NCBI GenBank assembly: GCA_005879315.1 | Contig: VBLC01000035.1 | Span: 129,686-193,685 of the forward strand | DNA from: Deltaproteobacteria bacterium | Lineage (GTDB): Bacteria > Myxococcota > Myxococcia > Myxococcales > 40CM-4-68-19 | Reading direction: 5' to 3' | Length of the DNA stretch: 64,000 nucleotides | Shown here: positions 1-64,000 of the stretch, piece by piece | Layout of the letters: every line of letters starts with the position of its first letter | Numbering within the stretch: position 1 is the first letter of the stretch | Program-made: the position numbers and the translations under genes | The notes under the pieces: generated by a model | Told to the model about the DNA's origin: nothing | What the model saw: only the letters and a program-made list of their open reading frames with translations | Database searches by the model: none

Positions 1-1916
1 GCCCGACCGGCCACCTGCGTGAGAAGTTGGACGCATCGTTCCGCTGCGCGGAAGTCGGGAAGGTGCAGCGGCCCATCCGCGTCGAGCACCCCCACCAGCG
101 TCACGCCGGGGAAGTCATGGCCCTTGGCGACCATCTGCGTGCCGACCAGCAAGTCCAGCTCGCGCCGCGCGAAGCGCGCGAGGATGGCCGCCGCCTGTCC
201 CGGCGCGCCAGCAGCGTCGCGATCGAGCCGCGCCACCCGCGCCGCCGGCAAGAGCGCGCGCAGCTCCTCTTCGACGCGCTCGGTGCCGCCGCTCACCCCG
301 GCAAGCTTTTCCCAGCCGCACGCCGCGCAGGCCCGCCTGGGCGGCTCCTCATGCCCGCAGAGATGGCAGCGCAGCCGCTCGCGCGCCGCTCGATGGAGCA
401 CCAGCGCAGCCGAGCAGTTGGGACAGCCGGCGGCGCTCCCGCAGCGCTCGCAGAGCAGCGTCCGCGTATATCCGCGCCGGTTGAGAAAGAGGATGGCCTG
501 CTCGCCGCGCGCGAGGGTCTCCCGCAGCGCCTCGGCCAGCGGGGGAGTGAAGAGCTCGGCCGCGGCGGTCCGGCGCAGCACCGTCAGCGCCGGAAGCGGC
601 CGCGCATCGACCCGATCGGGCAGCGAGAGTGTCGGCAGCTTTCCCTGCTGGGCGCGCCACAGCGTCTCCAGCGAGGGCGTGGCGCTCCCCAGCACCGCCA
701 CCGCGCCGGCCTTCTGCGCGCGCACCAGCAAGAGGTCGCGCGCGTGATAGCGCAGCCGCTCCTCCTGCTTGTAGGAGGGCTCGTGCTCCTCGTCGACCAC
801 GCCGATTCCCAGCCGCAAGACCGGAGCCCAGACGGCGCTGCGCGCTCCCACCACGATGCCGGCGCGGCCCTCGCGCACCCGCCGCCACTCGGCCAGCCGC
901 TCGCGCTCGGAGAGGCCCGAGTGCAAGACCGCCACGTCGTCGCCGAAGCGCGCCCGGAAGCGGCCCGCGAGCTGCGGCGTGAGCGCGATCTCCGGCACGA
1001 GCGCGAGCGCGCCGAGGCCCTTGGAGCGCGCGTGCGCGATGGCCTCGAGATAGACCCAGGTCTTGCCGCTGCCGGTGACGCCGTGGAGGAGGAAGGGAGC
1101 GAAGCCTCCACCGTCGATGGCTTCGACGATCTCGGCGAGCGCCGCGGCCTGCGCCGGATTGGGGTCGTGCCGCTGCGAGCCCCAGGGCGCGTCTTCGACG
1201 CGCAAAGGTCCGGCCGCGACCTTGCCCAGCTTGACGAGGCGCCGCGCCGCGAGCGCGCGCAGCTGCGCCCGCGCTTTGGGGAAGGCTGCCAAGAGCTCCT
1301 CGACCGGCACCGGGCCGCCGCGCGCCAGGAGCCAGGCGAGCACTTCCGCCTGCCGCGGCGCGCGCAAAGGCGGCGTGGATCCCGGCACGGCCTCGGCGAT
1401 TTCCACCTCCGGCGTCCGCAGCCGCGCGCGGGGCTCGTCGCGCACCATCTCGACAAGCCCGCGCTGCGCGAGCGGCTCGATCTGCTTGCGCGACAGCCGC
1501 GCTCCCGAGGAGGCCTTGCGCAGGGCGCGCCGCACCGATTCCTCCTGGCCAGGCAGCTCCATCTGGTCGAGCAGCGCGCGCCCGGCGTCCGTCAATCGCG
1601 CCCCGAGCGGCGAGGCGACATCGATCCCCGGCGGCAGCGCCGCCTTCAGCGCCGGCCCGAGCGGCGAGAGGTAGTGTGCGGCAGCCCAGGAGACCAGCGC
1701 GATCACTTCCGGAGTCAAGAGCGGCTCTTCATCGAGCAGCCGGATCGCGTCGCGCACCTGGCCTTGTCGCGCTTCCCTTGCCGGGCCGACGACGATTCCG
1801 GTCGTCGCCCGCCGCCCGAGCGGCACCAGGACGCGCCGCCCCGGCTCGGGCGAGCCGGCGATGCGGTAGGTGAAGAGCCCGTCGCCGCGCGGGACGTTCA
1901 GGGCGACCGCGAACAG
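1..1916 (-). CDS. priA: Primosomal protein N' (PriA replication-restart helicase), C-terminal end outside window
   Basis: PriA is a superfamily 2 DNA helicase that reloads the replisome at stalled forks. The minus-strand frame stays open from about 1916 to the left edge. It shows the PriA N-terminal DNA-binding start (LFAVALNVPRGDGLFTYR), a Walker A loop (GVTGSGKT), a DEEH box (VVDEEHEPSYK), GSATPS, and the zinc-binding cysteine pairs CERCGSAAGCPNC, CHLCG and CAAC. The C-terminal roughly 100 residues are missing. No ATG, GTG or TTG starts this frame near the homologous N terminus. The candidates are CTG at 1916 or ATT at 1934, the latter with a GAGG-type ribosome site. The upstream gene stops at 1918-1920, so the two genes are probably translationally coupled. 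The identity is secure; the start is not. Confidence 0.95.
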   Translation of the reverse strand, partial: MFAVALNVPRGDGLFTYRIAGSPEPGRRVLVPLGRRATTGIVVGPAREARQGQVRDAIRLLDEEPLLTPEVIALVSWAAAHYLSPLGPALKAALPPGIDVASPLGARLTDAGRALLDQMELPGQEESVRRALRKASSGARLSRKQIEPLAQRGLVEMVRDEPRARLRTPEVEIAEAVPGSTPPLRAPRQAEVLAWLLARGGPVPVEELLAAFPKARAQLRALAARRLVKLGKVAAGPLRVEDAPWGSQRHDPNPAQAAALAEIVEAIDGGGFAPFLLHGVTGSGKTWVYLEAIAHARSKGLGALALVPEIALTPQLAGRFRARFGDDVAVLHSGLSERERLAEWRRVREGRAGIVVGARSAVWAPVLRLGIGVVDEEHEPSYKQEERLRYHARDLLLVRAQKAGAVAVLGSATPSLETLWRAQQGKLPTLSLPDRVDARPLPALTVLRRTAAAELFTPPLAEALRETLARGEQAILFLNRRGYTRTLLCERCGSAAGCPNCSAALVLHRAARERLRCHLCGHEEPPRRACAACGWEKLAGVSGGTERVEEELRALLPAARVARLDRDAAGAPGQAAAILARFARRELDLLVGTQMVAKGHDFPGVTLVGVLDADGPLHLPDFRAAERCVQLLTQVAGR

Positions 1917-1917
1917 C

Positions 1918-2586
1918 TCACTCTGGCCGGGAATATTCTTCCTCTTCGCCGGTGAAGCGCATCCCGCGCGCCTCGAGCACTTCGAATCGCGAGGCGAGCT
2001 GGCCGTCGATCCACAGCTCGAGGACGCGGGGGAACCACTCGGCCGCGGCCGGATTTCCGTACTGCAAGAGCCGCAGATCCGCGCCGCCGACGATCAGCCG
2101 TGCCGGCGCGTGCGAGTCCTTGTAGAGCCAGAGCTGCGGCCGCCCCAGGTCGTGCGCGGGCGCGCCCAGCACATAGGCGACGTGATCGACGAGCCGCGAG
2201 AGAGAAGGCGCGGCGTTCAGATCCGCGCCGAAAGAAATCGCCGCCGCGCGCAGCGCCTGCTCGGCCTCGTCCGCGCGCATGCCGCGATAGGCGACGAGCG
2301 GACAGGCCAGCTGCAAGAGCCGCGCAGCGGGAGTGTTGCTGCCCGCCGACTCCGTGGGTCCTTTCACCGAGAGCGCCAGCCCGCCTTCTCCTTCCAGCTT
2401 GCAGGAGAAGGGAAAGCGCAACACCAGCTGCGCGCTGCGCGGCGGCTCGCCCTTGAGCGAGAGCGTGCCCGAGAGCGTCACTTCCTTGCTCCTGCCCCCG
2501 ACGTTCACCCGCGCCGCCGCGCGCTTGAGGAGCGAGTCGCTCGAGGGAACGTAGGCGAGCAGCGCCGCAAGGAGCGCGGCGATCAC
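1918..2586 (-). CDS. Hypothetical exported protein, 222 aa
   Basis: I do not recognise a family. The protein opens with a short hydrophobic stretch (MIAALLAALLAYVPS) that could be a signal peptide. It has a single compact mixed alpha/beta-looking region with few cysteines. The GTG start at 2586 overlaps the galU stop by four bases (GTGA), and its own stop abuts the priA start. It therefore sits in a galU-orf-priA transcription unit. The middle part (RLLQLACPLVAYRGMRADEA) resembles no motif I know. Codon use matches the neighbours, so it is a resident gene. Confidence 0.8.
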   Translation of the reverse strand: MIAALLAALLAYVPSSDSLLKRAAARVNVGGRSKEVTLSGTLSLKGEPPRSAQLVLRFPFSCKLEGEGGLALSVKGPTESAGSNTPAARLLQLACPLVAYRGMRADEAEQALRAAAISFGADLNAAPSLSRLVDHVAYVLGAPAHDLGRPQLWLYKDSHAPARLIVGGADLRLLQYGNPAAAEWFPRVLELWIDGQLASRFEVLEARGMRFTGEEEEYSRPE

Positions 2587-3452
2587 TGCAGCACCTTGCG
2601 CATGTACGCGCGCAGCGGATCGCGCAGCTCGGGCCGCTTGAGCGCATAGGCGATGTTCGCCTGCAGGTAGCCGAGGCGATCGCCCGCGTCGTGCCGCTCG
2701 CCGGAAAAGCGCACGCCGATCAGGCGCCCCTGCTTGGCGAGAACCGCGAGCGCGTCGGTGAGCTGGATCTCGCCGCCCGCGCCGGGTTTCACTTTCTCGA
2801 GGATCTCGAAGACGTCGGGCGGCAAGAGGTAGCGGCCGATCACCGCCAGGTTCGAGGGAGCGCTGCCGCGCGCGGGCTTTTCGACGATTTTCTCCACCTG
2901 GATGTTCGCGCCCACGGCCGGTCCGGCCGCGACTCCGTACAGCTGCGTCTGATCGTCGGGCACCGGCATCAACGCCACCGCCGCCTTGCCGGTCTGCATC
3001 GACACCCGCGCGAGCTGGCCGATGGCAGGCTCCTCGGAATCGATGAGGTCATCGCCGAGAAGCACGCCGAACCACTCGTCCGTCCCCACCGCAGGCTTGG
3101 CCGCGAGCACGGCGTGGCCCAGGCCGAGCGGCTCCTTCTGCCGGACGCTGACCAGGCGCGCCATCTCGCTGATGCGTCGCACCTGCTCGAACAGCTCCTT
3201 CTTCTTCGTCCGCTGCAGCGTATCCTCCAGCTCGTAACTATGGTCGAAGTGATCCTCGATGGCGCTCTTGCCCCTTCCGCTGACGAGAATGACCTGCTGC
3301 GCCCCCGCCCGCACCGCCTCCTCGACGATGAGCTGGATGGCGGGCACGTCGACGATGGGCAGCATCTCCTTGGGCACGGCCTTGGTCGCGGGCAAGAAGC
3401 GCGTGCCCAGGCCGGCGGCGGGGACCACGACCTTGCGCAGCGGATGTTTCAT
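2583..3452 (-). CDS. galU: UTP-glucose-1-phosphate uridylyltransferase
   Basis: This enzyme makes UDP-glucose from UTP and glucose-1-phosphate in the cytoplasm, feeding polysaccharide and envelope sugar synthesis. The 289 residues are the usual bacterial GalU length. Near the N terminus is the nucleotide-binding signature AGLGTRFLPATKAVPKEMLP (residues 13-32). It is followed by PAIQLIVEEAVRAG, LGHAVLAAKP, a GDD motif in VLLGDDLID, and the sugar-binding EKP in VEKIVEKPARG. It is divergent from the barrel-protein gene and heads the unit that continues into the exported protein and priA. Confidence 0.96.
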   Translation of the reverse strand: MKHPLRKVVVPAAGLGTRFLPATKAVPKEMLPIVDVPAIQLIVEEAVRAGAQQVILVSGRGKSAIEDHFDHSYELEDTLQRTKKKELFEQVRRISEMARLVSVRQKEPLGLGHAVLAAKPAVGTDEWFGVLLGDDLIDSEEPAIGQLARVSMQTGKAAVALMPVPDDQTQLYGVAAGPAVGANIQVEKIVEKPARGSAPSNLAVIGRYLLPPDVFEILEKVKPGAGGEIQLTDALAVLAKQGRLIGVRFSGERHDAGDRLGYLQANIAYALKRPELRDPLRAYMRKVLQ

Positions 3453-3493
3453 GGCGGCGCAGATCTAGCATGACCAGATATGCTGCGCCGCGG

Positions 3494-4357
3494 ATGCGGA
3501 TCGCGCTCCTCGCTCTTTTCTGCGCCGCGGCAGCCGCTCGCGCCGACAACGACGCGAGCGCTCCCGGCGCGCCCTTCATCACCACCGTGGACCTGCCGCG
3601 GGCCACCGCCATGGGAGGCGCGAACTCGGCGGTCGCCACCGGCAACGACGCGCTCCTCGTCAATCCCGCCGGCATCGCCGCCGCGCGCCGGTACCACTTC
3701 GAGATCGACGGCGTGTACGACTCCGGCTTTCCCGCGCAGGGCGTGATGCTGAGCGTGATCGACTCGGCTACCACCTCCGTCGGCAGCGGGCTGCTCTTCA
3801 GCCGCTGGGGCAGCGGCCAGCCCGGAGGCCGCGCTGAAGGATGGCTCCTCGGATTCAGCTACGCCAGCGCCGTCGGGCAGAACCTCTTCTTCGGCGGGCA
3901 GACGAAGTTCACCCATTTCCACAGCCCGCCCGACGGCGACCTGACCGCGCGCTGGGCGCAGGACGTCGGCATCCTCTCGCGCCGCGGCGGATTCTCCTGG
4001 GCGGCGGTGCTGCGCAATCTCTCCCTGGAGAAGATTCCCCTCTTTCCCCCGACCGCGACCGCGGGTCTCGCCTGGGGCAGCGACACCGACTGGCACATCG
4101 CCTTCGACTACAAGGCCGACCTCTCCGATCTCCACGACGTCAAGCACCGCGCGGCGCTGGGCGCTGAGCTCTTGCTCGAGCAATCGTTCGCCTTGCGCGG
4201 CGGGGCCAGCTGGGATCCCGCGGCGAGTTTGTGGTGGATCTCGGCCGGGCTGGGGATCCTCACCGAGAAGGGCGGCTTGCAGCTCGTCTGGCGGCGGCGC
4301 GTCTCGGGCGGCTACGACCAGTTCTTCGAGGGCGGGCTGACCATCTATCTCGAGTGA
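3494..4357 (+). CDS. Outer-membrane beta-barrel protein (PorV/FadL-like)
   Basis: The protein begins with a clear signal peptide (MRIALLALFCAAAAARA) if translation starts at the ATG at 3494. An ATG at 3470 would put eight polar residues in front and is less likely. The mature part opens with MGGANSAVATGNDALLVNPAGI, shortened here to its core NPAG element, typical of PorV/OmpP1-like barrels whose first segment reads as a plug. It is followed by alternating beta strands rich in Gly, Trp and Tyr up to the C-terminal GGLTIYLE. Substrate is unknown. The last 13 bases overlap the convergent btuD gene. Confidence 0.78.
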   Translation: MRIALLALFCAAAAARADNDASAPGAPFITTVDLPRATAMGGANSAVATGNDALLVNPAGIAAARRYHFEIDGVYDSGFPAQGVMLSVIDSATTSVGSGLLFSRWGSGQPGGRAEGWLLGFSYASAVGQNLFFGGQTKFTHFHSPPDGDLTARWAQDVGILSRRGGFSWAAVLRNLSLEKIPLFPPTATAGLAWGSDTDWHIAFDYKADLSDLHDVKHRAALGAELLLEQSFALRGGASWDPAASLWWISAGLGILTEKGGLQLVWRRRVSGGYDQFFEGGLTIYLE

Positions 4358-5133
4358 TCGACCCGCGGCGCGACCAGCGGCTGGCCGGTCGCGGGATCGA
4401 AGACCACCTCGACCTGCGTTCCGTAGGCGCGCGAGAGCAGGTCGGCGCGCAGCACTTCGGCCGCGGCGCCCTCGGCGAGCACGCGGCCCTGGAGCATGAG
4501 GAGAAGCCGATCGCAGGCCACGCCCGCGAGAGCGAGGTCGTGGAGGACCAGAAGCGCGCCGCCGCCTTTGCGCGCGCGGCGACGGAGCGCATTGACGAGC
4601 AGGACTTGATGGGCCAGATCGAGGCTCGCGGTCGGCTCGTCGAGCACGAGCAGCGCCGCCTCCTGCGCGAAGGCGCGGGCGAGAAAGACGCGCTGCCGCT
4701 CGCCGCCGGAGAGCTGCGCCACCGGTCGATCGGCGAGCGCGAGCACGTCGGTCTCGGCGAGAGCGCGCTCGGCCAGCTCCCGATCGCGCGGCCCCTCGAG
4801 AAACCAGAGGCCGAGATGGGGCGCCCGGCCCATCAGCGCCACCTCGCGAGCGGTGAAGGCGAGGTCGGCCGGCTGCTGCTGGGGAAGGAAAGCGACGCGG
4901 CGGGCGCGCTCGCGGCGCGACAGCCGCTGCATCGTCTCGCCCTGAAGCAGGACTTCGCCGGCGTCCGGCGCGAGGAGGCCGCAACAGAGCCGCGCCAGCG
5001 TGCTCTTGCCGGCGGCGTTCGGCCCGATGATCCCGAGGACCTCGCCGCCGCTCACTTGCAGGCTCACGCCGGCGACCGCTTCCGGCGCGTCATAGCGATA
5101 GCGCAGGTCGCGCCCCTCGAGCAGCTGAGTCAT
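4345..5133 (-). CDS. btuD: Vitamin B12 ABC transporter, ATP-binding subunit
   Basis: This is the ATPase that powers import of corrinoid across the inner membrane, working with the BtuC-like permease. It has Walker A GPNAAGKST (37-45), a Q-loop in FLPQQQPADLAF, the signature LSGGERQRV, and Walker B LLVLDEPTASLD with the H-loop VLHDLALA. The 262 residues match the FecCD-partner ATPase class. The start overlaps the permease stop (ATGA, 5130-5133). It is the last gene of the riboswitch-led operon. By sequence alone it could serve a siderophore transporter. The cobalamin riboswitch upstream makes B12 the better call. Confidence 0.9.
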   Translation of the reverse strand: MTQLLEGRDLRYRYDAPEAVAGVSLQVSGGEVLGIIGPNAAGKSTLARLCCGLLAPDAGEVLLQGETMQRLSRRERARRVAFLPQQQPADLAFTAREVALMGRAPHLGLWFLEGPRDRELAERALAETDVLALADRPVAQLSGGERQRVFLARAFAQEAALLVLDEPTASLDLAHQVLLVNALRRRARKGGGALLVLHDLALAGVACDRLLLMLQGRVLAEGAAAEVLRADLLSRAYGTQVEVVFDPATGQPLVAPRVDHSR

Positions 5134-6137
5134 CGCCGCCCTCGCAACAGAACGATGAACAGCGGCGCCCCGAGAAGCGCCGTCACGGCTCCGACGGGCG
5201 GCTCTGCTCCGAGGCTGCGGAAGAGGAGGCGGGCGAGAGCATCGGCCAGCACCAGGAAAGCGGCGCCACCGAGCGCGGAGGCAGGCAGGACGATGCGGTG
5301 GTCAGGGCCGGTGACGAGCCGCACCGCATGCGGCACGACGAGGCCGACGAATCCGACCAGTCCTGTGAAGGCGACCGACACGCCCACCGCAGCGCTGGCT
5401 GCGAAGAAGGCGAGCAGCCGCGTTCGCGGCACATCGACGCCGAGCGCCGCGGCGCCCTCGTCGCCGAGCGCGAGCAGGTTGAGGCGGCCGGCCAGCGCGG
5501 TCAAGACCAGCGCGGGGACGAGCAGCGCGACCGCCGCGCCGGCCAGAAGCGGCAGCGCTTCGTACCCGAGCGTGCCCGAGAGCCAGAGCAGCACCGCCTG
5601 CGTCTGCTCCGGTTTGAGCACCGCCTCCATCGAGAGCACCAACGCCGAGGCGAAGGAGTTGAAGACGACGCCGACGAGCAGCGCGCGCTCCGGCACCAGC
5701 TGCCCGCGCGCCCGGCCAAGAGCGAAGACGAGCAGCGCAGCCACCAGCGCGCCAGCCACCGCGGCGAGCTGGGCCGGGAGAAGGCCGGTAAAGGAGGCCG
5801 CCGCCGCGAGAGCGCTGCCGGAGAAGACCGCGACCAGGGCGGTGCCGATGGCCGCGCCTCCCGAGAGGCCGAAGACGAACGGGTCGGCAAGCGGGTTGCG
5901 CAAGAGCGCCTGGAGCGCCACTCCCGCGACGGAGAGGGCTGCGCCCACCTCCGCCGCGAGCAGGACGCGCGGCAGGCGCAGGCGGAAGAGGACCGTCGCG
6001 TCCGGCTCTTGCCCGCGCAGCGCAGCAGCGAGCGAGATGCTTCCGGGACCGCTGGCGAGCCCGACAGCGAGCGCGAGAGCGACGAGAGGAACGAGCGCGG
6101 CGATCGCCAGGCCGGCGCGTGCGGCCGCCGATTTCAT
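5130..6137 (-). CDS. btuC: Vitamin B12 ABC transporter, permease subunit (FecCD family)
   Basis: A polytopic inner-membrane protein of 335 residues with about ten hydrophobic segments, the size and pattern of BtuC/FecD permeases. Typical family elements are LRLPRVLLAAEVGAALSVAG (start shown only), LLRNPLADPFVFGLSGGA, the ATPase-contact region GDEGAAALGVDV, and FVGLVVPHAVRLVTGPDHR near the end. It transports the corrinoid delivered by the periplasmic protein encoded just upstream, and overlaps that gene by four bases (6134-6137). Riboswitch control makes cobalamin the likely substrate. Confidence 0.92.
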   Translation of the reverse strand: MKSAAARAGLAIAALVPLVALALAVGLASGPGSISLAAALRGQEPDATVLFRLRLPRVLLAAEVGAALSVAGVALQALLRNPLADPFVFGLSGGAAIGTALVAVFSGSALAAAASFTGLLPAQLAAVAGALVAALLVFALGRARGQLVPERALLVGVVFNSFASALVLSMEAVLKPEQTQAVLLWLSGTLGYEALPLLAGAAVALLVPALVLTALAGRLNLLALGDEGAAALGVDVPRTRLLAFFAASAAVGVSVAFTGLVGFVGLVVPHAVRLVTGPDHRIVLPASALGGAAFLVLADALARLLFRSLGAEPPVGAVTALLGAPLFIVLLRGRR

Positions 6138-6928
6138 TGGCCGATCGCCGCTTGCAGATCGGCGAGCGCTTCGGGCAGGCGCGGGCCAGGATGAAGCAGC
6201 GCCGTCGAGCGCAAGGTCGTCAGGCGCGCTTTCTCCAGGCCCGGCACGATGGGCCGGCCGGCGGGCGGCTCCACGCCGCAGAGGACGATCACCTCCGGCC
6301 GTGCCCGCACGGCTGCCTCGGCGTTCATGCGCAAGAAGGGCTGCGCCGACTCGCCCGCGGCGTTCTCGGCGCCCGCGTCCTCGAGGAGCTCCCCCGCGAA
6401 GCTGCGCGGGCCGGCGACGACCAGCGGCTCGAGCCCGAAGACGAGCAGCACCCGGCGCCGCGGCCGCTTCTGCGCGCGCGCCTCGGCGCGGGCACGCTCG
6501 ATCTGCCGGGTCAGCTCGCGCCCGCGCGCCTGCAATCCGAGGAGCTCTCCGATACCGACGATCGCCTCCTCGATGTCGGCCACGCTCGAGAGCGGAAATG
6601 CCTCCACCGGCACGCCCAGCCGCGCGAGCGTTTCCACCGGCCCGCGGTTGGCGGGCGCCGGCTCGGCGAGAACGAGGTCGGGCTTCAGCTGCAGCACCGC
6701 CTCGGGCTGCGGGTCGTTGTAGCCGCCGATGCGCGGCAGTTGCGCCGTTCGCGCGTCGTCGTCGAAGCGAGTCACCCCGGCGAGGCGGTCGCCGGCGCCG
6801 AGAGCGAGCACGATCTCGCTCAGGGACGGGGCCAGCGTGACGACCTTGCGCACCTGCGCCGGTGGCGCCGGGCCGAGGTGCTGGCGCGGTCCGGCCGCAA
6901 GCAGGAGCGCCAGGGCTAGTGCGGCCAC
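6134..6928 (-). CDS. btuF: Periplasmic cobalamin-binding protein (BtuF-like)
   Basis: A class III (TroA-like) solute-binding protein of 264 residues. It has an N-terminal signal peptide (MAALALALLLAAG) and the family start RKVVTLAPSLSEIVLALGAG. Next come the inter-lobe segment PRIGGYNDPQPEAVLQLKPD, shared with BtuF, and a long linker helix rich in Arg and Ala. It captures corrinoid released from the outer-membrane receptor and hands it to BtuC. The GTG start at 6928 lies inside the last 13 bases of the lipoprotein gene, so the two are probably coupled. Confidence 0.9.
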   Translation of the reverse strand: MAALALALLLAAGPRQHLGPAPPAQVRKVVTLAPSLSEIVLALGAGDRLAGVTRFDDDARTAQLPRIGGYNDPQPEAVLQLKPDLVLAEPAPANRGPVETLARLGVPVEAFPLSSVADIEEAIVGIGELLGLQARGRELTRQIERARAEARAQKRPRRRVLLVFGLEPLVVAGPRSFAGELLEDAGAENAAGESAQPFLRMNAEAAVRARPEVIVLCGVEPPAGRPIVPGLEKARLTTLRSTALLHPGPRLPEALADLQAAIGQ

Positions 6929-7983
6929 TTCACTCCCACGAGCGTGTTGGACATCCAGTTGCTGACGATGGCCTGATCGTCGTCGAGCGGCAAGATGTTC
7001 CAGGGGCCGGCGCCGTCGCCGACGTTGACCTCCGCCAGGAGCTTTGCTCCCGAAGAGAGATCGATCTTCTCCACGGTATTGGTGCCCGAGGCGACAGTGA
7101 AGAGGAACTGGTCGCGCGCGCGCACGTCCTGCAGCGAGGTGGCCTGCGCGAACGTGTAGGCCACCTCCACCGTCATCTTCGTTCCCGAGACGGTGACGAG
7201 CCGGAGCTTGTTGTCGCCGCCCGAGACGATGGCGATGCGGCCGTCACCGGTCTGCGTCAGCGCCACGCCGATCGGGCCGATGTCCGCGGTCCCCTTCGCG
7301 GCGCCCGTCGACGCGTCGAGGCGGCTGAGCACGCCGCCCTGGTCGTTGGAGCAGATGGCGTAGAGGTCGCCGCCGATCACCGCCACGTCGTTGGTGGTGG
7401 AGTAGCCCGCGGCGGGGCATTGGATGGGGACGGGTGCGCCGGTCACCGCGAAGCTTGCCTTGTCGATGGCGTAGAGGTGGCCCGAGGCGCCGTCGCCGAA
7501 CCAGATGCGGGTGGGCGCCGCCGCTACGCCTGCGGGCGAAATCGGCGCACTCACACTGCGCGTGACGGCGCCGGCGATCGGATCGACCTCGACGATGGCG
7601 GTCCCCGAGCCGTCGCTATAGTCGCCCGCGCAGGTCACGTAGAGCTTGTTGTCGCCGACGCGGACGAAGCCGGCATTCTTGCAGCGGCGTTCGTCTGCCC
7701 CGCCCAGATCGATGAGCGCGGTGGCCCCCGTGCTCGGGACCACCGCGGCGAGGAAGCCGGGTCCGCGCACCATGTAACCTGCGTCCATGTTGTTGAGCGC
7801 GACCCAGGCCTTGCCGTTGAGGTCGGCCATGCCGGCGGGGCGGGCCAGGCCGGGCTTGGCGGGATCGTAGGGATTGAGCTTGTCGCCGGTCGGCAGGGCG
7901 ATGCTCGGCAAAGGCGCCGGCGCTTTGTACTTGCCTGCGCCGCAGGCGAGGGAAAGGAGGAACAGCGTCGCGAATCGCTTCAT
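6916..7983 (-). CDS. Seven-repeat beta-propeller lipoprotein, BtuG-like candidate
   Basis: A 355-residue lipoprotein with lipobox LSLAC (Cys14). Residue +2 is Gly, so no Asp retention signal is visible and outer-membrane placement is likely. The mature part holds seven YncE/YVTN-like repeats, each a short beta stretch followed by a turn. Examples are GKAWVALNN, NKLYVTCAG, TRIWFGDGASGHLYAID, GDLYAICSNDQGG, GRIAIVSGGDNKLRLV, DQFLFTVASGTNTVEKID and DQAIVSNWMSNTLVGV. That fits a seven-bladed propeller. It sits between the BtuB-like receptor and BtuF, downstream of the cobalamin riboswitch. In Bacteroides the propeller lipoprotein BtuG sits on BtuB and captures B12. The same role here is inferred from position and fold, not from recognised sequence identity. 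Confidence 0.8.
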   Translation of the reverse strand: MKRFATLFLLSLACGAGKYKAPAPLPSIALPTGDKLNPYDPAKPGLARPAGMADLNGKAWVALNNMDAGYMVRGPGFLAAVVPSTGATALIDLGGADERRCKNAGFVRVGDNKLYVTCAGDYSDGSGTAIVEVDPIAGAVTRSVSAPISPAGVAAAPTRIWFGDGASGHLYAIDKASFAVTGAPVPIQCPAAGYSTTNDVAVIGGDLYAICSNDQGGVLSRLDASTGAAKGTADIGPIGVALTQTGDGRIAIVSGGDNKLRLVTVSGTKMTVEVAYTFAQATSLQDVRARDQFLFTVASGTNTVEKIDLSSGAKLLAEVNVGDGAGPWNILPLDDDQAIVSNWMSNTLVGVKWPH

Positions 7984-7996
7984 GATTCTCTCCTGG

Positions 7997-9910
7997 TTAG
8001 AGCCGAGCGCGAGCGATGACGGCGAGCGAAAAGCCCGGCAGGGGGTACTGAAAGAAGTCTTGAAGGGTGCGGTCGTCGAGGAGGTTCTTGGCTTCGAGGT
8101 CGAGCCAGAGCGGGCCGTAGGCGCGCGCGCCCAGTCCGGCGTTGAGGAGGAACTGCGAGCCCTGGAAGGACGAGCCGTACTGGTTGCGCGGCATGGCGGA
8201 GGTGAAGCTCGTTTCGGCGTAGCCCTCGAGGCGGTCGCCGCGCCGGGCGACCCGGAGGAAGAGGCGGTGCGGGGGGCGATAGGCGAGCGGCTGGTCCTGC
8301 GAGGCGCCGGGGGTGAGGTCTCTTGCCTGGAGGAAGCTGTACGATCCTTCCGCGAAGAAGCCTGCCGGCAGCGTCAAGATGATCTGCAGCTCCGCTCCGG
8401 CGATGCGCGCGTTGCCGACGTTGAAGGGCTTCACCTTCGCCGGCGGAAACAGCTGGTAGACGATCAAGTCGCGGTACGAGGACCAGAAGAGCCCGGCGCT
8501 CACCGTCAGCCGCTCGCTCCGCCAGCCTGCGCCGGCGTCGATCGACCAGGCGCGCTCGGGCCGCAGCGCCGGGTTGGGGGAGATGCCGCCCTGATCGAGG
8601 TAGAGCTCGCTGAAGCTCGGCGGTCGGAAGGAGAGTCCCCAGCCGGCGCGCAGCTCGACCGGGCTGGCCGGCCAGGGCCGCGCGAGCACCGCGAGGGCCG
8701 GGCTCAGCCCGAGCTGGCCGCCGACGCTGTCGAAACGCACCGCGGGGTGCAGCGAGATGTTGCGGCTCGCGAGCGGGACCTCGTCGCTCAGCGCAGCGGA
8801 GGCGATCGTCCGCCGACGCAGGCCGGTCTCGTCCCCGACGATGAAGTCCTCGCCAGCGGAGAATGATGCTTTGAGCCACTGCTCGGCGGGGAGAGGGCGT
8901 CCGTACTCGACCTCGGCGCGCGCAGCGGACGAGCGCTGGCCGATGCGAGGGCAGTCGGGCGCGCCGTCCTGGCATTCGCCGAATCCCTGCAGCGATTGGC
9001 CGCGCAATTCGAGCCGGTCGACCCGCCCCCAGACGCGCAACGACAGCGTCGAGTCACCGAGGATGTGCCGCAGGCGAAGCCCGGCGACACCGCCCTGGTC
9101 GAGCTCTCTCGGCCGAAGGCGATTCGGATTGGTGGCCGGGCCGGGCAGCCCCCGCTCTCCCGCCGAGCCTTGCAGGAGGATGTCCAGCTCGGAGTCGGCC
9201 GAGAGGCGCCGCGCCACTCTTGCGATCGCCGACCCGCGCAGCGCATCGGCGTTCTCCCTGACGTCGGCGAAATAGGGCGAGTCGGGAATGGATGGCGTGG
9301 ACTGCCGCGCGAAGTCGAAGTTCCCGGCGGTGCGGTCGAGCTGCAGCGCGACCAGCGCGCTGCCAGAGCCGAAAGGAGCTGCGGCATCGGCCGCCACCTG
9401 CGCCGTTCCGAACGATCCGGCCGACACCTGGGCGCCGCCGCTCGCACTCCCGCGCGCGGTCCGGGGCAACAGCTCCACCGCTCCGCCCAGCGCGCCAGCG
9501 CCGAACTGCGCCCCGAGTACGCCGCGGCTGACCACCAGCCGTTCGAGCAGCGACGCCGGAAGGGTGGCCAGGTCAACGGCGCCGCCTCCCGGCCCCTGCA
9601 GCGGGATGCCATCGAGCAGCACCAGCGACTGGTCCGCGCTCGCCCCCCGCAGCGAGAACGTGGCTGCCTGCCCGGGCCCGCCCAAAGCGTGCACGGTGAC
9701 GCCGGGAGCGGAGAGCAGCAGTTCGGAGACCGAGCGGACCTCGCCGCCAAACCGGGTCGCATCGACGACCGTGCTCTGCGCCGCGGGAGCGCGCTGCGAG
9801 CCGGCCGCCCCGACATCGATCTCCACCGGCTCGCCGTGCAGCTCGGGCTCCTGCGCGGACGCGCCCAAGGCGACGAGGACGAGCGGCAGGATGTGCCGGG
9901 ACGGCGGCAG
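7997..9910 (-). CDS. btuB: TonB-dependent vitamin B12 receptor (BtuB-like)
   Basis: An outer-membrane TonB-dependent receptor of about 637 residues, close to BtuB. After the signal peptide come a TonB-box-like segment (GEPVEIDVG) and a plug domain (SVSELLLSAPGVTV, FSLRGASADQSLVLLDGIPL, LPASLLERLVVSRGVLGAQFGAGALGG). A beta-barrel then ends in GFSLAVIARARL. The TTG at 9868 would leave only a stub of the leader. Extending to CTG at 9910 gives a complete one (LPPSRHILPLVLVALGASAQ) with GAGGGG six bases upstream, so I chose CTG. The cobalamin riboswitch ends about 50 bases before it, and the other B12 transport genes follow. Confidence 0.92.
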   Translation of the reverse strand: MPPSRHILPLVLVALGASAQEPELHGEPVEIDVGAAGSQRAPAAQSTVVDATRFGGEVRSVSELLLSAPGVTVHALGGPGQAATFSLRGASADQSLVLLDGIPLQGPGGGAVDLATLPASLLERLVVSRGVLGAQFGAGALGGAVELLPRTARGSASGGAQVSAGSFGTAQVAADAAAPFGSGSALVALQLDRTAGNFDFARQSTPSIPDSPYFADVRENADALRGSAIARVARRLSADSELDILLQGSAGERGLPGPATNPNRLRPRELDQGGVAGLRLRHILGDSTLSLRVWGRVDRLELRGQSLQGFGECQDGAPDCPRIGQRSSAARAEVEYGRPLPAEQWLKASFSAGEDFIVGDETGLRRRTIASAALSDEVPLASRNISLHPAVRFDSVGGQLGLSPALAVLARPWPASPVELRAGWGLSFRPPSFSELYLDQGGISPNPALRPERAWSIDAGAGWRSERLTVSAGLFWSSYRDLIVYQLFPPAKVKPFNVGNARIAGAELQIILTLPAGFFAEGSYSFLQARDLTPGASQDQPLAYRPPHRLFLRVARRGDRLEGYAETSFTSAMPRNQYGSSFQGSQFLLNAGLGARAYGPLWLDLEAKNLLDDRTLQDFFQYPLPGFSLAVIARARL

Positions 9911-9957
9911 GTAGCTCCCCTCTTTCTCTCGAAGAGGTGAAAGCGCTTTTTCGCCGC

Positions 9958-10115
9958 CAGGCAGGTTTCCTGGCTCCCGGGTTTGCAGCGCCCTCGCGCT
10001 GCGTGCCGTCCCACCTTCCCCGCGACTTCTCGCGAGTGGTTTTCTGGGACTGGCTGCCCGGCTACAGTGGCGGGACCGCGCCGGCTTTCGACCGGCTTCC
10101 CTCGAGGCCTCCTTC
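9958..10115 (-). ncRNA. Cobalamin (adenosylcobalamin) riboswitch
   Basis: The minus strand carries the conserved cobalamin riboswitch landmarks in order. They are GGGAAGCCGGT followed by a GCCGGC return arm (10080-10100), the core CCGCCACTG (10065-10073), the CCGGGCAGCCAG region, GGGGAAGGTGGGACGG, and finally the B12 box AGCCAGGAAACCTGCC (9960-9975). It lies immediately upstream of the BtuB-like gene, the classic position, and should repress the operon when B12 is plentiful. The 5' part overlaps the end of the ComEA-like gene, whose stop codon (10062-10064) falls within the core. No clear terminator stem with a T run follows, so control may act on translation initiation. Confidence 0.93.
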
Positions 10116-10496
10116 CGGAGGCGCCACGGCGGCGGACTTCGATGTCGCGCCCGGCTCTATCGCTTTGGCGGGCGGCGGGTCAAGAGCGGCCGGGTGCAAC
10201 GTCGTGTCGCCCGAGACCGCGAGATGCTGTTTGAGCCTCTTGACCACCCCGCGCATGCCTTTCATCCGCGCCAGCTCATCGAGGCTGGTGAAAGGCCGCT
10301 TGTCGCGCCTCTCGATGATCACCTGCGCCCGCTTCTTGCCGATGCCCGGCAAGAGGCGCAGCTCGGCTTCGCTGGCGCGGTTGATGTTGAGCACGCCGGC
10401 CATGGGCGGCTTGCCCGGTCTCTTGCGGCCGGCGTGCGCCGGCGCAGATCCATCCGTTCCGGCGGCGAGAAGCGCCGCCAACAGTGCAAGGTACAT
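10062..10496 (-). CDS. ComEA-like helix-hairpin-helix DNA-binding protein, exported
   Basis: A 144-residue protein with an N-terminal hydrophobic leader (MYLALLAALLAAG) and a helix-hairpin-helix pair. The pair reads LNINRASEAELRLLPGIGKK, AQVIIERR and FTSLDELARMKGM, which is the ComEA domain. Such proteins bind double-stranded DNA in the periplasm during uptake. The C-terminal tail after residue 105 is Pro/Ala rich. Its last 18 or so codons are the same bases that form the 5' half of the cobalamin riboswitch, so that tail is probably shaped by the RNA. No com pilus genes are nearby, so a role in competence is open. Confidence 0.82.
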   Translation of the reverse strand: MYLALLAALLAAGTDGSAPAHAGRKRPGKPPMAGVLNINRASEAELRLLPGIGKKRAQVIIERRDKRPFTSLDELARMKGMRGVVKRLKQHLAVSGDTTLHPAALDPPPAKAIEPGATSKSAAVAPPEGGLEGSRSKAGAVPPL

Positions 10497-10547
10497 GTCG
10501 AGCCTCCGCGCGCGTGGAGCGACCGTCCCTCGCGCGACAAAGTTTGG

Positions 10548-10805
10548 CTAGGCTTCGGCCCGTTGCTCCGCGGCCACGGCGAGCTGGCCCTTCTCGTTCG
10601 CGCGCCTCTCGCGATCGTCCTCCCTGATCTGGATCTTCCCTCCCAAGGGAAGGCTGTCGAGGATGATGTTGATCGATCCGTCGCGATTGAAGAAGGCGCT
10701 GCCGACGCGACTCCAGATGCGCGGCTTGCCTTCGCCACGGTCGATGATGTTGTACGCCGCCCAAGGCTTGCGCCCGCCGCCCCCCGAAGACTGCTGTTGT
10801 TCCAT
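10548..10805 (-). CDS. Small conserved protein of unknown function, 85 aa
   Basis: The protein starts at the ATG at 10805 (MEQQQSSGGGG). It has a flexible Gly-rich head and a compact segment reading KPRIWSRVGSAFFNRDGSIN followed by ILDSLPLGGKIQIRE, then a charged tail. That pattern (trp-Thr/Ser-Arg-hydrophobic, then Asn-x-Asp-Gly-Ser) looks like a small single-domain family. I believe it occurs in other myxobacteria, but I cannot name a function. A longer reading from 11066 exists but its extra part is Arg/Ser-rich and spans a 178-base AT-containing spacer, so I reject it. Confidence 0.7.
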   Translation of the reverse strand: MEQQQSSGGGGRKPWAAYNIIDRGEGKPRIWSRVGSAFFNRDGSINIILDSLPLGGKIQIREDDRERRANEKGQLAVAAEQRAEA

Positions 10806-10951
10806 GCTCCCTCCCTGCGCCGCGTGCGTGCGGCGCCTGGTGGAAGAGAGGAGCATGCGGCGTGCCAGAAGGACTTCCCTCTGTGCGCGGCGTTGCCGAT
10901 CTCGAAATGGGCGCCCGGATCGAGACCACCCGGCCCAGTCCGGGACGCTGC

Positions 10952-10978
10952 GGCGAAAAATAATTATTTTTTTTCGCC
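10952..10978. terminator. AT-rich hairpin after the DUF3467 gene
   Basis: GGCGAAAAA at 10952-10960 pairs with TTTTTCGCC at 10970-10978 around a TAATTATTT-type loop. It lies six bases beyond the stop of the DUF3467 gene (minus strand). The A and T runs form part of the stem instead of trailing it, so this is not a textbook intrinsic terminator. It is strikingly AT-rich for this window. Transcript termination is the simplest reading. Confidence 0.4.
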
Positions 10979-10983
10979 CCGCG

Positions 10984-11292
10984 CTAGTGGGGCATGCCGG
11001 TGATGGGGTGCGGGACCGGGCCCGAGATGTCGATCTTCCCGAACTGTGCCTCGTACCTGGTGACATTGTCCTGCAGCGCGTGCAGGAACCGCTTCATGTG
11101 CTTGGGGCTGTTGATGATCCGCGCCCGCACCACCGCCTTGGGCGCCTGCGGCTGCACGTAGATGAAGTCGATGACGAACTCCGTCTCGTTGTGGTTCACC
11201 ATCGCCATGTTCACGTACATCCCCAGCGCGGTGGCCTCATCGAGCTGGAGCTGGATCTGCACCTGGGGGGCGGCGGGGGTCTCGACCGGCAT
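10984..11292 (-). CDS. DUF3467 family protein
   Basis: A 102-residue protein starting at the ATG at 11292 behind a strong ribosome site (GGAGGAG). The features YVNMAMVNHNETEFVIDFIY (20-residue core), RARIINSPKHMKRFLHALQDN and YEAQFGKI match the small DUF3467 family, which has no known function and is usually a single domain. The longer reading to 12105 runs antisense through the esterase and glpK-side gene and is not credible. It is divergent from the esterase gene, with a 60-base spacer. Confidence 0.88.
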   Translation of the reverse strand: MPVETPAAPQVQIQLQLDEATALGMYVNMAMVNHNETEFVIDFIYVQPQAPKAVVRARIINSPKHMKRFLHALQDNVTRYEAQFGKIDISGPVPHPITGMPH

Positions 11293-11352
11293 CTTTGATC
11301 TCCTCCGGCGCGCTTGTAGCACGGCGCCGGGTCTGCTATCGCCGCGCGACGC

Positions 11353-12116
11353 ATGGCTGGAGCGGCCGACCCATTCTTTCTCGGCGATGGGCCCGATGCG
11401 TGCCTCCTCCTGCACGGACTGACCGGCTCGCCGGCCGAGATGCGGCCGGTGGGAGAGGCGCTGGCCGCCGCCGGATTTCGCGCGCTCGGTCCGCTCTTGC
11501 CAGGCCACGGGACGACACCGGACGATCTCGACGCCACCACTCGCGAGGACATGCTCGAGGCGGCGCGCAGCGCGCTCCTTTCGCTGCAGGGATCGCGGCG
11601 CCTCTTTCTTTGTGGGCTGTCGATGGGCGCGCTCCTCGCGGTCCACCTCGCGGCGCGGAGCTGGGCGCGCGAAGGGCTGCCCGACCTGAGCGCCCTCGGC
11701 CTGCTCGCGCCGGCGATCGAATTCAGCGGGATGACCTGGGTCTTCACCAACGTCGTGGGGCGGATGCCCGCCTTCCCGCTGATCCTCAAGAAAGGCCCGC
11801 GGGACATCGAGCGGCCCGACGAGCGGGGAGTCGAGGGCGCCTACTCGGCCGTGCCGATGCGCTGGGGAGCAGAGCTGCGCCAGCTTTCCAAGGAGGCGCT
11901 GGCGCTGGCGAAGCGAGTTCGCGCCCCGGCGCTCATCCTCCAGGGCGCGCTCGACCACACAGTTGCGCCCGCCGGCTCGCGCAGGCTGGCGCGCGCTCTC
12001 GGCTCGACCCGCGTCGAAGTGCAGATCCTCCCCGAGAGCGGACATGTCCTCCCGCTCGACCGCGAGAGCGGCGAAGTCTGCCGCAGCGTGGTCCGGTTCT
12101 TCCAAGGAGCGAGCTG

Positions 12117-12117
<1 letters not shown>
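11353..12117 (+). CDS. Alpha/beta hydrolase (carboxylesterase / monoacylglycerol-lipase type)
   Basis: A 254-residue cytoplasmic hydrolase. It has the oxyanion-loop motif LLLHGLTGSP (18-27), PGHG (50-53), the nucleophile elbow CGLSMG with Ser90, the acid in LQGALDHTV, and the catalytic His in SGHVLPLDRE. This is the arrangement of small carboxylesterases such as Est30. Its TGA overlaps the glpK ATG by one base. A role releasing glycerol from esters to feed GlpK is attractive but is inferred only from that neighbour. Confidence 0.88.
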
Positions 12118-13595
<1,478 letters not shown>

Positions 13596-13599
13596 CGGG

Positions 13600-13965
13600 C
13601 TAGCCGGCGGCGAGCTGGATCCGGATGATCATCTCGATCAGCCGGCGGATGCGCGGATCGAGATCGACGAACTCGACGCCGATGCCGGCCTCCTTTCCCT
13701 GCGCCACGCGGACGATGCGGGCCGTGCCGGCGATGACGTTCTCCTCGCCCGCCTCGAGGCGGAAGGAGACGAGCTCGCCCACCTGGCGGGAGGCGCCCTC
13801 GAGGTTCAAGCCATCGCCCCGGATGAACATGCCGCTCTCGCTGATGTTGCCGGCGCAGGCGGAGAGGAACTCCTGCACGGACGGGAAGCGCAGGGTGACC
13901 GGCATGTCGATCGGCGCGCGCGGGGCGCGCAGCCGACCCGGGCCGCTCTCGTCGTCGGAAGCCAC
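13600..13965 (-). CDS. PilZ-domain protein (myxobacterial paralogue type)
   Basis: A single-domain protein of 121 residues. It has the Arg-rich segment RLRAPRAP near the N terminus and NISESGMFIRG, corresponding to the D/N-x-S-x-x-G element of PilZ. VSFRLEAGEENVIAGTARIV and GIGVEFVDLDPRIRRLIEM follow. PilZ proteins bind cyclic di-GMP. The first Arg motif here is RAPRA instead of a clean RxxxR, so c-di-GMP binding is not assured. The stop lies four bases from the convergent glpK stop. Confidence 0.88.
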   Translation of the reverse strand: MASDDESGPGRLRAPRAPIDMPVTLRFPSVQEFLSACAGNISESGMFIRGDGLNLEGASRQVGELVSFRLEAGEENVIAGTARIVRVAQGKEAGIGVEFVDLDPRIRRLIEMIIRIQLAAG

Positions 13966-13974
13966 GATTTCATG

Positions 13975-15300
13975 TTACTGGAAAAGTGCGGTCATCGCCT
14001 CCCCCACGCTGGAGACGCCGCACAGTTCCAGCGGCGCGTCCCGCGTGCGCATTCGGTTGGTCTGCGGCAGAACGCAGCGGGTAAAGCCGAGTTGCGCTCC
14101 TTCGGCGAGCCGCTGCTCGATCTGGCCAACTGCGCGAATCTCTCCCGCGAGCCCGATCTCGCCGACCACCAGCGTGCCCGCCGAGATGCACTCGTCGCGC
14201 AGGCTGGAGGCCAGCGCGGCCGCGATCGCCAGGTCTCCGGCGGGCTCGGGCAGCGCCGCGCCACCGGCGACGCTGACGTAGATGTCCTTGTCGGCCAGGA
14301 CGAGCCCTTCCTTCCGCTCGAGAACTGCGGTGAGCAGCGCCACGCGAGCGCCGTCGACGCCGATGGCGGTGCGCCGCGGCGACCCGCCCGAAGAAGAGTC
14401 GGCGACCAGCGCTTGCACCTCGACCAGCAAGGGACGCGTGCCGCTCATGGTCGCCACCACCGCGCTGCCGGCCGCATCGCGTGGCCGCTCGGCGAGAAAG
14501 AGCGCGCTCGGATTGGGCACCTCGACCAACCCTTCCGATTTCATCTCGAAGACGCCGATCTCGTTGGTCGAACCGAAGCGGTTCTTGTGCGCGCGCAGCA
14601 CGCGGTAGGCGTGGCTCCGGTCGCCCTCGAAAAAGAGGACGGCGTCGACCAGGTGCTCGAGCACGCGCGGGCCGGCGATCGATCCCTCCTTGGTGACGTG
14701 CCCGACGATGATGACCGGCGTGCCCGTCTCCTTGGCGTAGGCCGCGAGGCGATGGCCGACTTCGCGCACCTGCGTGACCGAGCCGCAGGCGCTGTCCAGG
14801 TTGCGCAGCGCCAGGGTCTGGATCGAATCGACCGCCAGGATTCGCGGCCGCAGCTTCCGAGCGTGCTCCAGGGCTGCCTCGGCATCCGTCTCGGCCGCAA
14901 GGTAGAGCGCCGGCGAGAGCGTGCCGAGCCGCTCGCCGCGCAGCCGGATCTGCTGCAGCGACTCCTCGCCGCTGACGTAGAGAACTTGCCCCAGCTGCGA
15001 GAGGCGGTGCAGCGCCGAGAGCAAGAGCGTGCTCTTGCCGATGCCGGGATCTCCCGCCAGGAGCACCACCGCGCCCGGAACGAGGCCGCCGCCGAGCGCG
15101 CGGTCCAGCTCGCCGATGCCGGTCCGATCGCGATGTCCCGCTTCCAGCGGCACCTGATCGATGGGCACGACAGCGCGCAGCGGAGGCCGGGCTGCTTCCT
15201 CGAAGACGGAGGCGAACGCGCTGCAGCCGGGACATTTGCCGAACCACTTCGCCGTGCGGTAGCCGCACTCGCGACAGACATGCTGGAGAGCCGCTTTCAT
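13975..15300 (-). CDS. radA: DNA repair protein RadA (Sms)
   Basis: RadA is a RecA-like branch-migration helicase in recombination repair. The 441 residues begin with the C4 zinc finger (Cys9, Cys12, Cys23, Cys26). Walker A GDPGIGKST (83-91), ILAVDSIQT, the RadA-specific motif KNRFGSTNEIG, and a C-terminal Lon-like domain (AIGVDGARVALLTAVLERKE) ending in GEAMTALFQ follow. The ATG at 15300 places the zinc finger at the N terminus as in the family. The longer reading upstream runs antisense through gpsA. Confidence 0.97.
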   Translation of the reverse strand: MKAALQHVCRECGYRTAKWFGKCPGCSAFASVFEEAARPPLRAVVPIDQVPLEAGHRDRTGIGELDRALGGGLVPGAVVLLAGDPGIGKSTLLLSALHRLSQLGQVLYVSGEESLQQIRLRGERLGTLSPALYLAAETDAEAALEHARKLRPRILAVDSIQTLALRNLDSACGSVTQVREVGHRLAAYAKETGTPVIIVGHVTKEGSIAGPRVLEHLVDAVLFFEGDRSHAYRVLRAHKNRFGSTNEIGVFEMKSEGLVEVPNPSALFLAERPRDAAGSAVVATMSGTRPLLVEVQALVADSSSGGSPRRTAIGVDGARVALLTAVLERKEGLVLADKDIYVSVAGGAALPEPAGDLAIAAALASSLRDECISAGTLVVGEIGLAGEIRAVGQIEQRLAEGAQLGFTRCVLPQTNRMRTRDAPLELCGVSSVGEAMTALFQ

Positions 15301-15409
15301 GTCCCTCACTGTGCCAGGGGGGTCCGACATCGCGACCCCCGCGCTGTGCGCTTGCAGCTTGCGTGCCCCGCGCTGGCCTTGCGGCTGGAGGACCGGGCAT
15401 GATGGGCGC

Positions 15410-16417
15410 ATGCGCGCGGCGGTGATCGGTGGAGGCAGCTGGGGCACCGCGCTCGCCTCCGTGCTCGGCGGCAACGGCCACGAGACCGTCGTCTGGGCGC
15501 ACGCCCCGGACGTCGCGCGCGCGCTTTCCGAGAGGCACGAGAACCCCAAATACCTGCCCGGCCTCGCGCTGCCCGACAAAGTTCGCGGAACCATCGACCT
15601 CGCCGAAGCCCTGCGCGGAGCGGAGCTGGTCGTGGCGGTCAATCCCTCGCACGTCACTCGCGCAGTGATGGCCGAGGCGCTGCCCTCGCTCCCGCGCGCG
15701 ACGCCAATCGTCTGCGCCACCAAGGGCATCGAGAACGACTCGCTCCTCACCATGTACGAAGTTCTCGAGGAGGTGCTTCCGCCAGAGATGCATCCTTATC
15801 TCTGCTGCCTGTCGGGGCCTTCCTTCGCCAAGGAAACCATCAAGCGCATGCCGACGGCGGTGGTCGTCGCCTCGCCCTGGGAGAAGCTGGCGCAGAAGGT
15901 GCAGCGGATCTTTTCCAACGACTACTTCCGCGTCTACACCTCGATCGACGTCGCCGGCGTGGAGCTGGGCGGCTCGCTCAAGAACGTCTGCGCCATTGCC
16001 GCCGGCATCTCCGACGGGATGGGTTTCGGCAACAACACGCGAGCGGCGATCATGACCCGCGGGCTGGCCGAGCTGGTGCGGCTGGCGGTGAGGAAGGGCG
16101 CAAATCCTCTGACGCTCTCGGGCCTGGCGGGGATGGGCGACCTGGTCCTCACCTGCACCGGCGAGCTGTCGCGAAATCGGACCGTGGGTCTCGGGCTGGG
16201 CCGGGGGCAGAGCCTCGAGGAGACGCTGGCGGGGATGAACCAGGTGGCCGAAGGAGTGCGGACCGCAAAGAGCGCGCACGACCTCGCCCGCAAGCTGGGC
16301 GTGGAGATGCCCCTCCACGAAGCCATCTATTCCATTCTCTACGAAGGACTCGCGCCCAAGTCCGCGCTGGCGTCGCTCACTTCGCGAGAGCTGAGGTCGG
16401 AGTTTCAACTTCACTGA
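15410..16417 (+). CDS. gpsA: Glycerol-3-phosphate dehydrogenase [NAD(P)+]
   Basis: This enzyme interconverts dihydroxyacetone phosphate and sn-glycerol-3-phosphate for phospholipid synthesis. The 335 residues are the normal length. They contain the dinucleotide fold AAVIGGGSWGTALAS (3-17), NPSHVTR, TKGIE, LSGPSFAKE, the catalytic Lys in GGSLKNVCAIAAG, NTRAAIMTRGL, and GLAGMGDLVLTCTGELSRNR (20 residues). I take the ATG at 15410, since an upstream GTG or ATG at 15299 would add an unrelated segment. The last 41 bases overlap the convergent membrane-protein gene. Confidence 0.97.
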   Translation: MRAAVIGGGSWGTALASVLGGNGHETVVWAHAPDVARALSERHENPKYLPGLALPDKVRGTIDLAEALRGAELVVAVNPSHVTRAVMAEALPSLPRATPIVCATKGIENDSLLTMYEVLEEVLPPEMHPYLCCLSGPSFAKETIKRMPTAVVVASPWEKLAQKVQRIFSNDYFRVYTSIDVAGVELGGSLKNVCAIAAGISDGMGFGNNTRAAIMTRGLAELVRLAVRKGANPLTLSGLAGMGDLVLTCTGELSRNRTVGLGLGRGQSLEETLAGMNQVAEGVRTAKSAHDLARKLGVEMPLHEAIYSILYEGLAPKSALASLTSRELRSEFQLH

Positions 16418-17288
16418 CTTCGAGATACCCGAGCAGGTGCGAGGAGGCGGCCAGGATCACGGGCCGGAAGAACAGGTTCAAGATCGGGGTCGCCATCAGC
16501 GCCGCCGTGCTCAGCGCGAAGCCCACCGAGATGAACTTGTTCTGCTCCATGAGATGGATCTCGCCGCGCGAATCCATCGCCAGCCGGTCGCAGAGCCGCG
16601 CGAACTTGTGCAGCGGCCTGCCGATGATCGGCAGCTTCTCGGCGGCGCGGTCGAGCAGCCGCACGAACCAGGGCGAAGGCGCAGCGTGGTCGCGAGCGAC
16701 GGAGGCCCGCACCGTCTCGCCCGGCCGCAGCACCTGCGCATCGTCGAAGGCGTCGGCGACCACCCAATGGATTCCCCAGGCGGCGACGACGATGTTGGAG
16801 AGCCAGGGGCCGATGCCCGGCAGGATGCGCGGCACCAGCGCGAAGGGAATGACCCCGACTGCGACGATCAGCGCCTGACGGATCAGGCGGCCGATCAGCA
16901 TGCCCATCGGCATCTCGCGCGGGCCGCAGGCGCCGAAGCCGAGACGCCAGCGCACCATCGCGCCGAGCCGCGCATAGTGGTTGGCGAAGACCAGGGAAGG
17001 CAGCGGGGCGAGCAGGGCGAAGATCTTGTAGAAGGCGCCCAACCAGCCGAGCCAGCCGGGAGTGTCGTTCGAGACGGTGGCGAAGAGCGCGCAAAAAGCG
17101 CCGAGGACTGCGGCAGGCATGAGCGCCTCGGCGAGGAGGCCGCTGTCGCTGAGGAGAATCCGCGCTCCCGCCAGCGGCTGGGCGAACCCGTAGAGCGTCT
17201 GCTCGACACGCAGCGCCGGCGGCGGCCCCGGCCGCATGAAGGCGCGGAGCCGCGACCAGAGCTCTCGTGGTGATCCGAGGCGCCTCAC
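16377..17288 (-). CDS. Integral membrane protein, unknown function
   Basis: A 303-residue protein with four to six hydrophobic segments (for example [54 protein letters not shown] and the C-terminal [20 protein letters not shown]). There is a basic and acidic loop between them. Its overall layout resembles EI24/CysZ-type membrane proteins, but I see no diagnostic motif. It overlaps the threonine-dehydratase-like stop by four bases (17285-17288), so it is probably the last gene of the branched-chain amino-acid operon. Confidence 0.72.
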
Positions 17289-18265
17289 AGTTCGCGCGCG
17301 AGCACTTTGCGCAGCGTCTCCTGATCGACGTTCGCTCCGGAAATGCAGATGGCCACCGATTTCCCCGCCAGCGTCTCGCGCAGGGCGAAGAGGCCGGCGA
17401 GCCCCGCCGCGCCTGCGCCCTCGGCCAGATTGTGCGTCGTGCGCAAGAGCAGGCGGATGGCGTCGGCGATCGCGCTTTCGGCTACCTTGACGAATCCGGT
17501 CAGTCCTTCGAGGAGAGGAGCGAAGGTCATCTCGTAGGTGTTCCGAGTGGCGAGCCCGTCGGCGAAGGTCCTCGCGCTCGCGGAGGTGACCGGCTTGCCG
17601 GCGTGCCAGGAGTCGTGGATGGCGGAGGCCTTCTCCGCCTGCACTCCATAGATCTGCATCCCGGGCCGCATCGCCCGCAAGACCGTCAGCGCGCCGACGG
17701 CCTGCGAGCCGCCGCCCACCGACAGGACCATCGCGTCGAGCGCCGGCTGCTGCTCGATGATCTCCAGCGTCATCGTGCCGGCTCCGGCGATGACGTGGCG
17801 GTTGTTGGTGGAGTGGACCAGCGTCATGCCGCGCTCTTTGACCAGCCGATCGGCGACAGCGGCGGCCGCGTCGTAGTCGTCGCCCTCCTCGATCAGCTCC
17901 GCGCCGAAGCCGCGCATCGCTTCGTTCTTCTCCGGATTGTTGGCGCGCGGGACGCAGATGCAGACGGGGATGTGCAGCGCCTGTCCGGCCCAGGCCAGGC
18001 CGGCGCCGTGGTTGCCGCGCGTGGCGCCGACGACGCCGCGCTTCTTCTCCTCCGCGGAGAGCGCGGTGAGCGCGGCCAGGGCATTGCGCGCCTTGAAGGC
18101 CTGGGTGGGCTGGTGGTTCTCGTGCTTGACCCAGACCTTGATGCCGTAGCCGACCGCCTCCTCCAGCGGCGGATAGCGCCGCAAGGGCGTCCGCGGGAGC
18201 AAGTCGCGGATGCGCTTTCTTGCCTGCAGGACGTCCGCGATGGTGATGGGCCAGGCCGAGGTCAC
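17285..18265 (-). CDS. Threonine dehydratase-like PLP enzyme (fold type II)
   Basis: A 326-residue pyridoxal-phosphate enzyme with the Schiff-base Lys58 in [10 protein letters not shown], the phosphate-binding loop [24 protein letters not shown], and a C-terminal SGANVD that contacts the cofactor ring. The C-terminal ACT domain of biosynthetic IlvA is absent, so it resembles catabolic threonine/serine dehydratases, which convert Thr to 2-oxobutyrate. The same class includes hydroxyaspartate lyases and racemases, so substrate is not fixed. Position after the LivF gene suggests use of amino acids imported by that transporter. Confidence 0.88.
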
Positions 18266-18277
18266 GGGGCGGGCAGT

Positions 18278-18988
18278 CTACTCTCCGAGATAGGCCTTGC
18301 GAATGTCGGGGCTGCGCAAGAGCTCTTCGCCTTTGCCGGACTGCACCACCGAGCCGGTCTCGAGCACGTAGCCGTGATGGGCGATGCTGAGCGCGAGGTG
18401 CGCGTTCTGCTCGACGAGCAGCACCGTCACCCCCTGCTTGTTGATCTGCTGGATGGTGGCGAAGATCGCCTCGACGAGCGTCGGCGCGAGCCCGAGCGAG
18501 GGCTCGTCGAGCAGGATCAGCTTCGGACTGGACATGAGCGCGCGGGCGATGGAGAGCATCTGCTGCTCGCCTCCCGAGAGCGTGCCGGCCATCTGCTTCT
18601 CGCGCTCCTTCAGGCGGGGAAAGAGCGCGAATCCCCTCTCCAGATCCTTCTCGATGCCTTGCTGATCGCGCCGGAGGAAAGCGCCGAGCATGAGGTTCTC
18701 GCGCACCGTCAGGTTGGGGAAGATGCCGCGGCCCTCGGGGGCGTGGCAGAGGCCGCGCGCGACCAGCCGGTGCGGCTTGAATCCCGAGACCTCCTCGTCG
18801 CGATACTTGATCGAGCCCCGGCTCGGCTTGAGCATCCCCGAGATGGCGCGCAGGGTCGTCGTCTTGCCCGCGCCGTTGGCGCCGATCAGGGTGACGATCT
18901 CTCCTTCGTCCACCTTGAAGGAGATCCCTTTCAAGGCCTGGATGGCGCCGTAATGAACGTCCACGTTCGACAGCTCGAGCAGCGTCAC
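18278..18988 (-). CDS. livF: Branched-chain amino-acid ABC transporter ATP-binding protein LivF
   Basis: The second ATPase of a LivHMGF-type transporter, 236 residues. It shows Walker A GANGAGKTT (37-45), CHAPEGRGIFPNLTVRENL (a LivF hallmark), signature LSGGEQQML, and Walker B LILLDEPSLGLAP. LLVEQNAHLAL and a final KAYLGE follow. The GTG start at 18988 overlaps the LivMG stop by four bases. A longer minus-strand reading to 19405 overlaps LivMG and is not real. Confidence 0.96.
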   Translation of the reverse strand: MTLLELSNVDVHYGAIQALKGISFKVDEGEIVTLIGANGAGKTTTLRAISGMLKPSRGSIKYRDEEVSGFKPHRLVARGLCHAPEGRGIFPNLTVRENLMLGAFLRRDQQGIEKDLERGFALFPRLKEREKQMAGTLSGGEQQMLSIARALMSSPKLILLDEPSLGLAPTLVEAIFATIQQINKQGVTVLLVEQNAHLALSIAHHGYVLETGSVVQSGKGEELLRSPDIRKAYLGE

Positions 18989-20805
18989 GATGCCGCCCCG
19001 CTGCCGAAATGCTCCTTGGCGTATTTCTCTCCCAGGTAGGCTTCGATGACCTTCGGATTGGATTGAATCTCGCGCGGCAAACCTTGCGCGATGGTCACGC
19101 CGTGGTCGAGCACGAGGATGCGCTCCGAGACGCCCATCACCAGCCGCATGTCGTGCTCGATCAGGACGATCGCCACGCCGAATCGGTCGCGGATGGAGCG
19201 GATCAACTGCATCAATTCGCCCTTCTCGCGGGTATTCGTTCCGGCGGCGGGCTCGTCGAGGAGCAGGACCTGCGGCCCGGTGGCGAGCGCGCGGGCGATC
19301 TCCAGCCGGCGCTGCTCGCCGTAGGGCAGGTTCTTCGCCAGCTCCTCCAGGCGGTGGGAGAGGCCCATGATCTCGAGCAGCTCCTCGGAGCGCTCGGCGA
19401 TCCATCTCTCCTCGACGACGCTGAGCTCGCCGTGGCGGACGGCGGCGCCCATCGACTCGCGGGTCAAGTGGTGGCAGGCGATGCGCACGTTGTCGAAGGC
19501 CGACAGCTCGCGGAAGAGGCGGATGTTCTGGAAGGTGCGGGCCACGCCCAGGTGCGCGATGGCGTGCGGCTGCAGGCCGCGGGTGTCGCGGCCCATGATG
19601 ACGATGGTGCCGTCGCTGGGCGGATAGACGCCTGTCAAGAGATTGAAGACCGTCGTTTTGCCCGCTCCGTTCGGTCCGATCAGCGCGACCAGCTCGCGCG
19701 GGCGCACTTCCAGCGAGAAATCGGAGACGGCGGTCAGGCCGCCGAAGCGGATGCTGGCGCGGCGCACGTCGATGAGCGCCTCGGTGGCCTCGCGCTTTCC
19801 TTTGGCGCGGGGCCGGCGGCGCCGGACGAAGTCCCAGAGCTCGGTCGTGCCGAGCAGTCCGCGCGGTCGCACCAGCATGAGGACGACCAGGGCGACCGAA
19901 TAGATGACCATGCGCAGGTTCGCCAGCGCGCGGAGATATTCGGGCAGGATGGTCAAGACCGAGGCGGCGATGGTGGCGCCGGTGATCGATCCCATTCCCC
20001 CCAGGACCACCATCGCGACGATCTCGAAGCTGCGCACGAAGGTGAAGCTCTGAGGAGCGAGGTTGCCCTCGAAGGCGCCGCTCAGCGCTCCCGCGACGCC
20101 GGCGAAGAATGCGCTGATGACGAAGGCGCGCACTTTATAGGCGGTGGTGTCGATGCCCATCGCCTCGGCGGCCACCTCGTCCTCTCGCACGGAGAGGAAA
20201 GCGCGGCCGTGGCTGGAGTCGCGCAGCCGCTTGGCGATGAGGATGGTCGCGACGGCGGTCGCCCAGATCCAGGTGAAATCGGCCCGGTGCGGAATGGGCG
20301 AGAGCCCGATGGCCCCGCCGAAGAACGGCGTGTTCTCGATGATGACGCGGATGATCTCGCCGAAACCGAGGGTGACGATGGCGAGATAATCGCCGCGCAG
20401 GCGCAAGGAAGGCTTGCCGACGATCCATCCCGCCACCGCCGCTGCGCCCGCGCCGGCGAGGATGCTGAGAACGAAAAAGAGCCGGTAGGGATCCTGCGCC
20501 GGCCCGCGCATCAGCATCACGGCGCTGACGTAGCCGCCCACCGCCATGAAGCCGGCGTGACCGATGGAGAACTGGCCGGTCAATCCGTTGACCAGGTTCA
20601 AGGAGACGGCAAGGATGATGGCGATGCCGATGTGGTTGATGTTCTGGAAGGCGTATTCGAGGGAGGGCTGGCTGGCGAGCGTCGCTTCGACCAGATAGAG
20701 AAAAGGGATCGCGGCAAAGAAGGGGATCCAGCTGCGCAGTCCGCGCCAGGCGCGCTTGACTGCCGAGCCGCCGAAAAAGCCGGCCACGCTAGACTTTCTC
20801 CGCAT
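18985..20805 (-). CDS. LivM-LivG fusion: branched-chain amino-acid ABC permease joined to its ATPase
   Basis: One 606-residue reading frame carries two subunits that are normally separate. Residues 1-325 are the LivM permease, with about eight membrane segments, SLNLVNGLTGQFSIGHAGF, LRLRGDYLAIVTLGFGEIIR and VVLGGMGSITG. Residues 345-606 are LivG: Walker A GPNGAGKTT (377-385), GVARTFQNIRLF, signature region YGEQRRLEIARAL, Walker B VLLLDEPAAGTN and IEHDMRLVMGV. A short basic linker (RRRRPRAKGKRE) joins them. No stop or frameshift separates the halves. It lies between LivH and LivF in one operon. Confidence 0.95.
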   Translation of the reverse strand: MRRKSSVAGFFGGSAVKRAWRGLRSWIPFFAAIPFLYLVEATLASQPSLEYAFQNINHIGIAIILAVSLNLVNGLTGQFSIGHAGFMAVGGYVSAVMLMRGPAQDPYRLFFVLSILAGAGAAAVAGWIVGKPSLRLRGDYLAIVTLGFGEIIRVIIENTPFFGGAIGLSPIPHRADFTWIWATAVATILIAKRLRDSSHGRAFLSVREDEVAAEAMGIDTTAYKVRAFVISAFFAGVAGALSGAFEGNLAPQSFTFVRSFEIVAMVVLGGMGSITGATIAASVLTILPEYLRALANLRMVIYSVALVVLMLVRPRGLLGTTELWDFVRRRRPRAKGKREATEALIDVRRASIRFGGLTAVSDFSLEVRPRELVALIGPNGAGKTTVFNLLTGVYPPSDGTIVIMGRDTRGLQPHAIAHLGVARTFQNIRLFRELSAFDNVRIACHHLTRESMGAAVRHGELSVVEERWIAERSEELLEIMGLSHRLEELAKNLPYGEQRRLEIARALATGPQVLLLDEPAAGTNTREKGELMQLIRSIRDRFGVAIVLIEHDMRLVMGVSERILVLDHGVTIAQGLPREIQSNPKVIEAYLGEKYAKEHFGSGAAS

Positions 20806-21691
20806 CGGTCCGGCCGAGCAGGCCCGAAGGCTTGACCAAGAGGATGAGAATCAAGATGGAGAAGGCGACCGCGTCGCGCCAGGAAGAGCTGGTGTAGCCG
20901 GAGACGAGCTGCTCGGCGAGGCCGAGGAGCAAGCCTCCCAGCATCGCGCCGGGTACGTTGCCGATGCCGCCCAGCACCGCGGCGACGAAGGCTTTCAATC
21001 CCGGCATCAATCCCATCAATGGATGGACGCTGGGATACTTCGAGGCATAGAGAATCCCCGCCACCGCCGCCAGCGACGAGCCGAGCACGAAGGTAAAGGA
21101 AATGACCAGATCGATATTGACGCCCATCAATGCCGCGACCGATGGGTTCCAGGACACCGCCCGCATGGCCGTGCCCATGCGGGTATGAAAGACGATCCGC
21201 TGCAGCAGCGCCATCAGGACGATCGAGGTGCCGATGGTCACCAGATCGACATAGCCGACCGAAATTCCTCCGCCGATGAAGTTCGCTCTGTGCGGCAAGA
21301 CCCCGAAGGCGCGCGGATTCGGTCCAAACAGGTATTGCCCGCCATATTCGAGGAAAAAGCTGACGCCGATGGCGGTGATCAATGAATTGATCCGCGGCGA
21401 GCCGCGCAGGGGGCGGTAAGCGGCTCGCTCGATGACGAACCCGACCGTGCCGCAGACCACCATGGCGAGAAGCGTCACCGCCAGGGCGCCGGCGATGCTC
21501 GGGTCGCGCGCCTCGTTGGTCCAGCGCGCCGAGGCATACCAGCCGACCATCGCCCCCAGCATGAAGACGTCGCCGTGAGCGAAGTTGATCAGCTTCAATA
21601 CGCCATAGACCATCGTGTAGCCGAGCGCGATGAGGGCATAGATCGCGCCGAGGCTGACGCCGTTGACGAGGTGCTGGAGCAGTTCGGTCAA
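20789..21691 (-). CDS. livH: Branched-chain amino-acid ABC transporter permease LivH
   Basis: A 300-residue inner-membrane permease with about eight hydrophobic segments. It has the family start GVSLGAIYALIALGYTMVYG, followed by INFAHGDVFMLGA. The ATPase-contact loop reads MRAVSWNPSVAALMGVN, and AAVLGGIGNVPGAMLGGLLL lies near the C terminus. It pairs with the LivM half of the fusion protein. Its stop at 20789 overlaps the LivMG start, and the substrate-binding lipoprotein gene ends seven bases upstream. Confidence 0.96.
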   Translation of the reverse strand: MTELLQHLVNGVSLGAIYALIALGYTMVYGVLKLINFAHGDVFMLGAMVGWYASARWTNEARDPSIAGALAVTLLAMVVCGTVGFVIERAAYRPLRGSPRINSLITAIGVSFFLEYGGQYLFGPNPRAFGVLPHRANFIGGGISVGYVDLVTIGTSIVLMALLQRIVFHTRMGTAMRAVSWNPSVAALMGVNIDLVISFTFVLGSSLAAVAGILYASKYPSVHPLMGLMPGLKAFVAAVLGGIGNVPGAMLGGLLLGLAEQLVSGYTSSSWRDAVAFSILILILLVKPSGLLGRTDAEKV

Positions 21692-21697
21692 AGGGAA

Positions 21698-23041
21698 CTA
21701 CTTCTTCGGATGCTCGCCCGAGGGCACTCCCTGCGGTTGGCCGGTGTTGGCCGCGGCGGCAGCCGGGCTGGTCGCGCCCAGCTCCGGCATCGGGGTGGGC
21801 GTCGGCACGTTTCCCGGAGCGGGATTCGGCGCGGTATTGCCCTCGGTCTTCTTGGGCGAGCCCTCCGGCGCGCCGGTGGCGGTGTCCTCCGGCGCGATGC
21901 GGCCCTGGAATTCGTACTTGCCGCCCTTGCCGACCTTGAGCACGACCGCCGGCTTCGAGGCGTTGCGGTTCTGATCCATGGTGATGTCGCCGGTGACGCC
22001 CTTGTACCCTTTGGTCTGCGCGAGCGCGTCGCGGATGGCGGGTCCGGTGAGCTCGGTGGCGCGCTTCATCGCGTCGAAGAGCATTCCGGCCGCGTCATAG
22101 GCCTGCGCGGCGAGCGAGTCCGGCAATTGCCCGCCGTAGGCCTTCTTGAACCTGGCGACGAACTCGGTGATGCGCGGGCTCGGGTCGTCGACCGAGTAAT
22201 GGTTGGAGAAGTAGCTTCCTTCCAGCGCCGCGCCGCCGATCTCGTAGAGCTTTTCGCTGTCCCAGCCGTCGCCGCCGGCCATCGGCGCGGTGATGCCGGC
22301 CTCGCGCGCCTGCCGCGCGATCAGCCCGACGTCGGTGTAATAGCCCGGGACGTAGAGCACCTCGGGGTGGGCATTCCGGATGTTGGTGAGCTGCGCCTTG
22401 AAGTCGACGTCGCCGTTGGAATAGCTCTCGTTGGCGACGACCTTTCCGCCCATCCGAACGAACGACTCGGTAAAATTCTGCGCGAGGCCGACCGAGTAGT
22501 CGTTGCGCACGTCCTTGAGGATGGCGGCCTTCGACAATTTCAAATTGTCGTGGACGAACTTGGCCATCACATATCCCTGGAAGGGATCGATGAAGCAGGC
22601 GCGGAAGATGTAATCGCCCACCTGCGTCACCTTGGGATTGGTGGAGGAGGGCGAGACCATCGGAACTTTGTTGGCCTGCGCCTTGGGAGCCATGAAGAGC
22701 GAGCGGGTCGAGGCCACTTCGCCGAGAAGCGCGATCACGTGCTCGCTGGCGATCAGCCGGGTCGCCGCCGTGGCCGCCTCCTCCGGCTTGCCCTCGTCGT
22801 CGAGGGCGATGATCTGGATCTGCTTGCCCCGGATGCCGCCCGCCGCGTTGAGCTCGGAGGAGGCGAGCTGGATGGCGCGATCGCTCGACACGCCGAAAGT
22901 CGCTTCGGTTCCCGTCATCGAGCCTACTTCGCCGACCACGATGGTGCCTTGGCCGCCGCCGGTTCCGCCGCCGCTCTGTTCCTTCGATTTGCAGCCGATC
23001 AGGAGCGCGCAAAGCAGCAATCGGGCGGGGATTTGGCGCAT
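21698..23041 (-). CDS. Branched-chain amino-acid-binding lipoprotein (LivJ/LivK-like)
   Basis: A type I periplasmic binding protein of 447 residues that feeds the LivH/LivMG/LivF transporter. The lipobox ALLIGC places the lipidated Cys at residue 17. Residues 32-370 are the Leu/Ile/Val-binding fold: IVVGEVGSMTGTEATFG, LDDEGKPEEAATAATRLI, GEVASTRSLFMAP, MVSPSSTNPKVT. The last 70 or so residues are a Pro/Ala/Thr/Gly-rich tail (GNTAPNPAPGNVPTPTPMP) that binding proteins usually lack. It is the first gene of the operon and is divergent from the response-regulator gene. Confidence 0.92.
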   Translation of the reverse strand: MRQIPARLLLCALLIGCKSKEQSGGGTGGGQGTIVVGEVGSMTGTEATFGVSSDRAIQLASSELNAAGGIRGKQIQIIALDDEGKPEEAATAATRLIASEHVIALLGEVASTRSLFMAPKAQANKVPMVSPSSTNPKVTQVGDYIFRACFIDPFQGYVMAKFVHDNLKLSKAAILKDVRNDYSVGLAQNFTESFVRMGGKVVANESYSNGDVDFKAQLTNIRNAHPEVLYVPGYYTDVGLIARQAREAGITAPMAGGDGWDSEKLYEIGGAALEGSYFSNHYSVDDPSPRITEFVARFKKAYGGQLPDSLAAQAYDAAGMLFDAMKRATELTGPAIRDALAQTKGYKGVTGDITMDQNRNASKPAVVLKVGKGGKYEFQGRIAPEDTATGAPEGSPKKTEGNTAPNPAPGNVPTPTPMPELGATSPAAAAANTGQPQGVPSGEHPKK

Positions 23042-23144
23042 CGGCGTCTCCGCAAGAAGAGGGAAAAAGCGGCCCTGCTTAACACTCCGCTCACAGGGGA
23101 GCAAGCTGCTTGCCGCCGAGTGTCCCCCATCGTAGGCTCGCTGG

Positions 23145-24506
23145 GTGCCGGCCCCGCGGATCCTGGTTCTCGACGACAACCCTGAGCTTCTCACCCTTCT
23201 CTCCTCGGCTTTCGAGGAGGCGGGCTACCAGGTGCAGACTGCGGCGCGCGGCCGCACGGCGCTGGAACTGGTGCGCAAGGAGCGGCCAGATCTCGTCATC
23301 GTCGACGTGCTTCTGCCCGACCTGATGGGATTCGACGTCGCCGAGGCGCTCAAGCGGCTGAAGATTCCCTTCATCTTCATGTCGGGCGTGCACAAGGGGG
23401 GCAAGGTCAGCTCCAACGCCACCGGCAGGTACGGCGCGCTAGCGTATTTCGAGAAGCCTTTCGAGCGCACCGCGCTGCTCGCCGCCGTCCGCAAGGCCGT
23501 GCCATTCGCGGAGCCGCACAGGAAAGTGGAATCGTGGGACGTCGACGTCGGGCCGCAGGTGACCGAGGCGGCCGAGGCGATGCAGCTGACCGGCCACATC
23601 GATCTGGTCGGGCATGGCGTGGTCGCCGGCACATCGCCCCTGAGGCTGAAGCCGATGGACCGCGACCAGATGCAGCGGCTGCGCGACGCGAAGCCCATCT
23701 CTTCGCCGCCGGTGATGCACCCCATGGTGCAATCGACCAAGGTGACCACCGGGCCCATCGCGGGAGAAGAGAGCGGCGAGGCCCTGCAAAATTTCCCCCA
23801 GCGGGACGGCGTGCGCAAGGGCGAGCTCAAGGACAACCTGCCGCACCTGCTCGCTGCCTTCTATCAGGCGAAGGAGACCGGCGAGCTCGGCCTGCAGAAA
23901 GGGCAGGTGAAGAAGATCATCTACTTCGAGGGGGGCATGCCGGTCTTCGCCCTCTCCAACCTGGTGGCCGACCGGCTCGGGCAGTTCCTGGTGCGAGCCG
24001 GCAAGATCGACGAGGACACCTTGAGGCACGCCGCCGAGGAGGCCGCCGCCACCAGGCAGCGCACCGGCGACGTTCTCATCCTGATGGGCGCGCTGACCGA
24101 AGAGGAGCGGCTCTATTACGTCGGCCAGCAGATCAAGAGCATTCTCTACTCGGTCTTCGCCTGGGAGGAGGGGAGCTTCAACCTCAGCTTCCAGGCGCGC
24201 GCGCGCAAGGAAGCGATCAAGCTCGACATCCATCCCGCCAACCTGATCATGCGCGGCGTGAAGAAGCTCTACAAGGCGGACCGGCTCAGGCGGCTGATGC
24301 CCGACTCGGTGCGGCCGGTGCCGAGCCAGGAGCCCTACTTCAATCTGAGCGACGTCGAGCTGCAGGCCTGGGAGGCGCACCTCCTGCCTCGCTGCGACGG
24401 CTCGCGGACGGTGGCGGAGATCATCAAGCGCAGCGGCAAGGCGGAGCCGGACGTCCTGGGAACGCTCGTCGGCCTCACCTCGCTGCGGGTGATCGACCTG
24501 CGCTGA
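23145..24506 (+). CDS. Response regulator with DUF4388 (PATAN) domain
   Basis: A 453-residue protein in two parts. Residues 4-120 are a receiver domain, with acidic pair Asp10/Asp11, phospho-acceptor Asp54 in LVIVDVLLPD, Ser80 and Lys104 in YFEKPF. From about 225 to 370 is a DUF4388 region (ELKDNLPHLLAAFYQAKETG, IIYFEGGMPVFALSN, LTEEERLYYVG), followed by a C-terminal helical part resembling a winged-helix-like tail. DUF4388 is common in myxobacteria and cyanobacteria; its partners here are unknown. The GTG at 23145 is the best start. No histidine kinase is adjacent. Confidence 0.88.
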   Translation: MPAPRILVLDDNPELLTLLSSAFEEAGYQVQTAARGRTALELVRKERPDLVIVDVLLPDLMGFDVAEALKRLKIPFIFMSGVHKGGKVSSNATGRYGALAYFEKPFERTALLAAVRKAVPFAEPHRKVESWDVDVGPQVTEAAEAMQLTGHIDLVGHGVVAGTSPLRLKPMDRDQMQRLRDAKPISSPPVMHPMVQSTKVTTGPIAGEESGEALQNFPQRDGVRKGELKDNLPHLLAAFYQAKETGELGLQKGQVKKIIYFEGGMPVFALSNLVADRLGQFLVRAGKIDEDTLRHAAEEAAATRQRTGDVLILMGALTEEERLYYVGQQIKSILYSVFAWEEGSFNLSFQARARKEAIKLDIHPANLIMRGVKKLYKADRLRRLMPDSVRPVPSQEPYFNLSDVELQAWEAHLLPRCDGSRTVAEIIKRSGKAEPDVLGTLVGLTSLRVIDLR

Positions 24507-24520
24507 TCCATTCCCGGCGT

Positions 24521-24549
24521 TGACACGTCGGGTGCTTCGCCATACACGT
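24521..24549 (+). promoter_or_regulatory. Candidate sigma-70 promoter for the nuo cluster
   Basis: A perfect -35 hexamer TTGACA (24521-24526) is followed 17 bases later by TACACG (24544-24549), a weak -10. It lies 11 bases before the nuoE ATG, so the leader would be very short. The -10 match is poor, so this is only a candidate. Confidence 0.35.
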
Positions 24550-24559
24550 CCGCGCCGCG

Positions 24560-25141
24560 ATGATCCCGCTCGCCACGAAGGCCGGACCCGCGCCATCGCC
24601 TTTTTCGCCCGAGCAGCAGAAGCGCTTCGATGCGGGCCTGGAGAAGGCCGTGGCGAAGTATCCCCGCGAGCGGCGCAAGGCAGCGCTCATCGCCGCCCTT
24701 CACCTGGTGCAGGACGAGCTCGGCTGGCTCCCCGAGCCGGCGATGGCCTACGTGGGAGATCTGCTCGAGGTGCCGCCCGTCCGCGTCCGCGAAGTCGCCA
24801 CCTTCTACACGATGTACCGGCTGCGGCCCGTCGGCCGTCACCACATCGGCGTCTGCAACTCGATCTCCTGCTGGGCGATGGGCTCGACCAGCGTCCTGCG
24901 CCGCTGCGAGGAGAAGCTCGGGATCCGCCCTGGCGAGACGACGCGCGACGGTCAATTCTCCCTCGAGGAAGTGGCCTGCCTCGCCGCCTGCGGCGGAGCG
25001 CCGGCGCTGCTCGTCAACAACTTCACCTACCTCGAGAAGGTCACTGCGGAGAGCCTCGACCAGCTGCTCGCCGATCTGGGCAGCCAGCCCGGCAAGCAGA
25101 TGGCGCCTGCCGGGGCCGGGAGCACGGAGACGGAGAGATGA
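24560..25141 (+). CDS. nuoE: NADH-quinone oxidoreductase subunit E (24 kDa-type)
   Basis: A 193-residue thioredoxin-like [2Fe-2S] subunit of the NADH-oxidising module of complex I. The four cluster cysteines are visible as CNSISC (about 99 and 104) and CLAAC (about 140 and 144). Other family elements are ALIAALHLVQDELGWLP, VREVATFYTMYRL and LEEVACLAACGGAP. Its TGA overlaps the nuoF ATG (ATGA, 25138-25141). The C-terminal 20 residues are a flexible tail. Confidence 0.95.
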   Translation: MIPLATKAGPAPSPFSPEQQKRFDAGLEKAVAKYPRERRKAALIAALHLVQDELGWLPEPAMAYVGDLLEVPPVRVREVATFYTMYRLRPVGRHHIGVCNSISCWAMGSTSVLRRCEEKLGIRPGETTRDGQFSLEEVACLAACGGAPALLVNNFTYLEKVTAESLDQLLADLGSQPGKQMAPAGAGSTETER

Positions 25142-26397
25142 GCGGCCCCAGGATCCTCACGGCCGCCTGGGACGAGCCCGAGAGCTGGTCGCTGGCAAGG
25201 TACCGGGCTTCGGGTGGCTACAAGTCGCTCCCCAAGGCGCTCGGGATGCAGCCGCAGCAGATCGTCGACGAGGTGGTCAAGGCGAACTTGCGCGGTCGCG
25301 GCGGGGCGGGCTTCCCCACCGGCATGAAGTGGAACTTCGTCCGCAAGGAGACGAGCTTCCCCAAGTACCTGGTGGTCAACGCCGACGAGGGCGAACCCGG
25401 CACCTTCAAGGACCGCGAGATCCTGCTGCGCAGCCCGCACATGTTTCTCGAGGGGCTGATCATCGGCTGCTACGCCGTCGAGTGCCACCTCACCTACGTC
25501 TACTGCCGCGGCGAATTCCGCCAGAGCGCGATGCAGCGGCTGCAGTCGGCGGTCGACGAAGCGTACGCCGAGGGTTTTCTCGGCAAGAACATCCTCGGCT
25601 CGGGCTTCGATCTGGAAGCGCACTGCGTCTTCGGCGCCGGCGCGTACATCTGCGGCGAAGAGACGGCGATGCTCGAGTCGCTCGAAGGCCGCAAAGGCTA
25701 TCCGCGCCTCAAGCCTCCCTTTCCCGCCAACGCGGGCGGCGGGCTCTTCAAGCAGCCCACCGCCGTCAACAACGTCGAGACTCTCGCCAACATCCCCGCC
25801 ATCGTCGAGATGGGCGGCGAGGCCTTCGACAAGATCGGCCTCGTCCCCAAGAACGGCGGGACGCGTCTTTACGCCGTCTCCGGCCATGTGAAGAAGCCGG
25901 GCGTCTATGAGGCCCCGATGGGCATCAGCTTTCGCAAGCTGCTCGACGACTACTGCGGCGGCATGCGCGCCGGGAGCACCCTCAAGGCCATCATCCCCGG
26001 CGGCGCCTCGAGCGCGATCCTCACCGCCGAGGAGGCCGACTGGGCGAGCGACTTCGACACCCTCAAGGCGAAGAAGACGATGGCCGGTTCGGGCGCCGTG
26101 GTCTATTTCGACCAGAGCGTCAACATGGCGCAGGCGCTCGCCAACATCATGCGCTTCTTCGCCCACGAGAGCTGCGGCCAGTGCACTCCCTGCCGGGAGG
26201 GGACCGCCTGGCTCTCTCGGCTCCTCGACAAGATCGTCGCCGGGAAGGGCGAGAAGCAGGACGTGGACAACGTCCACCAGATCGCCCGGCAGATGGAGAT
26301 GAAGACCATCTGCGCGCTGGCCGACGGGGCCGCCATGCCGGCCAAGAGCTACATCGACAAATTCCGGGCCGACTTCGACGCCCTGGTTCGAGGCTGA
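25138..26397 (+). CDS. nuoF: NADH-quinone oxidoreductase subunit F (51 kDa-type, NADH- and FMN-binding)
   Basis: The 419-residue flavoprotein that takes electrons from NADH in the cytoplasmic arm of complex I. It has the FMN/NADH glycine-rich loop LRGRGGAGFPTG (51-62) and YLVVNADEGEPGTFKDRE. GAGAYICGEETAMLESLEG and GLFKQPTAVNNVETLANIP follow. The [4Fe-4S] ligands lie in ESCGQCTPCREG (about 344-352), with the fourth Cys in KTICALADG. It overlaps nuoE by four bases and is followed by nuoJ at once, with no nuoG. Confidence 0.97.
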   Translation: MSGPRILTAAWDEPESWSLARYRASGGYKSLPKALGMQPQQIVDEVVKANLRGRGGAGFPTGMKWNFVRKETSFPKYLVVNADEGEPGTFKDREILLRSPHMFLEGLIIGCYAVECHLTYVYCRGEFRQSAMQRLQSAVDEAYAEGFLGKNILGSGFDLEAHCVFGAGAYICGEETAMLESLEGRKGYPRLKPPFPANAGGGLFKQPTAVNNVETLANIPAIVEMGGEAFDKIGLVPKNGGTRLYAVSGHVKKPGVYEAPMGISFRKLLDDYCGGMRAGSTLKAIIPGGASSAILTAEEADWASDFDTLKAKKTMAGSGAVVYFDQSVNMAQALANIMRFFAHESCGQCTPCREGTAWLSRLLDKIVAGKGEKQDVDNVHQIARQMEMKTICALADGAAMPAKSYIDKFRADFDALVRG

Positions 26398-26398
26398 A

Positions 26399-26920
26399 GT
26401 GGCCGAGGCTGTCCTCTTCTATCTCTTCGCCGCGGGGGTCCTGGCCGGAGGGTCGCAGGTCGTCCTCCGGCGCAATCCCATCTACGGGGCGGTCTCGCTG
26501 GTCGGATGCTTCTTCTTTCTCGCCGGCATCTACGTGCTGCTCTCGGCGCATCTGATCGCGATCCTCCAGGTGCTCGTCTACGCCGGCGCAGTGATGGTGC
26601 TCTTCGTCTTCGTCATCATGCTGCTCAATCTGAAGGAAGAGGAGCTGGGCGAGCTGCGCTTCACCTTCTGGAAAGTCGTTGGCCTGGTGGCGGTGCTCGC
26701 CACGGCCGCGGTCATCGCCTGGCGCGCGCTGGGGCCGGCCTACCCTTCGACCGGGCCGGCGCGCGACAACGCCATTCTTCTGGCGGCGGAGGGCTTCGGC
26801 GGAGTGAAGGCGGTCGGGCGCACGCTCTATCTCGCGGCGGTGCTGCCCTTCGAATTGACTTCGCTTCTGCTGCTGGTGGCCATCGTCGCCGCGGTGGTGG
26901 TGGCGAAAGGGAAGATCTGA
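26399..26920 (+). CDS. nuoJ: NADH-quinone oxidoreductase subunit J
   Basis: A 173-residue membrane subunit with five hydrophobic segments, as usual for NuoJ. Family elements are [20 protein letters not shown] (20 residues), [10 protein letters not shown], and [20 protein letters not shown] (a conserved pi-bulge helix) followed by IMLLNL. The GTG start at 26399 is two bases past the nuoF stop. Its TGA overlaps the nuoK ATG by one base. It is part of the membrane arm. Confidence 0.95.
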
Positions 26921-27266
26921 TGGTCGACTTCTTCCACGCCCACCAGGCGCAGCATTATCTCGTCCTGGCCGCGCTGCTCTTCGCGCTGGGAGCGGCCGGA
27001 GTGGTGCTGCGGCGCAACGCCATCATCGTCTTGATGAGCATCGAGCTGATGCTCAATGCGGTGAATCTCACCTTCCTCGCGTTCGCTCGCTTTCCGCTGG
27101 TGGCGAATTCGCCCATGCAGGGGGGATTCTCGCAGGGACACGCGGCCGTCTTTTTCGTCATCGCGACCGCCGCCGCCGAGGCCGCGGTCGGGCTGGCCAT
27201 CATCATCGCCGTCTTCCGCAGCCGGACCAGCGTCAACGTCGATGAGTTCGACAGCTTGAAACTCTG

Positions 27267-27267
<1 letters not shown>
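26920..27267 (+). CDS. nuoK: NADH-quinone oxidoreductase subunit K
   Basis: A 115-residue membrane subunit with three transmembrane helices. The family core is clear: [20 protein letters not shown], then [20 protein letters not shown], which carries the conserved Glu of helix 2, and [20 protein letters not shown] with the second conserved Glu. Both buried Glu residues of the proton path are present. The N terminus carries a His-rich extension (FFHAHQAQH) and the C terminus ends in a short acidic tail. It overlaps nuoJ and nuoL by one base each. Confidence 0.96.
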
Positions 27268-29224
<1,957 letters not shown>

Positions 29225-29228
<4 letters not shown>

Positions 29229-30799
29229 GCTGGCTCGAGGCGCACCTGCTCACGCTGGTCATCTTCCTGCCTTCGGCGGGCGCGGTGCTCGTCGCGCTCT
29301 TGCCGCGGAGCGAGGGCGGCCAGCACAAAGGCGTCGCCTTCATCTTCTCGCTCGCCACCTTCCTTGCCTCGATTCCGCTCTGGACCTCCTTCCATTCCGG
29401 CCCGGCGCGCTTCTCCTTCGAGCAGAAGAGCGAATGGGCGCCCTCGCTCGGCTTCAGCTATCACGTCGGCCTCGACGGAGTGGCGCTCCTGCTCTTCATG
29501 CTCACGGCGCTGCTCGGGCCGATCGTGGTGCTCAGCTCCTGGGGATACATCCGCTCGCGCGTCAAGGAATACGCGCTGGCGCTCTTGCTCCTCGAGACGG
29601 CGATGCTCGGCACCTTCGCCGCGCTCGACCTGGTGCTCTTCTACGTCTTCTGGGAAGCGATGCTCATCCCCATGTACCTGCTCATCGGCGTCTGGGGATC
29701 GGAGCGGCGCATCTACGCGGCGGTGAAGTTCTTCCTCTTCACCTTCATCGGCTCGGTGCTGATGCTCCTGGCCATCTTCTGGCTGTGGAGCAATTCGGGC
29801 GCTCCCGGCCACCGCACCTTCGATTACGTCGCCCTGCTCGAGCAGGGCGCGCTCCCCGCCGAGCGGCAGAAATGGCTCTTCCTCGCTTTCGCTCTCGCCT
29901 TCGCCATCAAGGTGCCGATGTGGCCGCTGCACACCTGGCTGCCCGACGCGCACACCGAAGCGCCCGCCTCCGGATCGATCATCCTCGCCGGCGTCCTGCT
30001 CAAGATGGGGACGTTCGGATTCATCCGCTATGCGATGCCTCTGTTTCCCTCCGCGGCAAACCAGTGGGCGCCCGCGATCGCCGTCCTGGGGGTGATCGGG
30101 ATCATCTATGGCTCGCTGATGTGCATGGCGCAGACCGACCTCAAGCGGCTCATCGCCTACTCCTCCGTGGCCCACCTCGGCTTCGTCATGCTCGGCCTCT
30201 CGGCGCTCACCGCCGAGGCCGTGAGCGGCGCGGTGCTGCAGATGGTCAACCACGGCATCTCGACCGGCGCGCTCTTCCTCATGGTGGGCATCCTCTACGA
30301 GCGCACCCATACCCGCGAGCTCGCCGCGTACGGAGGAGTGGCCCGCGTCGCGCCGGCGATGGCGGCAGCGTTCGTGGTGATCACCTTGAGCAGCATCGGC
30401 CTGCCCGGGACCAACGGCTTCGTCGGGGAGTTCCTCATCCTCCTCGGGACCTTCACCGCGAAGGGAATGGGCAGCTGGACGATCGGTACCGCCGAATTTT
30501 CCAAAGGCATCACGCTCGCGGTGCTCGCCGCCAGCGGCGTGATCCTCGGCGCCGTCTACATGCTCTGGGTCGTGCAGCGCGTCTTCTTCGGGCCCGAGCG
30601 CAAGGCCGCCTCGCACGGCATGGCCGATCTCAACTTGCGCGAGTGGTTCACGGTCGCGCCGCTGCTTCTGGCCATCGTCTGGATCGGCCTTGCGCCGCAG
30701 CCGCTCCTCGACGCAATGAGGCGGCCGGTCGACGAGTTCATCGAGCGCGTCGGCAGGCCGCAGCGCGCGCCGCCGACTGCGCCGGGGAACAAGGAATGA
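29225..30799 (+). CDS. nuoM: NADH-quinone oxidoreductase subunit M
   Basis: The second antiporter-like subunit, 524 residues. It shows YHVGLDGVALLLFMLTALLG, VLFYVFWEAMLIPMYLLIGV with the conserved Glu, KVPMWPLHTWLPDAHTEAP with the conserved Lys, and SSVAHLGFVMLGL with NHGISTGALFLMVG. The GTG start (29225-29227) lies inside the nuoL stop region. A much longer frame, open from 27341, passes out of register through nuoL and is a high-GC artefact. The nuoN ATG overlaps the stop by four bases. Confidence 0.96.
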
Positions 30800-32274
30800 A
30801 TTTCAACCCTGGCGATCTCTACGGCGTGCTCCCCGCGCTGCTTCTCGCCGCCGGCGCCCTGGTGCTGCTCACCAGCGAAGTCTTCCTGCGGCCGGTCGAG
30901 CCCGATCGCCGCTATCAGGCCTGGGTCGCAGCCGCCTTCGCCTTCGCTGGACTCTGGGCGTCCCTGGCGCAGCTCGGGGACCCGGCGCAGCCACTCTTCG
31001 CCGGCGCCGCGGTGAGCGACGGCTTCGCCCACATCGTCGCGGCAGTGGTCTGCGCGGCGCTCTTCCTCTCTTGCATCGTCGCCTTCTCCTATCTCGAATC
31101 GCTGCGCGCCACGCGCGGCGAGTTCTACGCGCTGGCGCTCTTCTCCGCCTCGGGCATGTGCCTGTTGGCGCAAGCCACCGATCTCGTCGTCATCTTCATC
31201 TCTCTGGAGGTGATGTCGCTCGCCGTCTACGCGCTCTGCGCCTATCTGCGGCGCGGCAAGCGGCCGGCGGAGGCGGCCTTCAAGTATTTCATCCTCGGGA
31301 GCTTCGCCTCGGCCATCTTCCTCTACGGCGCCGCCTTCGCCTTCGGCGCGAGCGGCTCGACGCGGCTCGCCGATCTGGCCGCGACGGTGCGCTCGGGCAG
31401 CGCGACGACGCTGGTCTACGCTTCGGCTGCGCTGCTCGCCGCCGGCTTCGCCTTCAAGGTCGCCGCCGTGCCCTTCCACATGTGGGTCCCCGACGTGTAC
31501 GACGGCGCGCCTGCGCCGGTGACCGGCTTCATGGCGGCCGGCGTGAAGGCGGCGGCCTTCGCCACGCTGGTGCGGATTCTCGTCAGCGGCTATGGCGAAG
31601 GCGGCCGCTGGCGGGGACTGATCGTCGCGCTCGCCTACCTGACCATGCTGGTGGGCAACCTGCTCGCCGTCCCACAGCGCAGCGTCAAGCGGATGCTGGC
31701 GTACTCGTCGATCGCCCACGCCGGCTACCTGCTCGTCGCAGTCGCGGCGATGGGAACCTCCGCGCCGCGCGCCGACGCCGCCGGTGCGCTGCTCTTCTAC
31801 CTGGCGTCCTACGGCGCGACGGTGATCGGCGCCTTCGCCGTGGTCGCCATCATCGAGCGCAAGCTCGCTCTTTCCGGCCTGGGCGACGACCTCTCTTCCT
31901 GGGCGGGTCTCTCCGAGAAGCATCCCGCGCTGGCGGCGGCGATGTCGCTCTTCATGATCTCGCTCGCCGGCGTGCCGCCCACCGCGGGGTTCATGGCCAA
32001 GCTGACGGTCTTCCGCTCCGCCATCGAGGCCGACCTGGTGCCGCTCGCCATCTTCGGCGTCATCACCAGCGTGGCCGGCCTCTATTATTACCTGCGCGTC
32101 GTGGTCTACGTGTACATGGTCCCCGAGGCGAAGGCCGACGCGGTCCAGGGCGGCCGCTTGCTCTCGGCCGGGCTGGCCATCGCCGGTTGCGCGCTGATCG
32201 TGCTCTGGATGGGCGTTCTGCCGGGATCCTTCGCCGCGCTGGCGCAGAGCGGCGCCGCAGTCTTCGGCCGATAG
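30796..32274 (+). CDS. nuoN: NADH-quinone oxidoreductase subunit N
   Basis: The third antiporter-like subunit, 492 residues, with about 14 membrane segments. Family elements are VVIFISLEVMSLAVYALCAY (conserved Glu), AAFKYFILGSFASAIFLYGA, KVAAVPFHMWVPDVYDGAP (conserved Lys), and YSSIAHAGYLLVA. PPTAGFMAKLTVF lies near the C terminus. It ends the nuo gene string. No nuoG, H or I is found before it or after it in this window. Confidence 0.97.
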   Translation: MNFNPGDLYGVLPALLLAAGALVLLTSEVFLRPVEPDRRYQAWVAAAFAFAGLWASLAQLGDPAQPLFAGAAVSDGFAHIVAAVVCAALFLSCIVAFSYLESLRATRGEFYALALFSASGMCLLAQATDLVVIFISLEVMSLAVYALCAYLRRGKRPAEAAFKYFILGSFASAIFLYGAAFAFGASGSTRLADLAATVRSGSATTLVYASAALLAAGFAFKVAAVPFHMWVPDVYDGAPAPVTGFMAAGVKAAAFATLVRILVSGYGEGGRWRGLIVALAYLTMLVGNLLAVPQRSVKRMLAYSSIAHAGYLLVAVAAMGTSAPRADAAGALLFYLASYGATVIGAFAVVAIIERKLALSGLGDDLSSWAGLSEKHPALAAAMSLFMISLAGVPPTAGFMAKLTVFRSAIEADLVPLAIFGVITSVAGLYYYLRVVVYVYMVPEAKADAVQGGRLLSAGLAIAGCALIVLWMGVLPGSFAALAQSGAAVFGR

Positions 32275-32276
32275 CC

Positions 32277-33191
32277 GTGGCGCGCATCTGGATCCTCTCT
32301 CCGGTCTACTTCGACGTCGACTCCTATCGCCGGCTGCGAGGGGAGCTGCAGGCGGTGCTCGCCTCGCTGCCGCTGCCTCCGCTCGCGCCGCGCTTCGTCA
32401 TGGTCGACGACAGCGCCGGCCGCGATCCATCGGTGAGCAAGGTGGAGGACACGGTGCAGATCCTCGTGCCGCCCTTCAACCTCGGCCATCAGCGCGCCAT
32501 CGTCCACGGCCTGCGGCGGCTGTCGCGCGAGATCGCCGACGAGGATTTCGTCGTCACCCTCGACGGCGACGGCGAGGACCAGCCGAGCGACCTGCCGCGG
32601 CTCCTGGCAACGCTGCAAGATCAGCCCGGCAATCTGCGCCGCATCGCGCTCGCCGCCCGCACGCGCCGGCGCGAGACGCCCGTCTTCAAGCTGCTCTACT
32701 TCTTCTTCAAGCACTTCTTCCTGCTCCTCTCCGGCACGGTGGTGCGCTCGGGGAACTACGCCGCCTTTCACGGCTGGGTGGCGCGCAACGTCCTCTTCCA
32801 TCCGCATTTCGATCTCTGCTACGCCTCGAGCCTGCTCAGCCTGGATCTGGAGATCGTCCGCGTTCCCTGCGAGCGCGGCGAGCGGTACGCCGGGCAATCG
32901 AAGATGACCTACGGCAAGCTCGTCTCGCACGGCTTCCGCATGCTCATGCCCTTCGCCGACCGCATCGCCGTGCGCGGGCTGGTGGTCTTCGCGCTGCTGC
33001 TCTTGCTCGGGCTCGCCGCGCTGGCGGTGGCCTTCGTCCTGCTCGCCGCCGGCGCGCGGATCTCCGCCGCGGCGCTCTGCGGGCTGGGGCTGTTCGTGCT
33101 CCTCTGCGCCACCTCGCTGGGGAGCTCACTTCTGCTCTTCGCTCTCTTCTCGCAGTCGCAAGGGCTGTCGATGACCCGGCTGCGCGAATGA
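32277..33191 (+). CDS. Family 2 glycosyltransferase with C-terminal membrane helices
   Basis: A 304-residue enzyme. Residues 1-230 are a GT-A fold: WILSPVYFDV, nucleotide-sugar pocket RFVMVDDSAGRD, the acidic DGDGEDQPSDLPRL segment corresponding to the metal-binding DxD, and a HFDLCYASSLLSLDLEIVRV core. Two hydrophobic helices follow (VFALLLLLGLAALAVAFVL and ALCGLGLFVLLCATSLG). This is the DPM1/GtrB-like layout that transfers sugar to a lipid carrier at the inner membrane. It begins two bases after nuoN, so it may be co-transcribed. The product is unknown. Confidence 0.85.
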   Translation: MARIWILSPVYFDVDSYRRLRGELQAVLASLPLPPLAPRFVMVDDSAGRDPSVSKVEDTVQILVPPFNLGHQRAIVHGLRRLSREIADEDFVVTLDGDGEDQPSDLPRLLATLQDQPGNLRRIALAARTRRRETPVFKLLYFFFKHFFLLLSGTVVRSGNYAAFHGWVARNVLFHPHFDLCYASSLLSLDLEIVRVPCERGERYAGQSKMTYGKLVSHGFRMLMPFADRIAVRGLVVFALLLLLGLAALAVAFVLLAAGARISAAALCGLGLFVLLCATSLGSSLLLFALFSQSQGLSMTRLRE

Positions 33192-34499
33192 GCTGAGCCA
33201 CAGGCAACTGCAGACGAGACCGAGCATCACCGCCGCCGAGCGGACGATGGGCCCGAGCCAGCCGATCGGCGTCCAGACGAGAAGAAGGTTTGCTCCGAGA
33301 ACCAGCCCGCCGAGCAGGAGCGCCGCAAAGAGCGGTGGGGTCCGCTGGCGGATCAAGGCCGGCAAGAGGAGCGCGAGGGGAGCGAGCAGCAAGACGTCGG
33401 CATAGCTGACCCGGAGGATGAGGAAGTCATCGACCATCAGCGCCGCCACGATCGCCAGCGCCGCGCGCGTCCTCAGCGAGCGGCGGGCGGCGCCGAGGAC
33501 GAGGGCGGCGATGAGGAAGGCTGCGGCGCAGGCGAACGCCAGGACTTTGGAGATCGCCATCCAGGCCTCGCGATCCCGAAGCTGGAGCAGTCGCGGGACG
33601 ATCCAGGAGAAGCTGGTATTGGCCGTATAGGAGCGCAGATAGGCCGTCTGCGAATAATCATGGCCCTCGATGACGGGCGGCGGCCGGTAGGGCTGACCGA
33701 GGGAACGGATGGTCTCCTTGTCGCCGAGGATGGTCCGCTCGAGCATCGCGACGCTGCGCTGGTATTGCAGCCAGCCGCGAATGCCCGCCAGAGGCAGCGT
33801 CAGCACGACGAGCAGCGCGGCCGTGCCGGCTGCCGAAACCGCCGGCTTGCGCAGGCGCAACAGCCAGAGCGCCGGGATCATCACCGCGAGGGTGGGGCGC
33901 AACGCGATCGCGAATCCGATCGGCAGGCCTTGCACCCACGGCCCGTTCCGCCCGCGCAGGAGGAGGAACGAGCCGCCCGCGAGGAGCAGGAGAACGAACG
34001 CGTAGTACTGGCCGCGCTCGACGTGCAGCCGCCAGAAGTCGCCTCCGGCGAAGAAGATGCAAGCGAGGGTGAAGAAGAGGACCCGCGCCCTCTGGCTTCC
34101 CAGCGAGCGCGTCAAGAGCAAGAGCGTGGCGAGCAGCGCGACCCACTCGGCCGCTGCCCAGAAATAACGCTGCGCGCGGAAGGGCAGCGGCGAGAGCGGC
34201 GCGTAGAGCGCGAGCAGCGTGGGCGGATAGGTGACGCGCGTCAGGTGCGCGAAGACGCGCGTGTAGTCCTGCAGCTCCTCCGGCGTGTCGGGACCGGCTT
34301 GGTAGGTGTAGGGGTCCAGCCCGAGGAGCATCGCTCGCGCTCCGGTCACCTTGGGCCGCAGATCTTCGCCGGGATACTTGATGACGTCGGAGACGCTGAC
34401 GGCGAGAGCGGCGAGCAGCGCCAGAAGGCTCACCAGCATCGCCGTCCGGCCCAGCCGCCCCAGCGCGGCCAGGCGGATGCCGGTCAATCGCTCGAACAC
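33126..34499 (-). CDS. Polyprenol-phosphate-sugar glycosyltransferase-like membrane protein (GT87/DUF2029)
   Basis: A 457-residue polytopic membrane protein. It opens with a cytoplasmic/hydrophobic start and then a large extracytoplasmic loop containing GARAMLLGLDPYTYQAGPDT and a YPPTLLALYAPLSPLPFRAQ segment (20 residues). About ten membrane helices follow. The Asp-Pro-Tyr after the first helix and the Tyr-Pro-Pro loop are typical of the GT87 (PimE-like) mannosyltransferases that use lipid-linked sugar. The last 66 bases overlap the convergent GT2 gene. Together they suggest a lipid-linked sugar step, but this is inference. Confidence 0.8.
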   Translation of the reverse strand: MFERLTGIRLAALGRLGRTAMLVSLLALLAALAVSVSDVIKYPGEDLRPKVTGARAMLLGLDPYTYQAGPDTPEELQDYTRVFAHLTRVTYPPTLLALYAPLSPLPFRAQRYFWAAAEWVALLATLLLLTRSLGSQRARVLFFTLACIFFAGGDFWRLHVERGQYYAFVLLLLAGGSFLLLRGRNGPWVQGLPIGFAIALRPTLAVMIPALWLLRLRKPAVSAAGTAALLVVLTLPLAGIRGWLQYQRSVAMLERTILGDKETIRSLGQPYRPPPVIEGHDYSQTAYLRSYTANTSFSWIVPRLLQLRDREAWMAISKVLAFACAAAFLIAALVLGAARRSLRTRAALAIVAALMVDDFLILRVSYADVLLLAPLALLLPALIRQRTPPLFAALLLGGLVLGANLLLVWTPIGWLGPIVRSAAVMLGLVCSCLWLSSFAQPGHRQPLRLREESEEQK

Positions 34500-34508
34500 G
34501 GATCCAGA

Positions 34509-35156
34509 CTAGCTTCTTTTGAGCAGCACGTAGATCGCGCCGGCGCCGCCGTCGTGCGGCCGCGCGGTGGCGAAGGCGAGCACGTGGCGGGAGAAGCGCT
34601 CGGTGCGCATCCAGCGCTTGAGCGATTCCTTCAAGACCGGCACCTGATCCTTCGAATGCAGTCCGCGGCCGTGCACCACCAGGACGCATCGCTTCTGCTG
34701 CTGCCGCGAACGGGCGAGGAACTGCTCCAGCTCGAGCTTCGCCGCCTCCTTGAGCAGGCCGTGCAGGTCGAGATGACCCTGCACCGCCAGATCGCCGCGC
34801 TTGAGCCGCCGCACGATGCGCGGGTCGAGGCCGCGCACATGGCCCTCGATGAACTCGTCGGTGTCGGCGATGTCGAACGGCACCTCTCCGGTGACCAGCG
34901 CGCGCAGCTCGTCGTACGCTTCGAGCTCGGGGTCGAGGCGCACCGGCTGCAGCGAGAGCGGCTGCGGCGCGGGCCGGATGCGCGCGCTCCGGTCGGCGAG
35001 CGCCTCGGCGCCTTCGGTGGCGAGCGACCAGAGATCCTCCTCGGAGAGCGGCTCTGCTCGCGGTGGGGGCGGCGGCGCCGGAGGCGGCCGCGCCGGCGAA
35101 GGCTTGGGCGGCAGCTTCAGCTTGCCGAAAGGATTGTGGAAGGGCTTCTTCGCCAC
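34509..35156 (-). CDS. Smr-domain endonuclease-like protein
   Basis: A 215-residue protein with a disordered, Pro-rich N terminus (residues 1-40) and a C-terminal Smr domain (about 120-215). The Smr hallmarks are present: LDLHG (LDLHGLLKEAAKLELEQFL), the H-G-R-G loop in VVHGRGLHSKD, and ATARPHDGGAGAIYVLLKR at the end. Smr domains are found in MutS2 and in ribosome-quality-control nucleases. This stand-alone form is like bacterial SmrA/YdaL. It lies seven bases downstream of selB. Confidence 0.92.
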   Translation of the reverse strand: MAKKPFHNPFGKLKLPPKPSPARPPPAPPPPPRAEPLSEEDLWSLATEGAEALADRSARIRPAPQPLSLQPVRLDPELEAYDELRALVTGEVPFDIADTDEFIEGHVRGLDPRIVRRLKRGDLAVQGHLDLHGLLKEAAKLELEQFLARSRQQQKRCVLVVHGRGLHSKDQVPVLKESLKRWMRTERFSRHVLAFATARPHDGGAGAIYVLLKRS

Positions 35157-35163
35157 GGCGTGT

Positions 35164-37134
35164 TCAATGCTCTCCCTTGCGCAGCACGCGTTTGTCCCCG
35201 ATGCGCAGCGTGAGCTTCTCCCGGTCGAAATACTCGAGCAGGGGAATGGCGAACTTGCGGGTGAGCCCGGTCAGCTCCTTGAACCCCTGCGCGTCGATCG
35301 AGCCGTGCTCCTTGATGTGCGCCGAGAGCTTCGTGCGCAGGTGCGAGAGCGGCACGGCTCCGAACCAGAGTTCCTCACTGATGCGCGCGGCGCGGCCGGC
35401 GGAGACCAGCGCCTTGAGCAGCGCCTGCGTCCTCTGCGGTGTCTGGCCGACCAGGCCGGGCAGCTCGTCGGCGCGCGGCGGCTCGAGCCCGGCGCCCTCG
35501 AGGAGCTGGGCGAGCTTTTCCTGGGCGTCGGCGCTCGGTCCGCTCAGCGGCGCCGCCGTGCCCTTTGGCCGGACCCGCTCGGAATCGGCGCGCAGCTCGC
35601 CTTTCTCGGCCAGCGCGGCGAGCGCGCGGGCGAACAGCTTGGGCGGCGGCGACCCGGCCCGCTGGCGCAGCTCCTCGCGCGCGATCGAGGGATCGATCTC
35701 GTTCTGCGCGGCGTGCTCCTCCAGGCGCGCAGCGATCTTCTCCTCCAGCGCCTGCAGCACCTCGGCGTGCGCATAGAGCCGCGCCTCGCGGTCGAAGAGG
35801 ACCGCGCGCCCGCCCTGTGCCAGACGTTCCAGCGCGCGCTCGGCGCTCTTCTGCGTGAACTGCCCGCGCGCGAGAAGGCGGGGGGGCGAGGCGCCGGGAT
35901 ATCCCGATTCGAGCAGCAGCCGATCGGCCTGGGCGAGGGCGTCCTCTCCCGCCAGCGCCTGCAGCGCGAGCACGTCCGGCTCGCGCCGCCTTCTCCGCTT
36001 CGGCGAGACCGAGAGGATGCGGCCGCCGCCGATGGTGCTGGCGTGGCTGCGCTGCACGGCGCCGGGATCTCCGCGCAAGAGGAAGCGCAGCCCGGCGATC
36101 GCCGCGGTCGGATGCGAGAGATGCAGCTGTCCGAGCGCGCGCTCGCCGGGGGCGAGCTCGCCGCGATCGATCAGCGCCACCACCGCTGGGACCTGGGCCG
36201 TGCCGACGTGGGCGAGAAGGCGCGCCCGGTTCCTGAGCGCCCGTACGGCCCAAGGGAGAAGCTCCAGCTCGACGTCGAGCACCTGGGCCGCGCCGATCGA
36301 CTCCAGCGTGCCGGCCGGCACGAGCGCTGCGCCTCGCGGGGCATCGCGCACTTCCAGCGCGGCCAGGTTCGCGGCTGTCCGCTGACCGGCTCGCGCTCTC
36401 TCGACCGGAGCGCCGTGCACCTGCACGCCGCGCACGCGCACTCCGCGCGCCTTGGCGCCGGCGCCGACCAGATCCACCTCGTCGCCTGCCCCGAGCGCCC
36501 CGGAAAAGAGCGTCCCCGTCACCACGGTTCCAAAACCTTTGAGGGCAAACGATCGGTCCAAAGGAAGGAAGAGCGGGCCCTGCTCCGGCCGCGGCGCCTC
36601 TTGTTTCGCCTTGACCGCCTCGGCGATGGCCGCGACCAGCTCCGGAAGACCCTGCCCGGTGCGCGCCGAGCATTCGACGATGCGCGCGCCCTCGAGGAAA
36701 GTGCCCATCACCAGCTCCTGCATTTCCAGGAGCACGAGCTCGCGGTGCTCGGCGCCCAGGCCCGGCAAGAGATCGGACTTGGTCAGCGCGATCACTCCCG
36801 CCTGCACGCCGAGAAGACGGAGCACGTCGAGATGCTCCGCCGTCTGTGGCATCGGGCCCTCGTCGGATGCGACGCAGAGGACGGCCACGTCGATACCTCC
36901 CGCCGCCGCCACCATGGCGCGGAGGAAGCGCTCGTGGCCGGGCACGTCGACCACGCCCGCCACGCCGATGCCGGGCAATTCCAGGTGGGCATATCCGGCT
37001 TCGAGAGTGATGCCGCGCCGCTTCTCCTCGGGCAAGCGGTCGGTGTCGATGCCGGTGAGCGCCTTCACCAGCGCGGTCTTGCCGTGGTCGACGTGGCCGG
37101 CGGTGCCGACCACCACCCGCAGCGGCGCGCTCAT
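35164..37134 (-). CDS. selB: Selenocysteine-specific translation elongation factor SelB
   Basis: SelB delivers selenocysteinyl-tRNA to UGA codons. The 656-residue protein carries a GTPase domain with G1 GHVDHGKT (13-20), G2 RRGITLEAGYAHLEL, G3 DVPGHERF (63-70) and G4 TKSD (118-121). EF-Tu-like beta-barrels follow, then C-terminal winged-helix modules that bind the SECIS RNA. It ends in KLTLRIGDKRVLRKGEH. Length is typical. It overlaps the astD stop by four bases. No selA, selD or obvious selenoprotein lies in the window, so those genes must be elsewhere if the pathway works. Confidence 0.95.
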   Translation of the reverse strand: MSAPLRVVVGTAGHVDHGKTALVKALTGIDTDRLPEEKRRGITLEAGYAHLELPGIGVAGVVDVPGHERFLRAMVAAAGGIDVAVLCVASDEGPMPQTAEHLDVLRLLGVQAGVIALTKSDLLPGLGAEHRELVLLEMQELVMGTFLEGARIVECSARTGQGLPELVAAIAEAVKAKQEAPRPEQGPLFLPLDRSFALKGFGTVVTGTLFSGALGAGDEVDLVGAGAKARGVRVRGVQVHGAPVERARAGQRTAANLAALEVRDAPRGAALVPAGTLESIGAAQVLDVELELLPWAVRALRNRARLLAHVGTAQVPAVVALIDRGELAPGERALGQLHLSHPTAAIAGLRFLLRGDPGAVQRSHASTIGGGRILSVSPKRRRRREPDVLALQALAGEDALAQADRLLLESGYPGASPPRLLARGQFTQKSAERALERLAQGGRAVLFDREARLYAHAEVLQALEEKIAARLEEHAAQNEIDPSIAREELRQRAGSPPPKLFARALAALAEKGELRADSERVRPKGTAAPLSGPSADAQEKLAQLLEGAGLEPPRADELPGLVGQTPQRTQALLKALVSAGRAARISEELWFGAVPLSHLRTKLSAHIKEHGSIDAQGFKELTGLTRKFAIPLLEYFDREKLTLRIGDKRVLRKGEH

Positions 37135-38588
37135 TCATCGACCCAGAAGATGCCGGGAGCGAGCTTCTTCCGATCGAGCGCCGGCTCGCCGCGGAGGACG
37201 GCCACCGGCGCCGCGCAATAGAGAGTGCTCCAGAGCGCCGCCGGCCGGTGATTGCCGCTGTGCTTGAGCCCGCCGAAAGGCAGCCGCCCGCTCGCCCCGA
37301 CTGTCGGCGCGTTCCAATTCACCACGCCGCAGAGCAGGGCGCGCTGGCAACGATCGAAAGTGTCCGAAGAGGCGGTGTGCACGCTCGCCGCCAGGCCATA
37401 ATCGGTGGCGTTGGCGATCTCCAGCGCTTCTTCCTCGCTGCCTGCGGGATAGACGGCCAGGTCGGGGCCGAAGAGCTCCTCGCGCTCGTAAGACGTTCCG
37501 CGGCGGCGGTGCACGAGGTGCACGCTCGGGCTCACGTAGCAGCCCGCAAGCCCGCGCGGCGCGAGGCGTCGCGGCGCGAGCAGCTCTTCGACGTCGGCGC
37601 CGGTCGCGCGCAGGCCTTGCTCGAATTTCTCCAGCGCGGAAGGCGAGGCGAGGGGCCCCATGAAGACGCCGTCGTCGAGCGGATGGCCGATGGCGAGCCT
37701 CGTGGCCAGCTGCGCGACGCGCCGCGCGAACCGCTCGGCCGCGGCGGGTCCGACGACGATGGCGCGCGCGGCCGCGGTGCAGCGCTGCCCGGCGGAGACG
37801 AAAGCGGAGAAGAGCACGTCGTAGATCGCCTTGTCGAAATCGGCGTCGGGCAGGACCAGCGCCGCGTTCTTGCCGCCCATCTCCAGCGCGAGCAGCTTGG
37901 ACTGGCCCAGGCAGGCGCGCTCGATCGCCTGGCCCACTTTCCAGCTGCCGGTGAAGAGCACTCCGTCGATGTCCGCATGCGCCGCGAGTGCCCCGCCGAT
38001 GGAAGGGCCGCCTTGGACGAGGTTGAAGAGCCCCGGGGGCACACCGGCCTCCGCCAGGCAGCGCGCATAGATTTCCGCGGCGTGGGGGGCGATTTCGCTC
38101 GGCTTGAACACCACCGCATTTCCGCAGGCCAGCGCCGGCAGGATGTGGCCGTTCGGCAAGTGCACCGGGAAGTTGAAAGGGCCGAGCACGGCGACCACGC
38201 CGAGCGGCCGGAAGCGGCATTCGGCGCCCGCCTGCCCGGGAGCTGGGAAAGCGGAGACGAGCTTCATGCCCTCGTCCGCGGTGATGGCCGCCTTGGCGCT
38301 GCAGGCTTGCGCCTCGGTGCGCGCTTCCCAGAGCGGCTTGCCCACGTCGAGGGCGATGGCGCGCGCCAGCTCCTCCTCGTGCTTCTTCAAGACCGCGCCG
38401 ATGTCGCGCACCAGCTGCACGCAGTCGGGAGCTGGACGGGCCGCGCGCGCCGCCGCCACTGCCTTGTCCACTTGCGCGGCCGCATAGGGATAGCGGCCCA
38501 GCTGCAGCGAGAGATCGGCGGGCGATCGATCGTCGATGGCGCCCTCGGCGCCGGCCGGATCGGCCCATTGTCCGCCGATGAAGTCCAT
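37131..38588 (-). CDS. astD: Succinylglutamate-semialdehyde dehydrogenase
   Basis: An NAD-dependent aldehyde dehydrogenase of 485 residues, the AstD step of the arginine succinyltransferase pathway. It oxidises N-succinylglutamate semialdehyde. It has the cofactor motif LGPFNFPVHLPNGHILPAL (135-153), FKPSE, FTGSWKVGQ, the general-base Glu236 in LEMGGKNAAL, and the nucleophile Cys270 in FVSAGQRCTAAAR. It begins at the base where astA ends (38588). AstA beside it identifies the pathway; without that neighbour the aldehyde-dehydrogenase class alone would not fix the substrate. Confidence 0.9.
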   Translation of the reverse strand: MDFIGGQWADPAGAEGAIDDRSPADLSLQLGRYPYAAAQVDKAVAAARAARPAPDCVQLVRDIGAVLKKHEEELARAIALDVGKPLWEARTEAQACSAKAAITADEGMKLVSAFPAPGQAGAECRFRPLGVVAVLGPFNFPVHLPNGHILPALACGNAVVFKPSEIAPHAAEIYARCLAEAGVPPGLFNLVQGGPSIGGALAAHADIDGVLFTGSWKVGQAIERACLGQSKLLALEMGGKNAALVLPDADFDKAIYDVLFSAFVSAGQRCTAAARAIVVGPAAAERFARRVAQLATRLAIGHPLDDGVFMGPLASPSALEKFEQGLRATGADVEELLAPRRLAPRGLAGCYVSPSVHLVHRRRGTSYEREELFGPDLAVYPAGSEEEALEIANATDYGLAASVHTASSDTFDRCQRALLCGVVNWNAPTVGASGRLPFGGLKHSGNHRPAALWSTLYCAAPVAVLRGEPALDRKKLAPGIFWVDE

Positions 38589-39631
38589 CAGTCGAAGGGG
38601 ATGGTGTGCAGGCGCTCGCCGCGTTCGGCGCCGAGCAGCGTCGCCGCGTCTTCGGGCAGGAGCGCCTCGGCGTCGCGGAAGCGGACCGGCGATCGGACGC
38701 AGCGGAAGCGATTGCGACCGTGAGGGCGCTCGAGAGCGACCAGCCGTTCCTCGACCTCGTCGGCGGTCGCATCGCCGCCTTGCGGCAGCGGGGTCGCACC
38801 GAGCTTGGCGCGGCGGAAGCGGCGGATGGGCTCGATCAGCGCGGTCGGCGCCGAGTAGTGCGGGCCGCCGTCGAAAGGATCGATGCGCTCGTCGTAGCGG
38901 AAGCCGATCCTGGTGAGCATGTCCTTGGCCCCCGCCGTCTGCGGGCCCACCTCTCCGATGGCGTCCTGGATCTTCTGCGAGAAGATCGTCGCGTAGATCT
39001 CGCCTGGCGGGAAGAGCTGCTGGATGAATTCCTTGTTCTCGCGGGAGAGGCGGTCCGCCTCCTGATAGCTCAGCCCCGTGAACTTGCGCCCGAGCGCTTC
39101 CCAGAGGGGGCTGCGGTTGTCTTCCTCCAGGCGCGGGAGCAGCTCGACCAGGATGCGATCGCGAAAGCGCGGCCGGTGCATCGCGACGTAGAGGAATCGG
39201 ACCAGGCTGAGCTGCTTGCCGGGCTTCTGCTGTCCGCGAAACTGCGAGTCGACCACCAGCCCGCCGATCTCGGTGGGGCCCTCGAAGTTGTAGCCGATCG
39301 AGAGCACCCGATGGCGGAAATGCTTGTCCACCGAGTGGCTGTAATGCTCCTTCTCGTAGACGTCGAAGAAGATGTGAGGCGCGTCGCGCGTGCCGTGCTG
39401 GGCGATGATCAGCGACGAGCCCACCACCTTGCCGCTCCGCGCGTCCTCGAGCACGAAGAGATACTCGCGCTCGAAAGGGTCGCGGATGCGCCCGTCGAAG
39501 GAGCGAGCCGACTTCTCGACGATGGCCGACAGCTCCTTCTCGTCGTTGGGCAGGTTCACGGTGTTCAGCTCGCCGGCCAGCTTCTTCAGCGCGGGCAAGT
39601 CACCTTTGTGGACGTCGCGGATCACGTACAC
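38588..39631 (-). CDS. astA: Arginine N-succinyltransferase
   Basis: This GNAT-type enzyme transfers a succinyl group from succinyl-CoA to arginine, the first step of the AST arginine-catabolic pathway. The 347 residues are the normal length for a one-chain AstA. Diagnostic stretches are IRDVHKGDLPALKKLAG, EIGGLVVDSQFRGQQKPGK, RFLYVAMHRPRFRDRILVEL (20 residues) and LTRIGFRYDERIDPFDGGPH (20 residues). It lies downstream of the M20 hydrolase and upstream of astD in the same unit. AstB and AstC are not in the window. Confidence 0.95.
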   Translation of the reverse strand: MYVIRDVHKGDLPALKKLAGELNTVNLPNDEKELSAIVEKSARSFDGRIRDPFEREYLFVLEDARSGKVVGSSLIIAQHGTRDAPHIFFDVYEKEHYSHSVDKHFRHRVLSIGYNFEGPTEIGGLVVDSQFRGQQKPGKQLSLVRFLYVAMHRPRFRDRILVELLPRLEEDNRSPLWEALGRKFTGLSYQEADRLSRENKEFIQQLFPPGEIYATIFSQKIQDAIGEVGPQTAGAKDMLTRIGFRYDERIDPFDGGPHYSAPTALIEPIRRFRRAKLGATPLPQGGDATADEVEERLVALERPHGRNRFRCVRSPVRFRDAEALLPEDAATLLGAERGERLHTIPFD

Positions 39632-41046
39632 GAGCAGAGCTCCACGATGAGCTGTTCATAGAGATCGCACGCCTTCTCCAGTTGCGCCATCTCGATCCGC
39701 TCGTTCGCGGCGTGCGCATTGCCGGTGCTCTTGCCCGGGCCGATGACGATGGCCTGGCTGCCGGCCCGGGCAAAGACCCCTGCCTCCGTGCTGGTTGGCT
39801 TGGCCTGCGGGGCAGGGTCCAACCCCCGCCCGCGGAGGACGTTTTGTACAATTTGTACAAATTGCGCGTCGTGGGGCAGGGCCGTCCCCCCGGCGTTGCG
39901 CTCCATCGAAACCTCGAGCTCCAGCTCCCCACCCCCCAGGCTGGCGACCCAGTCGCGGGCATTTTGTACAAAATGCGCGACCACTGCGTCCGGGTCCTGG
40001 GAGTGGAGGAGGCGGGCGTCGAAATGGGCCGCGGCCTCGGCCACGCCATAGATCGCGTCCGGGGGAGGCACCGGCGATTCCATGCTCTCGAGCACATTCA
40101 GGCCGCCCACCGCGCCAGGGGGATCGAACTGCGGGTCTTCTCCTCGCGGAAGGCTCTCTTGCCACAATTCCTCCAGCGCCCCCAGGGTGGCGAGCGTGCG
40201 CCAGAGGTTGGGCCGGAGCGGCTGGGCCCGGAGGAAGCGGACCTCGTCGGGGGCAGGCTGGCCATTCTCCCGCGGCGCCGGAACCAGGAGCGTGCAGCTG
40301 GCCGGCACGACATTGCTGGATGTCCCGCCGCGCGCGGCCAGGATCGGCGCCCCGGAGCTGCGCGCCCAGGCCAGCGCCTTCAAGATGGCATTGACCCCGA
40401 GCTGCGGGGTCGAGCTGTGCGCAGCCTTGCCGGAAAAGCGCAGCTCCTCGACTCCCGGCCCGGCGCTGGAGACGAGCCGCGCCCGCAGATCGCGCACGGT
40501 GCAGCGGACCACGGCATATCCCTTGTGCGCCGTGATCAGCCTGAGCTCGCTGGGCTCGCCGCAGAGCACGAACGCCGGCGCGACCTCTCGAAAGAGCTCG
40601 GATCCAGCAAAATGGCGGGCGCCGCGCAGGCCCACTTCCTCGCCGAAAGTCCCGAGCAGCCAGAAAGGCCGCCGCAGCCTGCGCCCCTGCACCCGCCGCG
40701 CCGCCTCCGCCTTGCAGAGCGCATCCAGCTTCACGTCGGCGACGCCGAGGCCGTAGAGGACGCCGCCGCGCTCCGTCAGCGTCCAGGGATCGGTCTCCCA
40801 TCCCGGCGCCGCCGGAACAGTGTCGAGATGCGTGACGAACAGCGTCCCGCCACCGCCCGAAGCGTGCCCTCCGGGCCCGCCGAGGACATTGACGTGCACC
40901 TCCTCGACCGACTGCCGGCGCACCGCAAGGCCGGCGTGCTCCCAGAGCGAGGACAGGAGATCGGCCGCCCGCCTGGTCCCATTCGCCGAGACGGTGTTCG
41001 CCGCGATCAGCTGGCGAGCGAGCTCGAGAAAGCCCGTGGAAAGCAT
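39622..41046 (-). CDS. M20 family metallopeptidase / N-acyl amino-acid deacylase
   Basis: A 474-residue zinc hydrolase of the ArgE/DapE/CPG2 family. Metal and catalytic elements: LFVTHLDTVPAA (His and Asp), VADVKLDALCKAEA, FGEEVGLRG (catalytic Glu-Glu), a cleavage-domain insertion, and a C-terminal His in GKSTGNAHAANERIEM. It starts the unit that holds astA and astD. By position it may remove the succinyl group from succinylglutamate, the step of AstE, which is absent. That is inference. Its 3' third contains two AT-rich TTGTACAA palindromes translated as F-V-Q, listed separately. Confidence 0.88.
   Translation of the reverse strand: MLSTGFLELARQLIAANTVSANGTRRAADLLSSLWEHAGLAVRRQSVEEVHVNVLGGPGGHASGGGGTLFVTHLDTVPAAPGWETDPWTLTERGGVLYGLGVADVKLDALCKAEAARRVQGRRLRRPFWLLGTFGEEVGLRGARHFAGSELFREVAPAFVLCGEPSELRLITAHKGYAVVRCTVRDLRARLVSSAGPGVEELRFSGKAAHSSTPQLGVNAILKALAWARSSGAPILAARGGTSSNVVPASCTLLVPAPRENGQPAPDEVRFLRAQPLRPNLWRTLATLGALEELWQESLPRGEDPQFDPPGAVGGLNVLESMESPVPPPDAIYGVAEAAAHFDARLLHSQDPDAVVAHFVQNARDWVASLGGGELELEVSMERNAGGTALPHDAQFVQIVQNVLRGRGLDPAPQAKPTSTEAGVFARAGSQAIVIGPGKSTGNAHAANERIEMAQLEKACDLYEQLIVELCSCT
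39842..39862. repeat. Double AT-rich palindrome, core TTGTACAA, inside the M20 gene
   Basis: Two TTGTACAA-type palindromes lie head to tail, TTTTGTACAA (39842-39851) and ATTTGTACAAAT (39851-39862), with centres nine bases apart. In the minus-strand gene they read as F-V-Q-I-V-Q-N. A nine-base spacing keeps the reading frame. The AT content stands out sharply from the surrounding GC-rich coding sequence. Two further sites are at 39960-39975 and 54353-54366. Confidence 0.7.
39960..39975. repeat. AT-rich perfect 16-base palindrome inside the M20 gene
   Basis: CATTTTGTACAAAATG is a perfect 16-base inverted repeat. In the M20 gene it encodes H-F-V-Q-N. It sits about 105 bases from the double palindrome at 39842 and shares its TTGTACAA core. 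Such a site could bind a dimeric protein or be a short mobile insertion; I cannot decide which. Confidence 0.7.
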
Positions 41047-41106
41047 GGGGCGCCTCCCTTGTCATGGAGCCTGCCGCGGGTCAACGGCATGCGTAGTTTC
41101 GCATCC

Positions 41107-41682
41107 ATGGACAAAGCGACTCCGTTCCTGACCGACATCAAGGAGCTGCAGCGGCGCGCGCGCGAGCACGTGGAGAAAGGCGCCGTCACGCCCGCCTACC
41201 GTGGCGACGTAGAGACCGCGATCAAGCTGCTCAACGAAGCGCTCGCGACCGAGATCGTCTGCACCTTGCGCTATCGCCGCCACCACTTCATGGCCGCCGG
41301 TATCCACTATAAGGCCGTCGCCGACGAGTTCATGGAGCACTCGGTGGAAGAGCAGCGCCACGCCGACATGATCGCCGAGCGCATCCGCCAGCTTGGGGGC
41401 GCGCCAGACTTCAACCCGCAGGGGCTCTTGAGCCGCAGCCACGCGCAGTACAGCGAGGGGCAGTCGCTCACCGAGATGATCAAGGAAGACCTGATCGCCG
41501 AGCGGATCGCCATCGAGTCGTACATGGAGATGATCCGCTACTTCGGCGAGAACGACCCCACTTCGCGGCGGATGATGGAGGAGATCCTCGCCAAGGAAGA
41601 GGAGCACGCCGACGACCTGGTGACGCTGCTCGAGACGCTCGACCCGCGCGAGCCCACCGCGCCGCTGACGACCAAGCACTGA
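41107..41682 (+). CDS. Bacterioferritin-like protein
   Basis: A 191-residue ferritin-like four-helix protein. All iron ligands of the di-iron site are visible: Glu in NEALATEIVCTLRYRRHHF, the EEQRHA pair (Glu and His), Glu in IKEDLIAERIAIESY, and the EEEHADDL pair near the end. It is about 30 residues longer than bacterioferritin (158) because of N- and C-terminal extensions. The Met that binds haem in Bfr is not securely placed, so I call it Bfr-like. The ATG at 41107 is a good start. It is divergent from the M20 gene. Confidence 0.88.
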   Translation: MDKATPFLTDIKELQRRAREHVEKGAVTPAYRGDVETAIKLLNEALATEIVCTLRYRRHHFMAAGIHYKAVADEFMEHSVEEQRHADMIAERIRQLGGAPDFNPQGLLSRSHAQYSEGQSLTEMIKEDLIAERIAIESYMEMIRYFGENDPTSRRMMEEILAKEEEHADDLVTLLETLDPREPTAPLTTKH

Positions 41683-41703
41683 AAGGTGCTATGAGGCGCG
41701 CTC

Positions 41704-42066
41704 GTGCGCGCCACTGATCAGAGGGTGTCGGAGGGTTGCATTTTCTGCAAGATCGCGGCAGGCAAGATCCCGGTGGAGAGGATCGCCGAGAACGAGGAGT
41801 TGCTCGCCTTCCCCGACATCGATCCGCAGGCGCCGGTGCACGTGCTGATCATCCCCAAGAAGCACGTCACTTCCTTGAAGGAGGTCAGCGACTGGGGTCT
41901 CATCGGCCGCATGCACCAGTTCGCCGTCAAGGTCGCCGAGCAGAAGGGCATCGCCCAGAGCGGCTACCGCGTCTTGATCAACACCGGCCTCAACGGCGTG
42001 CAGACGGTTCTGCACCTCCATCTGCATCTGCTCGGCGGCCGGGTGATGCGCTGGCCGCCCGGATAG
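41704..42066 (+). CDS. HIT family protein (histidine-triad nucleotide hydrolase)
   Basis: A 120-residue HINT-type protein. It has the zinc-binding cysteines in EGCIFCKI, the segment HVLIIPKKHVTSL, and the catalytic histidine triad in TVLHLHLHLLGGR. Such proteins hydrolyse AMP-lysine or AMP-phosphoramidate substrates. The start could be GTG at 41704 or the in-frame GTG at 41725. The first has an AGG element upstream. The next gene, pcnB, begins two bases after the stop, so the two are probably co-transcribed. Confidence 0.93.
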   Translation: MRATDQRVSEGCIFCKIAAGKIPVERIAENEELLAFPDIDPQAPVHVLIIPKKHVTSLKEVSDWGLIGRMHQFAVKVAEQKGIAQSGYRVLINTGLNGVQTVLHLHLHLLGGRVMRWPPG

Positions 42067-42068
42067 CC

Positions 42069-43538
42069 ATGCCCCCTGAGATCCCCGAGGAGCTCCTCGA
42101 TCCCGATGCGGTCAAAGTGGTCCGGCGCCTGCGGCGCGCCGGCCATGAGGCTTATCTGGTGGGCGGTTGCGTGCGCGATCTGCTGCTCGGCATCCGGCCG
42201 AAGGATTTCGACGTCGCGACCAGCGCTCATCCCAACCAGGTGCGCGAGACCTTCCGCAACAGCCGGCTGATCGGGCGCCGCTTCCGCCTGGCGCACGTCT
42301 TCTTCCGCGGCGGGAAGATCATCGAGGTCTCCACCTTCCGCGCCAACCCGCTCGACGAGCTGCAGGATCTCCCCTCCGACCTGCTCATCCGCCACGACAA
42401 CGTCTTCGGCAACGCCGAGGAGGACGCCCGCCGCCGCGACTTCACCATCAACGCGCTCTTCTACGATGTCGATACCGGCAGCGTGATCGACTACGTGGGC
42501 GGCAAGGCAGACTTGCAGGCGCGGCAGATCCACACCATCGGCAAGCCCGACGTCCGCATGCGCGAGGACCCGGTGCGGATCCTCCGCGCCATCCGCTTCG
42601 CCGCCAAGTGCGCCTTCGACCTCGAGCCGCAGACAGCCGAAGCGATGAAGGCGCACGTGCACGAGATTCCCCGCTGCGCGCCGCCGCGCGTCCTGGAAGA
42701 GGTGCTCAAGCTGCTCCGCTCGGGAGCAGCGCGCCGCTCCTTCGAGCTTCTCCGCGAAGTGGGCGCGCTGCGCATCCTCCTCCCCCCCGTCGCGGCGTAC
42801 CTGGAGCGGCGCGGGCCGGAGGAGGCCGAGCGGCACCTGCGCGCGCTCGACGCTCTCGACGCTCACGTGCGCGCCGGCGAGATTCCTTCCGACGCGGTCT
42901 TGCTCGCGACATTGCTCGCCCCTCTGCCGCGGGAAGGGGCGCCGCGGGGGCCGATTGCCCGCGCGCCGCAGCCGCCGCAGCAGAAGCCCGCCGCCGAGGA
43001 CGCCGACGAGGAGCTCGACCGCCAGTTGTCGGAGCTGGAAGAGCAGGAGGCCGATCCCGCCCAGGCCCCTTTGCCCGAGGCGGCGCTGCGCGAGGAGGCG
43101 GAGCTGCACGACGAGCGCCTCGGCGGCGTCCCGGCGTTCCCGGCGGGCGCAGACGTGCAGCCGTGGTCATTGCCGCAGGACGTGGTCGCGCCCGAGATCG
43201 TCCTCGGCGAGATGGTGCGAACGGCGCGGCTGCCGCGGCGGATCGCCGAGCGGGCGCGGATGATCCTCCTCGCACAGCCGGTGCTGGCGGGAGAGCGGCG
43301 CAGGCGACGGAGCTCGCCGCAAGCGTTCGTCCGGCAGAGCTACTTTCCCGAGGCGCTCGCGGTCTTCGAGCTGTCAGTGGCGGCCACCGGTCGCGGGCAC
43401 GAGCAGCTTTTGCGCTGGCAGGCCACCTTCGCGGGGCAGCAGGATCTCTCGCACGCTCCGGAGCATGAGCCGAAACGGCGGCCGCGGCGCGGCCCGCGCC
43501 GGCGTCGGCGTTCGGCGCGTCCGGCCGCCAAGCAGTAG
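42069..43538 (+). CDS. pcnB: Poly(A) polymerase / CCA-adding enzyme type nucleotidyltransferase
   Basis: A 489-residue class II nucleotidyltransferase with the catalytic motif YLVGGCVRDLLLGIRPKDFDV (core GGCVRD and DFD), RDFTINALFYD, and RILRAIRFAAKCAFDLEP. The head resembles poly(A) polymerase I more than tRNA CCA enzymes, given the basic C-terminal tail (RRGPRRRRRSARPAAK). A Pro/Glu-rich stretch of about 60 residues (roughly 300-360) is inserted between the catalytic core and the C-terminal helices. Poly(A) polymerase promotes RNA decay. The alternative, a CCA-adding enzyme, cannot be excluded by eye. Confidence 0.87.
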   Translation: MPPEIPEELLDPDAVKVVRRLRRAGHEAYLVGGCVRDLLLGIRPKDFDVATSAHPNQVRETFRNSRLIGRRFRLAHVFFRGGKIIEVSTFRANPLDELQDLPSDLLIRHDNVFGNAEEDARRRDFTINALFYDVDTGSVIDYVGGKADLQARQIHTIGKPDVRMREDPVRILRAIRFAAKCAFDLEPQTAEAMKAHVHEIPRCAPPRVLEEVLKLLRSGAARRSFELLREVGALRILLPPVAAYLERRGPEEAERHLRALDALDAHVRAGEIPSDAVLLATLLAPLPREGAPRGPIARAPQPPQQKPAAEDADEELDRQLSELEEQEADPAQAPLPEAALREEAELHDERLGGVPAFPAGADVQPWSLPQDVVAPEIVLGEMVRTARLPRRIAERARMILLAQPVLAGERRRRRSSPQAFVRQSYFPEALAVFELSVAATGRGHEQLLRWQATFAGQQDLSHAPEHEPKRRPRRGPRRRRRSARPAAKQ

Positions 43539-43618
43539 CGCTCGGCGCTGCTCCTCGGTCGTGCGGGCGCAGGCTCGTCGATTGTCGGACTGACAGGGCG
43601 GCCCCACCTTCGGAGAGC

Positions 43619-44914
43619 ATGCTTGTCGCGCTGTTTCTCGTAGCCCAGGCTGCGATCCCCGCTGGCGGGGGGATCGTGAGCGGTACGACTTCGGGAGGAA
43701 GCAACTACAGCGGCTCGTGCGCCGCGAATCCGACCGCGAATTCACCCGAGGTGGTCTTCAGCTGGACGCCGAGCGCGAGCGGCACCGCCACGCTCTACAC
43801 CTGCTCGCCCAACACCAAGTTCGACACCGTCCTCTACGTGCGCAGCTCGCTCTACGGATCGGAGCTGGCCTGCAACGACGACACGAGCGGCTGCGGCACG
43901 GGCGACGGCTCGTACAACGCCGACCATCACGGCTCGAAGATCACCATGAGCGTCACGGCCGGGCAGACGTACTACGTGTTCGTCGATGGATACGCCTGGT
44001 CGAGCGGCGGCAACCTCGGAGCTTTCCAGCTGACGGTCTCGCCTCCGACGCCGCCGTCGCTCTCCTATACGCCGCCGGCCGGACTCCAGAACGTCTTCGT
44101 CATCTGGATGGAGAACGCCGACTGGAGCTCGATCAAGGGAAATCCCTCGCTGCCGTACATCAACTCGCTCCTTTCGAGCGGCGCGCACGCCGAGAGCTAC
44201 CAGCAACTGCCGGACGGCGGCAGCTGCCTCCACCCCAGCGCGCCCAATTATCTCTACGCCGAGACCGGCCAGGACCCCGGCTTCCGCGACAACTACGCGC
44301 CGAACACCTCCGGCCACCTGCAATCGGGAGATCACCTGAGCGGCTATCTGAAGCGCGTGGGCATTTCCGTGCGCAACTACAGCCAGTCGGTGCCCTCGGG
44401 AATCTGCCCGGTGGATCAATCGGGCAACGGCGGCGCGGCGGTCTTGCCTCTCTCTTACTTCGCCGATCTCACCGGCAACGGCTCGGCCAGCGACGCGGGC
44501 TGCATCGCGCGGCACGTGCCCCTCTCGCAGTTCTCGACCGATCTCGCCGCCGGCCTGACCCCCCGCTACAGCCTGATCACCCTCGACGATGCCCACAGCG
44601 GGCACGACAACCTCGCCGCGGGCGACAGCTTCCTCTCCGGCTTCTTGCCCCCCATCCTCTCCTCGCCGCAGGTCCAGAACAACGGCGCGGTCTTCATCGT
44701 CTGGGACGAGGGCACCTCCAGCTCCGGCTGCGCGCCCATCGGGCTCATCGCGCTCTCGCCGCTGGCGAAGGCCGGCTATTCGAACACGGTGCCGTACTCG
44801 CACGCCTCGCTGCTGCGGACGATGCAGGCCATCTTCGGGGTGAAGCCGTACCTCGGAGCGGCCGCGTCGGCGAACGACTTCTCCGACTTGTTCCAGGCCG
44901 GCGCCTGGAAGTGA
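43619..44914 (+). CDS. Secreted phosphoesterase (PF04185-type) with N-terminal beta-sandwich domain
   Basis: A 431-residue exported protein. After a signal peptide (MLVALFLVAQAAIPAGG) comes an approximately 120-residue Ser/Gly/Thr-rich domain. It includes VVFSWTPSASGTATLYTC and GQTYYVFVDGYA, and resembles the PPC-type beta-sandwich modules of myxobacterial secreted proteins. The second part (residues about 160-431) is a phosphoesterase: VFVIWMENADWS, LPDGGSCLHPSAPNYLY, YSLITLDDAHSGHDNLA, VFIVWDEGTS and PYSHASLLRTMQAIFG. This family includes acid phosphatases and phospholipases C, so substrate is unknown. It converges with the exbD genes. Confidence 0.85.
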   Translation: MLVALFLVAQAAIPAGGGIVSGTTSGGSNYSGSCAANPTANSPEVVFSWTPSASGTATLYTCSPNTKFDTVLYVRSSLYGSELACNDDTSGCGTGDGSYNADHHGSKITMSVTAGQTYYVFVDGYAWSSGGNLGAFQLTVSPPTPPSLSYTPPAGLQNVFVIWMENADWSSIKGNPSLPYINSLLSSGAHAESYQQLPDGGSCLHPSAPNYLYAETGQDPGFRDNYAPNTSGHLQSGDHLSGYLKRVGISVRNYSQSVPSGICPVDQSGNGGAAVLPLSYFADLTGNGSASDAGCIARHVPLSQFSTDLAAGLTPRYSLITLDDAHSGHDNLAAGDSFLSGFLPPILSSPQVQNNGAVFIVWDEGTSSSGCAPIGLIALSPLAKAGYSNTVPYSHASLLRTMQAIFGVKPYLGAAASANDFSDLFQAGAWK

Positions 44915-45469
44915 TTACTTCGGCGCTGGCGGCGCACCCGGGGCGGGCACCGGAGCGCCTGGCGTGGCGGGAGCGCCTGGCGTGGCGGGAGCTCCTGGCG
45001 TCCCCGGCGGCGTCTCGGGTGCCGGCGCCTTGATCGACTCGGTCATCATTCCGATCGTCCACCCCGTCGAGCTGTCGCGGATGGCGTCGAGCGCCTTCAC
45101 CGCCCGCACGTACTTGGTCTTGTCGTCGGCGTCGAAGAAGATGACCGGCGGCCCCTGCGTCGCTTCCTTGCTCTTGGCGAGCTTGTAATAAGCCCTGAGC
45201 CGATCCTGGACGTTTTCGTCGGTCAGGGTCTCGTTGTTGATGTGGAAGGTCCCCTGCTCGTCGACCCTGAAGACGATCTGCGTCAGGTCGGGCGGCGGCG
45301 GCTCGTTCTGCATCTCCGGCGGCACTTCCTCCGGGACGCGCACGCCGATCTCCTTCTCCATCAGCGGCGTCAGCACCATGAAGATGATGAGGAGCACCAG
45401 CACGATGTCGACCAGCGGAGTGATGTTGATGTCCGACCGCGGGCCCTTCCGCTTGCTGCCGACGTCCAT
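44915..45469 (-). CDS. ExbD/TolR family biopolymer transport protein, long C-terminal tail
   Basis: A 184-residue ExbD-type subunit of the TonB energising complex. It has the N-terminal SDINITPLVDIVLVLLIIFM membrane segment with the essential Asp, then a periplasmic domain (LTQIVFRVDEQG, GPPVIFFDADDKTKYVRAVK). The last 35 residues are a Pro/Gly/Ala tail of repeated PGAPAT units, encoded by an 18-base tandem repeat at 44952-45005. Ordinary ExbD is about 140 residues, so the tail is extra. It is the fourth gene of the tonB unit. Confidence 0.93.
   Translation of the reverse strand: MDVGSKRKGPRSDINITPLVDIVLVLLIIFMVLTPLMEKEIGVRVPEEVPPEMQNEPPPPDLTQIVFRVDEQGTFHINNETLTDENVQDRLRAYYKLAKSKEATQGPPVIFFDADDKTKYVRAVKALDAIRDSSTGWTIGMMTESIKAPAPETPPGTPGAPATPGAPATPGAPVPAPGAPPAPK
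44952..45005 (-). repeat. 18-base tandem repeat in exbD tail
   Basis: The unit GGAGCGCCTGGCGTGGCG occurs at 44952-44969 and 44970-44987, followed by a partial copy at 44988-45005. Translated on the minus strand it gives the six-residue unit PGAPAT (PGAPVP at the outer copy). The repeat is 18 bases, a multiple of three, so copy number can change without frameshifting. Confidence 0.85.
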
Positions 45470-45472
45470 GGG

Positions 45473-45886
45473 CTACTTTCCCTTCAGCTCTTCGGCCGCC
45501 AGGGAGACGCCCTTGAGCTTGGCCTTGGAAGCCCAGTCGAGCACCGGCCGCACCTTGCCGTATTCGGTATCGACGTCGGCCTTGATCATCACCCGCTTGC
45601 CGCCGGCAGTGGCGATCTTCATCGCCTCCATCACCTGCTCGCGCGTGGCGGGCGTCTTCTCCTGCTCGATGTAGACCTGGCCGTCCTTGGTGACGCTGAT
45701 GAAAGCCGGCTCCGGCCCCTGGCCGACCGCGGCGTGCTTGGCCTTGGGCAATTCCACCGACTTGCCGCGCTGGAGCATGGGCGTCACCACCATGAAGATG
45801 ATGAGCAACACCAGGACCACGTCGACGAGCGGCGTGACGTTGATGTCGGAGCGGACTCCGCCCTTGCTTTCGACATCCATTCCCAT
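45473..45886 (-). CDS. ExbD/TolR family biopolymer transport protein
   Basis: A 137-residue ExbD-type subunit of normal length. It has the N-terminal RSDINVTPLVDVVLVLLIIF segment (20 residues) with the essential Asp in the membrane helix, and a periplasmic domain (AFISVTKDGQVYIEQEKTPA, KRVMIKADVDTEYGKVRPVL). It lies between exbB and the longer exbD paralogue, with three to four bases between genes. Two different ExbD subunits next to one ExbB suggest a mixed dimer or division of work. The two share little beyond the membrane part. Confidence 0.94.
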   Translation of the reverse strand: MGMDVESKGGVRSDINVTPLVDVVLVLLIIFMVVTPMLQRGKSVELPKAKHAAVGQGPEPAFISVTKDGQVYIEQEKTPATREQVMEAMKIATAGGKRVMIKADVDTEYGKVRPVLDWASKAKLKGVSLAAEELKGK

Positions 45887-45889
45887 CGG

Positions 45890-46651
45890 CTATGCCTTCG
45901 CCTTCGCTCCGGGACTGGGAGCCGCGGCGCCTTTGCCGGCGACGGGGTTGGTGAGCGGCTCGTCGAAGCGGCCTTCTTTGAGGAAGAAGTCGACCAGCTC
46001 GTTGGAGGCGTCGGCGATGTCGACGCTCATCTCCTCCACGCGGTTGGTCAGGTAGTTGTACATCATCAACGCCGGGATGGCGACGAGCAGGCCGAAGGCG
46101 GTGGTGATGAGCGCTTCGGAGATGCCGGCGGAGACGGAAGCGAGGCCGCCCGATCCGGAGGCCGCCATCAGCTGGAAGGCGGTGATGATCCCCAGCACCG
46201 TCCCGAGCAGGCCGACGAAGGGAGAGGACGAGGCCACCGTCGCAAGGCCGGAGAGGCCGCGGCGCAGATCCGCCGTCACCCGCAGCGTGGCGCGATCGAT
46301 GGATCTGTTGATCGCCTCCACCAGGTCGAATTCGCCGACGTCGTGCGGCCCCTGCTTGGCGAGCGCCTCACGGCCCCGGTTGTACTCGGCGATGCCCGAT
46401 CCGAGCACGCGCGGGATGTGGCCGTACTTCAGGGTGTTGGCGAACTGGGCCGCCTCGATCATCTGGTGACCTGGCAGGAGGTCGCGCAGCTTCTCCGCAT
46501 ATTTGCGGCTCTGATCCTTGGCGCGGGAGAAGCTGAAGAGCCGCTCCGCCATCACGCTCAGCGAATAGACGGACATGATCGCCAGCGTAATGACGACCAG
46601 GCGGGCAGGAATGCCCATCGACCGCCACATACCCAAGAGACTGAAATCCAT
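45890..46651 (-). CDS. exbB: ExbB/TolQ/MotA family proton channel protein
   Basis: A 253-residue inner-membrane protein with three hydrophobic helices: VVITLAIMSVYSLSVMAERL at the start, FVGLLGTVLGIITAFQLMAA and ALITTAFGLLVAIPALMMYN. This is the MotA/TolQ/ExbB fold, with GLLGTVLGI and the conserved Thr and Gly residues of the channel. It pairs with the two ExbD proteins to convert proton motive force into TonB movement. It starts at 46651, 33 bases after the tonB stop. Confidence 0.95.
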   Translation of the reverse strand: MDFSLLGMWRSMGIPARLVVITLAIMSVYSLSVMAERLFSFSRAKDQSRKYAEKLRDLLPGHQMIEAAQFANTLKYGHIPRVLGSGIAEYNRGREALAKQGPHDVGEFDLVEAINRSIDRATLRVTADLRRGLSGLATVASSSPFVGLLGTVLGIITAFQLMAASGSGGLASVSAGISEALITTAFGLLVAIPALMMYNYLTNRVEEMSVDIADASNELVDFFLKEGRFDEPLTNPVAGKGAAAPSPGAKAKA

Positions 46652-46684
46652 ATGAGGTGACTTCCTCCGGCTTTGCGCCCGGAA

Positions 46685-47419
46685 TTATTGCTGCCTGAAA
46701 ATGAAAGGCTGGATGATCTTCACCGCGACCGGCTTTCCTCCCATCATCGAGGGAGTATAGGTACACGACTCCAGCCACTGCTTGACCGCCTGGAAGAGAA
46801 TCTGCGGCGCGCTGACGTTCTTCAGATTCACGCTGTCGATGTGCCCGTCGCTGTGGACCACGTACTCCACGAGCACAGTGCCGGTCACGCCCATCTGCCG
46901 CGCCTGCTCAGGCGTGGGGGGCTTCGGCCGGCTCCCGCTCGGCCCGCAGTCGCCCGTCGGGACGGGCCGCGACATGCCCGAGCCGAGCAACTGCGGCGGC
47001 CCCTCGTCGCCTCGCCCGCCCAGTGCGCCGCCGACCACTCCGCCGACGACTCCCCCTTCCACTCCGCCCTCGACGCCTTCGTCCTCTTCCTCTTCGGCGG
47101 CCTCGGGCGGCTTCTCGTCTACCTTGGGGACTTCCTTGGGCTGGATGATGGTGCGCGGCGGTACCTTGGGAACGGTGGGCTTGGGCGTCTGCCGCGGCGT
47201 CTTCGGCTTGTGGCCCGCAGGCGGCGGCGGGGGCGGCGGCGGTGGGGGCGGCGGCCGGAAAGTGACCGCCACCGGCTCTTCGCTCCTGGGCATCACCGCC
47301 CGGATATAGGTGAAGGCGACTGCCAGTCCGACGATGAGCGCGTGAAGAAAGATCGACACCGCCATCGACGTGCCGCGCCCGCGGCGGCGCGTGCTGACGG
47401 CTGTGATGTTGTCGAACAT
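46685..47419 (-). CDS. tonB: TonB energy-transducing protein
   Basis: A 244-residue protein with a cytoplasmic head, one membrane helix (about 19-39, SMAVSIFLHALIVGLAVAFT), and a periplasmic stretch of twelve consecutive Pro residues. A Lys/Pro-rich linker follows, then a Glu-rich and Gly-Val repeat segment, and a C-terminal TonB domain. The domain includes VTGTVLVEYVVHSDGHIDSV, AVKQWLESCTYTPS and IIQPFIF. It contacts the TonB box of outer-membrane receptors. The start is behind a GGAAGGAG ribosome site, and the promoter is read divergently from the Oar-like receptor gene. Confidence 0.95.
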   Translation of the reverse strand: MFDNITAVSTRRRGRGTSMAVSIFLHALIVGLAVAFTYIRAVMPRSEEPVAVTFRPPPPPPPPPPPPAGHKPKTPRQTPKPTVPKVPPRTIIQPKEVPKVDEKPPEAAEEEEDEGVEGGVEGGVVGGVVGGALGGRGDEGPPQLLGSGMSRPVPTGDCGPSGSRPKPPTPEQARQMGVTGTVLVEYVVHSDGHIDSVNLKNVSAPQILFQAVKQWLESCTYTPSMMGGKPVAVKIIQPFIFRQQ

Positions 47420-47454
47420 GCGCTCCTTCCGCCGACCGGACGAAAAGGCGGCGC

Positions 47455-47483
47455 AGCCTACACACCGACCCCATCGCTGTCAA
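47455..47483 (-). promoter_or_regulatory. Sigma-70-type promoter for tonB-exbB-exbD-exbD
   Basis: On the minus strand TTGACA (47478-47483) is followed after exactly 17 bases by TAGGCT (47455-47460). The -35 box is perfect and the -10 is weak. The start point would lie about 30 bases before the tonB ATG, leaving room for its GGAAGGAG ribosome site. Confidence 0.6.
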
Positions 47484-47567
47484 CGCGGCGATCGGAAGGT
47501 GTGACGCGCGAGTTGCGAATGCGATCCACCGGCAGCGCTCCCCCTCTGCTTCCGAAAGATTGGGCGC

Positions 47568-47596
47568 TTGACTGCCTGTGACACGTGGCCTATAAG
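47568..47596 (+). promoter_or_regulatory. Sigma-70-type promoter for the Oar-like receptor
   Basis: TTGACT (47568-47573) and TATAAG (47591-47596) are spaced by 17 bases, a near-consensus sigma-70 promoter. The predicted transcript begins about 108 bases before the receptor ATG and carries GGGAGGT just upstream of it. The divergent tonB promoter lies 85 bases away, so the two transcripts start back to back. Confidence 0.7.
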
Positions 47597-47710
47597 CGCC
47601 GCGTTTAGGCAAGTCTCGGGGAGACGCGGTAGGGCGACGTTGCTCTGCGCTTTCAATTTCAGCCGCGGACGAGCGGCAAACCAGCTTCGGGGAAGTACTC
47701 GGGAGGTAGA

Positions 47711-50700
47711 ATGCAGCTCCTAAGGTCGATTTACTTCATCGCGGCCGGCGCGTTGATTCTCGCACTTTCGACGCCGGCATCAGCCCAGACGACAGGCGGC
47801 CTGTCGGGTCAGATCATCGACGCGCAGACGCAAAACCCCGTTCCCGACGCAGTCGTCATTGCTCAAAGCCCCGCTCTGCAGGGCGAGCAGACGGCGGTCA
47901 CCGACGCCACCGGCACCTTCGAGATCACGCTGCTCCCCGCCGGCACGTACACCCTCAACGTGCAGCGCGAGGGGTATCAGCCCTTCACCCAGGGCGGCAT
48001 CAGCGTGCGGCTCGATCGCACCATCAAGATCAAGCTTCAGCTGGTCCCCGAAGCGGTGCAGGCGGGCGCGGTGGAGATCACCGTCGCCAGGCCGGTCATC
48101 TCCACCACCAGCGAGACGACCGGCGGCACGATCACGAGGGAGCAGATGCAGATGACTCCCTTCGGCCGCGGCGCGCGCACCTTCGAGGCCGTGGTGCAGT
48201 CCATCCCCGGCGTGCACACCGACCCCTTCGGCACGACCATCAACGGCTCCGGATCGATGGAGAGCAATTACATCGTCGACGGCGTGCAGGTGAACGACCC
48301 CGCCTACGGCACGCAAGGCACGACGCTCATCCAGGACTTCATCCAGGAGGTCGACGTCAAGACCGGCGGCTACCAGGCCGAGTACGGCCGGTCCACCGGC
48401 GGCATCGTGAACGTGGTGACCAAGTCGGGCGGCAATGAGTTCCACGGCTCGGTGTTCGGCAACTGGACGCCGCTCGAGGCCACCCGCAAGCAGTACGGAT
48501 CGGTCTTCGCCATCGGCACGCAGCAGCATCTCAATTACAACCTCGACTTCGGCGCTGAGCTGGGCGGCCCCATCCTCAAGGACAGGCTCTGGTTCTACGC
48601 CGGGTTCGCGCCGCAGTTCATCTCCACCAACGTCGACCGCGTCATCCAGTCGCAGAAGGATGACGGGACGGGCCGGCCAGTGCTCGGGTCCAATGGTCTC
48701 CCGGTGGTCAGCGAGGTCGGGCGCAAGACGTACGCCGTGACGAATACCTCGTATCAGTTCACCGGCAAGCTGACCTTCCTCGCCAACGAGAACCACAGCG
48801 TCGCGCTGGCCGTGTACGGCAACCCGACCAAGTTCGGCAATGCGACCCTCAACGGCAACGAGGGCGTGTACCTCGGGACCGACAACACCATCGGCTCGAC
48901 CGACGTCGCGCTGCGCTACTCGGGCAAGCTGCTCAACAAGTCGATGCTGGTCGAGGCCGGAGTCGGCTACCACTACCAGCTCGGCAGCCTCTATACGCCC
49001 TCGAACTCGTTCCAGGGCGTGAACGGCATCAGCGGCACCGAGATCCGCAACACGCCGACCATCTCCTGGCGCGGCCAGCGCAACCTTCTCGACCCCGCGT
49101 TCGACGATGGCACGGTGCCCGACTACCAGAAGAGCGCGGCGGTGCTCTCCGCCTGCGCTCCGCAGGCGGACGGCTTCAACCCGTGCCCGGTGCAGAACTA
49201 CCTGACCGGCGGCCCGGGCTACACGCAGGCGAGCACGCTGATCCGCATCGCTCCGGGCATCAAGCTGAGCAACTTCGTCGAGCTGTTCGGCCACCATCAA
49301 TTCAAGTACGGAGTCGATGCGGCCTTCGACAGCTACAAGTCGGACAAGTTCTACTCGGGCGGGCAGTCCTTCTATGAGTACAGCACGTCCGCTACAGGCA
49401 GCCCGAACCCGGCCGCAGGCTCCCGCTGCGGCGCCGGCGCGACCGACTGCTTCTACGGCCGCCGCGGTTTCGGACACGGCTCACCCGGCAGCACGCTCAC
49501 CCCGCAGCTCGCGGCAAACCCCAACAACCCGTACGACTTCGCCAACGCCGACCTGATCAAGACCACCAACAACAAGTCGTTCTCCGAGTTCATCCAGGAC
49601 ACCTGGTCGGTGGCCGACAAGGTGGTCCTCGACCTCGGCGTTCGCTTCGAGCAGCAGCGGATCAGCCCTTCCGACAACGTCCTCAATCAGCAGGGCCTGC
49701 CCTTCCCCGGGCCCACGGTCTCGTTGAACGACGTGATGCCGCGTCTCGGCATCATCTACGACTGGACTGGCCGCGGGCTCTCCAAGGTCTACGCGTCGTT
49801 CGGCCGGTTCTACGAGTACATCCCGCTGGACCTGGCTGACCGCTCGCTCTCCAACGAGCAGTCGGCGAACTACCAGACGAACGCCTCGAGCTGCACCAAG
49901 GGCCTGACCAGCAAGGCCGGGGCGGCGTCGTTCGATCCGCGCTACTGCACGCAGGCCGGCGGCTACAGGTGGAACGGCGGCATCGACGGTGTCGACCCGC
50001 TCCTCCAGTCGGGCTGGAACCATGGCCAGTACTCCGATCAGTACCAGGCTGGCGTTCAGTACCAGTTCTACCGCGACATCTCGATCGGCGTGGATTACGT
50101 CCACCAGCAGATCGGCCAGGTGATCGAGGACATGTCCGCCGACGACGGGACGACGTATTTCCTCTCGAACCCGGGCGTGAAGGGCGCGCTCGGTTATTCG
50201 GTGACCACCGCTGCGGGCGTGAATGTGGTCGAACCCCCGCCGCGCCGGGTCTACGACGGCATGACCCTGTCGATGCGCAAGGAGTTCTCCGACAACTACT
50301 ACTTCGTGGCGAGCTACACGTACTCCCAGTTCCGCGGGAACTATCCAGGTCTCTTCTTCGCGGAGTACGGCGGCGGCCAGCTCGACCCGAACATCACGGC
50401 TCTCTACGACCTCGTCTCGCTCCTGCCGAACATCGATGGCCCGCTGCCGGGCGACATTCCGAACTCCTTCAAGGTGAGCGGCGGGTACGTCTACGAGCTC
50501 GACGCCAAGACGCAGTTCCGGCTGGGCGGTAACTTCAACGCCAACCAGGGCCAGCCGACGAACTACCTCGGTGCGCACGAGCTCTACGGAACGGGCGCGG
50601 CGTTCATCCTGCCCCGCGGCTCCGGGCCGAGGCTGCCCTGGAACTGGCAGCTCGACCTGCGCGGTCAGGTGGCCTACAAGATGTCGAAGGACTACACGCT

Positions 50701-50929
50701 CGGGCTGCGCGTCGACGTCTTCAACGTCACCAACAACCAGGCGATCATCTCCGTTGACCAGAACTACACCACCAACTTCGTCTATCCGATCGTCAACGGC
50801 ACTACGGCCGACCTTCCCTACCTGAAGACGACTGCTGGCGCGCCGGTCGCGAAGAACCTGACCTTCGGGACTCCGACCGCGTACCAGCTGCCGCTCTCGG
50901 CGAGGTTCGGGGCCTCGCTCTCGTTCTAA
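47711..50929 (+). CDS. Oar-like TonB-dependent outer-membrane receptor
   Basis: A 1072-residue receptor. The signal peptide ends at ALSTPASA-Q. Residues 29-112 are a carboxypeptidase-regulatory-like beta-sandwich (GLSGQIIDAQTQNPVPDAVV, VTDATGTFEITLLPAGTYT), followed by a TonB plug (TFEAVVQSIPGV, SMESNYIVDGVQVNDPAYG, TGGIVNVVTKSGGNEFHGS). The very large barrel closes with LPLSARFGASLSF. This arrangement is the Oar family of Myxococcus, one member of which is an adhesion and development-related outer-membrane protein. Here it may export or import a large substrate. It lies next to its own TonB/ExbBD set and upstream of a lipoprotein gene. Confidence 0.92.
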   Translation: MQLLRSIYFIAAGALILALSTPASAQTTGGLSGQIIDAQTQNPVPDAVVIAQSPALQGEQTAVTDATGTFEITLLPAGTYTLNVQREGYQPFTQGGISVRLDRTIKIKLQLVPEAVQAGAVEITVARPVISTTSETTGGTITREQMQMTPFGRGARTFEAVVQSIPGVHTDPFGTTINGSGSMESNYIVDGVQVNDPAYGTQGTTLIQDFIQEVDVKTGGYQAEYGRSTGGIVNVVTKSGGNEFHGSVFGNWTPLEATRKQYGSVFAIGTQQHLNYNLDFGAELGGPILKDRLWFYAGFAPQFISTNVDRVIQSQKDDGTGRPVLGSNGLPVVSEVGRKTYAVTNTSYQFTGKLTFLANENHSVALAVYGNPTKFGNATLNGNEGVYLGTDNTIGSTDVALRYSGKLLNKSMLVEAGVGYHYQLGSLYTPSNSFQGVNGISGTEIRNTPTISWRGQRNLLDPAFDDGTVPDYQKSAAVLSACAPQADGFNPCPVQNYLTGGPGYTQASTLIRIAPGIKLSNFVELFGHHQFKYGVDAAFDSYKSDKFYSGGQSFYEYSTSATGSPNPAAGSRCGAGATDCFYGRRGFGHGSPGSTLTPQLAANPNNPYDFANADLIKTTNNKSFSEFIQDTWSVADKVVLDLGVRFEQQRISPSDNVLNQQGLPFPGPTVSLNDVMPRLGIIYDWTGRGLSKVYASFGRFYEYIPLDLADRSLSNEQSANYQTNASSCTKGLTSKAGAASFDPRYCTQAGGYRWNGGIDGVDPLLQSGWNHGQYSDQYQAGVQYQFYRDISIGVDYVHQQIGQVIEDMSADDGTTYFLSNPGVKGALGYSVTTAAGVNVVEPPPRRVYDGMTLSMRKEFSDNYYFVASYTYSQFRGNYPGLFFAEYGGGQLDPNITALYDLVSLLPNIDGPLPGDIPNSFKVSGGYVYELDAKTQFRLGGNFNANQGQPTNYLGAHELYGTGAAFILPRGSGPRLPWNWQLDLRGQVAYKMSKDYTLGLRVDVFNVTNNQAIISVDQNYTTNFVYPIVNGTTADLPYLKTTAGAPVAKNLTFGTPTAYQLPLSARFGASLSF

Positions 50930-50938
50930 CCGTCCAAG

Positions 50939-50974
50939 GGAGGGGAGCTGGGTCGCGAGATTCAGCTCCCCTCC
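50939..50974 (+). terminator. Strong hairpin between receptor and lipoprotein genes
   Basis: GGAGGGGAGCTG-type sequence at 50939-50950 pairs with CAGCTCCCCTCC at 50963-50974, a twelve-base stem with a twelve-base loop. The GC-rich stem has no T run after it. It lies ten bases beyond the receptor stop and 45 before the lipoprotein ATG, so it may lower downstream expression or protect the 3' end instead of ending all transcripts. Confidence 0.5.
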
Positions 50975-51019
50975 TCCGCAGCGCAAACCGAGATCACCGC
51001 TCCCAGGAGAACCGTTCAA

Positions 51020-53338
51020 ATGCACAAGCTCGCTCTCAACGTCTCGACCGGGTTCGCGCTCGCGCTCGCTGCCGCCTGCTCGACGGGCACCGTCGAGCAG
51101 CCGCCCAGACAGGCTCCGACCATCACGCGGATCTATGCGGTCGACCCCCCGGCGAACTCGCCGTTCTTCAGCTTCAACACCGGCGTCACCTTCGGCGAAG
51201 TGCTCATCTATTCGTCCAACGCGAGCGACAACATCAGCGCGACTCCGCCGCCGAGCTTCACGCAGTTCCGGGTGGAGTTCGATCAGCCCGTCGACGCGAC
51301 GAAGCTCCTCAAGTCGAAGCAGGCGGACACGCTCGACGCTGCCAGTTTGCCCAGCCCGTTGGTGTTCTCGTACTGTGCCCCGGTCGATCTGGCCAATCCC
51401 GGTGTCGAGGTCGTGGACATCGATACGCCCACTCACAAAGTCGTTTCGTCGACCTGCTACGACCCGGCCACGCAGATCGGCCTCGCGCCGCACGTCTCGA
51501 TCATTCCCGGCGCGGGCTCGGTCAGCGCCAACGCGACGCCCTCGCCGTTCACCTGCAACTCCTTCGCTGAGGAGGATAGCCAGAACTATTTCTCGAAGCA
51601 CAAGTACGGGCTCAAGTTCAACCCAGCCGCGATCGCCAGCTCGGGCGATGCGACAAAGACGCTGAGCCTGCCTTCGACCTGGACCGGGAACACCTTCCCG
51701 TTCACGACGGCCGGCTTCGAGATCATGGCCGTCGGAACGCAGAACTCCGTCACCGGTTATTTCGATTGGGTCAGCAAGCCGTACGCCGGGTTCGAGCACG
51801 ACCTGCCGGCGATCTCGCCCGGCGCCGAAGTGGACTGCGACCCGGCGGCGACCATCAGCCGCACTGGCTGCCGCATCTTCTCCGATGGGTCGCCGTTCCT
51901 CATCGTCACCACGCAGCCCGTCGCGGACGCGACAGGGGTGACCCTGACCCGCTCGGGAGGCGCGAGCGCCCCTGCCGACTACACGGTGGATACGAGTTTC
52001 GATTCTGCCCTGGCGGTCGGGCGCATCATCACCATTACGCCCGCGGTGACTTTCGAGCCCGGGCAAACGTACACGGTGACTGTGGACCCCACGATGGTCA
52101 CGGCAGCGCCGGCGAATGGCGAGACGAACGTAACGACCCTCGAGAAACCGACGGGCACAACCCAATACTCGTTCACCGCCGGCCCGGGCCCGCTCGGGCC
52201 CGCGGCTGGATCGAACGTGATTTTCAGCTCCACGCCGGCGTCAGGTGCCGTGAAGGTCGCCCACACGCTGTCCAGGATCAGGTTCCTCTTCCAGCTGCCC
52301 GTCGAGCCGGCCAGCGTCTCGACCGCGACCTTCAGCGTCACGCGCAGCGATGGGAAGACCATCGCCGGCACGGCTGCGGTCGATACCGCCCACAACAACC
52401 AGAGAGTGACCTGGACACCCACGACGACGCCGACCCTCTTTGGCGCGGTCTACACCGTCAACGTCTCCGGTGTGAAAGTGGGGCCGAACGTGCCCGGCGC
52501 CGGGTTGACCTTCAGTCCCTTCAGCATGACGTTCACCACGCAGCAGTTCACCACTAACGGAATCTTCAGCGGCACCACGAAAGTCGACGGAAAGCGGAAC
52601 ATGCCCCTCGAGTCGCTCCTCAACGGCGACTGGAACATCCAGTTCCTCGACAAAGCGGATCCGACGACGGTCAGCACCAGCACGGTGCAGCTGGCATCGG
52701 CTGGAGCGGCCCCTGCCTTCACCATCACGGACAGCGGGGATCACCAGAAGTACAATCTCAAGCTCACTGACGCGACCACGCCCATCAAGTTCGGGACGCA
52801 GTACCTCGTCACCTCGACCACCGGCATCAAGGAGGCGACTGCCGCAAACGGCGGTGCGTCCGAAAGCACAGGGCAGGCGCTGCACGCCGAGGGCTGCTCC
52901 GCCGCGGACTGCCCGGACCCGCGCGGCTTCTTCACGAAGGCGTTCTCCGCGTCGCTCAGTGCGCCCGCTACGACGCCCCCGACGGCTGGAAACGTGACGA
53001 TAACCTTCAACTATCCCATCGACCCCACCACGTTCACGGGCAACTCCGCCAATAAACTTGCGCTGGTCCCCGGAACGTTCGACATCACGCTTGGCTTCCA
53101 GCCCACGGGCAGCGGAACCATCGCCATGAACTGCGCGCTGCAGGCCGGCAACACGACCGTCAAGTGCACGCCTGCTACCGCACCTGCCGCGAATACGTAC
53201 TATCGCGCCGTCCTCACGCTCTCGGGCGTGAAGGTGGCGACGCCCTTCTCCAGCAAGGGCGTGAGCGTGCCCCTCGATCAGACCACCGGCACGTTCAACG
53301 GCACGTTGACGCAGACCTACATCACCGACTGCCCGTAG
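51020..53338 (+). CDS. Large Ig-like lipoprotein (Oar operon partner candidate)
   Basis: A 772-residue lipoprotein with lipobox ALAAAC (Cys20). The body is all-beta and Thr/Ser-rich. It contains several SbsA/bacterial-Ig-like modules with the repeating idea of GVTLTRS, TPAVTFEPGQTYTVTV, PASGAVKVAHTLSRIRFLFQ and FGTQYLVTSTTG. Two or three pairs of cysteines (YCAPVDL, TCYDP, CNSF, GCSAADCPD) may form disulphides. It follows the Oar-like receptor after a hairpin and no other gene. I cannot assign a ligand. A surface or periplasmic partner of the receptor is suggested only by position. Confidence 0.85.
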   Translation: MHKLALNVSTGFALALAAACSTGTVEQPPRQAPTITRIYAVDPPANSPFFSFNTGVTFGEVLIYSSNASDNISATPPPSFTQFRVEFDQPVDATKLLKSKQADTLDAASLPSPLVFSYCAPVDLANPGVEVVDIDTPTHKVVSSTCYDPATQIGLAPHVSIIPGAGSVSANATPSPFTCNSFAEEDSQNYFSKHKYGLKFNPAAIASSGDATKTLSLPSTWTGNTFPFTTAGFEIMAVGTQNSVTGYFDWVSKPYAGFEHDLPAISPGAEVDCDPAATISRTGCRIFSDGSPFLIVTTQPVADATGVTLTRSGGASAPADYTVDTSFDSALAVGRIITITPAVTFEPGQTYTVTVDPTMVTAAPANGETNVTTLEKPTGTTQYSFTAGPGPLGPAAGSNVIFSSTPASGAVKVAHTLSRIRFLFQLPVEPASVSTATFSVTRSDGKTIAGTAAVDTAHNNQRVTWTPTTTPTLFGAVYTVNVSGVKVGPNVPGAGLTFSPFSMTFTTQQFTTNGIFSGTTKVDGKRNMPLESLLNGDWNIQFLDKADPTTVSTSTVQLASAGAAPAFTITDSGDHQKYNLKLTDATTPIKFGTQYLVTSTTGIKEATAANGGASESTGQALHAEGCSAADCPDPRGFFTKAFSASLSAPATTPPTAGNVTITFNYPIDPTTFTGNSANKLALVPGTFDITLGFQPTGSGTIAMNCALQAGNTTVKCTPATAPAANTYYRAVLTLSGVKVATPFSSKGVSVPLDQTTGTFNGTLTQTYITDCP

Positions 53339-54242
53339 AGAGGGTGGCGAGCACCGCGGCAAGATCGGGCGGCAGGGCGCTGTCGAAGCGCGCGCGGGAC
53401 CCGTCGGGATGGACGAACCCGAGCCGGGCGGCGTGGAGGAAATGGCGCGAAAGGCCTGGCAACGCAGGGCCGCCGTAGAGCGCATCGCCGGCGAGAGGAT
53501 GCCCGATGAAGGCCAGGTGGGCGCGGATCTGGTGCATCACCCCTGTGGGGATCTGCACCTCGAGCAAGGTGAAGCCCCCTCGTCGCTCGAGCGGGGTGAA
53601 GAGGGTCAGGGCAGCTCGCGCGCCGTGCTCCTCGGCGTAGTCGGGATCGCTCACCGCGCGCATCTTCGCGCCCTCGTGGGCGAGCGGTAGCGCGATCTCG
53701 CCGCCAGCGTGCAGCTCTCCCTGCACGAGCGCGAGGTAGCCTTTGTCTACCGAACGCGCAGTGAACTGCTCGCGGAGCTTCGCGTAGGCCGCGTCGGTGC
53801 GCGCCGCGAGCAAGAGTCCCGACGTATCGGTGTCGAGCCGGTGGACCAGCCCGCCCTCGCGCGCCTGCGGGCCGACGTTGGCCAGCTCGCGGAAGCGGCC
53901 GACCAGCGCATTCGCCGCGGTGCCGCGCTCGCCCGGCTTCAAGGGATGCGAAGGCATGCCGGCGGGCTTGTCGGCCACGATGACCTGCGCGTCGGCGTGG
54001 ACGATGCGGATGGGCAGCTCGGGTTGCCCCTCGGGCTGGTCGGGCGGCGGCATCTCCACCGAGACGCGCGCGCCGGGGCCGACCCGCGCTCCCTTGGGCG
54101 CTCGCTTGCCGTCGATGCGGACGCGGCCGTCGGCGATCCAGTCCATCGCCCGGCCGCGGCTGACGCCGAAGAGGCGCGCCACCGCCCGGTCGAGCCGGTC
54201 GGCGGCCACATCCGCCGGGACGACGCGCTCCTCGCGGCTCAC
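53322..54242 (-). CDS. RluD-type 23S rRNA pseudouridine synthase
   Basis: A 306-residue RluA/RluD family enzyme. It has an N-terminal S4-like RNA-binding part (RLDRAVARLFGVSRGRAMDW) and the catalytic region with Asp in LVHRLDTDTSGLLLAAR. Further family elements are IVADKPAGMPSHP and the C-terminal TGVMHQIRAHLAFIGHPLAG. The GTG start at 54242 overlaps the GMC oxidoreductase stop by four bases. The 3' end overlaps the convergent lipoprotein gene by 17 bases. Which rRNA uridine it modifies is not determined. Confidence 0.92.
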   Translation of the reverse strand: MSREERVVPADVAADRLDRAVARLFGVSRGRAMDWIADGRVRIDGKRAPKGARVGPGARVSVEMPPPDQPEGQPELPIRIVHADAQVIVADKPAGMPSHPLKPGERGTAANALVGRFRELANVGPQAREGGLVHRLDTDTSGLLLAARTDAAYAKLREQFTARSVDKGYLALVQGELHAGGEIALPLAHEGAKMRAVSDPDYAEEHGARAALTLFTPLERRGGFTLLEVQIPTGVMHQIRAHLAFIGHPLAGDALYGGPALPGLSRHFLHAARLGFVHPDGSRARFDSALPPDLAAVLATLSTGSR

Positions 54243-55765
54243 GAGAGGGCGTCGCGGACGTGCGTCGAGGCCCAGGAGGCGAGGGCGTAGATCGACTCCA
54301 TCGGGTTCACCCCCAGGCCGGTGGGGAAGACGCTGCCGTCGATGACGAAGAGATTTTGTACAAAATGATGACGGAGGCGCGGGTCGACCACCGAGCGGGC
54401 CGGGTCGGCCCCCATCCGGCAGCCGCCCATCTGGTGTGCAGTGAAGGCGGCGAAGAGGTTGGGGCCCATCGGCGCCGCGTCCACCCCGCCGATGTCCGCC
54501 TCGCTGCGGATGACGACCGGGTCGAGATGGAAGCTCTGCACCTCGCGCGCGCCGTTGGCGAGGTGAAGGCGGGCGATGGCCTTCATCCCGGCGCGGAAGC
54601 ATTCGTAGTGGCGGGCGCCGAAGGGATAGTCGAGCCGGGGAGCGCCGTCGGGGCGCAGCGAGACGGTGCCGCCCTCCTCGCCTTCGCCGAAGCCGTCGAT
54701 CATCAGCGAGAGGGTGGCGGCGACATTTCCCAGAAGCGCCATGCGCCCGCGCAGAGGCGCGCCGAAGCCGGGCATGGCGATGGAGGCGAGCATGGGATGC
54801 ACCGGCGCCGCCTCGATGAAGAATCCGGCGCCCTCGCCGCGCCGGGAGAAATGGTGCGAGGCGACGCTCTGCGGCGCGCCGTAGAAGCCTTCGACGCGCT
54901 CCTTGTAGAAGGCCCCCATCGCCACCACCGGATGAAGCCAGGTCTTCTTCCCCACCGGGCCCTGATCGACCCCCGAGCGCAGGAGCAGCGCCGGCGAGTT
55001 CAAGGCGCCGCCCGAGACGACCATGACCCGTGGCTCGACACGCACGGTCCGCCCCGTCGCTTGCTGCGTGCCGGGATGGAGCAGCTCGCCGATGGCCGCC
55101 GTCGCGCGGCTGCCGCTCCATTCGATCTTCCTCACGCGGCAGTCGGCGTAGATGTCCGCGCCGGCCGCGACTGCGTCGGGCAGGTACGTCAGCGTGGCGG
55201 TCTGCTTGGCGTCCACGGGGCAGCCCATGCCGCAGTAGCCTGTGCGCAGGCAGCCGCGGACGTTGCGGCTGACGGTGTCGACCTGCCAGCCCAGCTTCTT
55301 GCAGCCCTGGTAGATGGAGCGGTTGTTGGCGTTGGTGTCTTCCAGGTCGACTTTCTCGATGCCGAGCCGCCGTTCGATCTCCTCGAAGTGCGGCCGGAGG
55401 ATCTCGGGGGTGAGCAAAGAGCCTTCGCGCTCGCGCCAGAAGGCGAGCACGTCGTCGGGCGTGCGGTAGCTGGTGGTCCAGTTGACGACCGTCCCGCCGC
55501 CGACGGCGCGGCCCTGCAACACCGCGATGGAGAGGTCGGCGGAGGCGCGGTTGCCGCGGTCCTGGTAGAGGCGCGGATAGGCGGTCGCCTCCTGCATGTC
55601 GAACTCGTCCTTGGTGTAGAAGCCGCCCTCCTCGAGGACGGCCACTCTCGCGCCGGCGCGCGCGAGCCGCTGCGCGACCATCGCTCCGCCTGGACCGCTT
55701 CCGATGATGCAGACGTCGGGCTTGAGCAAGAGGTCCTGCGCGATCTCGTCGCCCTTGTGGATCAC
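54239..55765 (-). CDS. GMC family FAD-dependent oxidoreductase
   Basis: A 508-residue flavoenzyme. It starts with the FAD dinucleotide fold VCIIGSGPGGAMVAQRLARA (20 residues) and the acidic end AVLEEG. GGGTVVNWTTSY, a second domain with MVVSGGALNSPALLLRSG, and the C-terminal GMC end IDGSVFPTGLGVNPMESIYA (20 residues) follow. Substrates of this class include sugars, alcohols and sterols. The upstream gene encodes a gluconate-2-dehydrogenase subunit-3-like protein, so a membrane-linked sugar or alcohol dehydrogenase is likely. A TTGTACAA palindrome lies at 54353-54366 where the chain reads H-F-V-Q-N-L. Confidence 0.9.
   Translation of the reverse strand: MIHKGDEIAQDLLLKPDVCIIGSGPGGAMVAQRLARAGARVAVLEEGGFYTKDEFDMQEATAYPRLYQDRGNRASADLSIAVLQGRAVGGGTVVNWTTSYRTPDDVLAFWREREGSLLTPEILRPHFEEIERRLGIEKVDLEDTNANNRSIYQGCKKLGWQVDTVSRNVRGCLRTGYCGMGCPVDAKQTATLTYLPDAVAAGADIYADCRVRKIEWSGSRATAAIGELLHPGTQQATGRTVRVEPRVMVVSGGALNSPALLLRSGVDQGPVGKKTWLHPVVAMGAFYKERVEGFYGAPQSVASHHFSRRGEGAGFFIEAAPVHPMLASIAMPGFGAPLRGRMALLGNVAATLSLMIDGFGEGEEGGTVSLRPDGAPRLDYPFGARHYECFRAGMKAIARLHLANGAREVQSFHLDPVVIRSEADIGGVDAAPMGPNLFAAFTAHQMGGCRMGADPARSVVDPRLRHHFVQNLFVIDGSVFPTGLGVNPMESIYALASWASTHVRDALS
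54353..54366. repeat. AT-rich palindrome ATTTTGTACAAAAT inside the GMC gene
   Basis: A perfect 14-base palindrome with the same TTGTACAA core as at 39842 and 39960. Read in the minus-strand gene it gives H-F-V-Q-N, replacing the usual V-H-G-V-x-N-L before FVIDGSVFP. Confidence 0.65.
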
Positions 55766-56307
55766 TTGCGGGCCCCGAGGATGCTCTTGACCAGCTCGTA
55801 AGGCGGCCCGCCGTAGCCGACCGACGCGTATGTCTCCGGCGAGGCGAAGTAGATCGCGCAGGTGAGCCGCTTCATCGCCTGGAAGCCGGTGCGCCGGATG
55901 GCGAGGCGCGAGGACTGCCAGGAGCGCAGATGGCGGTCCTGCTCGCCGGCGGTCATCTTCGTGAAGGGCCGCGGCGGTCCGCCCAGGAGCAGTCCGAAGA
56001 GCGCGTTCTCGAAGAGAGCGAGAAGCTGCTTCAGATCCTTCCGGTCGCCCTCGGGAAGCGGCGCGAGGAAGGCATCGACTTTCCCGGCGACATCGAGCTG
56101 CGCCGGCGTGGGGCCTTCGCCCCCGGCGAGCACGCGGTCGGCCATCGCCGCCCAGATCGAATACTCCGCAGGGGTGAAGAAGAGCAGCTTGCGCCCCGCG
56201 GGCGGCTCGCGCAGCCGCGTCTTGCGCAGCGCCAACGGCACCGCGCCCGCCGCCGCCAGGAGCGCCGCGCCCCCCAAGGTTTTCTTCAGGAGCGGGCGCC
56301 GCTGCAC
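55762..56307 (-). CDS. Gluconate 2-dehydrogenase subunit 3-like protein (exported)
   Basis: A 181-residue small subunit. The N terminus has a twin-Arg-like leader (QRRPLLKKTLGGAALLAAAG), a plausible Tat signal. The body has FFTPAEYSIWAAMADRVLAG and a helical region, matching PF13618 small subunits that stabilise GMC-type dehydrogenases. The stop overlaps the GMC gene start by four bases, so both are made together. The complex would work in the periplasm. I see no cytochrome subunit. Confidence 0.82.
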   Translation of the reverse strand: MQRRPLLKKTLGGAALLAAAGAVPLALRKTRLREPPAGRKLLFFTPAEYSIWAAMADRVLAGGEGPTPAQLDVAGKVDAFLAPLPEGDRKDLKQLLALFENALFGLLLGGPPRPFTKMTAGEQDRHLRSWQSSRLAIRRTGFQAMKRLTCAIYFASPETYASVGYGGPPYELVKSILGARK

Positions 56308-56313
56308 TTTGCG

Positions 56314-57345
56314 CTACCCGAAAAAGACTTCGGCGACTGCGAAGAACGCGTCGTCCACCGTCTTCAGCTTCGCCGTCGCCTCGGCGAGCGGAACGGAGAC
56401 GATCTGGTTCCCCCGCAGCGAGGCCATCTTGCCCCATTCCTTGCGGCTGACCATGTCCGCGGCGTGCACCCCGAAGCGCGTCGCGAGCACGCGGTCGAAG
56501 GCGGTGGGCGTGCCGCCCCGCTGGATGTGACCGAGCACGGTGGAGCGCGTCTCGAAGCCGGTCTGCTTCTCGATCAACTCCGCGATCTGCTGGCCGATGC
56601 CGCCCAGCCGGACGTGGCCGAACTCGTCGAGCTTCTCCGATACCTTCGTCTCCCCGCCGCCGCCGAGCTTGGCCCCCTCCGCCACCACCACGATGGAGAA
56701 ATTCACGTCGCGGAACTTGTGCCGGCGGGTGATGTGCTCGCACACCCTGTCGATGTCGATGGGCCGCTCGGGGATGAGGATCACGTCCGCCCCGCCGGCG
56801 ATGCCCGAGTAGGTGGCGATCCAGCCGGCGTGCCGGCCCATCACCTCGCAGACGATGACGCGGTTGTGCGACTCCGCGGTCGAGTGCAGCCGGTCGATGG
56901 CCTCGGTGGCGATCTGCACCGCCGTGTCGAAGCCAAAAGTGAGATCCGTGCCGTAGAGATCATTGTCGATGGTCTTGGGCACCCCGACGATGCTCATGCC
57001 CATGCCGTGCAACTTGGTGGCGACGCCCAGGGTGTCCTCGCCGCCGATGGCGACGATCGCGCCGAGGTTGAGCGACTTGATGTTCTTCACCACCTGCTCG
57101 GCGCCGCCCTCCTTCTTGAAGGGGTTGGTTCGGCTGGTGCCGAGGATGGTCCCGCCCAGGTGGAGGATGCCGCTGGTCGCCTCGCGGGTGAGCCGGTCGT
57201 GCTGGGGCGGGTCGAGCAAGCCGCGCCAGCCCTCGCGGATGCCCATCACTTCCAGGCCCAGTTGCTCGCCGCGCCGGACCACCGCGCGGATCACCGCGTT
57301 GAGGCCCGGACAATCTCCGCCGCCGGTCAGGACCGCGATCTTCAT
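56314..57345 (-). CDS. 6-phosphofructokinase, pyrophosphate-type residues
   Basis: A 343-residue PFK-A family kinase. The N-terminal phosphate loop is TGGGDCPGLN. The nucleotide/pyrophosphate-deciding positions read IGGEDTLG, with Asp at 104, and GVPKTIDNDL, with Lys at 124. In ATP-dependent E. coli PfkA these are Gly and Gly. Asp104 plus Lys124 is the pyrophosphate-dependent pattern. Substrate elements EVMGRHAG and GHIQRGGTPTAFDR are intact. It probably catalyses the reversible conversion of fructose-6-phosphate and PPi to fructose-1,6-bisphosphate. ATP use remains possible until tested. Confidence 0.93.
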   Translation of the reverse strand: MKIAVLTGGGDCPGLNAVIRAVVRRGEQLGLEVMGIREGWRGLLDPPQHDRLTREATSGILHLGGTILGTSRTNPFKKEGGAEQVVKNIKSLNLGAIVAIGGEDTLGVATKLHGMGMSIVGVPKTIDNDLYGTDLTFGFDTAVQIATEAIDRLHSTAESHNRVIVCEVMGRHAGWIATYSGIAGGADVILIPERPIDIDRVCEHITRRHKFRDVNFSIVVVAEGAKLGGGGETKVSEKLDEFGHVRLGGIGQQIAELIEKQTGFETRSTVLGHIQRGGTPTAFDRVLATRFGVHAADMVSRKEWGKMASLRGNQIVSVPLAEATAKLKTVDDAFFAVAEVFFG

Positions 57346-57370
57346 GAGCGAAGGATCTACAACGCCCCAG

Positions 57371-57946
57371 TCAGGAATGCAGCCGCCGTCGGGTGATCAT
57401 TTCCACTGGGCCGAGGAAGAGGTCCTTCTCGCTGTAGTTCTGCCCGCGGCTGGCCGTGCCGGCGGGCCGATCCAGCCACTGCCGCGCGATCATCTGCCCG
57501 TCGTGGGCCAGTCCGCCGAGAAGCGCCGTATCCGCTTCGCTCAAGTAGCGGCGCACCAGCGGGCGGAGCAGCGCCTCGAAGCGCCCCTTGGAAAGGTCCG
57601 AGTGGCGCCGCGCCGGGTCGAGCTTGCCGTCGAACCGCGGCGAGATGTGGAGCAGCTCGTGCAGGAGCGTCTCCACTCGCTGCTCGGGCGTGGAGGAGCG
57701 GAAGAACTTCGGCCGCAGCGTGACGCAGTAGAGGGCGCGGCGGCCCTTGAGCGACACCTTCGCGCCGAGCAGCGGCCGGATGGTGGCGCGCGAGCCGCGC
57801 CGGGCTTCGCCCGCGACGAAGAGGATGCGGGAGGCCTTGATGTGCGCGAGCTCGGACAGCTTGCGCGCCATGTCCGCGGCGACGCGGCGGCAGAGCAGGG
57901 TCGCGTTGGGTCGGGGCGCGCGGCGGGCGCGGACGCTCTTGCGCAT
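57371..57946 (-). CDS. Small zinc metalloprotease-like protein with HExxH motif
   Basis: A 191-residue protein if started at the ATG at 57946. The catalytic motif HELLH lies in ETLLHELLHISPRFDG, followed by a His/Asp in RRHSDLSKG that could complete the zinc site. The N terminus is Arg-rich. I would call it a SprT- or phage-type metallopeptidase domain. Substrate is unknown. A longer reading from 58036 runs into the divergent gene region and is less likely. Confidence 0.72.
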   Translation of the reverse strand: MRKSVRARRAPRPNATLLCRRVAADMARKLSELAHIKASRILFVAGEARRGSRATIRPLLGAKVSLKGRRALYCVTLRPKFFRSSTPEQRVETLLHELLHISPRFDGKLDPARRHSDLSKGRFEALLRPLVRRYLSEADTALLGGLAHDGQMIARQWLDRPAGTASRGQNYSEKDLFLGPVEMITRRRLHS

Positions 57947-57989
57947 GCGAGCGGCAGCAAGGTTATCACGCCGTGGTAGGCTCGGGCGC

Positions 57990-60059
57990 GTGCCGGAAGG
58001 CCAGAAATACTGGGTGCGCACCGAGCACGGCCGCACCTGGGGGCCCTATACGCTCGAGGCGCTCGAGCGGCTGCGCGGACAGCTGACCGAGAAGTGCGAG
58101 GCCTCGCTCGACGGCGCGACCTGGCGGCCGGGCATGGATTTTCCCGAGCTCAAGGAACTGCTCGCGCCGGCCCGCAAGATCGAGAAGAAGTCGGCGCCGC
58201 CGCCTCCCCCTCCGAGGATCAGCAAGGCCATGGCCGAGGCTTTCGGCATCAAGGACGAGCCCGTCCCCGCCCCTGCTGCCAAAGAGGCGACGCCAGCCGC
58301 GTCGCCGCCCGCGCAAAAGAAGCCGCCGTCTGCGCAAAGAAAGCCGCCTCCGCCGCCGCCTGCGCCGGAGCAGCCCGTCGAGCTGCCCCAGTCGGGCGAC
58401 CTGGCCGAGGTCTCGCCGGTGCGTCTCTATGCGCTGGCGGCGCAGACGAGCGCCTCGGGCCGGGTGCAGCTCGAGCTGGAAAGCGGCAAGGTGCTGGAGA
58501 TCAGCTTCCGGCGCGGCGCGCCCGAGCAGCTCCGCACCGACGATGCCGAGATGTCGCTCTTGCGCTTCTTGCAGCAGCGCGGCCTCGTCAGCGGACCGAA
58601 GGCGCTGGAGGCCGAGGAGCAGGCGAAGAGGGGCGGCCAGGACATCGTCTCGGTGCTCTTCCAGATGCAGCTCATTCCGCCCGCCGATGCGCACAAGCTG
58701 CTCGGCGACTACGCGCTCTTCCTGCTCGACAAGGCGCTCGCGTCCTGGCGGGGAAACTTCACCTTCGACAAGAATGCGCCCGCGCCGCCGGGGGCCTTTC
58801 CGCTGGGACAGAAGTGGACGCTCCTGGCGGAGGCGGTGCGGCGAATGGAAGTGCCGCCGCTGCGCGCGCGGCTGGGCAAGAAGCTCTTGCGGCCGGTGCA
58901 GCGCTCGGGCGGTCTCGGAGTAGGCAAAGTGGAGGAGCTGGCGCTCAACGCGCAGGAGACGCGGCTCTACGCCGGCATCGACGGCACCAAGACCGGAGAG
59001 GAGCTGCTCAAGGCGCACGACGCGTCGATGACCATGCGCATGCTCTACCTGCTCATCGAGCTCGGCCATCTGGCGTTCGCCGAGGCGGCGCCGGAGCCCA
59101 CCACCGATCCCATCCTCCCGCCGGTCTCGCAAAAGGCCGCCCAGGCGGAGAAGGAGCTGCCGCCCAATGCCGAGCGGGCGCCGGTGCGCGAGCTGCCCAA
59201 GACGGTGCGCGAGCCGCCGCGCGCGAAGACAGCCGCGCCGCCGGTGATGAAGTCCGCTCCGCCGGTGCTGCAGCCTTCGACAGGGCCCATCGACGTGAAG
59301 CGCCCCACGACCGGGCCGATCAAGGAGTTGACCCGCCCGCCGCCCACCTTCGCGCAGCCTCCCGAGGGCGAGGTGCCCGAAGAGGCGGTGCTCCGGCTGG
59401 GCGCGCTCTGGGAGAAGCTGGGCAAGGCCGATCACTTCGAAGTGCTGGGGATGGAGCGCAAGTCGGCCACCGCCGCCGAGGCGAAGCGCAACTTCTTCGT
59501 CCTCGCCAAGGAGCTGCATCCCGACACGGTGACCGACCCGGAGCAGGTCGAGCTGAAGGCGATGAAGGAGCGGCTCTTCGCGCGCATCAACGAAGCGGCG
59601 CAAGTCTTGAGCGACGACAAGCGGCGCAAGGAATACGAGGACGAGATCGAGGGCAAGAAGAACAGCGTGGACGTCGCGCGCATCTTCGCCGCCGAGGAGA
59701 ATTTCCAGAGGGCGGAGATCTTCATCAAGGCGCGCAAATATCAGGAAGGGCTCGAGCTCTTGGAGAAAGCCATCTCGATGAACGATCAGGAGGCGGAGTT
59801 CTTCGCCTGGCGCGGCTATGCGCGCTTCCTCATCGCCCGCGACCGCAAGGCTACCTACGAAGAGGCAGCGGCCGACTGCAAGAAGGCGATCAAGATGGTG
59901 GAGAAGTGCCTGCCGGCGCATCTCTTCCTCGGACACATGTCGAAGGTGGTGGGCGACAGCAAGCTGGCGCAGAAGTGCTACCAGAAGGTGCTCGAGCTCG
60001 ATCCCAAGCACGTCGATGCGCAGCGCGAGCTGCGGCTCATGGGCAAGGCCAAGAGCTAG
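57990..60059 (+). CDS. GYF-DUF4388-J-TPR multidomain protein
   Basis: A 689-residue cytoplasmic protein of unusual domain order. Residues 7-50 are a GYF_2-type domain (YWVRTEHGRTWGPYTLEAL). Pro-rich linkers follow, and residues about 130-340 contain DUF4388 (SGRVQLELESGKVLEISFRR). Another linker leads to a J domain at about 480-555. It carries the HPD tripeptide in LAKELHPDTV, followed by an YEVL-like DHFEVLGM start. TPR repeats (about 570-689, YQEGLELLEKAISMNDQEAE and CYQKVLELDPKHVDAQREL) end the chain. The J domain suggests it recruits DnaK-type Hsp70. Start is GTG at 57990, divergent from the metalloprotease gene. Confidence 0.9.
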   Translation: MPEGQKYWVRTEHGRTWGPYTLEALERLRGQLTEKCEASLDGATWRPGMDFPELKELLAPARKIEKKSAPPPPPPRISKAMAEAFGIKDEPVPAPAAKEATPAASPPAQKKPPSAQRKPPPPPPAPEQPVELPQSGDLAEVSPVRLYALAAQTSASGRVQLELESGKVLEISFRRGAPEQLRTDDAEMSLLRFLQQRGLVSGPKALEAEEQAKRGGQDIVSVLFQMQLIPPADAHKLLGDYALFLLDKALASWRGNFTFDKNAPAPPGAFPLGQKWTLLAEAVRRMEVPPLRARLGKKLLRPVQRSGGLGVGKVEELALNAQETRLYAGIDGTKTGEELLKAHDASMTMRMLYLLIELGHLAFAEAAPEPTTDPILPPVSQKAAQAEKELPPNAERAPVRELPKTVREPPRAKTAAPPVMKSAPPVLQPSTGPIDVKRPTTGPIKELTRPPPTFAQPPEGEVPEEAVLRLGALWEKLGKADHFEVLGMERKSATAAEAKRNFFVLAKELHPDTVTDPEQVELKAMKERLFARINEAAQVLSDDKRRKEYEDEIEGKKNSVDVARIFAAEENFQRAEIFIKARKYQEGLELLEKAISMNDQEAEFFAWRGYARFLIARDRKATYEEAAADCKKAIKMVEKCLPAHLFLGHMSKVVGDSKLAQKCYQKVLELDPKHVDAQRELRLMGKAKS

Positions 60060-60886
60060 GGCAATTTCTCGAACAGCTCTTGCTGCACGGGGATGAGGCC
60101 GAGCTTCCTCGCCACCGGAGCGAAGCTGCGGCGATGCAGAGGGCAGGCCCCGAGCCGCTCCAGCGCCTCGAGATGCTCGGCGGTGGGATAGCCTTTGTGG
60201 CTGGCGAAGCCGTAGCCGGGATATTCGACCTCGTGATGCGCCATCAGCCGATCGCGGTGCACCTTGGCGACGATGGAAGCCGCGCCGATGCTGATGCTCT
60301 TCGCGTCGCCCTTGATGATCGGCTGCTGCGGCACGCGGATGCCGTCGAGCTTGCGCGCGTCGACCAGCACGTGCTGCGGCTGCGGATCGAGCGCCTCCAC
60401 CGCGCGGCGCAGGGCGAGCAGCCCGGCGCGGTAGATGTTGATCGAGTCGATCTCGTGCACCTCGGCGCGGCCGATGCCCACCGCGACCGCGCTGGCGCGG
60501 ATCTCCGGCTCGAGCTCGCAGCGCTCCTCGGGAGTGAGCTGCTTGGAGTCGTTGATCCCGCAGATGCGCGTGCCGGGCGGGAAGACGACGGCGGCGGCGA
60601 TCACCGGGCCGGCGAGCGGCGCCATGCCCACTTCATCGACGCCGGCCACGTGGAGCACGCCTTGGTCCCAGAGCACCTGCTCGAACGCGCACAGGCGCGT
60701 CAGCCGGCGGCCTTCCGCCTGGGCTCTGTGGTTGCGTTTCTCGATCCGCTCGGCGATCGCCCGCGCGCCTGCCCGCGGGTCGTCTTTCAGCGCCCGAAGG
60801 CCGCCGCTGGGCAGCTCGCGCTCCTCTTCGAGGAAGAGCCGGTGCAGGTCGGGCACCGGGACCTGGCGCAGTTGCTCGGCGCGCAT
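60056..60886 (-). CDS. rnhB: Ribonuclease HII
   Basis: RNase HII cuts RNA in RNA-DNA hybrids. The 276 residues include an N-terminal extension of about 75 residues, as in many Gram-positive and myxobacterial forms. Catalytic elements are DEVGMAPLAGPVI (usually DExGRGxLAGP), INDSKQLTPEER, and the C-terminal SIGAASIVAKVHRDRLM with the Asp in LVDARKLDG. In the first motif Met and Ala replace the usual Arg and Gly. The metal-binding Asp and Glu are intact. It converges with the J-domain gene, with a four-base overlap. Confidence 0.94.
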   Translation of the reverse strand: MRAEQLRQVPVPDLHRLFLEEERELPSGGLRALKDDPRAGARAIAERIEKRNHRAQAEGRRLTRLCAFEQVLWDQGVLHVAGVDEVGMAPLAGPVIAAAVVFPPGTRICGINDSKQLTPEERCELEPEIRASAVAVGIGRAEVHEIDSINIYRAGLLALRRAVEALDPQPQHVLVDARKLDGIRVPQQPIIKGDAKSISIGAASIVAKVHRDRLMAHHEVEYPGYGFASHKGYPTAEHLEALERLGACPLHRRSFAPVARKLGLIPVQQELFEKLP

Positions 60887-60888
60887 CT

Positions 60889-61335
60889 CTAGACCTTCGC
60901 GGCGTGCAGCTTTTCGGCGCGAGCCTTGAAGTTCGCCATCAGTCCCGGCAAGGACTGCTCCGCCAGCGCTTTTTCGATGAAGCCCGGCACCAGCGAGGAG
61001 AGCTTCAGATCGATCGTGTAAGTCGCCTCCGTCGTGCCCGGCTGCGCTCCTGCCTTGAGGGTCCAGGCGCCGTCGTTGCCCTTCATCATCTCGCCCTTGA
61101 TCATCGTCCAGGCGACCTTGGCGGGCTTCTCTGCCGTGTGCTTGAGCGTATAGGTGATCACCTTGGCTTTGATGTCGACCGTGTAGGTCACTTCCTTGAT
61201 CGACCCCTGGCCGGCATTGACGTGAACCTTCTTCACCTCGGGCAGGAACTCCGGATACTTCTCGTAGTCGACGATCACTTCGAACAGCTTCTCGGGCGGG
61301 ACGTTGATGGTGACGCTCCTGCTCGCCTGGGCCAT
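60889..61335 (-). CDS. SRPBCC (START-like) family protein
   Basis: A 148-residue protein of the SRPBCC/COQ10 fold: SVTINVPPEKLFEVIVDYEK, PEFLPEVKKVHV, YTLKHTAEKPAKVAWTMIKG and a C-terminal amphipathic helix (LPGLMANFKARAEKLHAAK). Such proteins bind small hydrophobic molecules or serve in polyketide and ubiquinone pathways. Ligand is unknown. The ATG at 61335 gives the expected N terminus. It is two bases upstream of rnhB on the same strand. Confidence 0.85.
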   Translation of the reverse strand: MAQASRSVTINVPPEKLFEVIVDYEKYPEFLPEVKKVHVNAGQGSIKEVTYTVDIKAKVITYTLKHTAEKPAKVAWTMIKGEMMKGNDGAWTLKAGAQPGTTEATYTIDLKLSSLVPGFIEKALAEQSLPGLMANFKARAEKLHAAKV

Positions 61336-61361
61336 GGTGTCTCCCTTCGCGGAGAGTACCA

Positions 61362-62015
61362 TTACATGAGAGCCGCGCCTCCGCGCACGACGACGGTGTC
61401 GCCCTGGTTGAGGCCTTGCACGACCGGCAAGTGATCGCCGGGCACGCTCTCGTCGACCCTGATCGCGCGCCGCGCGAAGCGCGTCTGGCCTTTCTGGTTC
61501 TGCCCGAGCACCACGACCACCACCGTCTCGCCGCCCCGGCGCAGGAGCGCCTGCCGGGGGACGGCCAGCGCGCGCTGCTTGGGTACCGAGATCGAGACGG
61601 TTGCGTACATCTCCGGCTGCAGCGCCCGGTCGACGTTGCCCACCGTGCAGCGCAGGCGCGCCGTTCGCGTGGTCGGATCGAGCGCGCCCGAGACCCAGTC
61701 GACCGCGCCTTCGAACTTTCGCGCGGGGAAGGCGGCGACCGTGACCGAGACGGGCGCGCCCACTGCCACCTTCGGGAGATCGGCCTCGCGGAGGTCGGTG
61801 TAGAGGTAGACTTTGTCGGGCGCTGCGTCGGGAGCGATCCCGCCGCTTGCGATCAGCTCGCCGCCGACCTCGCGCTCCTCGATCTTCCCGATCGCGATCT
61901 GCAGCTTCTCCATCTGCTGCGGCGAGAGCAGCGTCTCGGCCTCGGCGCCCGGCGCGCTCTCCTCCGTGCCCTTGCAGGCGGTCATCAACAGAAATGCGGC
62001 GAGCAGTGCTCTCAT
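61362..62015 (-). CDS. Shortened RND-type efflux adaptor lipoprotein (CusB/CzcB-like)
   Basis: A 217-residue lipoprotein with lipobox LLMTAC (Cys14). Its second half matches the beta-barrel and membrane-proximal parts of CzcB/CusB adaptors: VYLYTDLREADLPKVAVGAP, VDWVSGALDPTTRTARLRCT and PRQALLRRGGETVVVVV. The ordinary adaptor has a lipoyl/barrel-sandwich region and helical hairpin of 100 to 150 residues between the first beta strand (ELIASGGIAPDAAP) and this part. That region is absent here. The frame is intact, so this is an in-frame internal loss. No RND pump or TolC gene is adjacent. Confidence 0.78.
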   Translation of the reverse strand: MRALLAAFLLMTACKGTEESAPGAEAETLLSPQQMEKLQIAIGKIEEREVGGELIASGGIAPDAAPDKVYLYTDLREADLPKVAVGAPVSVTVAAFPARKFEGAVDWVSGALDPTTRTARLRCTVGNVDRALQPEMYATVSISVPKQRALAVPRQALLRRGGETVVVVVLGQNQKGQTRFARRAIRVDESVPGDHLPVVQGLNQGDTVVVRGGAALM

Positions 62016-62046
62016 CGGGCCCGGCGCAGATTACACTCTTGCCGCC

Positions 62047-63333
62047 ATGCGCGCGCAGCTGGTGAGGACGGCAGTACTGGAGATCTACGAAGAGGTCCGC
62101 CGCGAGGGGGCGCGCGCGGACCAGGCGCTGCAGCGCGTGCTGCGCCGGGAGAAGCAGCTCCGCTCGGTGGAGCGGCGCTCGGTGTCCGACGCGGTCTATG
62201 GGCTCCTCCGCCTGCAGGGGAGGGTCGATCAACTGCTCTCGCAGGCGCTGGCCTCGCGCAAGCTCTCGCTGGAGAAGCTGGCCACGCCCACGCAGCATCT
62301 GCTCCGCTACGCTGCCTATCTGGTGGTGGGCGAAGGGCAGAGTCCGCAGAGCGCGGCTTCTCTGGCCGGGCCGGAGGTGACGCCCTTCTCCTGGGCGCTC
62401 GAGCTCGCGGCGCAGCCTGCCGAACCGCTCGATCTCGCCGCCGAGACCAGCCTGCCGCGCTGGCTGGCGCAGCTCTGGTCGGACCAGCTGGGCGAAGCCG
62501 AGACGCGCGCGCTCGCCGCCGCGCTCAACCAGCGGGCGCCGCTCACCGTGCGGGCGAATCTGCTGAAGAACACCCGCGAGCAGTTGCTCGAGACGCTGCG
62601 CGCGGAAGGCTCGCGCGTCGAGCCCACGCCGCTCTCGCCCTGGGGAGTCAACTTCACCGGCCGCACCAATGTCTTCGCCCTCCGCGCCTTCAAGGCCGGG
62701 CTCTTCGAGGTGCAGGACGAAGGCTCGCAGCTGATCGCGATGGCCTGCGGGGCGCGCGCCGGGCAGGTGGTCGTCGATGCCTGCGCCGGCGCGGGAGGGA
62801 AAGCGCTCGCGCTGGCCGCGGAGATGCATAACAAAGGGCGGCTCGTCGCCTGCGACCGCGACTCTCGCCGCCTCGACGAGATGCGTCCGCGCGCCCGCCG
62901 CGCGGGGGTGCACAACTGGGAGGCGCGAGCCGTGATCGACGATGCGCGACTCGCGGACCTCGCTGCCGATGTCGTGCTGGTCGATGCGCCCTGCAGCGGG
63001 CTGGGAGCGTTGCGGCGCAATCCTGACGCGCGCTGGCGGCTGACGCCGGAAGAGGTGGCATCGTTTCCGCCGCGGCAAGGGGAGATTCTCGAGCGGTATG
63101 CCGCCCCGGTGAAGCGCGGAGGGCGCCTGGTCTATGCGACCTGCTCGATCCATCGCGCCGAGAACGAGGAGGTGCGGGCGCAGTTCATCGCCCGGCATCC
63201 GGAGTTCGCGCCGGCCTCCGTGTTCGAGGGTGCGCTGGCTACGAGTCTGCCGGGAAGCGAAGTGCAGCTCTTGCCGCACCGCCACGGCACGGACGGCTTC
63301 TACATCGCGGCTTTTCGACGGGAGGACACATGA
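62047..63333 (+). CDS. rsmB: 16S rRNA (cytosine-C5)-methyltransferase RsmB-like
   Basis: A 428-residue NOL1/NOP2/Sun-family enzyme that methylates C967-type positions of 16S rRNA. An N-terminal helical NusB-like part (residues 1-140) is followed by a Rossmann domain. Its SAM motif is VVVDACAGAGGKALALAAE. The first catalytic Cys lies in DAPCSGLGALRRNPD, and the second in the ATCSIHRAENEEVRAQF element. It ends DGFYIAAF. The ATG start is 31 bases from the divergent adaptor gene. Its TGA overlaps the next start by four bases. Confidence 0.93.
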   Translation: MRAQLVRTAVLEIYEEVRREGARADQALQRVLRREKQLRSVERRSVSDAVYGLLRLQGRVDQLLSQALASRKLSLEKLATPTQHLLRYAAYLVVGEGQSPQSAASLAGPEVTPFSWALELAAQPAEPLDLAAETSLPRWLAQLWSDQLGEAETRALAAALNQRAPLTVRANLLKNTREQLLETLRAEGSRVEPTPLSPWGVNFTGRTNVFALRAFKAGLFEVQDEGSQLIAMACGARAGQVVVDACAGAGGKALALAAEMHNKGRLVACDRDSRRLDEMRPRARRAGVHNWEARAVIDDARLADLAADVVLVDAPCSGLGALRRNPDARWRLTPEEVASFPPRQGEILERYAAPVKRGGRLVYATCSIHRAENEEVRAQFIARHPEFAPASVFEGALATSLPGSEVQLLPHRHGTDGFYIAAFRREDT

Positions 63334-64000
63334 CCGGCTTGAGCGGCCGCTGCGTGGTGGTGACGGGCGCGTCGGGAAACCTGGGCCGCGCAGTCTGCGC
63401 CCGGCTGCAGCTGGAAAAGGCGGACCTCTTCGCCCTCGTCCACGGCGAGCGCGGCCTGCCGGAGATCGAGTCGCGCGCGGCCGACGTGACCGACGAGTCC
63501 TCGGTGGAGGCGGCCTACGACGCCGCGCTGCGCCGCTTCGGCTCCGTCTACGGCGCGGTCCACTGCGCCGGAGGCTGGGTGGGCGGCACCGTCGCGGAGA
63601 CTTCGCTCGAGGCCTTCGAGAGGATGGTCGCGCTCAACCTGCGCTCGACGTTCCTCTGCTGCCGGGCGGCGCTGCGCCGGATGAAAGGCGAGGGGCGGAT
63701 CGTCAACGTCGCCGCCTGGCAGCCTTTCATCGGCGCGGGCATCTCCGGCTCGGCGGCCTACGCGGCAGCGAAGTCGGGCGTGATCGCGCTGACGCGCGCC
63801 ATCGCCGAGGAGAACAGCGGCGTGCGCGCCTCCTGCGTCGCGCCTGGAACGATGCGCACTCCGGAGAATGCCAAGGGGATGCCGCGGGCGGATCAGTCCA
63901 GATGGGTGCCGCTCGAGGACGTCGCCGAGGCGATCGCGTATCTGCTCTCGCCCGCGGCCGGCGCGGTCACGGGCGCGGTCCTCACGCTTCCTGCCCGATG
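63330..64000 (+). CDS. Short-chain dehydrogenase/reductase (SDR), 3' edge at window end
   Basis: A classical SDR enzyme of at least 223 residues. The cofactor loop is VVTGASGNLG, with the acidic-adenine region ADVTDESS after it. The conserved NAG-equivalent is HCAGGWVGG. The catalytic region is NVAAWQPFIGAG followed by the Tyr-x-x-x-Lys motif in YAAAKSGVIAL. The chain ends LTLPAR, and only TG of the following codon is inside the window, so the stop is probably TGA just outside. It overlaps rsmB by four bases. Substrate is not known. Confidence 0.9.
   Translation, partial: MTGLSGRCVVVTGASGNLGRAVCARLQLEKADLFALVHGERGLPEIESRAADVTDESSVEAAYDAALRRFGSVYGAVHCAGGWVGGTVAETSLEAFERMVALNLRSTFLCCRAALRRMKGEGRIVNVAAWQPFIGAGISGSAAYAAAKSGVIALTRAIAEENSGVRASCVAPGTMRTPENAKGMPRADQSRWVPLEDVAEAIAYLLSPAAGAVTGAVLTLPAR

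Follow-up and report, generated by a model that had tools for sequence, protein, structure and literature searches.

Dispersed TGTACA palindromes in 9-bp steps within coding genes of a Myxococcales subgroup, and a candidate Phd/YefM-type binding protein

The GC-rich genome of a Deltaproteobacteria bacterium of the order Myxococcales (assembly GCA_005879315.1) carries AT-rich palindromes inside a deacylase gene, which raises the question of what such sequences are and how they came to lie in protein-coding DNA. The initial annotation proposed either a short, frame-preserving repeat family or a protein-binding site compatible with a location in coding regions. The window analysed here is a 64,000-bp stretch of contig VBLC01000035.1; the genome to which it belongs (G000; 4.43 Mb, 125 contigs) was compared with those of six congeners (G001 to G006).

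Palindromes of the window and their abundance in related genomes

Three palindromic cores are indeed present in one gene (39622-41046, minus strand), which encodes a 474-residue M20-family peptidase/deacylase (matching PF01546, E = 1.6e-28, and PF07687) and is located upstream of AstA-like and AstD-like genes on the same strand. Two of the cores form a double site (TTTTGTACAATTTGTACAAATT, 39842-39863) with TGTACA at 39845-39850 and 39854-39859, the nine-base spacing first noted, and with a third, degenerate unit (TGCGCG) in register at 39863-39868. The remaining core (39965-39970) is the centre of a perfect palindrome (GCATTTTGTACAAAATGC, 39959-39976), 18 bp long rather than the 16 first reported, which is flanked by units in the 9-bp register, CGGGCA (39956-39961) and TGCGCG (39974-39979). 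The cores are translated as FVQ, IVQ and FVQ (peptides QFVQIVQN and HFVQN), and not all as F-V-Q, as had been stated. A fourth site (AGATTTTGTACAAAATGA, 54351-54368), with weak flanking units, lies within a minus-strand gene named GMC-oxidoreductase-like from its sequence. The octamer TTGTACAA thus has four copies in the window (39844-39851, 39853-39860, 39964-39971 and 54356-54363), versus an expectation of 0.03 from dinucleotide shuffles of the window.

The gene order on the minus strand at 37131-41046 (M20 deacylase, AstA-like N-succinyltransferase, AstD-like dehydrogenase) suggests arginine/ornithine catabolism by succinylation, the names being taken from sequence, with a profile check for the M20 protein only.

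The palindromes are not a local curiosity of the M20 gene, but are found throughout the genome. Genome-wide statistics, based on pattern searches and fetched sequence stretches, bear out the excess that the initial annotation proposed to look for: TTGTACAA has 43 copies in G000 versus 13 of the reversed control word, and TGTACAnnnTGTACA, a tandem of TGTACA with a 9-bp step, has 11 versus none. Two congeners resemble G000 (46 and 45 copies of TTGTACAA, and 8 and 6 of TGTACAnnnTGTACA, in G001 and G002, respectively, with no control copies of the latter), whereas G003 to G006 have only 3 to 7 copies of TTGTACAA each, where control counts are 14 to 15. Pattern searches found no TGTACAnnnTGTACA in G003 to G006 or in the remainder of the family, and other Myxococcota among 195 genomes have it 0 to 2 times, usually with GC-rich spacers. 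These congeners and the reversed-pattern controls rule out chance occurrence in a GC-rich genome. The most over-represented 8-mer was TGTACAAA in a 446-kb sample that had been picked partly for containing sites. Cataloguing yielded 49, 53 and 48 sites in G000, G001 and G002 (44, 39 and 37 of them AT-flanked), which cluster into 36, 32 and 30 separate loci. At the protein level G000 is approximately 76% identical to all other congeners, and in a tree of masked concatenated segments a weak branch (78/82) separates the three genomes with sites from the rest; a single origin of the sites is therefore possible, but unproven.

Related doublets were observed in distant genomes. The complete chromosome of Roseovarius sp. 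(OX638333.1) has 25 copies of TGTACAnnnTGTACA and no control copies (L286-L300), almost all of them within an intergenic element of approximately 90 bp (TTTGTACAATTTGTACAAATTGTACA...TTTTGTACAAAGATCGG...GTGCATCATGCACAC), and Nitrospirales bacterium jk18x22bins.71 and its relatives have long intergenic arrays of TTTTGTAMA units of approximately 9 bp, with 19 copies of TGTACAnnnTGTACA in 2.4 Mb and no control copies (L301-L305, L267, L194, L200, L226). Being mostly intergenic, with other flanks, these doublets do not belong to the same dispersed intragenic family. Phycisphaerae bacterium AS06rmzACSIP_467 has at least six copies of an intergenic element with a common flank, AAAAACCGCGATTTTT...CATCCGGATTTTGTACAAAATGTACAATC (L192, L238, L243, L252, L254, L257). 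In Methanosarcinales/ANME-2, TTTTGTACAAACTGTACAAT is located 41 to 57 bp upstream of a Pfam-confirmed TrmB-type regulator gene (L191 1836, L221 3757), possibly as an autoregulatory operator; similar sequences are found at L213, L216, L227, L239 and L248.

Site architecture and a candidate binding protein

A 24-bp tripartite logo, YGNNCR-WTT-TGTACA-AAW-YGNNCR, is common to the sites, isolated ones included. Among 74 isolated AT-flanked sites, position +7 is Y in 96%, +8 is G/T in 90%, +11 is C in 82% and +12 is R in 85%; on average, the sequence at +/-9 agrees with TGTACA at 2.89 of 6 positions, versus approximately 1.2 in the background, and the match at +18 is barely above background. In the 56 isolated coding sites, C occupies +11 in 89 of 112 cases (79%), versus a background frequency of approximately 0.35 and 0.53 in GC-flanked control words; the associated p = 6e-21 is indicative only, since neither the halves of one site nor related sites count as independent observations. 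It is very probable that the palindromes are dispersed sites at which some protein binds DNA. A sequence-specific DNA-binding protein would occupy them in 9-bp steps, one dimer recognizing TGTACA and, judging from the logo, additional dimers or half-sites at 9-bp steps raising the affinity, so that binding would presumably be cooperative. Each site would then consist of a central TGTACA dyad with weaker half-units at +9 and -9, sometimes upgraded to two, three or more copies of TGTACA.

Both operator palindromes of the toxin-antitoxin systems yefM-yoeB and axe-txe have TGTACA as their core (PMC7730913, PMC4803016), and the sites described here share this core within an AT-rich palindrome, with paired copies among them. 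Searching 84,980 species genomes for the doublet TTTTGTACAAANTGTACAA returned 79 stretches, in seven of which (L201, L220, L230, L244, L255, L262 and L265, some with scores below the Pfam cut-off) a PF02604 antitoxin gene for 81 to 83 residues begins 8 to 24 bp downstream. These seven contigs belong to Gracilibacteria, Kaiserbacteria/Patescibacteria, Paceibacterota, Terracidiphilus and Betaproteobacteria; thus, the identical 9-bp doublet precedes Phd/YefM genes of other phyla. The published operators differ in spacing, which is 12 bp centre to centre versus 9 bp here, but the 9-bp step recurs in the antitoxin promoters of L230 and L244, each with four units.

The palindrome also precedes genes of this family in two of the genomes with sites. 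Three near-identical PF02604 genes of G000 (89-97% identity; the orphan protein at contig C22, 29431-29835, has 135 residues) have GGTCATTTTGTACAAAAYGC 52 to 55 bp upstream of the domain, and a G002 homolog (41-42% identical to the G000 protein; Pfam score 17.8 bits versus a cut-off of 29.8) has palindromes 56 bp and 94 bp upstream. By our own estimate, approximately 0.006 palindrome-gene pairings would be expected by chance among six genes and 43 sites; because the three G000 genes are near-copies, the association amounts to about two independent cases. Unlike those of yefM-yoeB and axe-txe, these genes have no co-directional gene following them and no adjacent toxin gene, and therefore look like orphans; their products also differ in having a conserved extra C-terminal part, which is common to paralogs in G003. 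In the G003 paralogs, as in one paralog each of G000 and G001, the corresponding position is taken instead by a run-of-A/run-of-T palindrome. G003 shows no motif excess, and searches of G004 to G006 returned neither a match to the orphan protein nor the motif. G001, which is 96% complete, is the weak point of this assignment, since it has the sites but a search for close homologs of the orphan protein detected none there. The majority of the dispersed sites are not in Phd/YefM gene promoters. A Phd/YefM-type protein is the best-supported candidate and would bind all of the sites.

The orphan genes share a leader of 32 to 33 nucleotides (GGGGATGTCRGACCC..TGGYAG..CATG), which is conserved at the nucleotide level, even in cases where its length alters the reading frame, and is preceded by TTTTGTACAAAA or by the A-run/T-run palindrome. 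Leader and palindrome together look like a dispersed cassette (L101 4371-4431, L054 11557-11612 and L109 4505-4562, with further leader loci at L283, L271, L277, L280, L284, L274, L282 and L285).

The strongest competitor keeps the dispersed binding site but assigns it to another protein, such as a MerR-like regulator of the LitR/CarH or BldC type polymerizing on direct repeats. The LitR-type protein PmlR2 binds TGTACA-N12-TGTACA, whose 18-bp step is twice 9 (PMC9758184), and BldC binds head-to-tail 9-bp direct repeats described as AATTXXXX(C) (PMC5859096), which AATTTGTAC matches. CarH operators, however, have 11-bp repeats (PMC9304148), and an operator of the CarH or LitR class II type was rejected because the step is 9 bp, not 11 or 18. 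No MerR-type gene was seen adjoining a site, whereas orphan Phd/YefM-like genes do adjoin sites, and it is before Phd/YefM genes that the exact 9-bp doublet stands in other phyla. A binder other than a Phd/YefM-type protein is rather unlikely.

Location in genes and origin by substitution in place

By a codon-usage score, 24 of 36 loci in G000, 26 of 32 in G001 and 23 of 30 in G002 are coding, i.e. approximately 65-80% are intragenic. Relative positions along the genes of G000 are indistinguishable from uniform (p = 0.28), and all three codon phases are represented. A transcription-factor regulon, in which the sites would be operators of the genes that they occupy or adjoin, accounts for the minority in promoters (those of the orphan Phd/YefM genes, of a gene at L054 9971 and of a divergent region at L065 8114), but most sites lie deep within genes of unrelated pathways, evenly along their length, and many are not common to congeners. 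The location in gene bodies of unrelated pathways makes gene-by-gene regulation unlikely for most sites, and the regulon as a general explanation is improbable. The annotated alternative of a protein-binding site that tolerates coding regions, in contrast, agrees with the genome-wide excess, the common logo, the three phases and the core identical to that of Phd/YefM operators.

Turnover of sites between congeners is high, and conservation of shared sites is moderate. By a loose criterion, TGTACA or CGTACA is retained in place in G001 for 7 of the 22 coding sites of G000 that have an ortholog there; in G004, G005 and G006, with 9 to 19 orthologs inspected per genome, no ortholog retains it. 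Among codons for the same amino acid, 0.90 are identical in shared sites versus 0.54 in the flanks, a figure of little weight, since it is biased upward by the choice of shared sites for having the core.

For a view of how the sites arose, a protein chimera of 22 site regions of G000 was searched across the genus, and the orthologous DNA was fetched and codon-aligned. In the alignments of 21 sites there are mostly no insertions or deletions at the site; a sequence of equal length has been replaced. The single site of the M20 gene reads CAT TTT GTA CAA AAT, versus CGC TTC ACG GAG CAA and similar sequences in congeners, and the G001 ortholog has CAT TTC GTA CAA AAT (CATTTCGTACAAAATGCG) at this position; the double site reads TTT GTA CAA ATT GTA CAA, versus CTG GTG TTG AAA GCG GGC and others. 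The aligned M20 orthologs are equal in length here, so that the F-V-Q segments, which the initial annotation proposed to check for this, are not insertions. At approximately eight sites (L052, L053, L064, L103, L108, L113, L114 and L116) the peptide is unchanged and the codons alone differ, as in AAG CTC TAC AAC to AAA TTG TAC AAT. Orthologs that encode identical residues by ordinary GC-rich codons, which the initial annotation regarded as evidence against the motif, do therefore exist, but an unchanged peptide argues for selection at the DNA level and not against a DNA motif.

Additional units have likewise been gained by substitution in register, not by growth of a repeat three codons at a time as first supposed. 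In the CTK gene at L104, TTTTGTACAAAA is followed by CGT ACA ATT in G002 and by CGC GCG GTC in G000; at L059 an upstream unit was gained in G000 and a downstream unit in G001; and at L105 a second 9-bp unit is present in G000 only. The hypervariable array at L111 4477, which differs in unit number among G000, G001 and G002 and has alignment gaps, may be the only case in which the unit number itself changed. Gaps beside the site occur in a few other cases (L061 12603, L062 and L099). Since G003 has one degenerate related site (L061 12603), a few sites may predate the subgroup.

In G001 (L018, C12) and G002 (L366, C218), TGTACA arrays are also present in a second, paralogous M20 protein, where they align approximately with the M20 double site of the window, either by parallel gain or as an old site.

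Long degenerate arrays of strict 9-bp period (GAGTCTCCG GAGTGTCCA GAGTGCGCA GACTGTACA GTTTGTACA), in which the units pass gradually from GC-rich to AT-rich, were also observed (L100 4368-4442, L063 5254-5330, L047 6609-6680, L285 1780-1980). Carry-over from such long arrays (GAGTGTCCG GAGTGCGCA GACTGTACA) was rejected as the source of the single sites, because G000 has them at four places only.

Molecular drive without cellular function, in which uptake-type or HIP-like words accumulate through biased mutation, repair or transformation, would also proceed by in-place gain and synonymous routes with high turnover between congeners. HIP1 and uptake words number hundreds to thousands per genome, whereas only about 40 copies are present here. 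HIP1 and other iterated palindromes resemble the present sites in being perfect palindromes over-represented in genes and gained by in-place substitution (PMC4390886), but the present motif is far rarer (43 copies), its 24-bp tripartite logo exceeds a methylase or uptake word, and no methyltransferase link came to light. As this explanation also leaves the tandem 9-bp units and the antitoxin promoters unaccounted for, it is decidedly improbable.

Rickettsia palindromic elements likewise place palindromic DNA in coding genes with the frame kept, but these are insertions of approximately 100-150 bp, whereas the present sites are equal-length replacements and no ortholog was found to be shorter by an element. 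A mobile or expandable short repeat, spreading by in-frame palindromic insertion or 9-bp slippage, would suit the L111 4477 array and the four long degenerate arrays, but is very improbable and largely ruled out by the equal-length codon alignments, the second units gained by substitution and the lack of any flank duplication seen.

A possible chromosome-scale role

On balance, the most probable account is that the sites arose in place, are bound by a stand-alone Phd/YefM-family protein and serve a chromosome-scale role. Approximately 30 to 36 AT-flanked loci per genome would have arisen by point substitution in one subgroup of the genus, mostly within genes and often at places whose peptide was already almost compatible with them. 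The likeliest binder would be a toxin-less Phd/YefM-type protein that represses its own promoter via the palindrome there and, in addition, occupies the dispersed sites, which, unlike the known operators of this family, are mostly inside unrelated genes. Its role would most likely be the marking or structuring of DNA, as with SlmA and Noc sites, and not control of the host genes; another possibility is that the dispersed sites are decoys that titrate the orphan protein.

SlmA, the closest functional model by analogy, is a protein of a transcription-factor family that binds a 12-bp palindrome, present approximately 50 times and for the most part within coding regions, and does not regulate the host genes (PMC3116907). 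Like the present sites, SlmA and Noc sites are a single palindrome repeated some tens of times, largely within coding regions, but they differ in sequence and in protein family, the candidate being neither SlmA (TetR) nor Noc (ParB-like). SlmA sites have an origin/terminus bias, whereas the likeness here, from draft contigs, consists in copy number and coding location; phasing of several units at 9 bp has not been reported for SlmA sites.

The open-access literature yielded no account of antitoxin-type operators scattered through coding genes, and text queries with TTGTACAA or on antitoxin sites across a genome returned nothing on point. Operators of this kind and dispersed palindromes are both known; as far as could be found, their combination and the in-place spread are new.

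A further-reaching proposal is offered tentatively: an orphan Phd/YefM-like protein may have turned into a chromosome-scale binder, with cooperative 9-bp-step sites in dozens of genes and with DNA-level selection overriding codon preference and sometimes protein sequence. If this is true, a toxin-antitoxin regulator can become a genome-wide DNA-marking system, and genomes with and without sites, at approximately 76% protein identity, would allow the birth of such a system to be traced codon by codon. Odd residue changes in conserved enzymes (FVQ, LYK, CTK) would then be side effects of selection on DNA.
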